Origin: Candidatus Zixiibacteriota bacterium
Lineage (GTDB): Bacteria > Zixibacteria > MSB-5A5 > GN15 > FEB-12
Length of the DNA: 55,022 nt
NCBI GenBank assembly: GCA_034003725.1
Contig: JAVEYB010000016.1
Span: 1 to 55,022 of the forward strand
Reading direction: 5' to 3'
Shown here piece by piece: positions 1 to 55,022 of the stretch. Position 1 is the first letter of the stretch; every line of letters begins with the position of its first letter. Position numbers and translations under genes: made by a program. The notes beneath the pieces are model-generated. The model ran no database searches, had not been told where the DNA came from, and saw only the letters and a program-made list of their open reading frames with translations.

Positions 1-55
1 CGGCTTCCCTGAGGATGCCGACGATCTGTGTCTCACTGAATCGTGATCGTTTCAT
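1..55 (-). CDS. IS3-family transposase OrfA, N-terminal fragment cut by the window edge
   Basis: Eighteen codons are visible, reading MKRSRFSETQIVGILREA. This is the standard opening of IS3-family OrfA, a helix-turn-helix protein that binds the terminal repeats and is normally fused to the OrfB integrase by frameshifting. The start is the ATG at 55-53, with AGGAGG five bases upstream. The rest lies outside the window, so intactness cannot be judged. It sits beside a dispersed repeat, which suggests that this edge is a repeat-rich breakpoint. Confidence 0.7.
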   Translation of the reverse strand, partial: MKRSRFSETQIVGILREA

Positions 56-125
56 AGAGTCCTCCTGGCTGTAATATGCCAAAAAGCTCTACTTCACGAC
101 AGTCTACTGTTTGGGGGAGTTTACG
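1..125 (-). mobile_element. Left-edge remnant of an IS3-family insertion sequence
   Basis: The minus strand at the window edge starts an IS3-type OrfA and is preceded by a good ribosome binding site. The element should therefore continue beyond position 1. The C-rich stretch read on the minus strand from about 127 to 103 (AAACTCCCCCAAACAG) is a plausible terminal inverted repeat, but the opposite end is not visible, so the boundary near 125 is a guess. No target-site duplication can be tested. Confidence 0.55.
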
Positions 126-150
126 CGTGTCGCGCAGGCCCTCGTGCGCT

Positions 151-385
151 CCCGCACTTTTCCTACCAACCCGATGGAAAAAACGGCATCGCCCCCTTAT
201 GTAGCAGGAGGAAACGATGCCGTACATATCCGACATTCATGTTTACCTGTTCCGGAGCCGTAAGTCGTTACCCGAACCTCTCGTGGGAGGGGAGGGGAAA
301 TGGGACCCCCTAAAAATGACAAAACAAACCCATTTCCGCGTAACTCGCGGGGAGTCACGCTTGTATGACGACTTTTTTGTTTCGG
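151..385 (+). repeat. Composite dispersed repeat, left copy (inverted relative to 54465-54710)
   Basis: Two blocks recur in inverted orientation at the right end of the window. Block 1 (151-183) is identical over 33 bases to the reverse complement of 54678-54710. Block 2 (300-337) matches the reverse complement of 54512-54549 at 37 of 38 positions, and weaker similarity runs on to about 385. The blocks are 116 bases apart here and 128 there, in the same relative order. Block 2 is bounded by short inverted repeats (GGAAATGGG and CCCATTTCC). No gene is supported in 56-444. Confidence 0.85.
183..222. other. Stem-loop in the left intergenic region
   Basis: ACGGCATCG at 183-191 is perfectly complementary to CGATGCCGT at 214-222, with a 22-base loop. 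There is no T-run directly after it, so it is not a typical terminator. It lies between the two blocks of the composite repeat. Confidence 0.55.
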
Positions 386-444
386 AGGATTACCGGATTG
401 TCCGAATCAGGCAGTCGAACGACTATTCATCTCCGCCCCACATT

Positions 445-804
445 TCAACTCACCTTCTGGTTGTGATCGGAGAAAAGCCACTGAGCTTCGGCCAGCGACT
501 CGCAGTGCTCAAATACGCGCAACACCCGCGTGACCGTCAGGATCGATTCCACGTTGGTGAAATTGCACAGCACGAAGCGGCCCTCGGCCCGCGTCACCGA
601 TGTGTACCCTGCGATCAGCATGCCCAGTCCGATCGAATTGATCCGTTCGACCTTCTCCAGGTCGACAATGAAGTTCCGTTTGTTCAGCGCGAGAAACTCG
701 TGAATCGTGCCGTGGAACATCGCCGATTCACGCGGTTCGCCCAGAATCTTGCCCGAAAGACTCAGCGTCACCACGTCGCTGGTGAGGTCAGCCGTGAATT
801 TCAT
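445..804 (-). CDS. STAS-domain protein (anti-sigma factor antagonist type)
   Basis: The protein has 119 residues and is a single STAS domain. It starts MKFTADLTSDVVTLSLSGKI and has the usual strand-helix pattern, with a conserved core at about residues 45-65 (FIVDLEKVERINSIGLGMLI). In SpoIIAA/RsbV proteins the switch residue is a Ser or Thr in the motif DSxG. Here the motif reads INSIGLG, so a phosphorylatable Ser is present next to Asn. Such proteins usually take part in partner-switching control of a sigma factor or regulator. No kinase or anti-sigma gene is adjacent, so the partner is unknown. Confidence 0.85.
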   Translation of the reverse strand: MKFTADLTSDVVTLSLSGKILGEPRESAMFHGTIHEFLALNKRNFIVDLEKVERINSIGLGMLIAGYTSVTRAEGRFVLCNFTNVESILTVTRVLRVFEHCESLAEAQWLFSDHNQKVS

Positions 805-998
805 GCTACCTGTCCTCTTGTTCTGGTTTCATGCCACCGACTGACTCGCAAGACACATCCAGCCTCTGTACCGTGCCGCCGACCGGAGTGGGCCCACTCC
901 CTGCGCCCCGGGTCGCCGTCACTGCCCCTACCGTCTAGCCTACGAAACAGGACAGTCGATGTTCATGTAAAGTTGCACCATCACTTCACAAATTCGAC

Positions 999-1025
999 GG
1001 CGGACGCGTGTGAAGCGCATCCGCC
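999..1025 (-). terminator. Hairpin after the VOC gene, possible weak terminator
   Basis: A ten-pair stem with one G-T pair (GGCGGATGCG with CGCGTCCGCC on the minus strand) and a seven-base loop lies about 35 bases past the VOC stop codon. Only a short AATTT follows, so termination strength is doubtful. The 805-998 interval upstream of it contains no supported gene. Confidence 0.45.
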
Positions 1026-1061
1026 GCCATGTGGAGAAGTATGAGAAACGGGATTGAGGAA

Positions 1062-1430
1062 TTACCGTGCGTCGGGATCGGGCTCCATCATACCGAATAT
1101 ATTCCCTTCGGTATCTTTGAAATACGCCAGCCAGCCGACCTGGGGGATGGGCATTTTCGGCACGACAATCTCCCCGCCGGCGGCAGCCACTTTCTCCATA
1201 TGACCGTCGAGATTCCGGACCCCGATCGTATTGTAGACGGAGCCGGCCGGATCGCGCCGCTTCATCATGCCGCCGTTGATCCCCGGCTGCTCCTGGTTGC
1301 CGGTCGAGATCAGCCAGTAATCGGCGGGCCCGTCCCACTTCTGAAACTGCCAGCCGAACACCCCGCTGTAAAACTTGTTGGCCCGCTCCGTGTCGTCGAC
1401 ATGAATCTCGAAATGAATGACTCGTGACAT
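1062..1430 (-). CDS. VOC family (glyoxalase/bleomycin resistance-like) protein
   Basis: The protein has 122 residues with the vicinal-oxygen-chelate fold. The N-terminal half MSRVIHFEIHVDDTERANKF holds the first metal-ligand type His, and FYSGVFGWQF is the usual first-module signature. The C-terminal module includes YFKDTEGNIFGMME with a Glu in the position of the last metal ligand. Many relatives are annotated as glyoxalase-like without a known substrate, and I cannot assign one. A strong ribosome binding site (GGAGGA) lies six bases before the ATG. It appears to be a single-gene unit. Confidence 0.88.
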   Translation of the reverse strand: MSRVIHFEIHVDDTERANKFYSGVFGWQFQKWDGPADYWLISTGNQEQPGINGGMMKRRDPAGSVYNTIGVRNLDGHMEKVAAAGGEIVVPKMPIPQVGWLAYFKDTEGNIFGMMEPDPDAR

Positions 1431-1590
1431 CGTCAGTCCTCCGTTAGTCGGTTATCCGCGGGCTGGCCCGGACCGGCGTCCCGCCCGACACCGGATATTG
1501 TACTAACTTAGTCTACGATTGACAATCACATTGGTTTCACACCGAATGCCGGGCCGTGCATTTTGCGCCGGGCCGGCGCCTCCGGGACAG

Positions 1591-1750
1591 GGTCCGGCAC
1601 GGCTGGTTTGGGTGCGGCATGGCCGGTAAGGGTGCGGCATGGCCGGTAAGGGTCCGGCTCGGCCGGACGGGGTCCGGCACGGCCGGTAAGGGTCCGGCTC
1701 GGCCGGACGGGGTCCGGCACGGCCGGTAGGGGTCTGCCAAGGCCGCTCCG
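1591..1750. repeat. GC-rich 20-bp tandem repeat, about eight units
   Basis: Eight consecutive 20-base units with core GGTCCGGCAC-GGCCGGTAAG run from 1591 to 1750. Units 1651-1690 and 1691-1730 form a nearly perfect 40-base higher-order duplication, with one mismatch. The array lies in the region between the VOC gene and the gene at 1825. Because 20 is not a multiple of three, the proline- and arginine-rich peptides readable on the minus strand are artefacts of the repeat, not a protein. The unit contains the palindrome GGCCGG/CCGGCC and may form stacked hairpins. Confidence 0.9.
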
Positions 1751-1824
1751 GGAAAGCGTCCTCAAGAACCGCTGTCCGGGGGCCGATATTGAACACAGGA
1801 TCGTTACACCAGGAGGAATCCATC

Positions 1825-2232
1825 GTGAGCCCTGCAGCGACACCCTCTGAATTGAAACTCAGCCCCGAACTGGCCGAGCTCAAGGACCGTCTTGTGCAGT
1901 GGCTGGAGCTCATCCAGGCCCCGGCGTCGCCGACTACCGACGGGTGGGCCGATTATATCGAGCCGATGCGATCCGAACCGTGGTCACTGGCCGACCAAAC
2001 CTTCGATTCCCTCAAACTGAACCTCTACACGGCTGAAAACCGCTATCTGATGCTGGTCCGCCCCGAGAAGAAGGCGTACAGCCTGACGGTCTACGTCCTC
2101 TCCCGGCGCCCGTTCAAGGACGAAATGCCCTTCAACGAAGATTCCTTCATCAGCGGCGGCGAGTTCTCAAAAGAGACGTTGATCGGCTGCCTGCTGGCGA
2201 TTCTCGAGCGCGAACTGATTGCCCGCGTGTAA
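1825..2232 (+). CDS. Conserved-looking protein of unknown function (135 aa)
   Basis: I do not recognise the family. The start is taken as GTG at 1825 because AGGAGG lies eight bases upstream. An ATG 36 bases earlier has no such site and lies closer to the repeat array. The product is soluble, with no signal peptide. It has an N-terminal helix (KLSPELAELKDRLVQWLELI), then a mixed section with YIEPMRSEPWSLADQTFDSL, and a strand-rich middle (RYLMLVRPEKKAYSLTVYVL). It ends in an amphipathic helix (KETLIGCLLAILERELIARV). It is followed 108 bases later by the DJ-1 gene on the same strand. Confidence 0.75.
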   Translation: MSPAATPSELKLSPELAELKDRLVQWLELIQAPASPTTDGWADYIEPMRSEPWSLADQTFDSLKLNLYTAENRYLMLVRPEKKAYSLTVYVLSRRPFKDEMPFNEDSFISGGEFSKETLIGCLLAILERELIARV

Positions 2233-2340
2233 TCCTCTGGTTCCTATTGCGTTGCCGGAATCACGCCTTTGTCCTTGCGCATCGCGCCCCTCTTGCGTTA
2301 CCGTAATCGGGCTTGAACCGCAGGATGGAGGTTTGCACAC

Positions 2341-2907
2341 ATGGCCAAACGCGTGCTCATGATGCTGGCCGAGGGGTTCGAAGATATAGAGGCGATTGCG
2401 CCGATCGATGTTCTCACCCGATGCGGCGTGGAGGTCACGGTCGCGTCGCTGCGCACCGGCCCGGTACCGGCGGCATACGGAACGACCATCATGCCCGACA
2501 CCGAGATATCCAAAACCGACCGCGGTCTGTATGACGGCATCATCATGCCCGGCGGTACGAAAAACGCCGTTGCCCTCGCCGCCGACACCCGCGTGATCGA
2601 ACTGGTACGCAGACACCACGATGCCGCCAGACTGGTCGGCGCAATCTGCGCCTCACCGTCCCACGTCCTGGGCGAAGCAGCCGGCATTCTCAAAGGAATC
2701 AAGGCGACCGGCGATCCGGGATTCAACGCGCGGTTGGCCGCCGCCGGCGCAGTTGTCCAACCGGTTCCGGTCGTCGTTGACGGTCATATCATCACCGGCA
2801 GGGGGCCGGGCGCAGCCCTTCTCTGGGGACTGATGCTGGCCGAGTACTTGGAGGGAAAGAAGGTCGCCGACTCATGGGCGACCCGGTGGCAGATCAGCCG
2901 GTCGTGA
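2341..2907 (+). CDS. DJ-1/PfpI family protein
   Basis: The protein has 188 residues and is homologous to DJ-1/ThiJ/YajL. The start reads KRVLMMLAEGFEDIEAIAPI, with the Glu that lines the active site. The nucleophile elbow is at about residue 102 in VGAICASPSHVL, where Cys is the oxidisable active residue. DJ-1 relatives act as redox-sensitive chaperones, and a protein deglycase activity has been proposed but is disputed. A GGAGG site lies nine bases before the ATG. Full length for the family, no secretion signal. Confidence 0.92.
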   Translation: MAKRVLMMLAEGFEDIEAIAPIDVLTRCGVEVTVASLRTGPVPAAYGTTIMPDTEISKTDRGLYDGIIMPGGTKNAVALAADTRVIELVRRHHDAARLVGAICASPSHVLGEAAGILKGIKATGDPGFNARLAAAGAVVQPVPVVVDGHIITGRGPGAALLWGLMLAEYLEGKKVADSWATRWQISRS

Positions 2908-3041
2908 AACACCGCCCCGGCGAGATACTTGTTGCGCCCGTACCGCCAAGCGTACATACTCACTCCAATTGAGCTTGAGGCTGGGCCGCGACCTGCCGAT
3001 TAGTCGGAGTATGCTCATCAACCTGACAGCCGAGGCGTCTG

Positions 3042-4322
3042 ATGTCGCTGCACGTTTGCATTTTCGAAGATGAAGCCTATGCCCGGTTTCACCCGTTAAC
3101 GCACCTCAGGCCGGTCTATCTGCTCCGGGCAGGCATCGTACCGCTCTTCCAGCGTATCGAACGAATGTTCGCAGGATCTACGGTGAGCCTGCTGTGCCGC
3201 GATCAACTTGCACCCCTGCTGGCGGAACAGGTTCGCGACTATCCGATCAATATCATCAAGCGGCCTCCTTCCGGGGGAAAGGTGCTGTTCATCAACGGGC
3301 GTGTTCGAGATTTCGGTGACCTGCCGAACCTCGTCAGGCAAAGCCGACTGTCTACGGTATTCAAAAACGGCGGAGAATGCGCAGGGCTGTTGCTCGACGC
3401 AGAGACGCTGGAGTCGGCCCCCACTATCGGCACGTTGACCGAGTACGTCGCGATCTTCCAGCGCGAGAAAGAGCAGATCGCCGTTTTCGATACCACTGCC
3501 ACACTGTACAGTCACCTGTGGGATATCATGGCGGATATCGAAAAAGAAGTCAGCGCGGACTTCGCCGCGATTCGTCCCGGCCTGCCGAAACCTTCCAATG
3601 TCACGGTCCATAGCGGGGCCTATGTCGTGGAAAAGGAGCAGGTCCACCTCGGAGACGGCGTCTCGGTGATGCCGGGTGCGGTTATCGATGCCTCGCATGG
3701 GCCCGTGTTCATCGGCGGGAACACGAGAATCGAGTCTCACGCGGCCGTCTACGGACCGACGTTTATCGGTCCGAACTGTGTTGTCGCGGCGGGTAAACTC
3801 AGTGGATGTTCAATCGGGCACACGTGTCGAATCGGGGGAGAGATTGAGGAATCGGTCTTTCACGCGTATGTGAACAAGTATCACGCCGGCTTCATCGGTC
3901 ACAGCTACGTGGGTCCATGGGTGAATTTCGGCGCGATGACCACCAATTCGGATCTCAAGAACAATTACTCGACGATCAGGTGCACGGTGAACGGCGAGTC
4001 GATAGACACCGGTTCCATCAAGGTGGGTTCGTTTATCGGCGACCACACCAAGACCGGTATCGGCACGCTGTTGAACACCGGGATAACAATCGGCGTATGC
4101 TGCAACTTATTCGGCGGCACATTGATCACGGACAAGGAAGTGGGGTCGTTCAGCTGGGGGAATTCGGAGAAATACGACACCTATCAGTTTGATAAGGCCA
4201 TGGATACTGCCCGGCGCACCGCACGACGGCGCGGGGTTGAACTCAGCGAACGAGAACACGCGCTATTGAAAAGCGTCTTCGACAAATCGGAGTCGAGTGA
4301 CGGTGTATTCGTACTTGTGTGA
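3042..4322 (+). CDS. GlmU-like putative sugar nucleotidyltransferase / acyltransferase
   Basis: The protein has 426 residues. The N-terminal third (CIFEDEAYARFHPLTHLRPV) is the shortened nucleotidyltransferase-like domain of a GlmU-related family common in Bacteroidetes and allies. It lacks the glycine-rich GTRM loop of classical GlmU. The rest, from about residue 190, is a left-handed beta-helix of hexapeptide repeats (VHLGDGVSVMPGAVIDASHG, then GPVFIGGNTRIES). The part with HAYVNKYHAGFIGHSYVGPW and NNYSTIRC resembles the acetyltransferase half of GlmU. It is probably involved in UDP-GlcNAc-type sugar nucleotide synthesis. It lies upstream of galT and glgA, but galT has its own promoter. Confidence 0.85.
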   Translation: MSLHVCIFEDEAYARFHPLTHLRPVYLLRAGIVPLFQRIERMFAGSTVSLLCRDQLAPLLAEQVRDYPINIIKRPPSGGKVLFINGRVRDFGDLPNLVRQSRLSTVFKNGGECAGLLLDAETLESAPTIGTLTEYVAIFQREKEQIAVFDTTATLYSHLWDIMADIEKEVSADFAAIRPGLPKPSNVTVHSGAYVVEKEQVHLGDGVSVMPGAVIDASHGPVFIGGNTRIESHAAVYGPTFIGPNCVVAAGKLSGCSIGHTCRIGGEIEESVFHAYVNKYHAGFIGHSYVGPWVNFGAMTTNSDLKNNYSTIRCTVNGESIDTGSIKVGSFIGDHTKTGIGTLLNTGITIGVCCNLFGGTLITDKEVGSFSWGNSEKYDTYQFDKAMDTARRTARRRGVELSEREHALLKSVFDKSESSDGVFVLV

Positions 4323-4354
4323 CGGCCGCGATTGTACGTTGACACAATCGCTGG

Positions 4355-4383
4355 TTGACACAGCCGGCGATCCCCTGTATTTT
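4355..4383 (+). promoter_or_regulatory. Sigma70-type promoter for galT
   Basis: TTGACA at 4355-4360, a 17-base spacer and TATTTT at 4378-4383. Transcription would begin near 4390, giving a leader of about 20 bases before the ATG at 4410. An upstream in-frame TTG at 4383 would overlap the -10 box, so the promoter supports the ATG start. Confidence 0.65.
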
Positions 4384-4409
4384 TGAAGCTTATTCGACAG
4401 GAACACTGC

Positions 4410-5444
4410 ATGCCCGAACTGCGCAAAGATCCTATTATCGGCCGCTGGGTGATCATCTCCACGGAGCGTGGGCGTCGGCCGTCGGCATTTCAATCCGTCT
4501 CGCACCCTCTGGAAGCGGCACAGTGCCCGTTCTGTCCCGGCAATGAATCGGCGACGCCGCCCGAGGTGCGCGCGTATCGCGCTCCCAACTCCGAGCCCAA
4601 CCGGCCCGGATGGACTCTCCGCGTCATTTCCAACAAATACCCGGCGTTAATGATAGAGGGAACGCTGAACCGGGCGCCGGACGGCATATACGACCGCATG
4701 AACGGGATCGGCGCGCACGAAGTGATCATCGAAACCCCCGTACACGATCAGGATATGGCATCGATGAGCGTGCAGCAGATCCGCGACGTCCTGTGGGTGT
4801 ACCGCGAACGAATGACCGACCTGCAGCGCGATACCAGATTCGAGTACATTCTCATATTCAAGAATCACGGCCAGGCCGCGGGGGCGTCGCTCGAACACGC
4901 CCACAGCCAGCTGATCGCGACGCCGATCGTGCCGAAGCGCGTTCACGAAGAGCTGAAGGGGGCCCGGAGATACTACGAGTTCCGTGAGCGGTGCATCTAC
5001 TGCGACATCATCCGGCAGGAGTTGTCGCAGAAGGAGCGCCTGGTGTCCGATCATGATGCGTTCCTGGTGATTGAGCCGTTCGCATCGCGGTTTCCCTTTG
5101 AGACCTGGATTTTGCCCAAGACGCACCAGGGTCATTTCCTGAACATGGCCGACGGCGATTACGAGACGCTTGCCCGGTGTTTGAAGGATACGTTGATCAG
5201 ATTGAAGATCGCGTTAAACAACCCCCCGTACAATTACATCCTGCATACGCGGCCGTGTTCCAACGAGTATCGTGGGCAGTATCACTGGCATATCGAGATT
5301 ATTCCAAAACTGACGAAGGTAGCCGGATTCGAGTGGGGGACCGGGTTCTACATCAATCCGACGCCGCCGGAAGAAGCGGCGGCGTTTCTGCGCTCGATCG
5401 ATGTAGCGGCGGCCGCCGCGGTCGGCAAGCACGAGTCCAAGTAG
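4410..5444 (+). CDS. galT: Galactose-1-phosphate uridylyltransferase
   Basis: The protein has 344 residues and contains the HIT-superfamily GalT fold. It transfers UMP between UDP-glucose and galactose-1-phosphate in the Leloir pathway. Visible features are MPELRKDPIIGRWVIISTER at the start, the zinc-type pair CPFCPGN, the catalytic triad region SLEHAHSQLIATP with His-Ala-His, a second Cys pair in RCIYCDII, and the C-terminal YHWHIEIIPKLT. HAHSQ instead of HPHGQ is common in bacterial and archaeal relatives, some of which act as ADP- or other nucleotide-sugar phosphorylases, so substrate range is uncertain. AGGAA lies seven bases before the ATG. glgA follows after four bases. Confidence 0.9.
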   Translation: MPELRKDPIIGRWVIISTERGRRPSAFQSVSHPLEAAQCPFCPGNESATPPEVRAYRAPNSEPNRPGWTLRVISNKYPALMIEGTLNRAPDGIYDRMNGIGAHEVIIETPVHDQDMASMSVQQIRDVLWVYRERMTDLQRDTRFEYILIFKNHGQAAGASLEHAHSQLIATPIVPKRVHEELKGARRYYEFRERCIYCDIIRQELSQKERLVSDHDAFLVIEPFASRFPFETWILPKTHQGHFLNMADGDYETLARCLKDTLIRLKIALNNPPYNYILHTRPCSNEYRGQYHWHIEIIPKLTKVAGFEWGTGFYINPTPPEEAAAFLRSIDVAAAAAVGKHESK

Positions 5445-5448
5445 TCTC

Positions 5449-6957
5449 ATGAGACCGATGAAAATCCTGATGGCGTCCTCCGAGGTCGCCGGCTTCGCCC
5501 GCACGGGCGGACTGGGCGACGTGCTGGCAGCGCTGCCGCGCGAGCTTGCCCGACTCGGCCATGAGGTGAAGGTTTTCCTGCCGTGGTACGGGCAGATAGA
5601 CGACGATCGGGCCGGTGTGCGTACCGATACTCACGCCTTCGATATCACAGTGGGCGGGAGTTCGTGTGAGGTGACGGTCGGGCGTCACGCCGAGCCTCGG
5701 CTGAGACTGGAAACGCTGCTGGTCGGCAACGACGATTTGTTCGGCCGCCCGTCGCTGTACGTTGACCCGGCCACGGGCGCCGAGTACGCGGACAACGATC
5801 TGCGATTCGCGTTTTTCTCGCGAGCAGTGATCGACACCTGTCGCAGGATGAACTGGAAGCCGGATATCGTACACGTGCACGATTGGCAGGCTGCGATGAT
5901 ACCGGTGTATCTTCGGACTCTCTTTCGCGATGACCCGTTCTGGATCGGAATTCCAACCGTCCTCACCATCCACAACCTCGGGTATCAGGGCTTGTTCGAC
6001 GGCGATCGGTTTGCCTTGCTGGAGCTTCCCGCCGAGTTGATGTACTCGATGACCGGTGCGATGGAGTTCTACGGCGGCGTGAACTTTCTTAAGGGCGGTA
6101 TCTCGATGTCGGATCGCATTACCACGGTTTCGGAGCGGTATGCGACGGAGATTCAGTCTTCGGATGAATTCGGACACGGACTCGAGGGTGTGCTTCGCCA
6201 GCGAAGCGCCGATCTTGTGGGTATCCTGAATGGGGTTGACTACACCGTTTGGTCACCGTCGCGCGACAAGGAGATACCCTATCGTTACCATGCGGCCAAT
6301 TTGTCGGGCAAGCGCATGACGAAGGTTGAGTTGCTCAACCGCGCCGCCATGCCGCACCGGGAGCACGCGCCGTTGATCGGCATGGTAACGCGACTGGCCG
6401 ACCAGAAGGGCATGGACCTCGTGGAGGAAGCGTCGGAGCGGCTGATGGCGATGGATATCCAGCTGGTCGTATTGGGAACGGGAGACAAGAAGTACCACCA
6501 ATTCCTGACGGATCTTCAGCGACGATACCCGGACAGGTGCAAGGCCTGGCTGACCTTTGACAATCAGCTGTCACATCATATCGAAGCCGCGGCGGACATT
6601 TTCCTCATGCCGTCGCGCTACGAGCCCTGTGGATTGAACCAGATGTACTCACTGAAGTACGGGACGGTCCCCGTAGTGCGGCGTGTCGGCGGACTGGCAG
6701 ACACGGTGCAGGACTTCGACGAATCGACAGGGAAGGGGACCGGATTCCTTTTCGACGAATATACGGCCGATGCCATGATGGCGGTGCTGTCGCGTGCGGT
6801 CAGTCTCTATCCCCGGCGTCGGCTCTGGACCCGCTTGATGAAAAACGGTATGCGACAGGATTTTTCGTGGAAACGATCTGCCGCGAAGTACGAACAGCTG
6901 TTCGTCGAGGTGGCAATTCGCCAGGCACTTCCCGACTCTTCCCGGTCAGCTACCTGA
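5449..6957 (+). CDS. glgA: Glycogen synthase (GT5)
   Basis: The protein has 502 residues, close to the usual 480. It transfers glucose from ADP- or UDP-glucose to growing alpha-1,4-glucan. The N-terminal sugar-nucleotide loop reads ARTGGLGDVLAALPRELARL, the K-x-GG-L-x-D type motif with Arg-Thr replacing Lys. The acceptor-side HDWQAAMIPVYLRTL is present, and the C-terminal nucleotide-binding segment has SRYEPCGLNQMYSLKYGTVP with the catalytic Glu. The gene starts four bases after galT, so the two are probably co-transcribed. An alternative ATG lies nine bases downstream. Its last 12 bases overlap the convergent gene on the minus strand. Confidence 0.93.
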   Translation: MRPMKILMASSEVAGFARTGGLGDVLAALPRELARLGHEVKVFLPWYGQIDDDRAGVRTDTHAFDITVGGSSCEVTVGRHAEPRLRLETLLVGNDDLFGRPSLYVDPATGAEYADNDLRFAFFSRAVIDTCRRMNWKPDIVHVHDWQAAMIPVYLRTLFRDDPFWIGIPTVLTIHNLGYQGLFDGDRFALLELPAELMYSMTGAMEFYGGVNFLKGGISMSDRITTVSERYATEIQSSDEFGHGLEGVLRQRSADLVGILNGVDYTVWSPSRDKEIPYRYHAANLSGKRMTKVELLNRAAMPHREHAPLIGMVTRLADQKGMDLVEEASERLMAMDIQLVVLGTGDKKYHQFLTDLQRRYPDRCKAWLTFDNQLSHHIEAAADIFLMPSRYEPCGLNQMYSLKYGTVPVVRRVGGLADTVQDFDESTGKGTGFLFDEYTADAMMAVLSRAVSLYPRRRLWTRLMKNGMRQDFSWKRSAAKYEQLFVEVAIRQALPDSSRSAT

Positions 6958-7506
6958 TCGAAGCGCCGGCGAGACCGGCGACCCGCTCACTCGACTCTCC
7001 GATCGGGCCAGTACCGCCCGCAGAGTCCGGACGATTTCCGCATTCTTGAACGGTTTCGTGCAGTAGGCATCGGCGCCGGCCGCGATGCAGTCCTTGGGGG
7101 AGAAGCGGCCGGAGTAACCGGTGATAATGATCACCGGGATGTGGGGGAAACGCTCTTTCACTTCGACGAGCAGCCCGAAGCTGTTTCGCCCCGGCATCAG
7201 CATGTCGCTCACGACGGCATGGACGCGTGTAGACTCCAGGTACTGAATAGCCTGGTCCACCGACGTTGCGGTGATTACCCCGAAGCGCTCGCGCTGCAAT
7301 GACTGCTCGAGGATGTCGAGAATCATGACCTCATCATCGACCACCAGCACGGTTCTACTTCCCACGGCAATCGCCTGATGCACACGGTCTCGAAAGTCAT
7401 CGATACTGATTGACGGGGTGATGGCGGAGGTGGCTCCGGCCTGCATGGCTGCAAAGGTGTCACGGGACTCGCACGAACGGCAGAGCGCGATCAGCGGTAT
7501 GAACAT
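6946..7506 (-). CDS. Receiver-domain protein, paralogue of the 7806-8606 gene
   Basis: From the first ATG the product has 186 residues and contains one complete receiver domain. That domain has TVLVVDDEVMILDIL (acidic pocket), VVSDMLMPGRNSFG (phosphoacceptor Asp), IIITGYSG and a CTKPFKN lysine. The first ~45 residues are the second half of another receiver domain, which shows that the true gene begins further upstream (see 7507-7764). There is no output domain. The arrangement matches the upstream neighbour domain for domain, so this is a tandem duplicate. Receiver-only proteins usually relay phosphate or bind partner proteins. The last 12 bases overlap glgA tail to tail. Confidence 0.85.
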   Translation of the reverse strand: MFIPLIALCRSCESRDTFAAMQAGATSAITPSISIDDFRDRVHQAIAVGSRTVLVVDDEVMILDILEQSLQRERFGVITATSVDQAIQYLESTRVHAVVSDMLMPGRNSFGLLVEVKERFPHIPVIIITGYSGRFSPKDCIAAGADAYCTKPFKNAEIVRTLRAVLARSESRVSGSPVSPALRSGS

Positions 7507-7764
7507 CAGACGCGGATTGCGTGGAGTACTGGTCAGGAGAGTACGAAAACCATCCTGGGGAAGCTTTGCGCAGACGAAACAGGACTCGATATCGTTGTGT
7601 GTGTTCTCATTGAGTTCCTTCAGCGCCTGCTTCTCGCTGCAAGCAAAAACGACCTTATATCCGCAGGATTCACGATGACTCGGGATGAGTCCTGCTTCTT
7701 CCCTGGCCGTGATGACAATCTGGGCCGTATTGGGTTTGTCGTGCGCAGTGTCCTGCTTGAGCCA
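7507..7764 (-). other. In-frame upstream coding extension of the receiver gene, without a standard start codon
   Basis: Reading the same frame upstream of the ATG at 7506 gives a stop-free segment with clear receiver-domain character. It includes NTAQIVITAREEAGLIPS, GYKVVFACSEKQALKEL and CFVCAKLPQDGFRTLLTS. It aligns along its length with the first receiver of the neighbouring gene. The phosphoacceptor position is Cys instead of Asp. No ATG, GTG or TTG occurs in this frame between 7506 and the in-frame stop near 8190. A TTG at 7765-7763, one frame off, would join this frame if one G of the adjacent GG were absent. A rare start, a real frameshift or a sequence error could explain this. Confidence 0.7.
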
Positions 7765-7805
7765 ACCTGGTTGTCTTGTGTCCCCGTGGTGTGACTGATG
7801 ACCTA

Positions 7806-8606
7806 TTATGTTTCTGGAACGGGCTTGCTCCTGGGCGTCGGGAGCTGTTTTCGGCTGCTGTTTTTCAGGACGGCCCTGAGCGCGGCTGTCAGCTCCGTGT
7901 TCTTGAATGGCTTCGTGAAGTACCCGTCGGCGCCTGCAGCAATCAGATCCGCCGGCTTGTATTTGCCCGCATGTCCCGTGATCAGGATTACGGGTATGTC
8001 GTGGTGCTGCTCCTTGATGGCCACCAGAAGGTCGAGGCCGTTCATAGACGGCATCAGGATATCGGACACCACGGCGTCGACCCGCCGTTCCTCCAGCGCC
8101 GCGAGCGCCTCTTTTCCGTTGGCGGCCGTAACCACGCGAAATCGTTCGAGTCTGAGCAGGGACGCGAGGATGTCGCGAATTACGTCTTCATCGTCCACCA
8201 CGAGGACCATCGGTTTACCGGCAGCCAGGGCCTGCTCAAGTTTGTCCCTGAGGGTACCATCATCGGTCGGCAACTTCAACACAGCGGTGGCAGCCTGATT
8301 CAGGCAGGAAGTGACAGTAGAGACGTCGCAGTCCTCACAGGTCATTATCACGGGGATGCGCTGAAGCCGAGGGTTCAGACGCGTGGCTTTGAGCAACTCC
8401 GGGCCCTGGTCCTGGGGGAGCTGCATATCGGCAAACAGGACGTCAATATCCGGGTCGGTTTCCAGCAGCCGGGCCGCGGCCCGAGCGTTGGGGGCAACGG
8501 CCACCTCACACCCAAGTCGCACCAGGGCGGAGCCGAGTTCCTTCTGACCGTCGGGTTCCCGGTGCACTACGAGGGCCTTGACTTTGCTGTGGAGGTCCTG
8601 GTCCAT
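7806..8606 (-). CDS. Tandem double-receiver response regulator
   Basis: The protein has 266 residues and two receiver domains, with no output domain. The first (residues ~8-125) keeps the phosphoacceptor-type Asp in VLFADMQLPQD, but its acidic pocket is reduced to VVHREPDG, so its phosphorylation is doubtful. The second (~132-250) is canonical: MVLVVDDEDVIRDIL, VVSDILMPSMNGLDLL, ILITGHAG and FTKPFKN. The product is likely cytoplasmic and a phosphorelay intermediate or partner-binding protein. Histidine kinases occur at 19385-23428 but are not adjacent. The paralogous gene follows on the same strand. Confidence 0.9.
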   Translation of the reverse strand: MDQDLHSKVKALVVHREPDGQKELGSALVRLGCEVAVAPNARAAARLLETDPDIDVLFADMQLPQDQGPELLKATRLNPRLQRIPVIMTCEDCDVSTVTSCLNQAATAVLKLPTDDGTLRDKLEQALAAGKPMVLVVDDEDVIRDILASLLRLERFRVVTAANGKEALAALEERRVDAVVSDILMPSMNGLDLLVAIKEQHHDIPVILITGHAGKYKPADLIAAGADGYFTKPFKNTELTAALRAVLKNSSRKQLPTPRSKPVPET

Positions 8607-8763
8607 TGTCGTGATTTTGTGTCGTTATTGTCCGCGACGCTCTGTCTAGACTGATATCGGACTCTGACCCCGATCTATTAACGGTCTGAACCAAGCCCGG
8701 CAGAGGGTGAGCCACGGTTCATCGCCGTAAGCACTTGATTCGATTAAATTTGCGTCAAAGCTA

Positions 8764-8791
8764 TTGACAACCAATACGGCCCGCATATATT
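8764..8791 (+). promoter_or_regulatory. Promoter for the tRNA-Gly/tRNA-Cys unit
   Basis: TTGACA at 8764-8769, a 16-base spacer and TATATT at 8786-8791, inside an AT-rich stretch. It lies about 30 bases before the first tRNA, which fits transcription of both tRNAs as one unit. The rest of the 8607-8822 gap shows nothing I can identify. Confidence 0.7.
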
Positions 8792-8822
8792 ATATCCACC
8801 TGTCGAGGCAGGGGATGGATAA

Positions 8823-8900
<78 letters not shown>

Positions 8901-8907
8901 CTTTTGG

Positions 8908-8979
<72 letters not shown>

Positions 8980-9518
8980 TTTTTGTACACTTGTCGACGA
9001 GCGCTTCTAATCCCCCTCATCCGACCCTCAATCCAACGATGCAAATTGTCTTGACAATATAGGTCATGTTTATCTATGCTCCGGTTTCGCTGCCGGCTTG
9101 CCCGGCAGCCCGAGGCATTGCGCATCTTGCGGCTACCTCGGAAATGCACACCAATGACGAGGCGCAGTCGAGCTTCCTGACTGACGTGACGATCCGAAAG
9201 AGGTCCCATCATTCGAAGAGTATTTCATGCCTTGAACTGGGTTTTCGTGGCCCTGACCGCGGTTGGCGGATTGGTCTTATTGTTCTGGATGATCTCTTCA
9301 TTGGCAAACTGAGGCTGATGCCGCAAACCGCTGTGATCCGGGTGGGTAAAATCTTACGTTCGAGTACGGATTTATCCGTGCAACCTCATGTATTTTTTTC
9401 GGTTACACCACATCAAGACTACATTTGTGCTTGTCGATCCGTATAATCAGTGTATATTGGCGCCATTGCGAAATGACCATGAGGTCCGCGTTATTGTTTA
9501 GCTTGGAGGATTTCTGTT
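8980..9518. other. Intergenic region without a firmly supported gene
   Basis: Two long frames cross this stretch on opposite strands, but neither shows a recognisable domain, good composition or a ribosome binding site. The only protein-like signal is the 33-codon membrane peptide at 9211-9312. Near the right end, TTGTCG at 9431-9436 and TATATT at 9453-9458 with a 16-base spacer may be the ferredoxin promoter. Confidence 0.5.
9211..9312 (+). CDS. Possible small membrane protein with an ATT start (33 aa)
   Basis: The frame reads IRRVFHALNWVFVALTAVGG followed by LVLLFWMISSLAN and stops at TGA. That is a positively charged start and one hydrophobic transmembrane helix, a composition rare by chance. 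No ATG, GTG or TTG precedes the basic segment, but ATT at 9211 has AGAGG eight bases upstream. AUU starts are known, for example in infC. It could equally be a relic of a larger gene. Confidence 0.3.
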   Translation: MRRVFHALNWVFVALTAVGGLVLLFWMISSLAN

Positions 9519-9704
9519 ATGGCTATGAAGATCACCGATGAATGCACCGCGTGCGGCCTGTGCCTGCCGGAATGCCCGACGGAGTCTATCTCTGAGGGCG
9601 ACATCTACGTGATCAATCCGGACACGTGCAACGAGTGCGAGGATCAGGACGACGGACCACACTGCGTTGCCGTCTGCCCGGTCGACTGCATCGAGAAGGC
9701 TTAA
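9519..9704 (+). CDS. Ferredoxin with two [4Fe-4S] clusters
   Basis: The protein has 61 residues, normal for small bacterial ferredoxins of the YfhL type. The first cluster motif is CTACGLCLPECP (Cys-x2-Cys-x2-Cys-x3-Cys-Pro). The second is CNEC followed by eight residues and CVAVCPVDC, so it has the lengthened loop between the second and third Cys. It carries low-potential electrons in the cytoplasm. The partner enzyme is not encoded nearby. GGAGG lies nine bases before the ATG, and a strong terminator follows, so it is a single-gene transcript. Confidence 0.95.
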   Translation: MAMKITDECTACGLCLPECPTESISEGDIYVINPDTCNECEDQDDGPHCVAVCPVDCIEKA

Positions 9705-9727
9705 CCCTGCCGTTTCGCTAAAACACC

Positions 9728-9753
9728 AAAGCCGCCCGCCGGGCGGCTTTTTT
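9728..9753 (+). terminator. Rho-independent terminator of the ferredoxin gene
   Basis: GCCGCCC, a three-base loop and GGGCGGC at 9731-9747, preceded by AAA and followed by six T. On the minus strand the same stem is followed by TTTGGTGTTTT, so it may also stop transcripts from the right. Confidence 0.93.
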
Positions 9754-9862
9754 ATTACCAAGCAAACTGTCAGCGGCACGAGACAATAAAAGAGGGCGCT
9801 CGTCTGGTTGGGTAGAGGGGGCTAGGAAACTACCCAGGGACAGCAGAGAGACACCCTCGTGT
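9728..9862 (-). ncRNA. Candidate small RNA between DUF1573 and ferredoxin genes
   Basis: A promoter on the minus strand (9897-9869) would start RNA near 9862. The first bases form a perfect stem (GAGACAC/GTGTCTC, 9865-9848) with a four-base loop. A second stem (TGGGTAG/CTACCCA, 9836-9809) follows. The stem of the ferredoxin terminator could end it after about 135 bases. No protein frame with a start and ribosome site is visible. It could instead be a leaderless relic. I do not recognise an RNA family. Confidence 0.35.
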
Positions 9863-9868
9863 CTCAGA

Positions 9869-9897
9869 AACGTAGAAGCTGTGACTATATTTGTCAA
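9869..9897 (-). promoter_or_regulatory. Promoter reading leftward into the small-RNA candidate
   Basis: Minus strand TTGACA (9897-9892), a spacer of exactly 17 bases, and TACGTT (9874-9869). It lies after the stop codon of the DUF1573 gene and no protein gene follows for more than 100 bases. Confidence 0.5.
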
Positions 9898-9927
9898 GCG
9901 CTTTTGTCGCGGCCGACCGGAAGCTAA

Positions 9928-10608
9928 TCAATACCGCACGATCTTCACAGGAATTGTCAGATAGACTGAGTCCCCATCCGAGGGAATGATCTGCAGGCGC
10001 AGGTTGCTGTAATAGGTGCCGCCGCGAAGTCCGGGTCGAGGCACAATTTCGGCGGCGACACTTTCGCCCTTGCGCGCGCGCGGGCGGGTGACCTTGACGT
10101 CATAGAGCGTGTCTACCTGACCGGCGAGCGCAATCTCGATTCGATCGAACTTCACGTTCGGGATGACGATCTCCTTCCGCTTGTGGGGGGGCAGAAAGAA
10201 CACCGCGTATGGGTCGGGCTTGATGCCGTTCAGCCATTGCCCGACAACGGAAAGATAGAACAAGTTGATTTTGGGGTGCTTGGGATCCGAGGTGTATACC
10301 GTCAGCTGCTTGTTGTTTGGTCCGAAGAAGTTTGTGGTCGTGAACGAGAGGCGTACGGTGGTCGTATCGCCGGGCTGCAACAGCGAATCGATGGCGAACG
10401 CCTGTGAGCAGTCGCAGTTGACCCGGACGGAGTCGATACTCACGGGATCGGGTCCCGTGTTGTACAACGTGTAGGTGGCAATGACGGTGAAGTCGAGCGC
10501 CACGTGACCGAAGTCGTATGACAGGTCGGTGTACTCGATACCCGCCAGGGACGGGCGGCTGATCGCAAGGGTAACAACGGTCATTCCGACCAGAATCAGG
10601 CGCTTCAC
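9928..10608 (-). CDS. Secreted DUF1573-domain protein
   Basis: The protein has 226 residues, with a signal peptide (MKRLILVGMTVVTLAISRPS, cut after about residue 22). It is followed by an ASPM-SPD-2-Hydin-like immunoglobulin fold of the DUF1573 type. The family hallmarks are the YDFGHV segment, the TYTLYNTGPDPVSI strand and the Cys motif VNCDCSQ. DUF1573 proteins are periplasmic or surface proteins of unknown role. The start codon overlaps the stop of the upstream cysteine synthase gene by four bases, so the two are translationally coupled. Confidence 0.88.
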   Translation of the reverse strand: MKRLILVGMTVVTLAISRPSLAGIEYTDLSYDFGHVALDFTVIATYTLYNTGPDPVSIDSVRVNCDCSQAFAIDSLLQPGDTTTVRLSFTTTNFFGPNNKQLTVYTSDPKHPKINLFYLSVVGQWLNGIKPDPYAVFFLPPHKRKEIVIPNVKFDRIEIALAGQVDTLYDVKVTRPRARKGESVAAEIVPRPGLRGGTYYSNLRLQIIPSDGDSVYLTIPVKIVRY

Positions 10609-11594
10609 GATTCAATTCCTTCGGCTGTCGGTAAATAGCCGTGCTGTTTCATCCACGCGTCATTGTAGCACTTGCTCAGGTATCGAATACCTGCATCCGC
10701 AAAGATACCGACGATAAATGCGTCGGGTGCGACATCCTGCGCGACTCGTTCCATGGCGATCGCGACGGCCCCTGACGACCCGCCGCCGGATATGCCCTCG
10801 GTCCGGGCGATGAGGCGAGCGCGGTTGAAAGACTCCTTATCCGACACCGTGATGACTTCATCGATCGTATCCGTGTGCAGGGCCCGGGTCACGACGTCGG
10901 AGCCGATCCCTTCGACCTTATACGTGTACCCCTCAGTGACCTTTTTCGACTTGATATATTCAGTGAATATCGATCCTTCCGGGTCTACGGCGATGCAGCG
11001 GATTTTGGGGTTGTGTTCCTTCAAGAACCTTGCGGCCCCGGAGAAAGTCCCACCCGTGCCGATGCCGGCGACGAAGTGCGTAACCAGACCGTCGGTATCT
11101 TCCCAAATCTCGGGTCCGGTCGAGACGTAGTGCGATTCGACATTGTCCTGGCTGTTATACTGGTCCAAATCAAAATAGCCGTTCTCCTTCGCCAGTCGCC
11201 GTGCGACCATGTAACAGCCGTTGGGGTCGTCGTGTGATGCTTCGGTCGGCGTGACAATCACTTCGGCGCCATACGAACGGATCAGGTCGACTTTTTCCTG
11301 GCTTGTTTTCTCCGGCGTGACCAGGATGGCCTTCAATCCGAACAGTGAAGCCGCCATCGCCAGCGCCGAGCCGGTGTTGCCGGACGTATTGTCGATGACT
11401 GTGTCGCCGGGGCCGATTTGGCCGGACCGGATAGCCTTGCGAATGATGTGCATGGTCATCCGGTCCTTTATGGAACCCGTCGGATTAAAGAACTCCAGCT
11501 TGACGTAGGCCTGAACGCCGTTCGGAATGCCGGTGCGCAGCCGAACCATGGGAGTGTTACCCACCAGCTCGCCGATATTATCATGGACTCGCAT
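10605..11594 (-). CDS. Cysteine synthase / cystathionine beta-synthase family enzyme
   Basis: The protein has 329 residues and is a fold-type II PLP enzyme. It makes cysteine from an activated serine and sulfide, or cystathionine from serine and homocysteine. The PLP lysine is K43 in NPTGSIKDRM. The substrate loop is NTSGNTGSALAMAAS, and the phosphate-binding loop is GIGTGGTFSG at about residue 180. The C-terminal GGGSSGAVA supports the family. There is no CBS regulatory domain. The exact reaction cannot be settled from sequence. GAGAGG precedes the ATG, and the DUF1573 gene follows with a 4-base overlap. Confidence 0.93.
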   Translation of the reverse strand: MRVHDNIGELVGNTPMVRLRTGIPNGVQAYVKLEFFNPTGSIKDRMTMHIIRKAIRSGQIGPGDTVIDNTSGNTGSALAMAASLFGLKAILVTPEKTSQEKVDLIRSYGAEVIVTPTEASHDDPNGCYMVARRLAKENGYFDLDQYNSQDNVESHYVSTGPEIWEDTDGLVTHFVAGIGTGGTFSGAARFLKEHNPKIRCIAVDPEGSIFTEYIKSKKVTEGYTYKVEGIGSDVVTRALHTDTIDEVITVSDKESFNRARLIARTEGISGGGSSGAVAIAMERVAQDVAPDAFIVGIFADAGIRYLSKCYNDAWMKQHGYLPTAEGIES

Positions 11595-11679
11595 TGATAC
11601 CTCTCGAATAGGACCACATGTTATACAAATCAGCAGTCCAATTCAATATTTAATTGGGTGGAAATGAGGCTCTTTTAAG

Positions 11680-11709
11680 TTGACAAGCCGGCGTCAGCGG
11701 GTCTTATAT
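11680..11709 (+). promoter_or_regulatory. Promoter for the SPOR lipoprotein gene
   Basis: TTGACA at 11680-11685 and TTATAT at 11704-11709, with an 18-base spacer. It lies in the gap between the divergent cysteine synthase and SPOR genes. Transcription would start about 60 bases before the ATG. Confidence 0.55.
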
Positions 11710-11774
11710 CGAACAAAAGAGTAGACGTACAAAGCGCGCGTCAGCGGGGCCATCCCGGGCGCGTGGGAGGTGTA

Positions 11775-12266
11775 ATGAGACTACTGATGATTCTTGCGGC
11801 CTGCGCCGTTATCGGCCTGGCCACCGGATGCTCCGACGACAAGAAAGAAGAGGCGCAGCGACTTGAGCAGGAGATGCTGGGCGGCGAACAGCAGGCCGAT
11901 ACCGGAGTATCGGGCGACGGTGTACCGGCCACCCGGCCCACCGATACGGCTCCGTCGGCAACAAGCCGCCCGGAGGCGATACCTCAGGAGGAATCCATGC
12001 CGGTTGGATTGCCGAGCCAGCCTGCCGGATCCGGTTATGCCGTTCAGGTTGCCAGTTGCCCCTCTTCCGATTACGCTGAGTCCCTCGTTGACCGTTACAT
12101 GAAGCGGGGTTACCAGCCGTGGGTCGTGACGTACACGGCTCCCGACGGCGGCATATTCTTCCGCGTCCGACTTGGGTGGTACGGCTCGCTGTCGGAAGCC
12201 CAGCAGGTAAAACGGGAATTAGCGGATAGATACTCAGTAGACGCCTGGATCGACCATCGACTGTAA
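11775..12266 (+). CDS. SPOR-domain lipoprotein
   Basis: The protein has 163 residues. A lipoprotein signal (MRLLMILAACAVIGLATGC) places the acylated Cys at residue 19. A charged Glu/Gln-rich and Pro/Thr-rich linker follows, and the C-terminal ~75 residues form a SPOR domain (GYAVQVASCPSSDYAESLVD through FFRVRLGWYGSLSEAQQVKR). SPOR domains bind denuded glycan strands of septal peptidoglycan, so a role at division sites or in cell-wall remodelling is expected. The ATG at 11775 has GGGAGG five bases upstream; a GTG 12 bases earlier is less likely. It is a single-gene unit with its own terminator. Confidence 0.92.
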   Translation: MRLLMILAACAVIGLATGCSDDKKEEAQRLEQEMLGGEQQADTGVSGDGVPATRPTDTAPSATSRPEAIPQEESMPVGLPSQPAGSGYAVQVASCPSSDYAESLVDRYMKRGYQPWVVTYTAPDGGIFFRVRLGWYGSLSEAQQVKRELADRYSVDAWIDHRL

Positions 12267-12336
12267 AATTGCCCCCGATTCGCGACCGAATCGGCCGGTG
12301 CAGACGCAGACGCTGCCGGCAATTCGAAACGAAAAC

Positions 12337-12373
12337 GGCCGGACCGACACGACGTCGGTCCGGCCTTTCTTTT
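12337..12373. terminator. Bidirectional terminator between convergent genes
   Basis: A perfect 12-pair stem (GGCCGGACCGAC with GTCGGTCCGGCC) and a five-base loop, with TTTCTTTT on the plus side and AAAA before the stem for the minus side. It ends the SPOR gene and the S9 peptidase gene. Confidence 0.92.
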
Positions 12374-12392
12374 GCCATCAGCGCAAATCGTG

Positions 12393-14321
12393 TTATTCCT
12401 TACGGAGATACGTATTGAAGAATTCTACCTGCTTGCGGTACTCGGCAATGATGTTGACGCGTTTACTTGCGCCATGACCTTCGTCGGGGAAGATCAGCGA
12501 ATCAACCGGCCGTCCAAGTTCCTGCAGCGTGGCGATAATCTGGCGCGCCTCGCCGATCGGTACTCTCGGGTCGTTTACGCCATGTACAACGAGCAGCGGC
12601 GTTTCGATCTGGTCGGCTTTGTTTATCGGTGAGATTTCGCGCAGGAATTCCGGATCCGACAGCGGGCCATATTCCGCCTCGCGGAGCGCCCGGCGGTACG
12701 GAGCGGTGTTCTCAAGGAACGAGACGAAGTTCACGATGCCCACTTCGTTGACGGCCGCCGAAAACAGTTCCGGGTATTCCGTGATCATGCCCATGACCAC
12801 GTACCCGCCATACGATCCGCCCCGGATTCCGATCATCCCCTGCCTTGTATATCCGTTGGAGATCAGCCAGTCGACACCGGCTTTGTAGTCCTTCAGCGAA
12901 TTCTTTCGGTTCTTGTAATTGTCGAGATTCAGAAACGTGCGACCGTAGCCCGATGAGCCCCGAGGGTTGGGAGCGAGGACGCCGTAGCCGTTCAACAGGA
13001 GATACTGCACGTTGCGAATGAAATACGGCTGGAACTGTCCCTCCGGACCGCCGTGTGCGTCGACTATGAACGGAATCGCGGTTCCTTCGACATAGTCGGG
13101 CGGAAGGTACAGGAATGCCGGGATCTCGAGGCTGTCGAAGGTTGTGTACTTGATGAGTGTCGGTTCCCGGAATATCTCGCGGTCGATGCCCGCGTACATG
13201 GAGAAGGTCAGTTGTGTCAGTTCTTCCGTGTGCGGATTCCACTTCCAGACATCGGGCGCGCGGGTCGGTCCGGTGAACGACAGCAGGAGGTTGCCGTTCT
13301 GATCGAAGTAACCGCCGCCGACAATGCCTTCAAGCGGGGGAGAGGGGAGTTCACGCATGGTTTCCACTTCGCGCAGGTGAAGACGAACATACCCGTCTTC
13401 GTTCTGCAAGCCGACCATGTACTTGTAGTCGCGCGAGAAGCCGACCCCCTCGATTTCCCAGTTGGGGTCGAGCCATCCGTCGTTCGCGAATTCAATCTCG
13501 GGCGAACCGAGCTTCATCTTTCCGAGTCGAGAGATCCCCTCAGGATTGCCGTTGCTGACGATCCATATCGTCTTGTTGTCCGGCATGAGGGTCACCGAGC
13601 TGTACATGATGTCTTCGGTGTCTTCGGTTATCTTCTGGTGCTGTCCGGTCGTCAGGTCCAGCAGATAAAGGTCGTTGTTAACGTTGGACGTGAAGTTTCC
13701 GATGATCAGTTTCTGACCGTCCTGGGACAGGTCCATGATGGCGTTGTAACCGGTAACACCGCCGGTCGTATCACCGAAGATCTTCTCCGCCTGTCCGTTG
13801 GTGATGTCCATGCGGTAGATGAAGAAATCGCGGCCGTTTTCTTCGTTGGACCGATAGAAGATGGACTTGTCGTCCTTGGCCCAGACCACCGATCCGAACT
13901 GGACCTTATCGTAATTCGTCAGCGGCACTACCCGTCCTGTCTGTGTGTCCATGAGATACAGCTGCGACTGTTCCGAACCGCCGACCGAAGCGCCGACTAT
14001 CGCGAAGTCGCCGCCGTAACTCAGGGTGAAGAAGTCAGTGCCGTCTTCGAACGCCGTCAGCTGATAAGGCCATCCTTCATCGGTGAGGCGATAATACTGG
14101 TGGGCGCCGGACATCGATGACCCGAAGAACACCTGCTCTCCGTCCCAGGAAAAGCCGGCCGGCGAACACGCGCCGATCTGCATGAATGTCGCGATGTCGG
14201 GAACGTACGTTCCGTTGGCCAGCAGCGACTCTTTCTTCATGGTTGTCTGAGAGGTTACGCCCGCTGCGACTAGGGCGACGATCAGAAGGGTGCTCAGGCC
14301 GCGTTTGGTTACTCGTTTCAC
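12393..14321 (-). CDS. Secreted S9 family prolyl oligopeptidase-type peptidase
   Basis: The protein has 642 residues. The start is taken as GTG at 14321 because AAGGAGG lies five bases before it; the ATG at 14339 lies upstream of that site. A signal peptide follows (KRVTKRGLSTLLIVALVAAG). The middle is a beta-propeller of WD-like repeats (TFSYMD- and DDKSIFYRSNEE-type blades). The C-terminal alpha/beta hydrolase has the nucleophile Ser at about residue 503 in RGGSYGGYVVMG, then Asp in HGVNDPRVPI and His in FPDEGHGAS. It cleaves short peptides or acts as a dipeptidyl/acylaminoacyl peptidase, probably in the periplasm. Confidence 0.93.
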   Translation of the reverse strand: MKRVTKRGLSTLLIVALVAAGVTSQTTMKKESLLANGTYVPDIATFMQIGACSPAGFSWDGEQVFFGSSMSGAHQYYRLTDEGWPYQLTAFEDGTDFFTLSYGGDFAIVGASVGGSEQSQLYLMDTQTGRVVPLTNYDKVQFGSVVWAKDDKSIFYRSNEENGRDFFIYRMDITNGQAEKIFGDTTGGVTGYNAIMDLSQDGQKLIIGNFTSNVNNDLYLLDLTTGQHQKITEDTEDIMYSSVTLMPDNKTIWIVSNGNPEGISRLGKMKLGSPEIEFANDGWLDPNWEIEGVGFSRDYKYMVGLQNEDGYVRLHLREVETMRELPSPPLEGIVGGGYFDQNGNLLLSFTGPTRAPDVWKWNPHTEELTQLTFSMYAGIDREIFREPTLIKYTTFDSLEIPAFLYLPPDYVEGTAIPFIVDAHGGPEGQFQPYFIRNVQYLLLNGYGVLAPNPRGSSGYGRTFLNLDNYKNRKNSLKDYKAGVDWLISNGYTRQGMIGIRGGSYGGYVVMGMITEYPELFSAAVNEVGIVNFVSFLENTAPYRRALREAEYGPLSDPEFLREISPINKADQIETPLLVVHGVNDPRVPIGEARQIIATLQELGRPVDSLIFPDEGHGASKRVNIIAEYRKQVEFFNTYLRKE

Positions 14322-14418
14322 TCGCTCCTCCTTACGCATGAATTATCTCTTCGTATCGTACGTACATGCCGGCGGTATAGTTGCCGAGTATGATACGCCG
14401 TCCCGCGCGAGAGGGCAA

Positions 14419-14448
14419 TAAAAACCGGGCCGGATGTCTCCGGCCCGG
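14419..14448 (-). terminator. Terminator after the two-CW gene
   Basis: On the minus strand, CCGGGCCGGA, a four-base loop and TCCGGCCCGG are followed by TTTTTAT. The stem is ten pairs without mismatch. It ends the unit formed by the 14779 and 14480 genes. Confidence 0.9.
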
Positions 14449-14479
14449 AAGACTGTGGGGAGTGGAGGATGGAGTTGAA

Positions 14480-14773
14480 TCAGCCTTCCACGGGCGTCAG
14501 CGGTGCGTGCGGCTGTCCCGCTTCTTCGTGAGCGACCCGGCGATAGAAGGTGCACTGATGGCAGTCGCTCATCCGTTCGTCGGCAGGAAACGCGGAGCCG
14601 GTGACCGGGCAACGGCGAATCATCCAGCAGACTCGTCCGCCGGCCTGTCCGTCGTTCAGCCCATCGAACTCCAGCGCCGCCGCCACGGGGCACACACCGA
14701 GCGTTCCGGAGAGAAGCCCGCCGCGCTGGCGACCGCAATCCTTGAACTCCCAGCAATTGAGCTTACGTGACAT
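14480..14773 (-). CDS. Two-CW domain protein (Cys-rich)
   Basis: The protein has 97 residues and nine cysteines. It begins MSRKLNCWEFKDCGRQ and contains RVCWMIRRCPVTG, then a CHQC pair. The repeated Cys-Trp arrangement is that of small two-CW proteins often found beside signalling or regulatory genes. The function is unknown, and metal or iron-sulfur binding is likely from the Cys spacing. It begins five bases after the stop of the large TPR/PEGA gene and is almost certainly in its operon. Confidence 0.8.
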   Translation of the reverse strand: MSRKLNCWEFKDCGRQRGGLLSGTLGVCPVAAALEFDGLNDGQAGGRVCWMIRRCPVTGSAFPADERMSDCHQCTFYRRVAHEEAGQPHAPLTPVEG

Positions 14774-14778
14774 GTCAG

Positions 14779-17004
14779 CTACTCTTTCTCGACTACTCTA
14801 AGAACTGCAGCGTACTTGGAGTCGGAGCGCATCGCATCGACATCTTCCTGCGACGCCACTTCGACGAATTTCTCATAGCTCTTATTGACGTTTTTGATGT
14901 CATTGTCTCCGAGATAGGACAGCATGAGATACTGGTAGACCAACGGATCGTTGGACCGCAACGAGCGCGCGTCCTTGAAGTGATCTATTGCGGCCTTGAA
15001 GTTTCCGCGCTTATAGCGAGCTTCGCCGAGGCCGAAGTAGGCTTCGAAATTACCGCGATCGACACGAATCACCGACTCGTAATCAGCAATTGCCGCAAGT
15101 AATTCGCCTTTTGCGACGAAGAGGCTGGCCCGCCCCATGTGCGCTGCGACTGAATGGTCGTCGGCCTTAAGCGCATTGTTGAAGGCGGTTATTGCCGAGT
15201 TGTACTGCTTGCGCATCCGATAGATTTCGGCGGCACGAAGAAAATCGTCGTGGGCCAGGTTGAATCTTCGTTGCTGGAGGTAGGCTTCGCCGCGAGCTTC
15301 ATAGGCCACTGTATAAGACGGATCCAGACGGAGGGCCTCTGTAAGGTCTTCCAATGCTTGTTCGAGAGAACCCTCGCGCATGAGAGTAGCGCCCGAGTAG
15401 TAGAAGTCTTCAGCGCCGTAGCTCTCCTGTTTGCTTGCCTGTGTCATCGGCTGCAGATCCACGACAAGCAGATTGGTTTCATTCGGCGTCAAGGTGACGG
15501 TACCGCTGGCCGTCTGGTACCCGTCGGCGGTCACGGAATACTTGCGTTTTCCGGGGCTGAGCCGCGAGAACGTGAGATTTCCGGCTCCAACGACCGCACC
15601 GTCAAGCAGGAGCTTCGCGCCGTCAACATTGGCCTTCAGAGTCAGCTTGGCGTATTCGGACCCGCTTTGTTTCTTTTGTGTTCCGGACTTTGATTTCCCG
15701 GCCGTTGCGCCAGCGGTCCCTTGCTTCGCGGAAGAAGGGGTGCTCGATGTGTTTGCCGGCGTTTGAGCTGCGGTGACGGGGTTCCTCACGGAAGTCGCCT
15801 GCTGCATGTTTGCATTGCGGCCCGACGACTGTGCCGTTGCCTCGGTCTGCGCCAGTTCTTCCACAACATCCTCGGAGGGACGGAGGGTCACGGTCGTGAT
15901 TCGTCCATCGGCGACAGTCGCGTCCTCGGCTCCGATCACCGTTCCGTCGATCACAAATTCCAGGCGATGAGTGCCGGACGGCAGGGCATCGGTTACGAAA
16001 AAGCCCTCCGGGTTAACCTGGTAGTGCTTACCGAGTTCGGGGAGTCGAACGAGGGCGCCATGGATATAGGGACGGGAATACTCGTCTACCACCAGTCCGG
16101 CGATCGAGCCGTCCCCGGCTCCGGTCGGACCGACCAGTTGCACGGCGATCACGAAGAGAAGAAGAGCAGCCAGCGGTCCGCCGATCAGCAGGACGAGCTT
16201 GGCGCTGAGCATCTTCGCTTTGAGCACGAAGGAGTTCTCCGCCAGTGTGAGGTTGTCGCCGTCATGAAGGTGCGGATGACCGCTCAACTGAATCCAGTTG
16301 CGATAGTAGTAGGCGTAACGGGGAGGACGCATGGACGCTTCCGAGCGACGCAAGTCGTCGAACGGCGCCGGCGGCACCTCCGGCTTCACCGGGGTTTCAT
16401 CCTTGCCTTCCCGGCGTTTTGGTGGCACGATGGGCGTGTTTGAGAAAGGCTGGTCGAGCTTGTCCATTTGCTCGATAAGGCGGCGCTTCTCGTCATCAGA
16501 AAGGTAGTTTGCCGTCTGGGACATCCGTCGTTCGATAGCCTGGACCTCTTCCTGAGAGAGTCGGGGAATTGCGTCGGGATCCGACTCTTCGTCAGCCTTG
16601 GCCGAAGGCTCATTGGGTTGTCGATCGGCGCCTCCGAACATATCGTGGTCGGCGGGAGGAGGTTCGTACGGCTCCGGTTCGAACGCGAACGGCGTCATGG
16701 TGTCCCCGATCAGGCTGTCCTCGTCTTTTGCGACAGGGACGTTCTGGGGGGGGCCGGCGCGCCTCTGCAGCTGCTGGTCAGGAGTTTCGATACCGAGATC
16801 GGTGTCGGGTCGTCCGAGCTTGCTGCCGGTGCCGACTATCTCGGTGTCGGGTGTGCTGGCCTCGCTCACAATAAAATCCGGATCGGTGTCTTTTTCGGAG
16901 GAGGAGTTCGAAGAATCGGTATCAGAGAGCGGGGCCCCGCATTCCGTGCAGTACCGGGCCTGAGGGTCTTCCGGTACTCTGTTACAATTGGGACAAGGGT
17001 TCAC
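14779..17004 (-). CDS. Zinc-ribbon, single-pass membrane protein with PEGA and TPR repeats
   Basis: The protein has 741 residues and six parts. (1) An N-terminal zinc ribbon (CPNCNRVP ... RYCTECGAPL). (2) A long acidic, disordered region of about 230 residues. (3) One transmembrane helix near residue 275 (KLVLLIGGPLAALLLFVIAV). (4) A carboxypeptidase-regulatory-like beta domain (GSIAGLVVDEYSRPYIHGAL). (5) A low-complexity linker and a PEGA domain (ANVDGAKLLLDGAVVGAGNL). (6) About five TPR repeats to the end. The zinc ribbon would face the cytoplasm and the TPRs the periplasm. GTG at 17004 is chosen because AGGGA lies at good distance; a TTG six bases upstream is too close to it. Probably a scaffold, function unknown. 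Confidence 0.85.
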   Translation of the reverse strand: MNPCPNCNRVPEDPQARYCTECGAPLSDTDSSNSSSEKDTDPDFIVSEASTPDTEIVGTGSKLGRPDTDLGIETPDQQLQRRAGPPQNVPVAKDEDSLIGDTMTPFAFEPEPYEPPPADHDMFGGADRQPNEPSAKADEESDPDAIPRLSQEEVQAIERRMSQTANYLSDDEKRRLIEQMDKLDQPFSNTPIVPPKRREGKDETPVKPEVPPAPFDDLRRSEASMRPPRYAYYYRNWIQLSGHPHLHDGDNLTLAENSFVLKAKMLSAKLVLLIGGPLAALLLFVIAVQLVGPTGAGDGSIAGLVVDEYSRPYIHGALVRLPELGKHYQVNPEGFFVTDALPSGTHRLEFVIDGTVIGAEDATVADGRITTVTLRPSEDVVEELAQTEATAQSSGRNANMQQATSVRNPVTAAQTPANTSSTPSSAKQGTAGATAGKSKSGTQKKQSGSEYAKLTLKANVDGAKLLLDGAVVGAGNLTFSRLSPGKRKYSVTADGYQTASGTVTLTPNETNLLVVDLQPMTQASKQESYGAEDFYYSGATLMREGSLEQALEDLTEALRLDPSYTVAYEARGEAYLQQRRFNLAHDDFLRAAEIYRMRKQYNSAITAFNNALKADDHSVAAHMGRASLFVAKGELLAAIADYESVIRVDRGNFEAYFGLGEARYKRGNFKAAIDHFKDARSLRSNDPLVYQYLMLSYLGDNDIKNVNKSYEKFVEVASQEDVDAMRSDSKYAAVLRVVEKE

Positions 17005-17131
17005 GGGCAACTTCCCTGCTAAGTTATTATGACGATTTAATATCTAGAATATCGACGGGATCGTGGTTTTCTTTACGCGGAAACGCCGGGCCAAACGTCT
17101 CTAAGGTGATATGCCGGTAACAAATAAGGGC

Positions 17132-17160
17132 TTGACACTCCATAGGTTGTCGTATATACT
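17132..17160 (+). promoter_or_regulatory. Near-consensus promoter for the 17225 lipoprotein gene
   Basis: TTGACA at 17132-17137, a 17-base spacer and TATACT at 17155-17160. Transcription would begin near 17167, about 58 bases before the start codon. The remaining gap 17011-17131 shows no other feature. Confidence 0.85.
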
Positions 17161-17224
17161 CAGGCCTTATTGACACAACGTGTTCGGTAGCCGTCCGAAG
17201 GGTTCCGTGAGGAGGAAGAAGTTC

Positions 17225-18697
17225 ATGCCGAGGTGCATTTTTCACCGGATTTTTGCAGGTATTGCCGTCCTTGCGCTAGTCGGTTTGCTGGGGTGCACGC
17301 AGGCCGATGACATATACACGGGGATTTCGCAGACGGAGATCTATCTGGCGGCTGAAAGGCTACCAAACACTCCGACCGGAATGATCTACGAATTGTGGGT
17401 GGCCTCGGAGAGCGACACCATTTCGCTGGGCAAGTTCGGATACGAAGTGTCGACCAAGAAGTTCCTTGACCTCAGTGGCGCCAATCGCCCTGACTCCAAC
17501 AACTTCTCCTTAGAGGGCGATCTGTTTTCGTACGCCACGATGTTTGTCTCGGTCGAATTGGCCACCGATCCTGATCCGGAGAGCCCCGGCCCGATCATGC
17601 TGGTCGACCGAATTACAAGTCTCGATACTAATCCGATAGAACTGGTGTTTCCGAACCGGATGGACAGCCTGGAGAATGCCGTGGCTCGCTTCTGTTTGGA
17701 GTCGCCGTCAGACGACAGCAGGACCGGGGTCGGCCGCGGGCTGTGGTTTGCAAATTACCGGGCGGTCGATGATGATACTCCCGATACGGTCAACGTCACG
17801 GTCCGGACCGAGTATCCGAAGCGGGCCTACCTGGTGGCTGAAACGAGCTTCGTCGGCGACCCGCCGGTTATGCATATCGACAGTACGTTTAAAGATAAGA
17901 ACTTTGTAAACGAGATTCCCAAAGAGCAGGTGTTTGTGCCGGTGCCCTGGGAAGTCTCCAACATACGCAAGGACTCGACCCTGCGATTGTTCCAGCAGGA
18001 CACGCTGACCCTCGGGAGCGATTCCAATTACCACGTGTTTATGCGCTTCCAGATCGACAGTATCATCGATACCACTGATCCTTATGAAATCGCTGAATTC
18101 TCGTTCACGTACACGGAGCAACCGAAGTCAATTGCGCTGGATATCTTCAGCCAGGATGATTTCAATCTGCCCGACTACTCGGATATGGGCTGGCACTATA
18201 AAGGCTGGGTCCTGACGCCGCACCTAACGTCGCAGGTGGTAAATCGGGCGACCGTGCCGGCATGGTTTGCCGTGCCGTCGCTGCGTCGCTACTTCCCGCA
18301 TTCTGATCAGGCTTTGCTTACGACCGGCGCTTTCACTCAGATTGCGGAGAGTGATCTTAGCGATCCCTTCGCGGCCGGCCCCAAGATACCGCCGTTCCCG
18401 GGTGAGGACTTTCTTAAGACCGCCGAATTGCAGGCGACCTATGGAGTCTCAAGTGTCAATCTGATGCCGTTCGGGTCGGGCAACCAGGGGACCGTGTTCA
18501 TTACGCTTGAGCCCGAGAACTATCCGGTTGACAGCACCAACTTTCCGCTGGTTGTCCTGATTGCTGAGTTGCCGTCGAGCCTTGCCGACGTATCCGGCGA
18601 TCAGGTGTCGGTGACCATGCGTAACTGGACTCAGACAAACCCGCAGGGTGATCTGGTCGGTTTCCCCAAGGTAACCGTTACAGTCGAGCGATTCTAA
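17225..18697 (+). CDS. Large lipoprotein of unknown function
   Basis: The protein has 490 residues. The start is ATG at 17225, with GGAGGAAG eight bases before it. A lipoprotein signal (FAGIAVLALVGLLGC) puts the modified Cys at about residue 24. The rest is strand-rich with many Asp, Ser and Thr residues and no motif I know. Several blocks alternate hydrophobic and polar residues, as in extracellular beta-sandwich domains. It is probably anchored in the outer or inner membrane and faces the periplasm or surface. Strong own promoter, single gene; the next plus-strand signal is the RNA candidate near 19046. Confidence 0.8.
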   Translation: MPRCIFHRIFAGIAVLALVGLLGCTQADDIYTGISQTEIYLAAERLPNTPTGMIYELWVASESDTISLGKFGYEVSTKKFLDLSGANRPDSNNFSLEGDLFSYATMFVSVELATDPDPESPGPIMLVDRITSLDTNPIELVFPNRMDSLENAVARFCLESPSDDSRTGVGRGLWFANYRAVDDDTPDTVNVTVRTEYPKRAYLVAETSFVGDPPVMHIDSTFKDKNFVNEIPKEQVFVPVPWEVSNIRKDSTLRLFQQDTLTLGSDSNYHVFMRFQIDSIIDTTDPYEIAEFSFTYTEQPKSIALDIFSQDDFNLPDYSDMGWHYKGWVLTPHLTSQVVNRATVPAWFAVPSLRRYFPHSDQALLTTGAFTQIAESDLSDPFAAGPKIPPFPGEDFLKTAELQATYGVSSVNLMPFGSGNQGTVFITLEPENYPVDSTNFPLVVLIAELPSSLADVSGDQVSVTMRNWTQTNPQGDLVGFPKVTVTVERF

Positions 18698-19010
18698 GAC
18701 GTAGAGCATAGAGGCGAAAAAGTGATCTTTCGGGGCGGCTGGACCGTCCCGAAGGGAATCTGAACTTTGCAGGGCGAAAGCGGCTTGGCGCGGGCCGCAG
18801 TTGAATGCCGATCCCTCACCGGTTCCGAGATGCCTCAAGTGGATCTCTCGGGGCCGTCTGCATTCGAGGTACTTACCAAAATCGCGATCAGGAGTGCGCT
18901 CATCTTTCGGTAGGACCAAGATGGTGCAATTGTCTGCGCAAATGTCGCCGGACCGGTGGCTGCATCGTATCACGTTTCCAGTCATCGATTTGGCGCATTA
19001 TGTTTTCCTC
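18698..19010. other. Intergenic region with no supported gene
   Basis: Frames exist on both strands but have stops, no ribosome site and no recognisable domain. A short plus-strand peptide (MPQVDLSGPSAFEVLTKIAI, stop after 31 codons) is protein-like and may be a relic, but nothing more supports it. Confidence 0.4.
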
Positions 19011-19039
19011 TTGTAATGCATAGCCTTATGAAGTATACT
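19011..19039 (+). promoter_or_regulatory. Promoter of the 19046-19210 RNA candidate
   Basis: TTGTAA at 19011-19016, a 17-base spacer, and TATACT at 19034-19039. Both boxes are close to consensus in a locally AT-rich stretch. The expected start is near 19046. Confidence 0.7.
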
Positions 19040-19045
19040 TAAACC

Positions 19046-19210
19046 ATGGCATGACATCGCTCTGCGGGTGTATGTCGGCATGTGCTTTGCATTTGCCGCC
19101 TGCAGACATCTCATTCTCCCGAGTTCAAGACTAGGGAGTGGTGTGCGCTGGTTCACCAGCCACCTGACGTTAGAGTCGGGCATCCCCCCTCCACCACTCC
19201 CTATTTTTTT
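19046..19210 (+). ncRNA. Structured RNA candidate ending in a strong terminator
   Basis: A promoter leads into about 165 bases with several nested stems. TCTGCGGG pairs with CCTGCAGA and encloses a ten-position hairpin (CGGCATGTGC-TTT-GCATTTGCCG, one mismatch). Then a perfect 12-pair stem (19132-19143 with 19192-19203) encloses a small hairpin (GCTGG-TTCA-CCAGC) and is followed by seven T. No convincing protein frame exists. It could be an independent small RNA or a leader that attenuates the histidine kinase gene 175 bases downstream. I recognise no known RNA family. The 19211-19384 stretch holds nothing else. Confidence 0.55.
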
Positions 19211-19384
19211 GCCTCCCAGGGGACTCAAATCTTCGTGTTTCAGTACTGACCGGGTCTGTTCGCGCGGAGTGCTATTTCCGAGCAGATTGCAGAAAAAGGT
19301 GATATGCGTTTTCATCGGGCCATTCAGACGGACTTTCCGTGAGTCGATAGGAACGGAAACGTCTTAATGGGCAGGGCTAAATAG

Positions 19385-21355
19385 ATGTCGCCACGTGAGG
19401 GTAAAAACAAACCAGGCTTTCTGACCCGTCTCAGTTCTCTGATTCTGATTCAGGTCGTTTTCGTCTTTGCCGCGCTGGCGCTGGTGGTTTACGTTCCCGA
19501 CGAGGCATCACGACTCGATGCACGGGTGGCAAGCCTGATCAACCGCCTGGAAGCGACCTCTGACGCACTCAAGGTCGCACCGGTCGACCCTCTGTCAGCA
19601 CCTCCTGCAACCGACTCGCTTGCTTCGCTGCTCGCGCCATCCGGATCAGAGCACATGGCATTCTCCGCGATCATTCTGTATACCGCCGATTCCGGAGGAT
19701 CGCCGTATGTCGCGAAGACTCTTGGCGAAGACTCCGAAGAGTGCCTGTGGAACGTCGGCCTTTCGCCCAATAACAATCGCGCTCGGCTGCAAGCTCTTCT
19801 GGACCAGCCGGCAGGATTCGCCACGACCGCGTTTCGTGGCGACGGCCACCTTATCCACCAGTACCGGGTGGATCTCGCCGATGGAAGGCGTGCGCTGGTT
19901 GCCGGTATCGCGCCACACGACCTCGGGCTTTCGGGTCAGAGAGAGCTGACCACTGTCCTCGTGGTGCTGTTCGTCGCGTCAACCGTGATATCGGTTCTCA
20001 TGGTTCTGATGATTCGAAAGCGTTTCCAGTGGCCGCTCAACCGGTTGCTGCGGGGGCTTGAGAAGACCGCCGAAGGGGAGATGTTCGTAATGGCGGAGAA
20101 CTTCGATGACAACGAGCTTGACAAGCTTGCCACGTCATTCAACGTCATGAGCCGACGGCTCTGGAAGAACCGCCAGGAGCTCACCGACTACAACCGGCGC
20201 CTCAAAAAGCTCAACATGTCGTTGCTCGAGTCCCAGCTGTTTTTCAGCACGCTGGTCGAGAGTTCGCCGCTCTGTATTGTGGTGACCTCGCCTGCAGGCC
20301 AAATCCTGCTGTTTAACCGGCAGGCGTGCGCAGATTTCAGCTATCGCGCGTCCGATGCCGTCGGCAAAAACATCAACGAGTTGTTTGCCGGTTCGTCGGC
20401 CGGCGGCCGCGTGAGACTGGAGGTCTCCGACGACGGCATGGCTTTCGAGACGCGCTGCCGACGCAGGGGAGGCGACTTCTTTCCGGCGTACGTCATCAGC
20501 CGGACGGCACGGGGCAGGGACGGTTCGGTCGCCGCAAACATCTACATCATCAAGGACATCACGGAGAGCAAAGGCTTCCAGGACATGATGGTTCGACTCG
20601 ACCGCTACTACACGCGGGGCGAGATGGCCGGTGACATTGCCCACGAAATCAATAACTACCTGTCGATTTTACTCGGGAATATCGAACTGCTGCCAATGGT
20701 CCTGCGTTCCGGCGATGAATCCAACATACAGAAGAAGTTGAACATCATGAGAGACACCGCGGACCGGATTGCCCGATTCACCGACGGGCTTATGGAGGGA
20801 CCGCAGGACGAGGCGAATATCGAGCCTTGTGATCTCAATCAGCTCGTGGCGAATATCCTTGCCTTCTTGAAGCCGCAGAACAAATTCGATGACATTACGC
20901 TGTGCTCGGAATTGTCTTCCGACCTGTCGTTGGTGGAACTTGATTCCGGCCAGTTGCAGCAATTGCTAGTCAACTTCGTGTACAACGCTGCGGACGCCAT
21001 GCAGTCCGTCACCGGACAGAGGATGATCACCATTCGCACTGAAGCAGTCGAGAGAAATCTCACGCCCCACGCGCGGATCGAGGTGATCGACACGGGCCCC
21101 GGGGTCGCACCCGATAAACTGCCGCTTCTGTTCCAACGCCGGTTCACGACAAAGGCCAAAGGACACGGCATCGGTTTGATCACCTGTCGGAAAATTGCCG
21201 AAATGCACGGTGGCGACATTGGCTACGAGTATCGTGACGGGGGCGTATTCTCGGTGGTAATTCCTGTCAGGCGGGCACGGACTGGGGCGGGCCATGCTGC
21301 GGCGTCGTACCGGGCAGACACTCCCTCCGTTTCGGCCGGTGTGCGCGACGCCTGA
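19385..21355 (+). CDS. Membrane sensor histidine kinase with HAMP and PAS domains
   Basis: The protein has 656 residues. A first transmembrane helix lies at about 17-37, a periplasmic domain of about 150 residues follows, and a second helix lies at about 188-210. A HAMP linker runs to ~270, a PAS domain from ~285 (STLVESSPLCIVV), and a dimerisation helix carries His420 in GDIAHEINNYLSILL. The ATPase domain has LLVNFVYNAADAMQ, VIDTGPGVAP and GHGIGLITC. The kinase senses an unknown periplasmic signal. The ATG follows a weak AGGG. It is the first of two tandem kinases, and no response regulator is adjacent. Confidence 0.92.
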   Translation: MSPREGKNKPGFLTRLSSLILIQVVFVFAALALVVYVPDEASRLDARVASLINRLEATSDALKVAPVDPLSAPPATDSLASLLAPSGSEHMAFSAIILYTADSGGSPYVAKTLGEDSEECLWNVGLSPNNNRARLQALLDQPAGFATTAFRGDGHLIHQYRVDLADGRRALVAGIAPHDLGLSGQRELTTVLVVLFVASTVISVLMVLMIRKRFQWPLNRLLRGLEKTAEGEMFVMAENFDDNELDKLATSFNVMSRRLWKNRQELTDYNRRLKKLNMSLLESQLFFSTLVESSPLCIVVTSPAGQILLFNRQACADFSYRASDAVGKNINELFAGSSAGGRVRLEVSDDGMAFETRCRRRGGDFFPAYVISRTARGRDGSVAANIYIIKDITESKGFQDMMVRLDRYYTRGEMAGDIAHEINNYLSILLGNIELLPMVLRSGDESNIQKKLNIMRDTADRIARFTDGLMEGPQDEANIEPCDLNQLVANILAFLKPQNKFDDITLCSELSSDLSLVELDSGQLQQLLVNFVYNAADAMQSVTGQRMITIRTEAVERNLTPHARIEVIDTGPGVAPDKLPLLFQRRFTTKAKGHGIGLITCRKIAEMHGGDIGYEYRDGGVFSVVIPVRRARTGAGHAAASYRADTPSVSAGVRDA

Positions 21356-21409
21356 CGCTTTTCACAACTTTTTCTTGCTCCGGCTGAACGGCCCGGATAG
21401 TTTCGCTGT

Positions 21410-23428
21410 ATGACGAAATCCGAACTCACGACCGGGCCGTCTATCCCGGTACGTATCATCATATCCACCGTGGTCGTGATTGCTGTTGCCGTTGCCGCGC
21501 TTGCCTACGTCAGTATTCGAGACAGCCGCGGCGACAGTTATCAACTCCTCGTCGACCAGGGGAAGGCATTTACGGCGGCGCTGGCGCGCGCCTGCGACAA
21601 CGCCATCGTCGCCGGGACGTTTTTCGACAGGCTGGTCGAGGAGCGGTATGCAGCACTCGTCACGGCATTGTCGGATGAGCCGCTGGAGGAACTTGACGAT
21701 CGACGGTTACTCCGATTCGTACGACGATATGACGTTGATGCCGCCTTCGTGTACGCAAACGACTCCACACTCCTGGCGGCGGCGAGCGAAGCAGGCGGCC
21801 GGCCATTACCTCCCGCCTGGGTGACGCAGGAAGTAGAGCAATTGATGGCGCAGCCCGAGGTCCCCTTCGTATTGCTCATCGACCAGGAACAAGCCGGCGA
21901 CGACGCCGTCCATTACTACATATCCCTGACGAACCGACTCGACCGAACAATCGTGATCGTCGAAACCGCCCAGTACCATTCGCGCGCGATGGAACGCACC
22001 GGAATCGGCTACCTTGTCCAGGGGATGGCCCGCGAGCAGGGCGTCGAATATATCATTTACCACACCCACGAAGGAATCATCTTTTCGTCGCGAAGCACGG
22101 GCTCGCTGCTGGCGATAGAGTCCGATCCGTTTCTGATTGCAGCACTCGAAACCGACACGGTCTCGAGCCGAGTATACGAATTCCAGGGCAAAAATGTGCT
22201 GGAGCTGGTCAGGCCTTTTGCGACGGAGCAGTATCCGATCGGGTTGTTTCGTGTGGGGCTATCGCTTGACAAATACTATTCCATTTCGCGGGGCTTCGAC
22301 CAGCGGATGGTTCTGCTCGCCGTGGGTTCGTTTGCTTTTCTCGTCCTATCGCTTCTGTACCTGAACAGCCGGCGCCGGCGGCGCGAATTGAGTGCCGCCT
22401 ATTCGGAAATGAAATCGCTCACGGACAAGCTGCTCGATGAGATGCGCACGGGGGTGGCGGCGGTGACTCGTGAGGGCGACATTACGCTCGCCAACGCCGC
22501 GTTTGAGGACATTTTTGACACTCGGGAAGCTGTGACTCGGCAATGGGATGGGGTTGTCGCCGATCAGAAGCTGGCGTTGGCTGCTTTTTTGTCAAGCGGC
22601 CTGAGTGTCGATGAGACAGAGATTTCTCGCGTGCGACGCGGCGAGCAGCAGGATCTGCTGATTATACGGTCGCTGCTTGAAGGCGCGGGGAATGCCGCGA
22701 TGGTGGCGGTGGTGTACGATGTGACGCGCCTGCGAGACGCCGAACGGCAGTCGATGCGACGGGCGCGGCTATCCGAATTGGGAAATCTGGCCGCCGGCGT
22801 GGCTCACGAAATCCGAAATCCCCTCAATACGATTTCTATCGCGGCCCAGCGACTGGCTGCCGAGTTCACGCCTACCGAGAGCGTGGAGACCTACCGCGAC
22901 TTCACCCGTACGATTCGCAACGAGACTACCCGCCTCAACGACATCATCACCCGATTCCTGGCGCTGGCGCGCGAGCATCAACCTGCCCGGACCCCGGTCG
23001 ATCTTGCGACGGCAGTCCAGGAGACGGTGCGACTCCTCACGCCGGAGGCGCAGAATCTCGGAATCGCAATCAACGTCAGCGTGGATCCTACGATCGCTGT
23101 TCCGTCCGAGGTCGATCGTCTCAAGCAGGTATTTCTGAATCTCTACAACAATGCCAAAGAGGCACTGGCCGGTCGACCGGGCCAAATCAGCATTTCAGCC
23201 AGTCGAAGCGGCAGCCGAGTACGCATTGTGTTTGCGGATTCCGGCCCCGGCATTCCCAAAGAACGGCGTGAGCAGGTGTTCGCTCCTTACTTCACGACCA
23301 AAGACGGCGGAACGGGGCTGGGACTGTCGACAGTACACGCGATCGTAGCGGAGCTGGGTGGCGAAGTAAAGATTGAATCCTCAGAACTGGGCGGCGCTGC
23401 GATCATCCTGGATCTTCCGCTGGTGTGA
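21410..23428 (+). CDS. Membrane sensor histidine kinase, second of a tandem pair
   Basis: The protein has 672 residues. One transmembrane helix lies at about 13-33, a periplasmic domain of ~260 residues follows, and a second helix lies near 297-317. A PAS-like segment (ALTDELRTGVAAVTREGDIT type) precedes the dimerisation helix, with His466 in AGVAHEIRNPLNTIS. The ATPase domain has FLNLYNNAKEALAG, FADSGPGIPKER and GTGLGLSTVHAI. The architecture is that of NtrB/ZraS-type kinases, whose partners are often sigma54 activators, but none is encoded here. It begins 54 bases after the first kinase and is probably co-transcribed. No clear ribosome site is visible. Confidence 0.92.
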   Translation: MTKSELTTGPSIPVRIIISTVVVIAVAVAALAYVSIRDSRGDSYQLLVDQGKAFTAALARACDNAIVAGTFFDRLVEERYAALVTALSDEPLEELDDRRLLRFVRRYDVDAAFVYANDSTLLAAASEAGGRPLPPAWVTQEVEQLMAQPEVPFVLLIDQEQAGDDAVHYYISLTNRLDRTIVIVETAQYHSRAMERTGIGYLVQGMAREQGVEYIIYHTHEGIIFSSRSTGSLLAIESDPFLIAALETDTVSSRVYEFQGKNVLELVRPFATEQYPIGLFRVGLSLDKYYSISRGFDQRMVLLAVGSFAFLVLSLLYLNSRRRRRELSAAYSEMKSLTDKLLDEMRTGVAAVTREGDITLANAAFEDIFDTREAVTRQWDGVVADQKLALAAFLSSGLSVDETEISRVRRGEQQDLLIIRSLLEGAGNAAMVAVVYDVTRLRDAERQSMRRARLSELGNLAAGVAHEIRNPLNTISIAAQRLAAEFTPTESVETYRDFTRTIRNETTRLNDIITRFLALAREHQPARTPVDLATAVQETVRLLTPEAQNLGIAINVSVDPTIAVPSEVDRLKQVFLNLYNNAKEALAGRPGQISISASRSGSRVRIVFADSGPGIPKERREQVFAPYFTTKDGGTGLGLSTVHAIVAELGGEVKIESSELGGAAIILDLPLV

Positions 23429-23452
23429 TACTTCGCCATCTGCCTCTGAGCC

Positions 23453-23481
23453 AAAAGAAAAGCGACCCCGACGGGGGTCGC
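23453..23481 (-). terminator. Terminator of the citrate synthase gene
   Basis: On the minus strand, GCGACCCC, a four-base loop and GGGGTCGC are followed by TTTTCTTTT. The eight-pair stem is perfect. In the plus direction only TTT follows, so it serves the minus-strand gene best. Confidence 0.9.
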
Positions 23482-23512
23482 TTTCCCATGAAATTGCCGT
23501 GGGCGTCTATTC

Positions 23513-24796
23513 TCAAGCCTGTTTGGTCTGCTTGATGAGCCACTCCGTGCTGACGGACTTCGGCCGAGTAATCGGCGTACCCAGTGCGCGGTTGAGGATC
23601 TGCTGCGACAGCATACCCATAGCACGCGACACCGAGAAGAGCACCGTGTAGTACTCGAATTCCTTCAAACCGTAGTTGTACAGGATAGCGCCGGAGCCGG
23701 CGTCGACATTCGGCCACGGATCCTTGATCTTTTGGACCTGTTGGAGGACCTTCGGTACCACGTCGAACACCATGGCCACCGTCTGGAAGACCGGATCCTT
23801 CTTGAGATACTTCTTGCCGAACTCGAGGAAGGCAGTGAACCGCGGATCGGTCACGCGCAGCACCGCGTGTCCATAACCCGGCACGACCTTGCCGCTCTTG
23901 AGCGTTTCCCACGCATACTCTTCGAGCTGTTTCTCGGTCGGAGCGCCGCCGAACTTCTCCATCGTCTCCAGGACCCACTTGAGGCATTCCTGGTTGGCCA
24001 GCCCGTGCAGAGGTCCCGCGAGGCCGTTCAGTCCGGCAGAGACGGCATAGAACGGATCGGAAAGTGCCGAAGCAACAGTGTGGCATGAGAACGCGGAGAC
24101 GTTGCCGCCCTCGTGGTCGCAGTGCAGAGTAAGGTAGAGGCGCATCATGATCGCTGTTTCGCCCTTGCGAGGCGGCAGCCCGAGCATCTTGGCGTAGTCC
24201 GCGGCCCAGTCGAGCTTTTTCGACGGCTCGATCAGGTCACCCTTCTTGTAGCGAATTCGATAGACGCCGGCCGCGATTGTGTGAATCGTACCCAGCAGGC
24301 GCATGGAGTCTTCCAGCACCGGCTCCCAATAATCCATCTTGTTGATGCCCTCGGCGTAGCGCTTGCGGTACTGCGACTCATTCTCCATCGTGAGAATCGC
24401 GGCATCCAGCATCGCCATGGGGTGCGAGGTCTTCGGCATCGCCTTCAATACTTTCCAGACGTAGCCCGGGACTTCACCGTAGTCTTTCAATTCCTTCTGA
24501 AAGCCCTTCAACTCGTCGGCTGTCGGAAGTTCGCCGAGCAGGAGCAGCCAGAAGATTTCTTCAGGAAGGCGATCTTTGAGTTTCATGATCGGTGTGCCGC
24601 GGATGATCAGGCCCTGATCGGGCTCAACGACCGACGTATCACACACCATGCTTTTGACACCGCGCATTCCGCCAATTGCCTGCGAAACGGTGACCTGCGA
24701 AATCACTTTGTCACCGGCATCCTTGACGAGTTTAGCGCGCTCTTCTCTGAGCTGGGGAATCTGGGCGGCCAGTTTTTCCTTCAGTGTTTTGGCCAT
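23513..24796 (-). CDS. gltA: Citrate synthase
   Basis: The protein has 427 residues and is closest in length and sequence pattern to eukaryotic-type citrate synthases. It condenses acetyl-CoA and oxaloacetate. The catalytic His pair is in GPLHGLANQECLKW and VPGYGHAVLR, and the catalytic Asp is in PNVDAGSGAILYNYG. The start MAKTLKEKLA at 24796 is chosen because AAGGAG lies six bases before it; an in-frame ATG at 24829 overlaps the putative -10 box. A CRP-like palindrome lies 50 bases upstream. It may be transcribed apart from the glcD-like gene upstream. Confidence 0.93.
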   Translation of the reverse strand: MAKTLKEKLAAQIPQLREERAKLVKDAGDKVISQVTVSQAIGGMRGVKSMVCDTSVVEPDQGLIIRGTPIMKLKDRLPEEIFWLLLLGELPTADELKGFQKELKDYGEVPGYVWKVLKAMPKTSHPMAMLDAAILTMENESQYRKRYAEGINKMDYWEPVLEDSMRLLGTIHTIAAGVYRIRYKKGDLIEPSKKLDWAADYAKMLGLPPRKGETAIMMRLYLTLHCDHEGGNVSAFSCHTVASALSDPFYAVSAGLNGLAGPLHGLANQECLKWVLETMEKFGGAPTEKQLEEYAWETLKSGKVVPGYGHAVLRVTDPRFTAFLEFGKKYLKKDPVFQTVAMVFDVVPKVLQQVQKIKDPWPNVDAGSGAILYNYGLKEFEYYTVLFSVSRAMGMLSQQILNRALGTPITRPKSVSTEWLIKQTKQA

Positions 24797-24828
24797 GGCG
24801 AACTCCTTCAGGTTTTGCAACGTGGACA

Positions 24829-24862
24829 ACTATACCCAGTTGTCGATGTGAACATTTTCACA
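24829..24862 (-). promoter_or_regulatory. Citrate synthase promoter with a CRP/FNR-type box
   Basis: A perfect TGTGA-N6-TCACA palindrome lies at 24847-24862, matching the CRP half-site consensus. A -10-like TATAGT lies at 24834-24829 on the minus strand. The box centre would be near -33 relative to a start at about 24822. It therefore overlaps the -35 region and could either activate or repress. No CRP/FNR gene lies in the window. Confidence 0.6.
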
Positions 24863-24924
24863 TTTGGCGCTAATGATATCGCCCCCGCCACACCTTGTCA
24901 AGAACTTCCGAGACCGAAGATAAC

Positions 24925-26301
24925 TTACACGATTGCAGGAGGAAAGAGCTTGTCGGGATTTAACAGACCGGACGGGTCCAGTACTTCTTTTATGGCCCGC
25001 ATTACCCCTAATGTCGGGGCGTCAAATTCAAGACGAATAAAGTCTCGTTTTGCCAGGCCAACGCCGTGTTCGCCCGTGATCGTGCCGCCAAACTCCAGGG
25101 TTTTTCGCATCAGCAGAGTTATTTCCTGCTCAATGAGCCTTCGGTCATTTTCCGATCCGTCGCTAGATGCGTAGTACACATGCAGATTGCCGTCTCCGGC
25201 GTGCCCGAACGAGTTTATGATCAGGGGTGATGCGGAATTTCGCTCGGCCACAAATTCGACGAGATCGGGGAACCGGGAGTTTGGAACTACAACGTCCTCA
25301 GACACGGCGTAAGCAGCCATCGCCTTTATAGCTTTGGACACATTTCGACGAACCGCCCACAACGACTCAGCACGCGCAGGGTCCGGTTCAGTTCGAATCA
25401 ACGCTGCTTTATTCTGTCGGCACATGGTGCCGATAGCATCGAGTTGTGCGACAGCATCCTCGCCGGAAGTTTCCAGCAGCAGGATGGCGCCCGCCTGGTC
25501 GAGGCCGGCGGTCTTTTCGTATCGATTGGACGCTTCCGCAGCCGCGCCATCGATAAACTCCATCACCGTGGGTACGATACCAGCCGTCGTAATATCGGTA
25601 ACCGTTTGTGCGGCATTGCGCATATGGGGAAACGCAGCGAGGATCGTAATCCCGCGCGGTGGAATTGGGATCAGTCGAACGGCGATACGCGTTAAGATTG
25701 CCAGCGTGCCCTCTGAAGCAATCAGGACGTCACCTATGCTGAGCCCGCGGTTGTCGTTGAATACGCCGGTTTTTAGCAACTCGCTCTCGGCGGTAACGGC
25801 TTCGAGCCCGATTACATAGTCCTTAGTGACACCAAATCGTTTACACCGGAGCCCTCCGGCCCCTTCGGCGACATTCCCTCCCAGCGTACACTCAGCGAGA
25901 CTTGCCGGGTCCGGTGGATAGAATAGCCCATATCGCGCCGCATCGTCCTGCAGTTGTTTCGTGATAACACCCGGTTCGCAGATAGCCCTCCGGGCGGGCG
26001 CGTCTATCCGGACCGAGGTCATGCGCTCGGTGGAAATCACCAGGCCCCCGGCAGCTGCCACGCATCCGCCGGAAAGTCCCGTACCGGCGCCACGCATCGT
26101 AACAGCAATCCCCCGCCGGCGGCAGAATCTGACGGCCGCACAAATGTCCTCGACTTGATTAGCTATCAGGATTCCGGCCGGTACGGCCCGGTGCGTCGTG
26201 GCATCGTGGAAGTAGCTCTCATACCCGGTCGGATCGGAAATCAGGGAATCCGGATCAGAGAGTTGGGACCGAAGGGACGATAGCATATCGGCGGGCTCCA
26301 C
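24925..26301 (-). CDS. FAD-linked oxidase of the glycolate/D-lactate dehydrogenase (GlcD) type
   Basis: The protein has 458 residues. The FAD-binding PCMH domain is in the N-terminal half, with VTMRGAGTGLSGGCVAAAGG holding the pyrophosphate-binding loop, and SLAECTLGGNVAEGAGGLRC. The FAD-oxidase C-terminal domain ends with GHAGDGNLHVYYA and TITGEHGVGLAKRDFIRL, the typical catalytic segment. It oxidises a 2-hydroxy acid such as D-lactate or glycolate; the substrate cannot be told from sequence. It is the last gene of the minus-strand cluster pta-aminotransferase-pckA-fmdB-glcD. Confidence 0.92.
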   Translation of the reverse strand: MEPADMLSSLRSQLSDPDSLISDPTGYESYFHDATTHRAVPAGILIANQVEDICAAVRFCRRRGIAVTMRGAGTGLSGGCVAAAGGLVISTERMTSVRIDAPARRAICEPGVITKQLQDDAARYGLFYPPDPASLAECTLGGNVAEGAGGLRCKRFGVTKDYVIGLEAVTAESELLKTGVFNDNRGLSIGDVLIASEGTLAILTRIAVRLIPIPPRGITILAAFPHMRNAAQTVTDITTAGIVPTVMEFIDGAAAEASNRYEKTAGLDQAGAILLLETSGEDAVAQLDAIGTMCRQNKAALIRTEPDPARAESLWAVRRNVSKAIKAMAAYAVSEDVVVPNSRFPDLVEFVAERNSASPLIINSFGHAGDGNLHVYYASSDGSENDRRLIEQEITLLMRKTLEFGGTITGEHGVGLAKRDFIRLEFDAPTLGVMRAIKEVLDPSGLLNPDKLFPPAIV

Positions 26302-26317
26302 TCACCAGTCGATCCGA

Positions 26318-26599
26318 TTACTCCTTCGAGCCGGATGAGGTGGACTTGGAATCTTTTGAGGTCGAAGGGCTGCCGCTCGACGACGACGTCTCCTTGGATG
26401 CTTCCTTTTTGTAGCTGTCCTTGCGGTAGTCGGTGATATAGAAGCCGGAGCCCTTGAAAATCAGTCCCGCGCCGCCCGATATTATTCGGTGTGTTTCACC
26501 CCCGCACTTGGGGCAGACATCGATCGGCTCTTCTGTTATTGCCTGGAATTCCTCGAATTCATGGCCGCAAGCCTTGCAGCGATACGGATAGGTGGGCAT
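26318..26599 (-). CDS. FmdB-type zinc-ribbon protein
   Basis: The protein has 93 residues. The start is at MPTYPYRCKACGHEFEEFQA, with GAGGAG directly upstream; longer versions have no supporting site. The zinc ribbon has CKAC and CPKC pairs. A short conserved segment (GLIFKGSGFYITDY) follows, and then a low-complexity tail of Ser, Lys and Thr. FmdB-like small proteins are widespread and of unclear role, with regulation of formamidase proposed for the founding member. It lies 72 bases after pckA and 17 bases before the glcD-like gene. Confidence 0.9.
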   Translation of the reverse strand: MPTYPYRCKACGHEFEEFQAITEEPIDVCPKCGGETHRIISGGAGLIFKGSGFYITDYRKDSYKKEASKETSSSSGSPSTSKDSKSTSSGSKE

Positions 26600-26671
26600 C
26601 GGTCTCCTCGTTGTCGCTACGCTGATTCCGGAGCGGACGACGGCATCGCTGCCGACGTCCGCCCCTTTCAC

Positions 26672-28342
26672 TTACTTTTTGCCGGCCTGCAGGAACTGAC
26701 GCTTCACCGGTCCGGCGGCAGCCACCTCGGGCGGCGTACCAGCGGCGAACTTCTTGAAATTCTCGATGAAGAGCGCCGCCAACTGCAGGTATTTGTCCTG
26801 AAACGCCTGCGGGTCTTCCCAGGTTTCTATTGGACGAAGCACCTTGTCCGGAACCCCTTCGCACCGGCCGGGGACGTGAAATCCGAACACCGGATCGGTC
26901 CAGTACTCGACATCGAGCAGTTTCCCGTCGAGAGCGGCATTCAGCAACGTGCGAGTGTGGTGGATCGACATGCGCTTGCCGATTCCATACGGCCCGCCGG
27001 TCCAGCCGGTATTGACCAGCCAGCAGTTGACGTTGTGCTTCTCGATTTTGTTTTTGAGCATCTCCGCATAAAAAGCAGGGTGATGGACCATAAACGGGGC
27101 GCCAAAACAGGCCGAGAAAGTAATCTCCGGCTCCTTACCGAGATCGATTTCGGTGCCGCTCACCTTGGATGTATACCCGGAAATAAAGTGGTACATCGCC
27201 TGATGAGGAGTCAGTCGGGCAATCGGGGGCATGACGCCGGACGCGTCACAGGTCAACAGGATGATGTTTTTCGGGTGACCCGCGACACCTTCCGGAATGG
27301 CGTTGTCTATGAAATCGAGCGGATAGGCCGCGCGCGTATTTTCGGTCATTTCGTCGTCATCGAGATCCAGCAGCCGTGTGACCGGGTCAAACACCACATT
27401 TTCCAACACGGTGCCGAACCGCCGGGTGCAGGCGTAGATTTGCGGTTCGGCGGTGGGGGAGAGGTTGATCACCTTGGCGTAACAGCCGCCTTCAAAGTTG
27501 AAAACTCCCTCGTCGGACCAGCCGTGCTCGTCGTCGCCGATCAGCCCCCGGTTGGGGTCGGCCGACAGCGTCGTCTTGCCCGTGCCGGACAATCCGAAGA
27601 AGATAGCCGTATCCCCCTGCTTGCCGACGTTGGCCGAGCAATGCATGCTAAGCACCCCGTCCAGCGGGAGGAGGTAGTTGAGAACCGTAAACACGGCCTT
27701 TTTGATTTCGCCGCCGTACCCGGAACCGCCGATCAGGCACACTTTCTGGTCGAAATTGAGCAGTATAAACGTCGGTGTCAACGTGCCGTCGATCTCCGGC
27801 AACCCCCGGAACTGCGGCAGCGAGATAACGGTGAAATCCGGCACAAAGGTGCGCATTTCATCGTTTGTCTGTGGCTCGATAAACATGTTGCGGACGAACA
27901 ACGCGTGCCATGCGAATTCGGTGATGACCCTGACCGGCAGGCGGTAGTTGGCATCCTGCCCGGCGTAGCAGTCCGTGACAAACAGGTCGCGGCCCTGCAG
28001 GTATCCCTGCATGCGCTGGTAGACGGCGTTGAACTTGTCGATACTGAACGGCCGGTTGTATTCGCCCCACCAGACGCGGTTTTCGGTCGTTGATTCCTTG
28101 ACGATCGCCTTGTCGTTGGCGGCACGGGCGGTCCAGTCTCCCGTGTTGACGGACAGCGGGCCGCCTTTCGTCATCCGGCCCTCGCGGCGGAAGATCGCTT
28201 CCTCGTAGAGCGCCTCGGTCGGAAGATTCCAGTACACGCGGTGGAGGTTGCGGAACCCGTAGTTGCTCAGGCTGAATTCGCTCTTGGTCGATTTGGCCTC
28301 GTCCTGAGCGGGGGTTTTGATATCGAGGATGTAATGGCTCAC
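26672..28342 (-). CDS. pckA: Phosphoenolpyruvate carboxykinase (ATP)
   Basis: The protein has 556 residues, typical for the ATP-dependent enzyme. It converts oxaloacetate and ATP to PEP and CO2 in gluconeogenesis. The P-loop FFGLSGTGKTTLS is at about 248-260. The metal-binding LIGDDEHGW is at about 267-275, the substrate segment GSGYGGEIKKAVF is at about 206, and NTGWTGGPYG lies further on. Its start overlaps the stop of the aminotransferase gene by four bases, so it is translationally coupled. Confidence 0.96.
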   Translation of the reverse strand: MSHYILDIKTPAQDEAKSTKSEFSLSNYGFRNLHRVYWNLPTEALYEEAIFRREGRMTKGGPLSVNTGDWTARAANDKAIVKESTTENRVWWGEYNRPFSIDKFNAVYQRMQGYLQGRDLFVTDCYAGQDANYRLPVRVITEFAWHALFVRNMFIEPQTNDEMRTFVPDFTVISLPQFRGLPEIDGTLTPTFILLNFDQKVCLIGGSGYGGEIKKAVFTVLNYLLPLDGVLSMHCSANVGKQGDTAIFFGLSGTGKTTLSADPNRGLIGDDEHGWSDEGVFNFEGGCYAKVINLSPTAEPQIYACTRRFGTVLENVVFDPVTRLLDLDDDEMTENTRAAYPLDFIDNAIPEGVAGHPKNIILLTCDASGVMPPIARLTPHQAMYHFISGYTSKVSGTEIDLGKEPEITFSACFGAPFMVHHPAFYAEMLKNKIEKHNVNCWLVNTGWTGGPYGIGKRMSIHHTRTLLNAALDGKLLDVEYWTDPVFGFHVPGRCEGVPDKVLRPIETWEDPQAFQDKYLQLAALFIENFKKFAAGTPPEVAAAGPVKRQFLQAGKK

Positions 28343-29568
28343 TTCCAGTCCCTCCTCATCTTCCGGTCGCCGATGTAGATTTCATTCGGGGAGTCCGGAT
28401 CAAGCGCCCATTTGATTCGTGCGATACCTTCGCGGATCTCTTTAACGGTGCCGCAGTAACTCAGCCGCAGATGACCCTCGAGGCCGAATTCCTTGCCCGG
28501 TACCGTCACCACAAGCGCCTTCTTCAACAGAAATTCACTCAGTTCGTTGGAATTCTTGCTGTAAGCGCTGAAGTCAGGCAGACAGTAAAATGTGCCGTCG
28601 GGAGGAATGCACCGGACCCCGGTGAACGAGTTCAGCTCGTTCATCATGACCTTGCAGTTGTTTTCGAGAAACACGCGCAGGTTGTCGACAGAACTTTGCA
28701 CACCCGTCAGCGCCCCGGCCGCGGCCGCCTGGAGAATGACGGATGGGCAGGACGTGTTCTGAGCGGCGACGTTTACCATCGCGGCGGTTACTTTGCGGTT
28801 GGCGACCACCCAGCCGATACGAAAGCCGGTCATCGCATAGGCCTTTGACACCCCGTTGATCACAACCAGCTTCGACGAGTCGTGATCCGCCTTGGCGTAG
28901 TCATAGCACGACACCCATTTCTTGCCGTGAAACACGAGCTTATGGTATATGTCGTCCATGACCAGGTAGATGCCTTTCTTTTCGCAGTATTCCACCATCT
29001 GGCCGATGAAATCCCCGCTGTAGACGGCGCCCGACGGATTGTTCGGGCTATTGATCACGATCGCCTTGGTGTAGGAACTGACGCACTGCTCGATATCCTC
29101 GAACCGTGGATGAAATCTGCCGTCCTCGGCTTTCACAATCACCGGAACACCGTACACCATCCGCACGATCTCAGGATAGCTGACCCAATATGGCGCCGGG
29201 ATGATGACCTCGTCCTGGGGATTGATGATAGTCATCATGAGATTGTAGAACGCCTGTTTGGCGCCGGCGGCGGCGATGACGTTTTCGGGACCGACGATAT
29301 GATTGTAGTTTTCTTCCGTATACCGGATAATCGCCTTGATGAGGGCAGGGATCCCCTCGGTCGGCGTGTATCGCACCTCACCGGTATTCAGCGAAGCTGT
29401 GCAACTCAGGATTGCATCAAGCGGCACTTTGCTTTTTGGTTCTCCCGCCCCGAGATGAATCACCGGCTCGCCCTTCTCCCGCAGCAGGCGGGCTTGCTCG
29501 TTGAGCTTCAGGGTCGGTGACTCGTGGATTTCTCTGGCAAGTTGACTGATACTCATAGTGTGCATCAT
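28339..29568 (-). CDS. Class I aminotransferase (aspartate aminotransferase type)
   Basis: The protein has 409 residues and is a fold-type I PLP enzyme. The PLP lysine is at about 242 in NGVSKAYAMTGFRIGW. The cofactor-contact NSPNNPSG is at about 173, and YTPTEGIPAL is the N-terminal active-site segment. This subgroup mostly makes aspartate from oxaloacetate, which would fit its place beside pckA and citrate synthase, but related enzymes accept other amino acids. The ATG overlaps the stop of pta by four bases (ATGA). A second in-frame ATG 12 bases later lacks its own site. Confidence 0.9.
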   Translation of the reverse strand: MMHTMSISQLAREIHESPTLKLNEQARLLREKGEPVIHLGAGEPKSKVPLDAILSCTASLNTGEVRYTPTEGIPALIKAIIRYTEENYNHIVGPENVIAAAGAKQAFYNLMMTIINPQDEVIIPAPYWVSYPEIVRMVYGVPVIVKAEDGRFHPRFEDIEQCVSSYTKAIVINSPNNPSGAVYSGDFIGQMVEYCEKKGIYLVMDDIYHKLVFHGKKWVSCYDYAKADHDSSKLVVINGVSKAYAMTGFRIGWVVANRKVTAAMVNVAAQNTSCPSVILQAAAAGALTGVQSSVDNLRVFLENNCKVMMNELNSFTGVRCIPPDGTFYCLPDFSAYSKNSNELSEFLLKKALVVTVPGKEFGLEGHLRLSYCGTVKEIREGIARIKWALDPDSPNEIYIGDRKMRRDWK

Positions 29569-30557
29569 CCTCTCAGCAGCATCGCTATCGCGGATACATC
29601 AACTATATCATCCACCGAACATCCTCTCGACAAATCGTTGGCCGGTTGTGCCAGCCCCTGGATGATCGGTCCGGTTGCGGTCGCCCCGGCCATTCGCTGG
29701 ACCAGCTTGTAGCCGATATTGCCGGCGTCGAGATCCGGGAAAATAAGTACGTTCGCCTTTCCGGCGATGTCAGAGCCCGGCGCTTTTTTCGATCCAACCG
29801 ACGGGATTACCGCCGCATCCACCTGCATCTCGCCGTCGACCTTCAAGCCGGGATGGTCGCGTTTGAGGATGTCGATCGCTGCAAGCACCTTGTCCACGTC
29901 TTCGTGTTTGGCCGATCCTTTGGTCGAAAAAGACAACATCGCAACCCGGGGTTCCTCTCCGACAAGTCTCTCCATGGTTTCGGCGGTGGAGACGGCGATA
30001 GACGCCAGTTGTTCCGCGGTCGGGTTCGGAACCACAGCGCAGTCGCCGAACACGAACACCTTGTCGGTGACCTCGCCGAATCGTGGCAGTGTCATGATAA
30101 ACGAGGAAGAAACCGTGTTGATACCCTTGGCCAGCCCGATGCAGTGCAGAGCCGCGCGCAGCACGTCACCGGTAGTATTCACCGCTCCCGATACGGACGC
30201 ATCGGCCTTCTCCATGTGCACCATCATGGCGCCGTAGTACAGCGTGCTCGACATGAGTTTACGGGCCGACGGCTCATCGAGGCCCTTCTTTTTGCGGAGC
30301 TCCATCAACTCATGGACGAACTCGCCATAGTCCGGCGCATCGACTGGATTGACAATATCGATGCCGCCCAAATCAACGCCGTTCTCCCGGGCGACCTTGC
30401 CAATCTCTTTGGGGTCGCCGAGCACGGTCACGGCGCCGATTCCTTCATCGATGATCTTCTTCGCAGCCAGTACGGTGCGCTTTTCAACGCCTTCCGGCAG
30501 CACGACTCTTCTCTTCTTCGGCTTGACCTTTGCCTTGATTTTCTCTACCGCGTTCAT
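29565..30557 (-). CDS. pta: Phosphate acetyltransferase (PTA/PTB family)
   Basis: The protein has 330 residues, the length of the short, single-domain phosphotransacetylase. It interconverts acetyl-CoA plus phosphate with acetyl phosphate plus CoA. Typical segments are RRVVLPEGVEKRTVLAA at the N-terminus, MMVHMEKADASVSGAVNTTG and the substrate-binding FPDLDAGNIGYKLVQRMAG near the C-terminus. Phosphate butyryltransferase is the alternative. No acetate kinase gene is adjacent. The gene starts 37 bases after prfB, with a CTCAATTGAG palindrome in between, and is coupled to the aminotransferase gene. Confidence 0.93.
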   Translation of the reverse strand: MNAVEKIKAKVKPKKRRVVLPEGVEKRTVLAAKKIIDEGIGAVTVLGDPKEIGKVARENGVDLGGIDIVNPVDAPDYGEFVHELMELRKKKGLDEPSARKLMSSTLYYGAMMVHMEKADASVSGAVNTTGDVLRAALHCIGLAKGINTVSSSFIMTLPRFGEVTDKVFVFGDCAVVPNPTAEQLASIAVSTAETMERLVGEEPRVAMLSFSTKGSAKHEDVDKVLAAIDILKRDHPGLKVDGEMQVDAAVIPSVGSKKAPGSDIAGKANVLIFPDLDAGNIGYKLVQRMAGATATGPIIQGLAQPANDLSRGCSVDDIVDVSAIAMLLRG

Positions 30558-30594
30558 GTTCTACTCCCAACAAACAATCTCAATTGAGTTAATT

Positions 30595-31711
30595 TCAGTC
30601 CTGTGCAACCACCTGGTCCTTCAGGTCCGGATCAGAGAGGTATGCCTGAATGAAGTCGTCGATATCACCATCCATAACCGTCTGGACATTGGAGGTCTCG
30701 TGCCCCGTGCGATGGTCCTTGACGAGATTGTAGGGGTGAAATACGTACGATCGAATCTGTGATCCCCATTCGATCTTTTTTTTGGTCTTTTCGAACCTCT
30801 CCATCTTCTTGGCTTCCTCTTCGCGCTTCAGTTGGTACAACCGCGCTTTGAGCACCATCATCGCGGACTCACGGTTCTTGTGCTGGCTGCGCTCCGACTG
30901 GCACGTGACGACAATGCCGGTGGGGAAGTGGGTGATACGGATGGCCGAGGAAGTCTTGTTCACGTGCTGACCGCCGGCGCCCGATGAGCGATAGGTGTCC
31001 ACCCGGATATCATCGTCCTTGATCTCGACCTCCACCGCATCTTCAACGACCGGGTACACGTGCACTGAGACGAAGGATGTGTGGCGGCGGGAATTGGCGT
31101 CAAACGGCGAGATGCGAACCAGGCGGTGGACGCCGGATTCGGCTTTGAGATAGCCGTACGCGTAGTCGCCTTCGAATTTCAGCGTCGCCGACTTCAGCCC
31201 CGCTTCCTCACCGGGCTGGTAGTCGATCAGCTCGACAGCAATGCCACGACGTTCCGCCCAGCGGTTGTACATGCGAAAGAGCATGTCGGCCCAGTCCTGC
31301 GATTCGGTGCCGCCGGCTCCCGGATGGATGTTGATGATGGCGTTTCGGTGATCGTCGGGTCCAGACAGATGCGTCTGGAATTCGAGCGTGTCAACGCTGG
31401 CGATCAGATTATCGAGAGATTCGGACAGCTCGGCGGCCTCGGGAGAACCGTCTTCGACTATCTCTGCCAGTTCAGATAAGTCCTTGAGGTCGCACAGTAG
31501 AGCGTCAACCGCCTGCACCCAGCGTTTGTGTGCGTTGATTTCTTTGAGGATTCCCTGAGCAGCCTGATTGTCGTCCCAGAATCCCGGTTCAGTGGTAGTT
31601 TTTTCGAGTTCCGCTATGCGCTCGCGACGAGTGTCGAGGTCAAAGATACCTCGCTAGTTTGTCGAGTTTGTCTTTCAACTCCGGGATCTGGCTGTTTACA
31701 TCTGCGAGCAT
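30595..31711 (-). CDS. prfB: Peptide chain release factor 2 with programmed +1 frameshift
   Basis: The protein is encoded in two frames. A short first frame (ATG at 31711, with another in-frame ATG at 31720) ends at an internal TGA at 31642-31640. The context TAT-CTT-TGA-C is the classical RF2 shift site with a short AGG upstream. After slippage, decoding continues from GAC at 31641 to the stop at 30595, giving about 371 residues. The second part has the RF2-specific RISPFDANSRR (SPF tripeptide) and the catalytic SSGAGGQHVNK (GGQ). RF2 recognises UGA and UAA stop codons and regulates its own level through this shift. Confidence 0.95.
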
Positions 31712-31750
31712 AGCGTCCATTCCTCCGATACCGTCTCAACGCAAAGCGCA

Positions 31751-31779
31751 ATTATACGACTATTTTCCACAAGCGTCAA
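31751..31779 (-). promoter_or_regulatory. Consensus-like promoter for prfB
   Basis: On the minus strand, TTGACG (31779-31774), a 17-base spacer, and TATAAT (31756-31751). Transcription would start near 31744, just ahead of GGAGGA and the prfB start codons. Confidence 0.85.
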
Positions 31780-31858
31780 AAGATTTTTGGTTTCCGCCAA
31801 CGCCCGATCGCTGTCCGTAACCGCATAATGGGCAGGTTGTTAGGCTTGCACTAAATGG

Positions 31859-31886
31859 TTGACAGAGACAACGCTCATCCTATTTT
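31859..31886 (+). promoter_or_regulatory. Promoter for the MBL gene, placed for leaderless transcription
   Basis: TTGACA at 31859-31864, a 16-base spacer and TATTTT at 31881-31886. The expected start of RNA, about seven bases further on, coincides with the GTG start codon at 31893, leaving no room for a ribosome site. Confidence 0.55.
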
Positions 31887-31892
31887 GTTCAA

Positions 31893-32540
31893 GTGGCAAA
31901 ACACGTGACAACTCTCGAGGTCGGCGCGTTTCTGGTCAACTGCTACCTCTATGGGGACGATGTTACTCGCGACGTGGTGATCATCGACCCCGGCGACGAG
32001 GACGAACGGATCATTGACGCGGTAACCCGGAGGGAGCTTGTACCCAGAGCTATCCTGCTGACGCATGGCCACTTGGACCACATTGGCGCCGTGGCGGCCC
32101 TGAAGAACAAATACCGTATTCCGCTTCTGATTGGCCGAGGGGAAGAGGTTCTCCTGAGCAACCCGGTCGCCAATGGGTCCGCGGCGTTCGGTTCGCCGAT
32201 GACCGCGCCGGCGGCGGATCGCCTGCTGGCCGACGACGATCTTGTCGTCTTTGGCGCTATTGCTCTGCGAGTCCTGGCGACCCCCGGCCACTCGCCTGCC
32301 GGAATTTGTTATCTCGACGAAGTCAACGGCTGGCTTTTTTGCGGGGATACCTTGTTTAAGCAGTCGATCGGGCGAACCGATTTGTACGGGGCCTCGTTAG
32401 AGGAGTTGATGAATTCAATTCAATCACGTATTCTGTCACTCCCGGATTCGGTGACCTGTTTTCCGGGCCACGGGCCGCGGACGACCGTCGGAGCCGAGCG
32501 CGTCAACAATCCCTTTCTGACCGGAGAGTACTTTGTCTGA
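31893..32540 (+). CDS. Metallo-beta-lactamase fold hydrolase (glyoxalase II-like)
   Basis: The protein has 215 residues. The zinc-binding THGHLDH is at about residue 55. Later metal ligands are His in TPGHSPAG and Asp in FCGDTLFKQSIGRTDL, and the final His is in CFPGHGPRTT. The pattern fits the YcbL/glyoxalase II-like branch, which hydrolyses thioesters, though many members have unknown substrates. The start is GTG at 31893, and the promoter position suggests a leaderless mRNA. The next gene overlaps by eight bases. Confidence 0.92.
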   Translation: MAKHVTTLEVGAFLVNCYLYGDDVTRDVVIIDPGDEDERIIDAVTRRELVPRAILLTHGHLDHIGAVAALKNKYRIPLLIGRGEEVLLSNPVANGSAAFGSPMTAPAADRLLADDDLVVFGAIALRVLATPGHSPAGICYLDEVNGWLFCGDTLFKQSIGRTDLYGASLEELMNSIQSRILSLPDSVTCFPGHGPRTTVGAERVNNPFLTGEYFV

Positions 32541-33384
32541 TCAACGACCGATCGAACGGCTGCATCAATCGGGGCTGGCGGATTATCACTGCCATTGCGA
32601 CTACTCGGTCGATGCCGTGGGGACAATCGATGACTATTGTCGGGCGGCCGTGCAGCGGGGGCTCGCCGAGTTATGCTTTACGACGCACTACGACGCCAAT
32701 CCGGATTCTGAGCGCAAAGACTGTTACATCCGGGTTCGGGGCAAAGAGGTCCCGTCGACGCCCGACGCACTGGCGCCGTATGTCGACGACGTCCATGCGG
32801 CCGCCGAACGCTTTCTTGCCGACGGACTCCTGGTGAAACCGGGAGTAGAGGTCGGCTGGTTTCCCGGCTGCGAGGAAACGGTGGCCCGTTTGCGCGAGCG
32901 GTTCGATTTCCACCACGTTCTTTGCGGAATACACGAGATAAACAACATCTGTTTCTGCTGCAAGGGATGGCATTTGAAATGCTTCGCACCTTTCGACGCA
33001 AACGGCCTCGCGGAGGCGTATTTCCGACAGGCGGTCGACGCCGCGAACTCAGGGTTGTTCGATGCGATCGCGCATCTTGATTACTACCGCAAGTACGGCG
33101 ATGAGTACTATGGCGACGCCCTGAAGTCCGCGCACGAACCGTTTGTCGGCGAACTGTTCGCTGCCCTCCAACGCAGCGACACCGCGCTCGAAATCAACAC
33201 GGCAGCGTTGCGCAAGGGGCTTGGAGAGTACTTCCCGAGAGTCTCACTGCTGAATGCCGCCCGTCGCGCGGGTGTGATGGTGCGCTTTCTGGGCTCCGAC
33301 GCCCACCGGCCCGAGGACGTCGGTTTTGATTTTGACGCCGCCGTAACGCTGTTGTCCGACGTGTCCCGAACCTGCGAGGTGTGA
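32533..33384 (+). CDS. PHP-domain phosphatase (histidinol-phosphatase-like)
   Basis: The protein has 283 residues. The PHP metal site shows ADYHCHCDYSVD (first His-x-His), FTTHYDANP, HVLCGIHEI and a C-terminal LGSDAHRPEDVG. Typical histidinol phosphatases of the HisK type convert histidinol phosphate to histidinol, but other PHP enzymes act on nucleic acids or phosphoesters. There are no other histidine genes here, so a general phosphoesterase is also possible. TTG at 32533 is used, with GGAGAG six bases upstream; it overlaps the MBL stop region by eight bases. The next gene begins at its stop codon. Confidence 0.85.
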   Translation: MSDQRPIERLHQSGLADYHCHCDYSVDAVGTIDDYCRAAVQRGLAELCFTTHYDANPDSERKDCYIRVRGKEVPSTPDALAPYVDDVHAAAERFLADGLLVKPGVEVGWFPGCEETVARLRERFDFHHVLCGIHEINNICFCCKGWHLKCFAPFDANGLAEAYFRQAVDAANSGLFDAIAHLDYYRKYGDEYYGDALKSAHEPFVGELFAALQRSDTALEINTAALRKGLGEYFPRVSLLNAARRAGVMVRFLGSDAHRPEDVGFDFDAAVTLLSDVSRTCEV

Positions 33385-34043
33385 TGACGACCGTGTCTGC
33401 CGCGCTACGATCCGGGCGCTTACCCCGATCATTCTATGACAGGCCCACCCTCGACGTTGCCCAGGGACTCATGGGTTGCCGGATCGTATATGACGGACCG
33501 AGGGGAAGGCTCTCCGCCCGAATCGTCGAAGTCGAGGCGTATATCGGGGAGGACGACCCGGCGTGTCATGCGTCGGCCGGCAGGACGGCACGAACGGCCC
33601 CTATGTTCGGCCCGCCGGGCCGCGCCTACATCTATTTCATTTACGGGATGTACTATTGCCTCAATTTTGTGACAGAGAGCGAGGGGCGTCCTGCCGCCGT
33701 CCTGCTTCGTGGCGCGGAGCCGCTCGAGGGACTTGAACTGATGCGTACGCTGGCAACACCACAGCAGGACGCGCGCCTGCTGGCCGGTCCGGGAAAGTTT
33801 TGCCGGGCTTTCGGGCTGACAACCGAGCAAAACGGGTGGGATCTGACATCTTCCTCACTGTACCTTCTGTCGCCCGTGCGAACGGTGGCTCGAGTTGCTT
33901 CGTCACCCCGGATCGGCATCAGCAAGGCCACTCGGCGCCACTGGAGATTCTTCGATCCGGACTCACCGTCGGTATCAAAGCGCGTGGCCAACGGTATAAT
34001 GAGCGCAGTCGGCGAGCGAGGGTCGAATCAGCGACTTCGCTGA
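33384..34043 (+). CDS. 3-methyladenine DNA glycosylase (Aag/MPG family)
   Basis: The protein has about 219 residues, close to the family length. It removes alkylated bases such as 3-methyladenine and hypoxanthine from DNA. The catalytic Glu is in ARIVEVEAYIGEDDPACHAS. The YGMYYCLNFVTESE segment and the base-inserting FGPPGRAYIYFIYG region are typical. The start ATG at 33384 uses the A of the preceding TGA (TGATG), so it is translationally coupled to the PHP gene. A GTG three bases upstream is the alternative. Confidence 0.93.
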   Translation: MTTVSAALRSGRLPRSFYDRPTLDVAQGLMGCRIVYDGPRGRLSARIVEVEAYIGEDDPACHASAGRTARTAPMFGPPGRAYIYFIYGMYYCLNFVTESEGRPAAVLLRGAEPLEGLELMRTLATPQQDARLLAGPGKFCRAFGLTTEQNGWDLTSSSLYLLSPVRTVARVASSPRIGISKATRRHWRFFDPDSPSVSKRVANGIMSAVGERGSNQRLR

Positions 34044-34062
34044 ACGCAAGGGAGAAGATTTC

Positions 34063-34671
34063 GTGTTTGACCAGGAGTTTCTGAGAGCGGCACTTATCGG
34101 CGGACCGGTGATTCTGTTTTCACTGACCGTCCACGAGTACTTCCATGCGTGGAGTGCCCTCAAGTTCGGTGATACCACCGCCCGCGATCTCGGACGGTTG
34201 ACTCTGGATCCGACCAAGCACCTCAGCCTGATGGGGACCCTGGTGATGGTTCTGTCGCAGTTCACGTTCGGGTGGGCGAAGCCGGTGCCGGTGAACTTGA
34301 TGAACGTGCGCGACGTCCGCAAGGCTGACTTCTGGATATCGTTCGCCGGACCGCTATCCAATATCGGACTCGCGCTGGTCGCGGGGCTGGCATTCCACGT
34401 GTTCTCCCCGGTGTTTGGCTCAACGTTCTGGGAGTTCCTCCGCTATGCCGTGATTATCAACCTCGCCCTGGCCTTCTTCAACATGATCCCACTGTTTCCG
34501 CTCGACGGTTCGCACATTCTGCGGTCGGTGCTTCCGGCCAGGTACGACGAACCGATCGCCCGGTTCGAACAATTCGCGCCGTTCGTCCTGATAATCCTGG
34601 TTGTCACCGGCGGTGTGTGGATGATCATCGGCGGTCCGGTCACGTATTTCTATTCCTTGCTGGTGCCATGA
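34063..34671 (+). CDS. Site-2 protease family membrane metallopeptidase (M50)
   Basis: The protein has 202 residues and four to five transmembrane helices. The zinc motif HEYFHAW is at about residue 23, within the first helix, and the second metal-site segment MIPLFPLDGSH is at about 147. This is the small YwhC/SREBP type that cleaves substrates inside the membrane, often releasing anti-sigma factors or clearing signal peptides. GTG start at 34063, with AAGGGAGA about eight bases before it. The lipoprotein gene begins one base after its stop. Confidence 0.92.
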   Translation: MFDQEFLRAALIGGPVILFSLTVHEYFHAWSALKFGDTTARDLGRLTLDPTKHLSLMGTLVMVLSQFTFGWAKPVPVNLMNVRDVRKADFWISFAGPLSNIGLALVAGLAFHVFSPVFGSTFWEFLRYAVIINLALAFFNMIPLFPLDGSHILRSVLPARYDEPIARFEQFAPFVLIILVVTGGVWMIIGGPVTYFYSLLVP

Positions 34672-34672
34672 G

Positions 34673-35398
34673 ATGGACACTGATCAACCACCTTCAATCA
34701 CCGGTCTCCGGTCCCTTCATATCGCAGCCGTTGCCGTCGCGCTTTCTGTGGTTCTCGCTCTGATTTCCGGATGCGGGACCGGCCGCAGGCATATATCGAC
34801 CACAACAGAGACTACTCCGCTAACTTTCGACAAGCGCGTTGCCGAGGCCTACCTGTTCGATACGGAGATCGAGTACCGGGACAAGTACAGCTCCGTTCGT
34901 CTGGAATTGTACGCCGCCGACTCTATTGTCGGCGTCGCGGGCCGCAGCTATCTGGGCAAAGGCGCGCTGGACGGTTGGCTCACACGGGACTCTGTACTGA
35001 TACTTTTTCCGTCCAGCGGCGAGTATGTTGAAGAAGCAGTGCCGGACCTGATTGGAGCGATCGAGTGCACAAACGGGACAGTCGCACAGATCGATTTGCT
35101 GACGTTGTTGTACGAGCAGCCTTCCCGGTCGAATGTGGGGACCGGCATATCGATCACACCCGACTCCGCGAACCAGGATCGGCCGTGCTACTCGCTGTCG
35201 ATGCCGGGCTGCCTGTGGCGGATCGACCTGTGCTACGACCGTCGTGAGATCGGATGGCGCATTCGCGAATTCTCGTATACGAACGGTGATAACCTCTCGA
35301 TTTCAGCCAGACGCCGGGAATACAAAGCCGAAGTAACTGCCGGGCCGGACAAGTTTGCCGTGACCATCCCGCCCGATGCCCTTCGCATCAGTCCGTGA
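34673..35398 (+). CDS. Lipoprotein, possibly DUF4292/LolB-like
   Basis: The protein has 241 residues. A lipoprotein signal (AVAVALSVVLALISGC) puts the acylated Cys at about residue 34, which is late; an internal start is possible but not supported. The mature part has alternating strands (SSVRLELYAADSIVGVAG, then RDSVLILFPSSGEYVEEAVP) like the open beta-barrel of LolB/LolA-type lipid carriers. That likeness is weak, so the assignment is an inference. The position between the site-2 protease gene and an MsbA-like exporter would suit a role at the outer membrane. Confidence 0.7.
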   Translation: MDTDQPPSITGLRSLHIAAVAVALSVVLALISGCGTGRRHISTTTETTPLTFDKRVAEAYLFDTEIEYRDKYSSVRLELYAADSIVGVAGRSYLGKGALDGWLTRDSVLILFPSSGEYVEEAVPDLIGAIECTNGTVAQIDLLTLLYEQPSRSNVGTGISITPDSANQDRPCYSLSMPGCLWRIDLCYDRREIGWRIREFSYTNGDNLSISARRREYKAEVTAGPDKFAVTIPPDALRISP

Positions 35399-35474
35399 CA
35401 TAACATTCCCTTCATTGACTTTCGGGCGAGAGATCTGCATCTTAGACTCTTTAGTTCCCAAACGGAGTGTGCCG

Positions 35475-37376
35475 GTGAGCCTTTACAGACGTACGTTTGC
35501 CTCGCTAAAACCCTACTGGAAACAGCTCGTGATCGCTTCGCTGGGTGCGGCGGTGTACGCCTTGCTGTCGGGGCTTCTCGTCTGGATGGCCGGTCCGCTG
35601 TTGACGACACTTTTCGCAGTCGATCCGGCCGCGGTCCTGTCCGGCTCAGCCGATCCGGGGCTGCCCCACGCCGCGGCCGAGCCCGCTCGGGAAGTGGCCG
35701 GAGAAATTCAAGGCGGGCTGGAGGGATTCCGTGAGACGCTCAAGACCTGGATCGAGAGCCTGGTGGAGGCCGACACTCGGGTCGATACCCTGTTCAAATT
35801 CTGCGTTCTCATTCTGGTGATTGTCGTCGTCAGAAACATTTTCTACTACCTGCAGGGGTTCTATATCGCGTACGTGCAGCAGTCCGTTGTCCGTGACTTC
35901 CGGGATGCGCTCTTTTCAAAATACCAGCGGCTTTCGCTCGACTATTTCCACAAGCGACGCACCGGTGAGATCATCTCCCGGGTCACCAATGATGTGGTGG
36001 TGTTGAACCAGTCGATCGATATCGGCTTCCATCAATTGATAACGGACAGTGTCATGGTGCTCGTGTTCCTCGCCTTCGTGATTATCCTCAGCTGGAAACT
36101 CACGCTGCTGTCGTTTATCGTCATGCCGGTTATTTTCGGCTTTATCTGGTTCATCGGGAAAAAGATGCGCAAGTACTCGGAGAAGGCGCAGCGACGGATG
36201 GCCGACGTGAATTCGGTGCTCGAGGAGGCGGTCAATAACACGCGCATCGTCAAGGCCTTCTCGATGGAGGAATTCGAGAAACAGAAGTTCTTTCGGAGCA
36301 CCTACAACTACTTTCGGCAGCTCCTGCGCATGACACGGGTTCGACACCTGTCACTGCCGATCAATGATTTCCTGACGACCCTGGCCGGCGTGGTGATTCT
36401 CCTGTATGCCGGTACGCAGATTATCGAGGGAACAGGGGAGATGTCGGCGGGGGACTTCATGACGTTCACGATCGCCATGTTTGCTATGATCAAGCCCGTC
36501 AAGAACCTGACTTCCATCCACGTCAAGCTGCAGGAGGGTATGGCTGCCGCGTCGCGCATATTCCGCGTGCTCGATACTCCGGAAACCATCACGGACGCGC
36601 CCGATGCTCGGACCGTTGGCCGATTCTCCGAACGCATCGAGTACCGCGACGTTTCGTTTGCCTATGTTCCCCATGAGCCCGTGCTGCAAGGCGTGTCATT
36701 CGAAATCCGGCGCGGGGAAGTGGTTGCCGTTGTGGGACCATCCGGCGCCGGCAAGTCAACTTTGTTCGACTTGCTGCCGCGCTTTTACGATCCCCAACAG
36801 GGCGCCATATTGCTCGACGGGCACGACATCCGTTCCCTGACCCTCGCCTCGCTGCGTTCGCTGATGGGCATCGTCACGCAGGAGACATACCTGTTCAACG
36901 ACACCATTCGCAACAATATTGCCTATGGACAGACCGGCGTGAGCGAGGATGCGTTGCTCCAGGCGGCGCGTACGGCGAATGCCGATCGGTTCATCAGCCA
37001 GTTCGAGCGCGGATACGACACCGTTGTCGGGAATCGCGGCGTACGGTTGTCAGGCGGGCAGCGGCAACGAATCGCGATCGCGCGGGCGCTGCTGAAGGAC
37101 CCCGAGATTCTCATTTTCGATGAAGCGACATCGTCACTTGACACTGAGTCGGAAGCACTTGTGCAGGAAGCGATCGATCGCTTGATGACCAGCCGAACCA
37201 CACTCGTTATTGCCCACCGGCTGTCCACGATCAAAAACGCCGACCGAATTCTCGTGCTGGACGGCGGACGCATCGTTCAGCGAGGAACGCATGATGAGCT
37301 TGTGGAGCAGGACGGCATGTATCGGCGACTGTATCAAATGCAGTTCCGGGATACCGGGGATCATCATGCTTCGTGA
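35475..37376 (+). CDS. ABC exporter, MsbA-like (lipid A or lipid flippase type)
   Basis: The protein has 633 residues, with six transmembrane helices fused to an ATPase. GTG at 35475 is chosen, with GGAG seven bases upstream; longer frames run into the previous gene. A Pro/Ala-rich insert of ~45 residues follows the first helix and is unusual for MsbA. The Walker A motif GPSGAGKST is at about 421, the ABC signature LSGGQRQR at about 525, the Walker B motif ILIFDEATSS at about 545, and the H-loop IAHRLST after it. It probably transports lipid A-core or another lipid across the inner membrane. It leads three glycosyltransferase genes. Confidence 0.9.
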   Translation: MSLYRRTFASLKPYWKQLVIASLGAAVYALLSGLLVWMAGPLLTTLFAVDPAAVLSGSADPGLPHAAAEPAREVAGEIQGGLEGFRETLKTWIESLVEADTRVDTLFKFCVLILVIVVVRNIFYYLQGFYIAYVQQSVVRDFRDALFSKYQRLSLDYFHKRRTGEIISRVTNDVVVLNQSIDIGFHQLITDSVMVLVFLAFVIILSWKLTLLSFIVMPVIFGFIWFIGKKMRKYSEKAQRRMADVNSVLEEAVNNTRIVKAFSMEEFEKQKFFRSTYNYFRQLLRMTRVRHLSLPINDFLTTLAGVVILLYAGTQIIEGTGEMSAGDFMTFTIAMFAMIKPVKNLTSIHVKLQEGMAAASRIFRVLDTPETITDAPDARTVGRFSERIEYRDVSFAYVPHEPVLQGVSFEIRRGEVVAVVGPSGAGKSTLFDLLPRFYDPQQGAILLDGHDIRSLTLASLRSLMGIVTQETYLFNDTIRNNIAYGQTGVSEDALLQAARTANADRFISQFERGYDTVVGNRGVRLSGGQRQRIAIARALLKDPEILIFDEATSSLDTESEALVQEAIDRLMTSRTTLVIAHRLSTIKNADRILVLDGGRIVQRGTHDELVEQDGMYRRLYQMQFRDTGDHHAS

Positions 37377-37451
37377 CCTTCCACACGGTCCGGTTTCGGC
37401 GAGACGCCTGGCGGCAACCGGCCGCCGTATCGGTGAAGGACAGGTCCGTCC

Positions 37452-38567
37452 ATGACACTGCTCAAGCGTCTGGAGTTCAGAGTGAAAGCCCTGGCGTTTG
37501 GGTTGTTCAGGGTTTTGCTGAAGAAGGGCCGGCCGGAACGTATCCCGCTGGATGCGTCCCGCATGACGAGAATCCTGTTTCTCCGGCCTGATCGGATCGG
37601 CGACACTGTGACGTCGCTGCCGCTGTTCGATGCGCTCAAGGCCGCGTATCCGAACGTGAGACTGGCGGTGTTCGCCTCGCCCAAAAACATTTCATTGATC
37701 GATCGCGATCCGCGCTTCGAGCGGATTTACTGCTATCGGCGCAACATACTGCACGACTTCAGGCAGGTGCTGCAGATTAGGCGGGAAAAGTTCGACTGTG
37801 TCGTTGATCTGCTGGCCGACGACTCTGTGACTTGTCTTTTCCTGTCGCAATCATGTGTCGCCGATGCGCCCCGGATCGGCGTCCGCAAGAGACGGTTTGC
37901 GCAATACTACGATTACACCTTCCATCCGGGCGAGGATAGCGAACTGCACATGATCGATATCAACCTGCAGATGTTGTCAGCATTCGGAATCAAGCCGGAT
38001 TCGTCGGGTTATGCCGCGCCGTTCGTTCCCAGCGATGATGCTGTGCGGGCGGATCGCTTTTTCGCACACCTGCGTCAGCAGGCGCCGAATGTGCCCGTGA
38101 TGATCGGTGTCAATCTCTCACAGCGCGGCCCGAACCGATTTTGGGGTTTGGAGAAGTTCGAACACCTGATACGGCGCATTCGCCAGGATTACCCGCAGTG
38201 TCGCATCATTCTTATAACGGCGCCTCCTGATCGGCAGCGCGGCGATGAACTGGTTGAGCGACTGGGTGGAGTTGTGGCGCAGGTGGAGCCGAATCTGGGT
38301 CTTACCGGCATATCAGCCGTGCTGGCCCGACTCGACCTGCTGATATCCCCGGATACGTCGCTGGTTCATATCGCCCGCTCGTTTCGGGTTCCGGTGGTTG
38401 GTTTCTATCCATCCTTTAAGGGGATTTACCGTCAATGGTGCCCGTACGATCAGCCGGAAGGACTGGTGCTGTCGCATGGTGAAGACAACATTTTCAATAT
38501 CACCGCCGACCAGGCATATGAGGCTTTCTCGCGTCTCGTGCGCAAGCATCAGCTGGTGAGCTTATGA
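37452..38567 (+). CDS. Glycosyltransferase family 9 (heptosyltransferase type)
   Basis: The protein has 371 residues and the GT-B fold of heptosyltransferases. RILFLRPDRIGDTVTSLPLF is the N-terminal acceptor loop. The C-terminal donor site includes PDTSLVHIARSFRVPVVGFY. It adds heptose or a related sugar to the LPS inner core from the cytoplasmic side. A leading basic segment (about residues 1-35) could attach it to the membrane. The next gene overlaps by four bases. Confidence 0.92.
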   Translation: MTLLKRLEFRVKALAFGLFRVLLKKGRPERIPLDASRMTRILFLRPDRIGDTVTSLPLFDALKAAYPNVRLAVFASPKNISLIDRDPRFERIYCYRRNILHDFRQVLQIRREKFDCVVDLLADDSVTCLFLSQSCVADAPRIGVRKRRFAQYYDYTFHPGEDSELHMIDINLQMLSAFGIKPDSSGYAAPFVPSDDAVRADRFFAHLRQQAPNVPVMIGVNLSQRGPNRFWGLEKFEHLIRRIRQDYPQCRIILITAPPDRQRGDELVERLGGVVAQVEPNLGLTGISAVLARLDLLISPDTSLVHIARSFRVPVVGFYPSFKGIYRQWCPYDQPEGLVLSHGEDNIFNITADQAYEAFSRLVRKHQLVSL

Positions 38568-39319
38568 AGAGATTGTCGGTAGTCGTCATTACCCGGAACG
38601 AAGAAGCGAATCTGGAACGCTGCCTGAGCTCGGTGGCGTTTGCCGACGAGCTGATCGTTGTGGACAGCCATTCGACAGACGGCACCGAGCGAATCGCCCG
38701 CGCGTACGGAGCAACTTTCGAGACGATCGATTGGACTGGTTTCGGTCCGGCCAAACAGGCAGGCGTAGATCTGGCACACGGGGAGTGGGTATTATCACTT
38801 GATGCGGATGAGGCGTTGTCCGATTCCCTGCAATCCGAGATAAAACAGGTTATTGCTGCGTCGGACAGCCCGGACGGCTTCTACATCCCGCGCCGGACCA
38901 GTTTTCTTGGTCGCTGGATTCATCACTGCGGCTGGTACCCGGACTACGTCCTGCGGCTTTTCCGGAGGGGGAAAGGCAGGTTCGACGGGGCTGCAGTACA
39001 CGAGAAAGTACTGGTCGACGGTACGGTGGAGAGACTTCAAGGGGAATTGCTGCATTACAGCTATCCCGATCTGGACAACTACTTCGTCAAGTTCAACCGG
39101 TATACAACTATGGGCGCGCTGGAGGCATATCGGGCCGGGAAACGGGCCGGTTGGTATCACATCGTCGTCAAGCCGATCGCCAGTTTCTTCGTGCATTATG
39201 TGGTGCGCCAGGGATTTCGCGACGGCTTGGAAGGATTTCTTATCTCTGTCTTGTCTTCCGGCGCTGTTTTGGTTAAATATGCCAAACTCAGGGACCTCCG
39301 ACGAAGACAAGAGAAGTAG
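38564..39319 (+). CDS. Glycosyltransferase family 2, WaaE/KdtX-like
   Basis: The protein has 251 residues with the GT-A fold. Nucleotide binding shows SVVVITRNEEANLERCLSSV, and the DxD-type metal site is SLDADEALSD. GRWIHHCGWYPDYVLRLFRR is characteristic of LPS-core glucosyltransferases related to WaaE. A C-terminal amphipathic/hydrophobic segment may hold it on the membrane. Translationally coupled to the preceding GT9 gene (ATGA overlap), and followed nine bases later by another GT9 gene. Confidence 0.92.
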   Translation: MKRLSVVVITRNEEANLERCLSSVAFADELIVVDSHSTDGTERIARAYGATFETIDWTGFGPAKQAGVDLAHGEWVLSLDADEALSDSLQSEIKQVIAASDSPDGFYIPRRTSFLGRWIHHCGWYPDYVLRLFRRGKGRFDGAAVHEKVLVDGTVERLQGELLHYSYPDLDNYFVKFNRYTTMGALEAYRAGKRAGWYHIVVKPIASFFVHYVVRQGFRDGLEGFLISVLSSGAVLVKYAKLRDLRRRQEK

Positions 39320-39328
39320 CAACCGCCT

Positions 39329-40375
39329 ATGAGCAAGATTCTGGAACTTCAGCCCGGTGACCGCATCCTGATAAGCAGGACCGACCGTCTCGGCGACCTC
39401 GTACTGGCGCTGCCGGTGGTTGAGACCATCAAGGCAAGGTATCCCGAGTGTCGTGTCGACGTCATATCATCGCTTTACGCATCGCCCATATTGGAGAACA
39501 ACGACAAGATTTCGGGCATTCTCCGCGTGCAGAACGATCAGTTGCTCACCAGCAAGCCGTACAAAAAAGAGCTGCTGATGAAAGTCAAGAAGGGGGACTA
39601 CAAGGTTGTAGTGGTGCTGTATCCGGAAAGACAGATAAGTCGCCTTTTCTACCAGGCGGAGATCCCGCATCGCCTCGGGACGGCAGGACGCTTTCACTCC
39701 GTTTTCTTCAACCACCGCCTGCTGCACAGCCGGAAGGCGAACCGAAAGCACGAGTCGGAATACAACCTCGACTTTTTGCGGTTTTTCCGTAAGGGGCCGA
39801 CTATTAAGACGCCGACCGTATATCCGACCGACAAGGAGCTGCGCAACGCTCGTCGCATTCTCGGCGAGGTGAATATCAACGCCCCGTTCATTGTCCTGCA
39901 CCCCGGTTCCGGTGGTTCCGCTGATCGGTGGCCGGTCGACAAGTTCATAGACTTGTATGCTATGCTGGATGCCGAGAACCTGCAGGTAGTGCTTTCCGGT
40001 TCTGATAATGAAGGCGAGATGATCGAAGAAGTCGCCGCCCGCAACGGCGTATCGGTGCGCAAGATCACCGGAGAGACCGACCTTCGGACGCTGGCCGCGG
40101 TGCTGTCGCTGGCGTCGGTTGTCGTCGCCAACTCAACCGGGCCGTTGCATCTGGCGGTGGCGGTCGGTACCCGCGTGGTTGGCCTCTACCCGGGCAGGCA
40201 GATCATGTCGCCGGTGCGCTGGGGTCCGGTGGGGAAGGGACACAAAGTGTTGCAGCCGCCGATGCCACCGCTCAACGGCGGGGGCGAACGGGTCGACAAT
40301 ATGGATCAGATCCCGGCCCAGACGGTCGCAAGGGCAGTCCGCGAAGCGTTTGCGGCCTCGGTCAGGCAGAAATAG
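39329..40375 (+). CDS. Second glycosyltransferase family 9 (heptosyltransferase type)
   Basis: The protein has 348 residues. The N-terminal DRILISRTDRLGDLVLALPV loop and the C-terminal segment VVVANSTGPLHLAVAVGTRV are the GT9 hallmarks. VLHPGSGGSADRWP is the conserved loop at the start of the donor domain. It is similar to the gene at 37452 but not a recent copy, so the pair probably acts in sequence on the LPS core, in the manner of WaaC and WaaF. The stop is two bases before the RelA/SpoT start. Confidence 0.93.
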   Translation: MSKILELQPGDRILISRTDRLGDLVLALPVVETIKARYPECRVDVISSLYASPILENNDKISGILRVQNDQLLTSKPYKKELLMKVKKGDYKVVVVLYPERQISRLFYQAEIPHRLGTAGRFHSVFFNHRLLHSRKANRKHESEYNLDFLRFFRKGPTIKTPTVYPTDKELRNARRILGEVNINAPFIVLHPGSGGSADRWPVDKFIDLYAMLDAENLQVVLSGSDNEGEMIEEVAARNGVSVRKITGETDLRTLAAVLSLASVVVANSTGPLHLAVAVGTRVVGLYPGRQIMSPVRWGPVGKGHKVLQPPMPPLNGGGERVDNMDQIPAQTVARAVREAFAASVRQK

Positions 40376-40377
40376 AT

Positions 40378-42567
40378 ATGGCCGTAACGGAGAGTTGTAC
40401 TGTGAATCTCGCCGAGTTTATCATCAAGATAGAGTCGTACAACTCGAATATCGACATCCCCCTGATCCGGCGTTCGTTCGAGTTTTCGGACAAGGCGCAC
40501 GCCGGGCAGAAACGCCAGTCCGGGGAACCGTATATCGAGCATTGTCTCGAAGTTGCCTTTTTCCTGGCGGAACTCCACATGGACTCGGCTACCATTGCGG
40601 CCGGCATGATTCATGACGTCGTGGAGGACACCTCGTACACGATCGAAGATATCCGCGCGGAGTTTGGCGACGAGGTGGCCGATCTGGTGGACGGCGTGAC
40701 CAAGCTGGGCGCGATCCACTTCAACTCCAAGGAAGAGCAACAGGTCGAGTACTTCCGTAAGATGCTGCTCAGTATGGCCAAGGATGTCCGCGTTATTCTG
40801 ATCAAGCTGGCCGACCGCGTTCATAACATGCGGACTCTGCATCATCTCCCGGCCGACAAACAGAAACGTATCGCACTGGAAACGCGTGAAGTCTACTGCC
40901 CGCTCGCGCATCGCTTCGGTATCAACAAGGCCAAGGTGGAACTCGAAGACCTTTCCCTCAAGTTTCTCGAGCCTGACGTGTATGAGGACCTGGCCGAGCG
41001 AATTCAGGAGCGCAGGGACGAGCGCGAGAGTTACATCCAGTCGGTGGTGAAGCCCCTGAAAGACGCACTGGCGAGAGACAATATTATCGCGAGCGTTAAC
41101 GGCCGGGCCAAACATCTGGATTCCATTCACCGAAAGATTATGGTGCGGCGTGTCCCGTTCGAAGACATTTACGATCTGTTCGCCATTCGTGTCCTGGTTA
41201 ACAACGAACGCGAGTGTTATCACGCACTCGGGATTGTTCACTCCATGTGGAAACCGGTAACGGGCCGTTTCCACGACTATATCGCCAATCCCAAGCCCAA
41301 CGGCTACAAGTCGCTTCACACCACCGTGTTCGGGCCTGACAACAAGCGCGTGGAAATACAGATCCGTACCCACCAGATGCATTATGTCGCCGAAAACGGC
41401 ATTGCCGCGCACTGGCTCTACAAGGAAGGTCGCCAGCAGATGAGCAAGGACGACCGCCAGATGAGCTGGCTCCGCGACATTCTCGAGTGGCAGAAAGACA
41501 CCACCAACCCGACCGAATTCCTGGAATATCTCAAGATCGACCTTTACTCCGAGGACATCTTCGTCTTCACCCCGAATGGACGTCTGGTACACCTGCCGCG
41601 CGGCGCGACGCCGCTCGACTTCGCGTTCCAGATCCACACCGAGGTGGGCATTCATTGCGCGGGAGCTAAGATCAACGGACGCCTGCAGCCGTTGTCGACC
41701 AGGCTCAATTCCGGCGACAAGGTCGAGATCATCACGAACCCGAACCGGACGCCGTCACACGACTGGCTGAAGATGGTGGCGTCGTCAACCGCCCGGACGC
41801 GCATCAAGCGATGGCTCAAGCAGGCCGGATTCGAGCAATCCGTGGCGCTCGGCCGGGAGATGCTCGATCGAAAGCTGAAAGAACTCCGCCTGCCGTACCC
41901 CTCGGATGACGCGCTCCAGGAGTACGCCGAACACCTCGATCGAAAGACCGCCGACAATCTGCTTGCCGGAATCGGCAACGGCTCAATATCACTGCAGTCG
42001 GTGATTACGCAGATCCAGCCGGAAGAGAAGAAAGAAACTCCCGGGCTGGTAAGCAAGGTCATTGACCGCATTCGACGGTCAAAAGGTATCAAGGTCCAGG
42101 GGCTCGACAACATGATGTTCCGGTTTGCCGGATGCTGTCAGCCCGTACCCGGGGACAGCATTGTCGGATTCATCACCCGGGGACGGGGAGTGACGATACA
42201 CCAGGCGGAGTGCCCGTCGGCCATCGAACTCAACAACCAGTCTCCCGAGCGGCGGATCGAGGTGAGCTGGGATACCAGCCGCGACCAGTCTTTTGTCGTC
42301 CAGCTCGAGATGGTGGTGGAAGATCGCAAAAACATGCTTCGCGACGTTTCCCAGGCGATTGCAGACGCCAATACGAACGTACGGGGCGCGGAGATGTACG
42401 CGCAGGATACGACTGCAACGGGCAGATTCGTGATCGAAGTCACCAGCCTTACCCACCTCAATCGCGTAATTGAGAAGGTCCGCAAGGTAAAGGGCGTGAT
42501 TTCGGTCAAGCGCGCCCACACCCGCGATACCGCGAAAGAGGAAGCCGACTCCGAGGACGTCGACTGA
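40378..42567 (+). CDS. RelA/SpoT bifunctional (p)ppGpp synthetase/hydrolase
   Basis: The protein has 729 residues with the full long-RSH domain order. The HD hydrolase domain is active-looking (AAGMIHDVVEDTSYTIEDI, HD at 79-80). The synthetase has RVPFEDIYDLFAIRVLV and PKPNGYKSLHTTVFGP. TGS (about 390-450), a helical region, a zinc-finger-like segment (RFAGCCQPVPGDSIVGF) and a C-terminal ACT domain follow. Both activities should be present, making and removing the stringent-response alarmone. ATG at 40378 or GTG at 40402 (with GGAG upstream) could start it. It is probably co-transcribed with the LPS genes. Confidence 0.95.
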   Translation: MAVTESCTVNLAEFIIKIESYNSNIDIPLIRRSFEFSDKAHAGQKRQSGEPYIEHCLEVAFFLAELHMDSATIAAGMIHDVVEDTSYTIEDIRAEFGDEVADLVDGVTKLGAIHFNSKEEQQVEYFRKMLLSMAKDVRVILIKLADRVHNMRTLHHLPADKQKRIALETREVYCPLAHRFGINKAKVELEDLSLKFLEPDVYEDLAERIQERRDERESYIQSVVKPLKDALARDNIIASVNGRAKHLDSIHRKIMVRRVPFEDIYDLFAIRVLVNNERECYHALGIVHSMWKPVTGRFHDYIANPKPNGYKSLHTTVFGPDNKRVEIQIRTHQMHYVAENGIAAHWLYKEGRQQMSKDDRQMSWLRDILEWQKDTTNPTEFLEYLKIDLYSEDIFVFTPNGRLVHLPRGATPLDFAFQIHTEVGIHCAGAKINGRLQPLSTRLNSGDKVEIITNPNRTPSHDWLKMVASSTARTRIKRWLKQAGFEQSVALGREMLDRKLKELRLPYPSDDALQEYAEHLDRKTADNLLAGIGNGSISLQSVITQIQPEEKKETPGLVSKVIDRIRRSKGIKVQGLDNMMFRFAGCCQPVPGDSIVGFITRGRGVTIHQAECPSAIELNNQSPERRIEVSWDTSRDQSFVVQLEMVVEDRKNMLRDVSQAIADANTNVRGAEMYAQDTTATGRFVIEVTSLTHLNRVIEKVRKVKGVISVKRAHTRDTAKEEADSEDVD

Positions 42568-42570
42568 TAG

Positions 42571-44280
42571 TTACTCGAAGACGACGTCCAAATTCACCGA
42601 CTGACCGTCGCGTTCCACCACTACCACGATACTATCGCCCTTGCGGAATTTGCCGAGTGCATTCATGTACGCATAGATGTCGTCTATCACGTACTCGCCC
42701 ATTTTTACGATAATGTCGCCTTCCACGAGGCCGGCTCGCTCCCCCGGACGTCCCGGCGACACTCCGTCCACGCGTAGCCCCTTGACCTCAGCGATGTAAT
42801 CCGGCATGATTCCGAGGGTGACGGAAAATGACATCCTGCCCTGGTCGGGAGCCTTGGTCTTCTGAAAGGCGAGAGGTTCCGGGTATGAATCAAAGTAGTC
42901 GACTACCGACCTGATGATATCGGCAACACGCACGATCCCGTCCGAATCGATCAACTCGACATCATCCTGCGGCTTGTGGTAGTCGTTGTGTGCCCCGGTG
43001 AAAAAATGCAGCACCGGGATGCCGCGATTGTAGAATGCCGTGTGGTCCGACGGTCCGGTGCCGGACTCCTTGGACGTGAGCTTGATCTGGTCGCTGGTCA
43101 GCGTGTCGAAGAACGCCGCGAACTGGGTCGCGGTCCCCGTGCCGAAGATGGCAAGCCCGCTTTCCTGGTCGCGCAGGCGACCGATCATATCCATGTTGAT
43201 CATCATCCGCACCGCCGTCGACTCCGGCATACTGCGGGAATAATGACTCGATCCCAGCAGTCCGGCTTCCTCTCCGGAAAACGCCGCGAACACCATAGAG
43301 TGGTGGATACTGTCGCGACGCGCAGCGAAATAGTGTGCCAGTTCGACCAGGGCCGAGGTCCCGGAGCCGTTGTCGTCCGCACCGTTATGAATCATCGTCT
43401 CCTCACCAAGATAACGGGAGCCTGAACCGGGACCGCCCCATCCCAGATGATCGTAATGGGCGCCGATAATGATCGCCGTATCGGTCTGTCCGGGCAGCAC
43501 GCCGACTACATTGTACCCCGTGTCCCTCACCGTAATCAGTTCGACCCTGCCTTCGGCGGCGAAGGGCGTCGGGTCGGTGATATCGATGCCCAGCGACTGC
43601 ATGGCTGTCCGGCGCAGATAAACAATCGGCACCTCTTTCGGATTGGCTCGGGTTGCACTCATCATCACCAGTGTGTCGTCCTGTGTCGGCGGCGTGTAGA
43701 AGAAGATGCCGGCCACGTTATGATCGAGCGCATTGCGGATCTTGTCGGTGATCGAGCTGTACAGGTTGAAATCGGTGTGCGGGTACGCCGCTGTATCCTC
43801 GGGGGCATACCGGGCGATGAGAACGGCTTTGCCGGCTACGTCTTTGTCTTCGTAGTCGTCGTAGAAACCGCCATCATCGGTAATGCCGAATCCGACCGGG
43901 ACCACGGAGTCAAACGAAAACGACATACTTCCTGATTGCGTGAAAGGCTCGAAGTCATCGCGGAGCTGCAACTCGGTGCCGTTTACCGCCAACCGAATCG
44001 AGGCGCCCAGTTCGATGTTTTTGATGAATTCGAACGCCTGCCGCCAACCGCCGTCATCGCCTCCCGGCACGAGGCCGATCTGCTGAAGTTCCGCGATGAT
44101 ATAGTCGGCTGCCTTCCATTCTCCAACCTCGCCCACGCGGCGCCCCTCCAGCGAGTCATGCGCCAGTACGGCGATATGCTTGTGGATGGAATCCGACGTG
44201 ATGACGTAAGGTTCCGCGTGCGGCTGTATCGCTGCGGCAAACAGCACAATAACAGCAATGGCGATGGCCGTGAACTTCAT
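42571..44280 (-). CDS. Secreted M28 family aminopeptidase with a C-terminal PDZ domain
   Basis: The protein has 569 residues. A signal peptide (MKFTAIAIAVIVLFAAAIQP) is followed by an insert resembling a PA domain, around residues 130-230. The zinc peptidase domain has IGAHYDHLGWGG, HNGADDNGSGTSALVELAHY, FAAFSGEEAGLLGSSHYS (catalytic Glu pair), INMDMIGRLR and SDHTAFYNRGIPVLHFFTG. A PDZ-like segment (VDGVSPGRPGERAGLVEGDI) ends the protein. It hydrolyses N-terminal residues of peptides outside the cytoplasm. AAGGAG lies just before the ATG. It is convergent with the RelA/SpoT gene, with three bases between stops. Confidence 0.94.
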   Translation of the reverse strand: MKFTAIAIAVIVLFAAAIQPHAEPYVITSDSIHKHIAVLAHDSLEGRRVGEVGEWKAADYIIAELQQIGLVPGGDDGGWRQAFEFIKNIELGASIRLAVNGTELQLRDDFEPFTQSGSMSFSFDSVVPVGFGITDDGGFYDDYEDKDVAGKAVLIARYAPEDTAAYPHTDFNLYSSITDKIRNALDHNVAGIFFYTPPTQDDTLVMMSATRANPKEVPIVYLRRTAMQSLGIDITDPTPFAAEGRVELITVRDTGYNVVGVLPGQTDTAIIIGAHYDHLGWGGPGSGSRYLGEETMIHNGADDNGSGTSALVELAHYFAARRDSIHHSMVFAAFSGEEAGLLGSSHYSRSMPESTAVRMMINMDMIGRLRDQESGLAIFGTGTATQFAAFFDTLTSDQIKLTSKESGTGPSDHTAFYNRGIPVLHFFTGAHNDYHKPQDDVELIDSDGIVRVADIIRSVVDYFDSYPEPLAFQKTKAPDQGRMSFSVTLGIMPDYIAEVKGLRVDGVSPGRPGERAGLVEGDIIVKMGEYVIDDIYAYMNALGKFRKGDSIVVVVERDGQSVNLDVVFE

Positions 44281-44488
44281 TTGGACTCCTTGATCACTGG
44301 TCGTTTGTCAACATGCCGTCAAGTATACTCGCGAACCCGGAGTCTGTCACTGATTTTCTCGGGCCGCTTGTTCGGAAAAAGTGGACTTAGCGCGTATAAG
44401 GGTATACATTGTTCTGTTACAACCGGCGTCGCCTGCGGTGAATGCAGCGTGCGGAAGGTATCCCTGAACACGGAGAGGTTCGTTTACG

Positions 44489-45046
44489 ATGGCAGTGAAT
44501 AGATCGAAGAATACGACGCGTCGCGATGCGGTTGTCATCGGCGGCGCCCTTGTCGTGATTGTCGCCGGGTACTTCCTGTTTCGCGAGCGGCAGGAACCGC
44601 CGCAGCCGCCGCAGCAGGCCTCACTTTCACCCCACGGCGGCATGAGCGAAGGCATGGGAGGCTCGGATTTCCTCAACGAACTCCCCACCGACTACGACGG
44701 CCTCGTTCAGGTGGGCCACCAGTACATGGATAACAACAACTTCGCCGTAGCGGCGGAGTGTTACCGTCGCGCCCTCGCGATCGACGGTTCCTCGACAGAT
44801 GTCCGCACGGACTTCGGTGCGTGTCTTCACGGCATGGGGCTGCCCGAGCGGGCACTCCAGGAGTTCGACAAGGTACTTGGAGCCGAGCCGGGGCATGTCA
44901 TCGCCACGTTTAACAAGGGTATCGTGTACCTCGGCCTGAACCAGAACGACTCGGCCCGGGTCTGGTTCGAAAACGTACTGGCCCTCAATGCCGATCCGCA
45001 GATGCAGGATCGAGCGAGAGAACTCATCCGGCAGCTCGGTGGTTGA
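44489..45046 (+). CDS. Membrane-anchored TPR protein
   Basis: The protein has 185 residues. After a basic N-terminus a single transmembrane helix (VVIGGALVVIVAGYFLF) anchors it, and a Pro/Gln-rich linker follows. Three TPR repeats cover about residues 70-170 (YMDNNNFAVAAECYRRALAI and ALQEFDKVLGAEPGHVIATF). The TPRs would face the periplasm and hold protein partners. Its stop overlaps the next gene's start by eight bases, so they are coupled. The upstream gap 44281-44488 shows a possible -10 (TATACA near 44410) but no clear -35. Confidence 0.85.
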   Translation: MAVNRSKNTTRRDAVVIGGALVVIVAGYFLFRERQEPPQPPQQASLSPHGGMSEGMGGSDFLNELPTDYDGLVQVGHQYMDNNNFAVAAECYRRALAIDGSSTDVRTDFGACLHGMGLPERALQEFDKVLGAEPGHVIATFNKGIVYLGLNQNDSARVWFENVLALNADPQMQDRARELIRQLGG

Positions 45047-46112
45047 TACCGCTTTTACAGCAGTCGCACGGTGGGCCGATGGCGTCTGGACGTTGCTGAT
45101 TGCGTCGGCCCTCTGGTTTCTGATCGGACTGGTGCTGGCCGGACTTCTCTGGCACTGGCTGCGTGGACGTTCGCTGGCTCGCCGGATGGCCGGCAACGAC
45201 TTTGGGGGAGTGGTTCGTGCCGCATTGATCGGCATTCCGCTGCCGCTGTGCTCCTGTTCGGTACTGCCGATCGCCTCGCAGCTCAGGTCTTCGGGAGCGA
45301 GCCGCGGGGCAACCGCGGCTTTCCTGGTCTCAACGCCGGAAACCGGGGTGGACTCGATCGCCCTTACCTATACGCTCACCGACCCCATCCTGACTATTGC
45401 TCGTCCCGCCACGGCTTTCGTAACAGCGGTCGTTGCCGGGTCAATGGAAACGCTGTTTTTCAACCGAACGGAACCTGACGAGCTGATCGACAAACCGCGC
45501 GAACAATCCAGCCGCGGGCAGGAGGTTGATGTTCCGGATGAACGCCGAGGCATCGCCCATTCGATCAGATATGCTTTCACAGACCTTATGGGAGACCTCG
45601 CTCCTTACCTCCTGTTTGGGTACCTGCTGGCCGGTCTGGTCGGGGCATTGTTCGGTCAACAGCTCACCGATCTCCCTGAGATACTGCGTTCGGGCTGGGG
45701 CGGTTATGCCGGAGCAGTAATCGCCGGTTTGCCACTGTATATCTGCGCGAGCAGTTCGACCCCTTTGGCTGCGGTACTATTGGCCGGGGGCTTTTCACCC
45801 GGCATGGTGCTCGTTTTCATGATGACGGGCGCCGCCACTAACCTCTCGGCCATAGCGGTCGTCCGGAAAATCCTCGGCTCGGCCGGCACGATGCGCTACC
45901 TGCTGGCGATCGCGGTGGTCTCGATCGGTTTTGGGCTGATAACCGACCAGGTCTATCAATTCCTCGAAATTGACCCGTCGTACCAATTTGCCTCAGGGAA
46001 GGATGCGTCGTCCTGGTACGACGTGGCAGCGGCCGTTTTGCTCGGGGTGATGATGGCCTACTGGACCGTCAGGGCGACTACGAGACGGCTGGCCAGTTTC
46101 TTCTTGAAGTAG
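45039..46112 (+). CDS. Permease of the SO_0444 / ArsP-like metal efflux family
   Basis: The protein has about 358 residues and eight or so transmembrane helices. The two family signatures are present: IGIPLPLCSCSVLPIASQLR with a Cys-Ser-Cys pair, and the later GLPLYICASSSTPLAAVLLAGG. Relatives transport organoarsenicals or Cu/Zn. The conserved cysteines suggest metal or metalloid binding, but the substrate cannot be fixed here. The GTG at 45039 lies inside the end of the TPR gene; the ribosome site is weak, as expected for coupled translation. A longer frame upstream would run further into the TPR gene. Confidence 0.85.
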   Translation: MVDTAFTAVARWADGVWTLLIASALWFLIGLVLAGLLWHWLRGRSLARRMAGNDFGGVVRAALIGIPLPLCSCSVLPIASQLRSSGASRGATAAFLVSTPETGVDSIALTYTLTDPILTIARPATAFVTAVVAGSMETLFFNRTEPDELIDKPREQSSRGQEVDVPDERRGIAHSIRYAFTDLMGDLAPYLLFGYLLAGLVGALFGQQLTDLPEILRSGWGGYAGAVIAGLPLYICASSSTPLAAVLLAGGFSPGMVLVFMMTGAATNLSAIAVVRKILGSAGTMRYLLAIAVVSIGFGLITDQVYQFLEIDPSYQFASGKDASSWYDVAAAVLLGVMMAYWTVRATTRRLASFFLK

Positions 46113-46138
46113 CACCAGGTTTGGTCGTTACTTTCAAT

Positions 46139-46852
46139 ATGACCGGACGTAAACTTCTCACTTCACCGATGGCTCGGGCAGTGCTGGATTTTGTCTTCCC
46201 GCCGCTGTGCCCGGGATGCGGTGAGTATCTCGATGGCGAACACCCGATATGCGGGACCTGCCGCGGACGGTTTGATACCTACGAATTCCCGTTCTGTATC
46301 CGTTGTCGCCTGCAGATTTCCGTTTGGCCGGAATGTCCTTCGTGCCGCTGCTCTCTTCTGCCGCTTTTTGCATACGGCAACTACGTTGACCCGCTCAAGC
46401 AGGTAATCCTGGAAATGAAGTTCCGGGGGATGCTCGATTCTATCCCGGAACTGGTTGACGGATTGACCGAAACGTTCGGCGAACGAATCGCGTCGCGTCA
46501 GGCCGATTGCCTAGTGCCGATTCCGCTACATCCGGCCCGGGAGTACGCGCGCGGGTACAACCAGGCGCTTGAAATCGCCAGTGCGCTGTCCTGCCGGCTG
46601 GAGCTGCCCGTGCAACGAGGGCTTTTGTACCGACATGCAAAGCGAAAGCCGCAGCAGACCCTTCCCGCCGCCCGTCGCGCCACCAATATCCGCGGTGTAT
46701 TTGACGTGGCCGGTTCCGATCTGGAAGGTGCACGCGTGCTCCTGGTTGATGATATTGTTACGTCCGGCGAAACGGCGATGGAAGCAACAAGAGTGCTTGA
46801 GGCCGCAGGTCACCGGGTGGTCGGCGTTATCGCTCTTGCGCACGGGCTGTGA
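46139..46852 (+). CDS. comF: ComF family phosphoribosyltransferase-like protein
   Basis: The protein has 237 residues, the normal length. An N-terminal zinc-ribbon has paired cysteines (CPGCGEYLDGEHPICGTC and CIRC...CPSC). A type I PRTase domain follows, with the PRPP loop VLLVDDIVTSGETAMEA near residue 205. ComF proteins are needed for DNA uptake and recombination of incoming DNA in several competent bacteria, although catalysis is unproven. ATG at 46139 is used; TTG at 46121 is the alternative. It is followed 11 bases later by a tyrosine recombinase. Confidence 0.9.
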   Translation: MTGRKLLTSPMARAVLDFVFPPLCPGCGEYLDGEHPICGTCRGRFDTYEFPFCIRCRLQISVWPECPSCRCSLLPLFAYGNYVDPLKQVILEMKFRGMLDSIPELVDGLTETFGERIASRQADCLVPIPLHPAREYARGYNQALEIASALSCRLELPVQRGLLYRHAKRKPQQTLPAARRATNIRGVFDVAGSDLEGARVLLVDDIVTSGETAMEATRVLEAAGHRVVGVIALAHGL

Positions 46853-46863
46853 GGGTTTGAGCG

Positions 46864-47772
46864 GTGATTGCGAGTTTGATCGACGATTTCCTGCAGCATC
46901 TTCGGCTGGAACGCGGGCTTTCGACGAACACGATCGATGCTTATCGCTCCGACCTTGCCGCCTTTCAGCACGCCTGCAAAATACAGGAACTTACGGGCTA
47001 CACTCCGTCGGTGGTCGCCGGTTACTTCTCGCGCCTGGCCAAGGAGGGCCGCCGGCCGGCCACGCTGACCCGCAAGATCTCCAGCGTCAGGCACTTCTTT
47101 GCCTACCTGCAGCAGTCCGGTCGCATCAAAGAGAACCCCGCGCTGATGTACGCTGCGCCCCGGATCGCCCGTTACCACCCCGACTACTTGTCGCCCGAAC
47201 AGATCGATTCGATAATCCGCGCGGTCGATCCGGAGTCGGCCACTGCCGCAAGGGATCGCATGATCGTGGAGGTACTTTACGGTTGTGGGCTCCGCCTGTC
47301 CGAATTGATCAACCTCCGAAAGCAGGATATAGAGTTTGAAGCCGGATTCGTGAGGGTCACCGGCAAAGGCGGTAAGCAACGGCTCGTGCCGATAGGGGAC
47401 TACGCCCGAAAGGCGGTGCTGTCCTATCTTGACCGGCGGGCGGCATCGGACTCGGACGAAAACCTGCCGCTCGTGTTGAATCGCTTCGGGAAACGATTCT
47501 CGAGAGTTGGGCTCTGGCAGATAGTCAGGAAGCTGGTCAAACGGGCGGGTCTGGCAAAGAGGGTCACGCCCCATACCTTCCGCCATTCATTTGCGACCCA
47601 TCTCATTGAGGGAGGGGCGGATCTGCGAGTTGTACAAGAAATGCTCGGTCATGCCGATATATCTACTACCGAGATTTACACGCAGATAGACCGAGACTAT
47701 ATCATTGCTGAACACCGAAAATATCACCCTCGAGAGCTGGCCGGGTTTAGAGGCGCCAAAAAGCAGGCATAA
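46864..47772 (+). CDS. Tyrosine recombinase XerC/XerD
   Basis: The protein has 302 residues, matching chromosomal Xer proteins. The N-terminal SAM-like domain covers about 1-90 (LIDDFLQHLRLERGLSTNTI). The catalytic set is complete: R144 in YGCGLRLSELI, Lys in the beta-hairpin (VTGKGGKQRLVP), H237 and R240 in HTFRHSFATHLIEGG, H263 in LGHADISTTEIY and the nucleophile Tyr272. Chromosome dimer resolution at dif is the likely job, though no dif site is seen nearby. Start GTG at 46864. Its end overlaps the next frame by 68 bases. Confidence 0.93.
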   Translation: MIASLIDDFLQHLRLERGLSTNTIDAYRSDLAAFQHACKIQELTGYTPSVVAGYFSRLAKEGRRPATLTRKISSVRHFFAYLQQSGRIKENPALMYAAPRIARYHPDYLSPEQIDSIIRAVDPESATAARDRMIVEVLYGCGLRLSELINLRKQDIEFEAGFVRVTGKGGKQRLVPIGDYARKAVLSYLDRRAASDSDENLPLVLNRFGKRFSRVGLWQIVRKLVKRAGLAKRVTPHTFRHSFATHLIEGGADLRVVQEMLGHADISTTEIYTQIDRDYIIAEHRKYHPRELAGFRGAKKQA

Positions 47773-48703
47773 GCCTGTCTACCACTTTGCGCTGCGCCAG
47801 CGGGGGCTGAATATCGACTTCCACATTGAACACTTCTTTCGCGATAAAGAAATCTCTTTCCATTATTTCGATGATTTCCCGACTCTGATGACCATCTGCC
47901 AGCGCTTCCCCGTTTCCACGATTATCATGGGCGGCCATTCCGACTTTTTCCGCGAAATAGACCTTCTCCACAGCATCAAGCAGAATGCCTTCCTGTCAAT
48001 AATCCCGGTCATCCTGTACCATCCCGACCCGGCCCAGATGGTTGTTCTGGCGGCCTATGAAAACCAGTGCGATGACTTCATTCACGGCGAGTGGCACGAC
48101 CGGATTGTCGAAGCACGCATCCGTCGCGTTATCGAACGCAGCCGCCGAGACCTGGCGATCAACCCATCGACCCAGTTGCCTGGCCCCGGCCTGATTGAGG
48201 ACGTAATCCAGCAGCAACTGGACATGCGGGCCGAGTTTGCCGTCTGCTACGCCGACCTGGACAATTTTAAAGCCTATAACGACTATTACGGATACACGGC
48301 GGGCGACCGGGTGATCCGGCTCACCGGCAGGATCATTCGCGACACCGTGTTTGATCTTTGTCGCGAAGGTTTCGTGGGGCACATCGCCGGGGACGATTTC
48401 ATCTACGTAATTCCAGTCGACATCATCGACCAGACATGCAACTGGGTGTTGAGGACCTTTGACTCCTTGATCCCCTATCGCTACGAAGAGGAAGACCGGG
48501 ATCGGGGTTCGATCACGACCCTGAGCCGAAAAGGGGAGATCGAGAAATACCCCATCCTTACGATGTCCATTGCGGTGATCATAAACCAGGACGGCAAGTT
48601 CCAGCATATCGGTGAACTGTCGAAAATGCTCGCAGATTTGAAGAAAGCCACGAAAGCCAAGGCCGGATCAAACTACCTGATCGAGCGTCGTCAGAAATAC
48701 TAA
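47705..48703 (+). CDS. Receiver-like plus degenerate GGDEF-domain protein
   Basis: The protein is up to 332 residues. The N-terminal ~130 residues look like a divergent receiver fold (TIIMGGHSDFFREIDLLHSI and SIIPVILYHPDPAQMV) without the usual Asp cluster. The C-terminal domain is GGDEF-like: FAVCYADLDNFKAYNDYYGY is typical, but the signature reads AGDDF instead of GGDEF. That form is likely inactive in synthesis and may bind c-di-GMP or GTP. The only usable start before the first domain is TTG at 47705, inside xer, giving a 68-base overlap. The first ATG, at 47888, would cut into the fold. Confidence 0.82.
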   Translation: MLNTENITLESWPGLEAPKSRHKPVYHFALRQRGLNIDFHIEHFFRDKEISFHYFDDFPTLMTICQRFPVSTIIMGGHSDFFREIDLLHSIKQNAFLSIIPVILYHPDPAQMVVLAAYENQCDDFIHGEWHDRIVEARIRRVIERSRRDLAINPSTQLPGPGLIEDVIQQQLDMRAEFAVCYADLDNFKAYNDYYGYTAGDRVIRLTGRIIRDTVFDLCREGFVGHIAGDDFIYVIPVDIIDQTCNWVLRTFDSLIPYRYEEEDRDRGSITTLSRKGEIEKYPILTMSIAVIINQDGKFQHIGELSKMLADLKKATKAKAGSNYLIERRQKY

Positions 48704-49210
48704 AGTGTCTCTCTCTCGCCATATTCCCCGCAAAGTTCGACACAAAGAGACACGTTCCAGGCACAATCGTCAATGCTGAGACGTTGCGCAAATTCTGCGC
48801 CACGGCACCGCGGCTCACACACCACAGAAAACTTTTCCGGGCCTGGTTGTGTTTTATTTTTGACTGCACTGGAACTGGCATATCGTTCTCTCTGTAGAAG
48901 TGATGGAGGAAAGGCATCAGGAGCCACTTTGGCGTTACAAGGAGGATTGCGGTTCTTTCCGTCGCATGTGGATGAGCGATTCCCTGTGCGGCGTGAATTA
49001 TCTTGACAGGCAAGGACAAACGAGGTAGGTTGTTCACGTACCGAGAGCACATTTCTTTTGCCTTCCGATTGCACTATCTCAAGAGTAACACGTCCGTACA
49101 ATACAGATATCGTTTTGCGCAGTGGAAGAACGGCGTTTCGGGAGCGATAGTGACATTGCCCTGAATGCCGAAAGCGTTAACCCAATCAGCCCTTAGGGGG
49201 TGAAGCCTTG
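48704..49210. other. Noncoding region with a promoter for the 49211 gene
   Basis: No frame here has a good start, composition or domain. TTGACA at 49004-49009, a 17-base spacer and TAGGTT at 49027-49032 could serve the secreted protein gene, leaving a leader of about 170 bases. I see no clear riboswitch fold in that leader. Confidence 0.5.
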
Positions 49211-50038
49211 ATGAAACGTGTAAACCTGATAACGCTTGTCGTCGCACTGGTTATAGCACCGTGCCTGGTGTTTGCGGCCGCCAATAAGGTTGCTGTAGGT
49301 ACTGCCGTGACCATGACTGACAATACCGTAACCGTACCACTCGAGATCGCCAATCAGGATGACTTTGTGGCGGCCGATATTCCGCTGCGGTTTTCGGAAG
49401 GCGTTGCGCTTGAAGCAGTCTCGTTTGAGGGCACACGAGTCGAGTATTTCGATCTCGCCGTGTCCAATATCGATAACGAGAACAACACGGTCGTGATCGG
49501 ACTGGTCAATCAGCTGAGCGCAGAGCGGAAAGCAGCCCTTTCCGAAGGATCCGGCCCGGTTGCATACCTGACCTTCCGGATCGAAGATCCGTCGCTGACA
49601 GAGATCACATTGGAAGCGACCGAGATGGAGAATCCGCGTCATCAGTTGATGTTCATTTATAACGAGATCACGGAGACGGGTCCGGTTGGGCCGCGCCGCG
49701 AAGATCCGGTGTTCGAGAGCGTCGCGTTCTCGCTGACCGGAGACAATGCGGAGTTGCCGACGGAGTTCGCACTCGCTCAGAACTACCCGAACCCGTTCAA
49801 CCCGACCACGACGATTTCGTTCAGCCTGCCGACCCCCGGCGCGGTCTCGCTCGAAGTCTTCAACGTGCTCGGACAGAAGGTGACGACACTGGTTGACGGC
49901 GACATGGCCGCCGGTATCCACTCGATTGAGTGGGACGGCAAAAATTCCGCCGGTGTTGGCGTTTCGAGCGGTGTTTACTTCTACCGCATCGCAACCGACA
50001 ACTTTGTTGACACCAAGAAGATGATGATGCTGAAGTAA
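49211..50038 (+). CDS. Secreted protein with a cohesin-like domain and FlgD/Por-type sorting domain
   Basis: The protein has 275 residues. A signal peptide (MKRVNLITLVVALVIAPCLV) is followed by a cohesin-like beta-sandwich of about 140 residues (VAVGTAVTMTDNTVTVPLEI through FRIEDPSLTEITLEATEMEN). The C-terminal ~80 residues start with the linker FALAQNYPNPFNPTT and are a FlgD-like immunoglobulin fold of the type IX secretion sorting kind, with SGVYFYRIATDNFVDTKKMM at the end. Such proteins are usually carried to the cell surface by a type IX-like secretion system. The start ATG at 49211 has a GGGGGTG site; TTG directly before it is unlikely. Confidence 0.9.
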   Translation: MKRVNLITLVVALVIAPCLVFAAANKVAVGTAVTMTDNTVTVPLEIANQDDFVAADIPLRFSEGVALEAVSFEGTRVEYFDLAVSNIDNENNTVVIGLVNQLSAERKAALSEGSGPVAYLTFRIEDPSLTEITLEATEMENPRHQLMFIYNEITETGPVGPRREDPVFESVAFSLTGDNAELPTEFALAQNYPNPFNPTTTISFSLPTPGAVSLEVFNVLGQKVTTLVDGDMAAGIHSIEWDGKNSAGVGVSSGVYFYRIATDNFVDTKKMMMLK

Positions 50039-50100
50039 GCGCTTTCGTATGCTGCCCCTGAGGTAGAGAAGTTAGCGCGTTCTGTAAAGGTTTGACGGAG

Positions 50101-50137
50101 AAGCCCCGCTGTCTGGTCACAGCGGGGCTTTTCGTTT
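50101..50137 (+). terminator. Terminator of the secreted protein gene
   Basis: AAGCCCCGCTGT, a six-base loop and ACAGCGGGGCTT form a perfect 12-pair stem, followed by TTCGTTT. Confidence 0.9.
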
Positions 50138-50493
50138 GCGTCAGGCCGCACTTATTGCTGTCCCACAGACGGGTTTTTCGCAACTGCTGCGTTCCCGAGG
50201 CGTCGAGGCAACTGTGGTTCACCCGTGATATCGTGTTATCGGCTTGCTGTACAAGCAGATATCAAACTGCGGGAAGAGCCGGCATGCGCTTTGCAATACA
50301 TATATGAGTGTTGTCGCCCAGTGTGGACCTCGTGTTGTACAGGCGATGACGCGTCGCAGCCATTTCCTCGGCGGTTTTGGCGGTTATATCGCCGGAGAAC
50401 TCACAGGCTGCATTGTGAGGTGAGGCGGTCCCGTCTGTAACGCGCAGTCGGGACCTATTATTTTCACCCGCTCGCTGGCCTGTGCCGGATGCC
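50138..50493. other. Noncoding region between convergent genes
   Basis: Nothing protein-like is seen. A seven-pair stem (GGTCCCG at 50427-50433 and CGGGACC at 50449-50455) followed by TATTATTTTC could be a second terminator for plus-strand transcripts. A small stem GCTTG/CAAGC is also present. Confidence 0.4.
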
Positions 50494-51534
50494 TCAACGG
50501 ATGATGACGAACTCCAGGTCTTTGTCCTGTGCCGCCGGCACGGAAACCTCCAGCGCTTGTTCACTGTCATAGACTGCCACCCGTACCTGCCCCGCGTGGC
50601 GCGCTTTGGTGTAGCGGGCGGTAATCATCGCTGCTTTGTTGATGTTCTCGTCGGTAAGGGGACCGATGAGCAGCGTTACCGGTGAACCGACTTCCAGTGC
50701 CTCCAGCCGACGGTGATGCGGACGTTTCAGCCTGAGCAACTGGGCATTGTCCGACTCGTTCCTTCCCACAACCACCTTGGTATGACGGTCCAGTCGGAAG
50801 TGGCGACCTACTCGCAGGAGATTCAAATCGTCGAACGTAATGCGTTCGGTGTGGGCGAGCAAGTCACGAAGGCGGTTCGAATAACCTTCGTCAGTCAATA
50901 AACACCCGGCCGCGGGCGTGGGATAGTCCTCCAGTCCGAACTGCGCCGCCAGCTCCATCTGCCGTCTTCGGCCGCGACCGGATATCCCTTCCAACAGGTC
51001 ACGATTCACCATCCCGGAAAGCTCCGGTTCGGAGGGTGGGAGGAGCTTAGCAGACAGCGGCCGCAGCAGTTTGCCTCCGAGCCCGGACTCCTTTAAGACA
51101 AGATTCATGCGATTCCGGACCTGTGAAAACGGACGCTGCCCCATCACCTCGCCCGTGATGATAAAGTCGGCTCCGATCATTTCCATGTAGTTTTTTGCTT
51201 CCGTCAGCATGAGGATCCGGCAGTCGATGCACACGTTCATATGAGCGCCACGGCCGAACCGCGGGTTCTCGACGATATCGACGAACTTCTGTCCCAGATG
51301 CATGAGCTTGACGTTGAAGCCGAATCGTTCAGCCATCGGATACGGATTCGAACCACAAGATGAACGATCCTTGAGATCACATCCGAAGTGCGTCATGAAT
51401 GTCAGCGCCGTCACTTCGATGTTCTGTCGAAGCAACAGCAGTATGGCGAGAGCCGAATCCAGTCCGCCGGAGAACAAGGCAACGGCATGTCCTCGCGGTT
51501 CGGTCGGTCGTGCGTATGAATCCATCAACTCCAT
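50494..51534 (-). CDS. PP-loop tRNA-thiolation-like ATPase (ThiI/MnmA-related)
   Basis: The protein has 346 residues. The PP-loop HAVALFSGGLDSALAI at about residues 15-30 marks an ATP pyrophosphatase that adenylates its substrate. The fold continues with THFGCDLKD and NVCIDCRILMLTEA, with Cys residues that could carry sulfur, and GADFIITGEVMGQRPFSQ. The C-terminal ~100 residues resemble a separate small domain (LRVGRHFRLDRHTKVVVGRN). It probably modifies tRNA with sulfur, but the target is unknown. ATG at 51534 (AGGA, seven bases upstream) is favoured; longer versions would overlap the promoter. Confidence 0.85.
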   Translation of the reverse strand: MELMDSYARPTEPRGHAVALFSGGLDSALAILLLLRQNIEVTALTFMTHFGCDLKDRSSCGSNPYPMAERFGFNVKLMHLGQKFVDIVENPRFGRGAHMNVCIDCRILMLTEAKNYMEMIGADFIITGEVMGQRPFSQVRNRMNLVLKESGLGGKLLRPLSAKLLPPSEPELSGMVNRDLLEGISGRGRRRQMELAAQFGLEDYPTPAAGCLLTDEGYSNRLRDLLAHTERITFDDLNLLRVGRHFRLDRHTKVVVGRNESDNAQLLRLKRPHHRRLEALEVGSPVTLLIGPLTDENINKAAMITARYTKARHAGQVRVAVYDSEQALEVSVPAAQDKDLEFVIIR

Positions 51535-51608
51535 TTTGTATCCTGCCGTGAGGCGATGCCTGTGTTTCCCGATGTGATACGCCGCCCGGACATCGGCGTT
51601 GGCGGTAT

Positions 51609-51636
51609 AATATACGACTTGCATCGCCATACGCAA
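51609..51636 (-). promoter_or_regulatory. Promoter for the PP-loop gene
   Basis: On the minus strand, TTGCGT (51636-51631), a 16-base spacer and TATATT (51614-51609). The start of RNA would be near 51602, leaving a leader of about 68 bases. It excludes the in-frame ATG at 51636 as the start. Confidence 0.55.
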
Positions 51637-51650
51637 CGTCCTGAATTGCC

Positions 51651-51679
51651 TTGACTTGCCGGTTGTTGGCGGCTACCAT
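51651..51679 (+). promoter_or_regulatory. Promoter for the mla operon
   Basis: TTGACT at 51651-51656, a 17-base spacer and TACCAT at 51674-51679. RNA would begin near 51686, so translation must start after that. The only strong ribosome site downstream is AAAGGA at 51693-51698, eight bases before ATT at 51707. Confidence 0.55.
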
Positions 51680-51706
51680 TGCCAGAAAACAGAAAGGACG
51701 ACAGCG

Positions 51707-52489
51707 ATTCTCTCCGCTCTGAACAACTGGCTCAAGCACATGGCCCGCGAATACCAGGCGTTGTTCTTTTTCTCTCTGCGGATGCTGCGGGCGGTGTTCT
51801 CCCGGACGTTCTACGTTACGGAGACCATGGAGCAGATGTATTTGATCGGGGTTGGTTCGCTGTACCTCGTCTTGCTTGCCGGCGCCTTTGCGGGCCAGGG
51901 ATTTGCCATCGCCTTCGCCAACGAACTGGCCGACTTCGGGGCGAAGAACTACCTCGGTCGTATCATGTCGATCGCTATCGTCCGCGAACTTGGTCCGACC
52001 CTGACCGGACTGATGGTCGCCGCGCGTGTCTCGGCGGGCATCACCGCCGAAATCGGCGCCATGAAGTCCTCCAATCAGCTCGATGCCATGCTGGCGTTCG
52101 GGATCGATCCGGTTCGCAAGCTGGCCGTTCCCCGGTTGCTGGCGCTCGTACTGATGGTACCGGCCCTTACCATTGCCTGTGACGCGATCGCGATCATCGG
52201 CGGGTGGCTGATTGCCGCGGTCGTCGCTAAGATGAGCGTCACTATCTACTGGGCGTCAGTCAAGGAGCGGCTGGTTTTCGGCAACATCTTCATGGGTCTG
52301 CTCAAGCCGTTTATTTTTTCGTTTTTCATCGCCTTTATCGCCTGCTACAAGGGCTTCTCGGCCGAAGGCGGCACGAAAGGCGTGGGCCGGGCGACTACCG
52401 AGTCCGTGGTGATGTCATCGATCATGATCCTGATCGTCAACTTCTTTTTGACCAAGCTCGTGCACGGCGCGATCAAGGGGTATTTGTGA
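51707..52489 (+). CDS. mlaE: MlaE family lipid ABC transporter permease
   Basis: The protein has about 260 residues and five to six transmembrane helices. The conserved segments are GQGFAIAFANELADFGAKNY, IAIVRELGPTLTGLMVAARV and AEIGAMKSSNQLDAMLAFG, typical of MlaE/YrbE permeases. It forms the membrane core that moves phospholipids between inner and outer membrane. The start is uncertain: ATT at 51707 with AAAGGA upstream agrees with the promoter and keeps the usual N-terminal helix (LSALNNWLKHMAREYQALFF). ATG at 51740 has no ribosome site and cuts into that helix. The stop overlaps mlaF by four bases. Confidence 0.9.
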   Translation: MLSALNNWLKHMAREYQALFFFSLRMLRAVFSRTFYVTETMEQMYLIGVGSLYLVLLAGAFAGQGFAIAFANELADFGAKNYLGRIMSIAIVRELGPTLTGLMVAARVSAGITAEIGAMKSSNQLDAMLAFGIDPVRKLAVPRLLALVLMVPALTIACDAIAIIGGWLIAAVVAKMSVTIYWASVKERLVFGNIFMGLLKPFIFSFFIAFIACYKGFSAEGGTKGVGRATTESVVMSSIMILIVNFFLTKLVHGAIKGYL

Positions 52490-53256
52490 TCGAATTGCGC
52501 AACATTTCGTTCGCGTACGATGAACGGCCGATTCTGAAGAATGTCTCGTTCAGCGTCGACGAGACCGAATCGACCGTCGTCATGGGACCGTCGGGATCCG
52601 GCAAGTCGACCATACTGCGCCTGATCATGGGACTGGAGTGTCCGCAGAAGGGGGAGGTGCTGTTTGACGGTCGGGATATCTGCGTGATGTCGGAGCGAGA
52701 CAAGCAGGAAGTCCGAAAGCGAATCGGCATGGTCTTCCAGGACGGCGCGCTGTTCGATTCGCTCACGGTCGGCGAGAACGTCGGTTACTACCAACTGGAA
52801 CACACGAGATTGTCTCGTCAGGACATCGAGCGCAACGTGATCGAGATGCTGGGGTTCGTGGGGCTCGATGCCGAGCAGATTATCGACGTGCTGCCCGACC
52901 ATCTCTCGGGCGGAATGCGACGGCGTGTCGCGATCGGCCGGGCGCTGCTGTCGACCAACCCGCGCGTCATGCTGTACGACGAGCCGACGACAGGGCTCGA
53001 CCCGGAATCGACGGAGACCGTGCTGCGGCTGATCAACAAGGCAACGGTCGAACGAAACATATCGACCATCGTCGTAACGCACCAGATTCCCGACGCCATA
53101 GCGGTGGCCGATCGGTTTATCGTCATCCACTCGGGGGAGCTGGTGTTCGACGGCAATCTGGATGAACTGCGCGAGTGCACGGAGCCACGGGTGCAGCAGT
53201 TTCTGCTTCCGTTTCGCAATTCTATCGGCCACGTGGCGGCGCGAAGATTTGTGTAG
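52486..53256 (+). CDS. mlaF: MlaF family lipid ABC transporter ATPase
   Basis: The protein has 256 residues. The Walker A motif GPSGSGKSTILRLIMG is at about residue 37. The Q-loop VFQDGALFDSLTVGENVGY, the ABC signature LSGGMRRRVAIGRALL, and the Walker B motif MLYDEPTTGLDPES follow, and then the H-loop VVTHQIPDA. It powers phospholipid transport through MlaE. GTG at 52486 overlaps the mlaE stop (GTGA), showing translational coupling. The MCE gene follows after 63 bases. Confidence 0.94.
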   Translation: MIELRNISFAYDERPILKNVSFSVDETESTVVMGPSGSGKSTILRLIMGLECPQKGEVLFDGRDICVMSERDKQEVRKRIGMVFQDGALFDSLTVGENVGYYQLEHTRLSRQDIERNVIEMLGFVGLDAEQIIDVLPDHLSGGMRRRVAIGRALLSTNPRVMLYDEPTTGLDPESTETVLRLINKATVERNISTIVVTHQIPDAIAVADRFIVIHSGELVFDGNLDELRECTEPRVQQFLLPFRNSIGHVAARRFV

Positions 53257-53319
53257 CGGGCGGGGGCGGCAGCCACGATAATGCACAAAGGAAACTGAAC
53301 AGACAGGGCAATTGAGCGA

Positions 53320-54255
53320 ATGAAACGATCCATCCATGTCGGCTGGGGCAATCTGAAGACCGGAATTCTGCTGCTGGTCGCGACCGTACTGCTGTTCTGG
53401 GCGTCGTTCACCGGCGGGGGCAGTTCGATTTTCCAGCCCAAGAACGAATTTGTCGCCTTTTTCGGCAACGTGAACGGCCTGCTGCCCGGCGCGCCGGTCT
53501 GGATGTCGGGCGTTGAAGTGGGCAATGTCAAGTCGGTCCAATTCGTTAACATCTCGCCCGACAAGCAGGTGAGGCTCGTCTGCCGTGTCGAAGAAAGTGT
53601 GTGGCATATGGTCACCGAGGATGCCACTGTCCATCTCGGCACGATCGGGTTTCTGGGCGACAAGTACGTGGAGGTCGTGCCGGGGTCCAAGGACAAGCCG
53701 GTGATCGCCGACGGTGACACGTTGACTACGGTGCCGGTGGCGGATGCTTCGGCGCTTTTCGAATCCGGCGAGCGCGCGTTTGATAATGTCGGCGGGCTGG
53801 TGAACAATCTCGACACGCTGCTCGGCCGGATGAACGCAGGCGAAGGGACGCTGGGCAAGCTTGCCACCGACGCCGAATTGTACCGTAACATGACGGCCCT
53901 GCTGGCCAACCTGACGAAACTGACAGCCGATCTCCAGCGCAACCAGGAGCGGATCGTGTCGTCGATCGAGAAGACCGGCGATGCGCTCGAGCGGGTGAGC
54001 GTCCAGGCGACAGAAAACACCGGCACGCTCGGCCGGATGATGAACGACCCGAAGCTGTACGACAATCTCGCCGCAACATCGGCGCGGCTCGACACGATCA
54101 TGACTTATATCCAGAATGCCGAGGGCTCGCTTGGTCTTCTGGTGCAGGACACCGGGCTGTATATCGAGATGGTGAACCTGCTGCACCGGACGAACAATCT
54201 CGTGGCGGATATCGAGAGAAACCCACGCAAGTACCTCAAGTTCTCGGTGTTTTAG
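53320..54255 (+). CDS. mlaD: MlaD/MCE-domain lipid transport protein
   Basis: The protein has 311 residues. A single N-terminal transmembrane helix at about 12-32 (GILLLVATVLLFWASFTGGG) is followed by an MCE domain to about residue 130. The MCE domain includes VAFFGNVNGLLPGAPVWMSG and LGTIGFLGDKYVEVVPGSKD. The C-terminal half is helical and probably coiled (LDTLLGRMNAGEGTLGKLAT), with Gly-Thr-Leu-Gly-type repeats. It forms a hexameric ring that receives lipid in the periplasm. MlaC and MlaB homologues are not seen after it; repeats begin within 25 bases of the stop. Confidence 0.93.
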   Translation: MKRSIHVGWGNLKTGILLLVATVLLFWASFTGGGSSIFQPKNEFVAFFGNVNGLLPGAPVWMSGVEVGNVKSVQFVNISPDKQVRLVCRVEESVWHMVTEDATVHLGTIGFLGDKYVEVVPGSKDKPVIADGDTLTTVPVADASALFESGERAFDNVGGLVNNLDTLLGRMNAGEGTLGKLATDAELYRNMTALLANLTKLTADLQRNQERIVSSIEKTGDALERVSVQATENTGTLGRMMNDPKLYDNLAATSARLDTIMTYIQNAEGSLGLLVQDTGLYIEMVNLLHRTNNLVADIERNPRKYLKFSVF

Positions 54256-54277
54256 TCTATATTCCTTCCGCAAGCAC

Positions 54278-54410
54278 GCGTGGTGCACGGGGACGTACAC
54301 CACGCACCGGCTGTGTGTGACCGCGTGGTGCACGGGGACGTACACCACGCACCGGCTGTGTGTGACCGCGTGGTGTACGGGGACGTACACTGCGCGCAGC
54401 GGGTGTGATC
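54278..54410. repeat. 45-bp palindromic tandem repeat, three units
   Basis: Units at 54278-54322 and 54323-54367 are identical; the third (54368-54410) is diverged. Each begins with an inverted repeat (GCGTGGTG, a 12-base loop, CACCACGC), so each unit can form a hairpin. The core GGGGACGTAC recurs singly at about 54717 and 54804, and as GGAGACGTAC near 54590. Because 45 is a multiple of three, a repeating peptide frame appears, but it has no gene context. Confidence 0.9.
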
Positions 54411-54464
54411 TTCTTGCGGCACATAGCCTTTCCTGAACCGACAGCCGGTTGTCAGCCCGTTCCC

Positions 54465-54710
54465 CAATCCAAGAAAGTCGCTGTACAAGTGTGTCCGCGA
54501 GAGGGTTACGGGGAAATGGGTTTGTTTTGTTATTTTTAGGGGGTCCCATATTTCTTTTCTTTCCGATCGGAGGCAGGACTTGCGGCGCACGGAGACGTAC
54601 GGTGCGCACGAGGGCAAGGGTTGTGCTATCGACAGCGGCATGGCAGTTCCTCTCATTTACTTATAGCGGGGCGGCCATTTTTTCCATCGGGTTGGTAGGA
54701 AAAGTGCGGG
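54465..54710 (-). repeat. Composite dispersed repeat, right copy (inverted relative to 151-385)
   Basis: Contains 54512-54549 and 54678-54710, the inverted counterparts of 300-337 and 151-183. Similarity beyond the blocks, in the GTACAAGTG region around 54483, is weaker. The order and orientation of the two blocks are conserved. No protein gene is supported from 54256 to the end. Confidence 0.85.
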
Positions 54711-54749
54711 GTGTACGGGGACGTACGGTGCGCATGGGAACCGGTGGGA

Positions 54750-54837
54750 GGGGTGGTGGTGTCAGCACCGTTTGCGGGAGAGGTTGGTTTAGTTCGTGGA
54801 GTCAGGGGACGTACAAACGGAGCTGACCTACGGGTAG
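54750..54837 (+). repeat. 88-bp direct repeat, first copy
   Basis: This stretch is repeated at 54935-55022. The first ~45 bases and the last ~24 are nearly identical, while the middle has diverged. Each copy contains the small stem GGTG-TCAG-CACC and ends with CAAACGGAGCTGACCTACGG followed by GTAG. The spacer between the copies is 97 bases and shows no gene. Confidence 0.9.
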
Positions 54838-54934
54838 GACGCAGGTGGAAAACAAAATGCGTGGGGAGACGGTGCGATTTGACCGAACCCCGACGTTCGC
54901 CACGGCGGGTGGGCACCGGACGAAACGGAATGAA

Positions 54935-55022
54935 GGGGTGGTGGTGTCAGCACCGTTTGCGGGAGAGGTTTGTTTAGTTTGACGAGTTGGTGGATGTGCA
55001 AACGGAGCTGACCTACGGGTAG
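54935..55022 (+). repeat. 88-bp direct repeat, second copy, ending exactly at the window edge
   Basis: The second copy of 54750-54837 ends at the last base of the window. That coincidence is expected if the sequence is an assembly contig that stopped at a repeat. Confidence 0.9.

Follow-up and report, generated by a model that had tools for sequence, protein, structure and literature searches.

Why should a bacterial contig begin and end with inverted copies of the same noncoding repeat? The window analysed here is a complete contig of 55,022 nt (C16, positions 1-55022) from a genome of 3.73 Mb in 35 contigs, and it carries at either end a composite element of ~230-240 bp, the two copies being inverted relative to each other (Table 1). 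The original prediction described two inverted block pairs at the window ends: a repeat search of the window recovered both in longer form, with 151-203 pairing with 54658-54710 (53 nt, 85% identity) and 300-379 with 54470-54549 (80 nt, 83% identity), and the order and orientation claimed for the blocks were borne out. Indeed, an inverted match of 33/33 within 55 kb is far beyond chance. The terminal inverted repeats ascribed to the second block fared less well: they are perfect in copy 1 (GGAAATGGG and CCCATTTCC) and only there, as copy 2 has GAAATATGGG, most copies in the sister species are without them, and the feature is not conserved across copies. As both contig ends lie in repeats, the mirror symmetry is most likely due to contigs ending where repeats lie, rather than to a 55-kb unit; judging from these two contig ends, metagenome assemblies appear to be interrupted by copies of the element.

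Table 1. Coordinates of the two element copies in the window, and of Y1_Tnp genes close to element copies in the window's genome (G000) and its sister species (G001)
Feature	Position	Strand	Basis
Element copy 1, short (gene-less) form	149..377	+	both ends homologous to 47 copies
5' block of copy 1 (first block of the original prediction)	151..183	+	repeat search, genome pattern search
RBS-like AGGAGG and ATG (217-219) of copy 1	206..219	+	sequence; comparison with full copies; short-copy scan
3' core of copy 1 (second block of the original prediction)	300..337	+	genome copy searches
GTAAC, spacer of ~15 nt and tail CTTGTATGACGACTTTTT of copy 1	340..377	+	gapless alignment, 56 copies
Element copy 2, short (gene-less) form	54474..54712	-	98% identity to L149
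5' block of copy 2	54678..54710	-	repeat search
GAGG and ATG (54641-54639) of copy 2	54639..54652	-	comparison with full copies
3' core of copy 2	54512..54549	-	genome copy searches
Tail CTTGTACAGCGACTTT of copy 2	54474..54489	-	sequence, tail-site search
Y1_Tnp (RAYT-like) genes near copies	G000 C12:107901, C4:227599, C11:602; G001 C1:872140, C4:330245		

Other repeats are also found in the window. Beside copy 1, the contig end seems to fall within an insertion sequence: the reverse strand of positions 1-53 encodes MKRSRFSETQIVGILREA, which we take to resemble the N-terminus of an IS3-type transposase. Copy 2 is adjoined by REP-like 45-bp tandem repeats with a GCGTGGTGCACGGGGACGTACACCACGC palindrome (54277-54411 and 54706-54733), and a direct repeat of 89 nt (90% identical, 185 bp apart) occupies 54749-55022 and reaches the contig end. 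Additionally, there is a tandem array of ~9-10 units of a 20-bp repeat at 1565-1764.

The copies were sought in the window's genome, the sister species and a third genome (G002), all of one genus. Allowing up to three mismatches, the second block has 23 copies in the window's genome, against no control matches, and a 28-nt core is present at 47 places in G000, 30 in G001 and 12 in G002, whereas other genera of the same family and order have a few at most. The exact form of the first block seen in the window has three copies in the genome, whereas its general form, CACTTTCNCTACNANNTCGATGG, occurs at 47 places, compared with two for a reversed-pattern control. The two ends form a single family: a 5' block lies upstream (within 260 nt and with at most six mismatches) of 35 of the 47 cores, the corresponding numbers for antisense and shuffled controls being one and zero. 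All mapped copies are intergenic, with none of the 65 that were read with their flanks falling inside a predicted gene. The dispersed family that had been proposed is thus supported by many copies at unrelated loci and by amplified short subfamilies (see below), and the further copies in the genome and its relatives do not lie within one segmental duplication.

Read from 5' to 3', the element starts with CACTTTCNCTACNANNTCGATGGAAAA, followed by a C-rich stretch ending in CCCCTTAGTAAA or similar and usually by an RBS and ATG; a variable interior and then a purine run precede the core, CCTAAAAATGACAAAACRAASCCATTTCGCYGTAAC. On the 3' side of the core, a stretch that varies in sequence but is constant in length (~15 nt) leads to the tail CTTGTACRRYGA, after which comes CTTTTT or AAAAAG. 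In an alignment of 56 copies, the 3' half is gapless over ~62 nt. We considered whether CTTGTACRRYGA might be a pre-existing target site and rejected this: nearly all tail sites in the window's genome follow a core, coreless sites being nearly absent, and so the tail is part of the element and not of the target. The spacer between GTAAC and CTTGTAC (~15 nt) largely differs in the ~97%-identical pairs L138/L141 and L165/L170, with length and tail motif kept. Indeed, L138 and L141 are 97.5% identical over 277 bp, yet the sequence switches abruptly after GTAAC; for L005 and L149, the agreement continues through the tail. In many copies (e.g. L016 and L081 versus L092), the six bases 3' of CTTGTACRRYGA are often either CTTTTT or AAAAAG, which are mutual reverse complements, as would follow from an inversion of the stretch. 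Regarding the window itself, copy 1 belongs to a spacing class, with the 5' block ~154 nt before the core, that it has in common with L139, and copy 2 is 98% identical over 245 bp to a copy on contig C22 (L149), the immediate flanks of the two being different.

The relationship between these short copies and a longer form is revealed by three gene-bearing copies within the genus (L165 and L170 in the window's genome and L182 in the sister species), which have an ORF of 197-199 aa between both blocks that ends just before the core, giving a full-length element of ~785 bp. Short copies retain the start region and the 3' end of this gene, and most of them keep its RBS and start codon: in copy 1, the AGGAGG and ATG occupy the gene start site of the full-length copies, whereas copy 2 reads ATGCCGCTGTC in its start region, as full copies do (ATGCCGCTATC), and keeps CGGAAAGAAAAGAAA from the gene end. 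These long forms, sharing both ends with the short ones, support the non-autonomous mobile element put forward in the original prediction, for which the internal gene, the hypervariable spacer, the conserved tail and the spread beyond the genus were out of reach from the window alone. L165 and L170 share 96.8% identity across 784 bp and differ in their flanks on both sides, and their genes differ by nine synonymous and one non-synonymous codon changes, an excess that indicates that the gene has stayed under purifying selection. The short copies fall into subfamilies with shared interiors at unrelated loci (with 14, 6, 2, 2, 2 and 2 members), in which L139 is the partner of copy 1 and L149 that of copy 2; since the short copies mostly keep the RBS and start codon and form such subfamilies, the gene-less form has itself multiplied.

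The encoded protein, recognizable by the motif NAQKSTGP...KHGL, belongs to a family encoded by 36 of the 61 related genomes, each with up to eight matches, and gene and element ends are associated across genera: of 67 family genes, 33 have a core no more than 150 nt from the stop codon (the counts for the antisense, upstream and shuffled controls being 1, 3 and 1, respectively), and the 5' motif is upstream of 18 of 66, compared with 0 in each of three controls. By the 150-nt criterion, about half of the family genes are without a recognizable core. Where cores lie wholly inside the ORF, all three reading frames are represented, which argues for conservation at the level of DNA rather than protein; a conserved protein sequence across the core was accordingly rejected, the core also often lying beyond the stop.

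Has the element moved? We infer that it has, from a comparison of sequences in which near-identical full copies have different flanks, short copies form subfamilies, and the corresponding interval in the sister species lacks the element present at L147. Additionally, the interval of L165 holds a gene-bearing copy in the window's genome and a short copy in the sister species. Some 10 loci share flanking genes between these two genomes; judging by coordinates, the element orientation is opposite at about three of them, and the spacer sequences agree clearly at only one. These shared loci fit old insertions with vertical inheritance or insertion hot spots equally well.

On balance, we favour the interpretation that the window repeats are MITE-like, gene-less and non-autonomous copies of an undescribed small mobile element, whose protein, together with a partner recombinase, probably spreads them in trans. 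The full element would comprise the 5' block, an RBS, the gene for the NAQKSTGP...KHGL protein of ~200 aa, the core AAAAATGACAAAACRAASCCATTTCGCYGTAAC, the fixed-length spacer and the tail, with the short forms having presumably lost the gene but neither of the ends. The conserved ends, whether of a full or a short copy, are most likely the binding sites of the protein, which would drive movement as the partner of a host or other recombinase, thereby allowing gene-less copies to spread in trans, and the enzyme that cuts and joins the DNA would not be encoded by the element. Several observations count against this model: no target duplication is visible by eye at the ends of near-identical pairs, a base-exact empty site was not found, terminal inverted repeats are missing, about half of the family genes are coreless by the criterion used, some 10 loci have flanking genes in common with the sister species, and Y1_Tnp genes near several copies could be another mover. 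Moreover, the protein is without a known catalytic domain for cutting and joining DNA.

Bacterial MITEs offer the closest comparison in several respects: they too are short, dispersed and intergenic, derive from gene-bearing forms whose two ends they share, and have multiplied as subfamilies. In contrast to MITEs, CACTTTC... at one end of the element and ...CTTGTACRRYGA at the other do not form an inverted repeat, a target duplication was not seen at the copies compared, and the gene of the putative parent form, whose two ends are those of the short copies, matches no transposase family in Pfam, NCBIfam or the PDB. Given the missing terminal inverted repeats and a parent gene that is no known transposase, the element behaves like a MITE system but is not classed as a member.

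The proximity of Y1_Tnp genes makes for a serious rival, albeit one that we regard as rather unlikely, in which a RAYT-type Y1 (HUH) transposase encoded elsewhere moves the short copies, as is thought for REP/REPIN sequences, with the NAQKSTGP gene serving as cargo or as a regulator. REP/REPIN sequences with their RAYT (TnpA-REP) transposases resemble the element in being intergenic, present in many copies and matched with a proposed protein partner, and all three Y1_Tnp genes in the window's genome, together with two of the five in the sister species, lie within ~1.2 kb of element copies; moreover, the same spacers are rich in REP-like palindromes. However, repeat-rich spacers may simply gather both Y1_Tnp genes and element copies, and the third genome (92% complete) has its 12 cores but no Y1_Tnp match. 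The element also differs in kind: its unit is ~230 bp and without conserved palindromic ends, these ends are not REP palindromes, and a conserved hairpin was not found in it. The linked gene is that for the NAQKSTGP protein and not Y1_Tnp, and it is this gene, rather than the Y1 genes, that the core tracks.

It is less probable still that nothing has moved, and that we are looking at an old gene family whose untranslated ends are conserved and whose decayed copies persist in spacers, shuffled by ordinary duplication and repeat recombination. The loci shared with the sister species and the failure to see a target duplication are consistent with this, and the abrupt change in similarity after GTAAC in near-identical pairs fits recombination or gene conversion between copies. 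Nevertheless, gene-less copies with the same interior are present at 14 and at 6 unrelated loci, sets that independent decay does not give; furthermore, the gene has been lost while both ends were kept, and the 47 copies far outnumber the gene copies.

Finally, a structured non-coding RNA or cis-regulatory element, the other option in the original prediction, is very improbable: the copies are intergenic, the ~62 nt of the 3' half are conserved as well as gapless, and local GC hairpins are seen in the interior of some copies in the sister species, but RNAalifold found no consensus fold or stem for the 3' half in the 56-copy alignment, the GTAA/TTAC positions (the one candidate stem) show no covariation above shuffles, no Rfam family matches the element, and neither orientation nor neighbouring gene is fixed across the 65 copies. 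RNA structure was rejected as an explanation on the first three of these grounds, and a gene-regulatory leader because no orientation or neighbour preference is clear.

Constant spacing without pairing suggests instead a protein-binding site on DNA, which brings us back to the mobile-element interpretation and its protein. Alignment of the family reveals 13 invariant residues: N10, N13, G19, P20, G25, K26, N32, G37, P70, W87, R88, R91 and E96. The protein has no match in Pfam or the PDB and weak, irrelevant matches only in PHROGs and NCBIfam. An AlphaFold model (mean pLDDT 80, pTM 0.59) is nearly all helical, with an N-terminal part of two helices followed by a long helical hairpin, and has no recognized enzyme fold. 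A fold search of PDB and viral structures gave no match with E <0.001, and a second gave generic long-helix matches only, at Z ~8 or less, which span residues 69-199 and so hardly probe the N-terminal module. The element protein is probably DNA-binding. Nothing was found on the protein motif or on Zixibacteria repeats among open-licence papers, and a family with this representation in the related genomes, and with relatives in other phyla and phages, is without an entry in the family libraries searched. If the protein does drive the repeats, a widespread kind of mobile DNA with no recognizable transposase has been overlooked; the two-ended sequence signature makes such elements easy to find and to test.

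A search of a species-representative collection with the core pattern returned 78 stretches, mostly in Zixibacteria/GN15, although bins labelled Rhodospirillaceae, Planctomycetota, Nitrospinaceae, Sumerlaeota and Chthoniobacter were also represented. Several matches outside Zixibacteria consist of the 25-nt core alone, and one lies inside a coding sequence; some of them may be due to chance or bin contamination. In a Planctomycetota sample, 6 of 119 genomes have the protein at E ≤1e-8, and the loci read, several of which are truncated, show no core close to the family genes. A related-looking motif, AAAAATGAAAAAACAAAGCCATTTT, recurs in Rhodospirillaceae bin.380 loci (e.g. L084, L112 and L131), in several of which it sits just after apparent stop codons; this may be a different repeat family.

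The viral collection contains a single core match (L135), where again the gene is followed by the core, and a profile scan of viral contigs identified 26 loci with the N-terminal module. In five phage proteins (L236, L238, L247, L250 and L311), the NAQKSTGP...KHG module is accompanied by a cysteine cluster, and the gene lies directly upstream of one encoding ~600 aa. One such neighbour has a weak match to a PHROG large terminase, and from this match and the gene position, the phage NAQKSTGP proteins are possibly an unrecognized small-terminase family. The proteins in the small-terminase position (e.g. L236, L247 and L250) share the N-terminal module with the element protein, but have a different C-terminal half, with the cysteine cluster, and no core motif was noted for them; conversely, the element protein has only this module in common with a small terminase subunit (TerS), and no large-terminase neighbour. 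We can propose only tentatively, and with some doubt, that the element represents a distinct class of bacterial mobile element extending beyond one phylum, whose sole protein would be a small helical DNA-binding factor, N-terminally related to these phage proteins; rather than encoding a transposase, it would spread both its own copies and the gene-less ones by recruiting other machinery, either a recombinase of the host or the packaging system of a phage.
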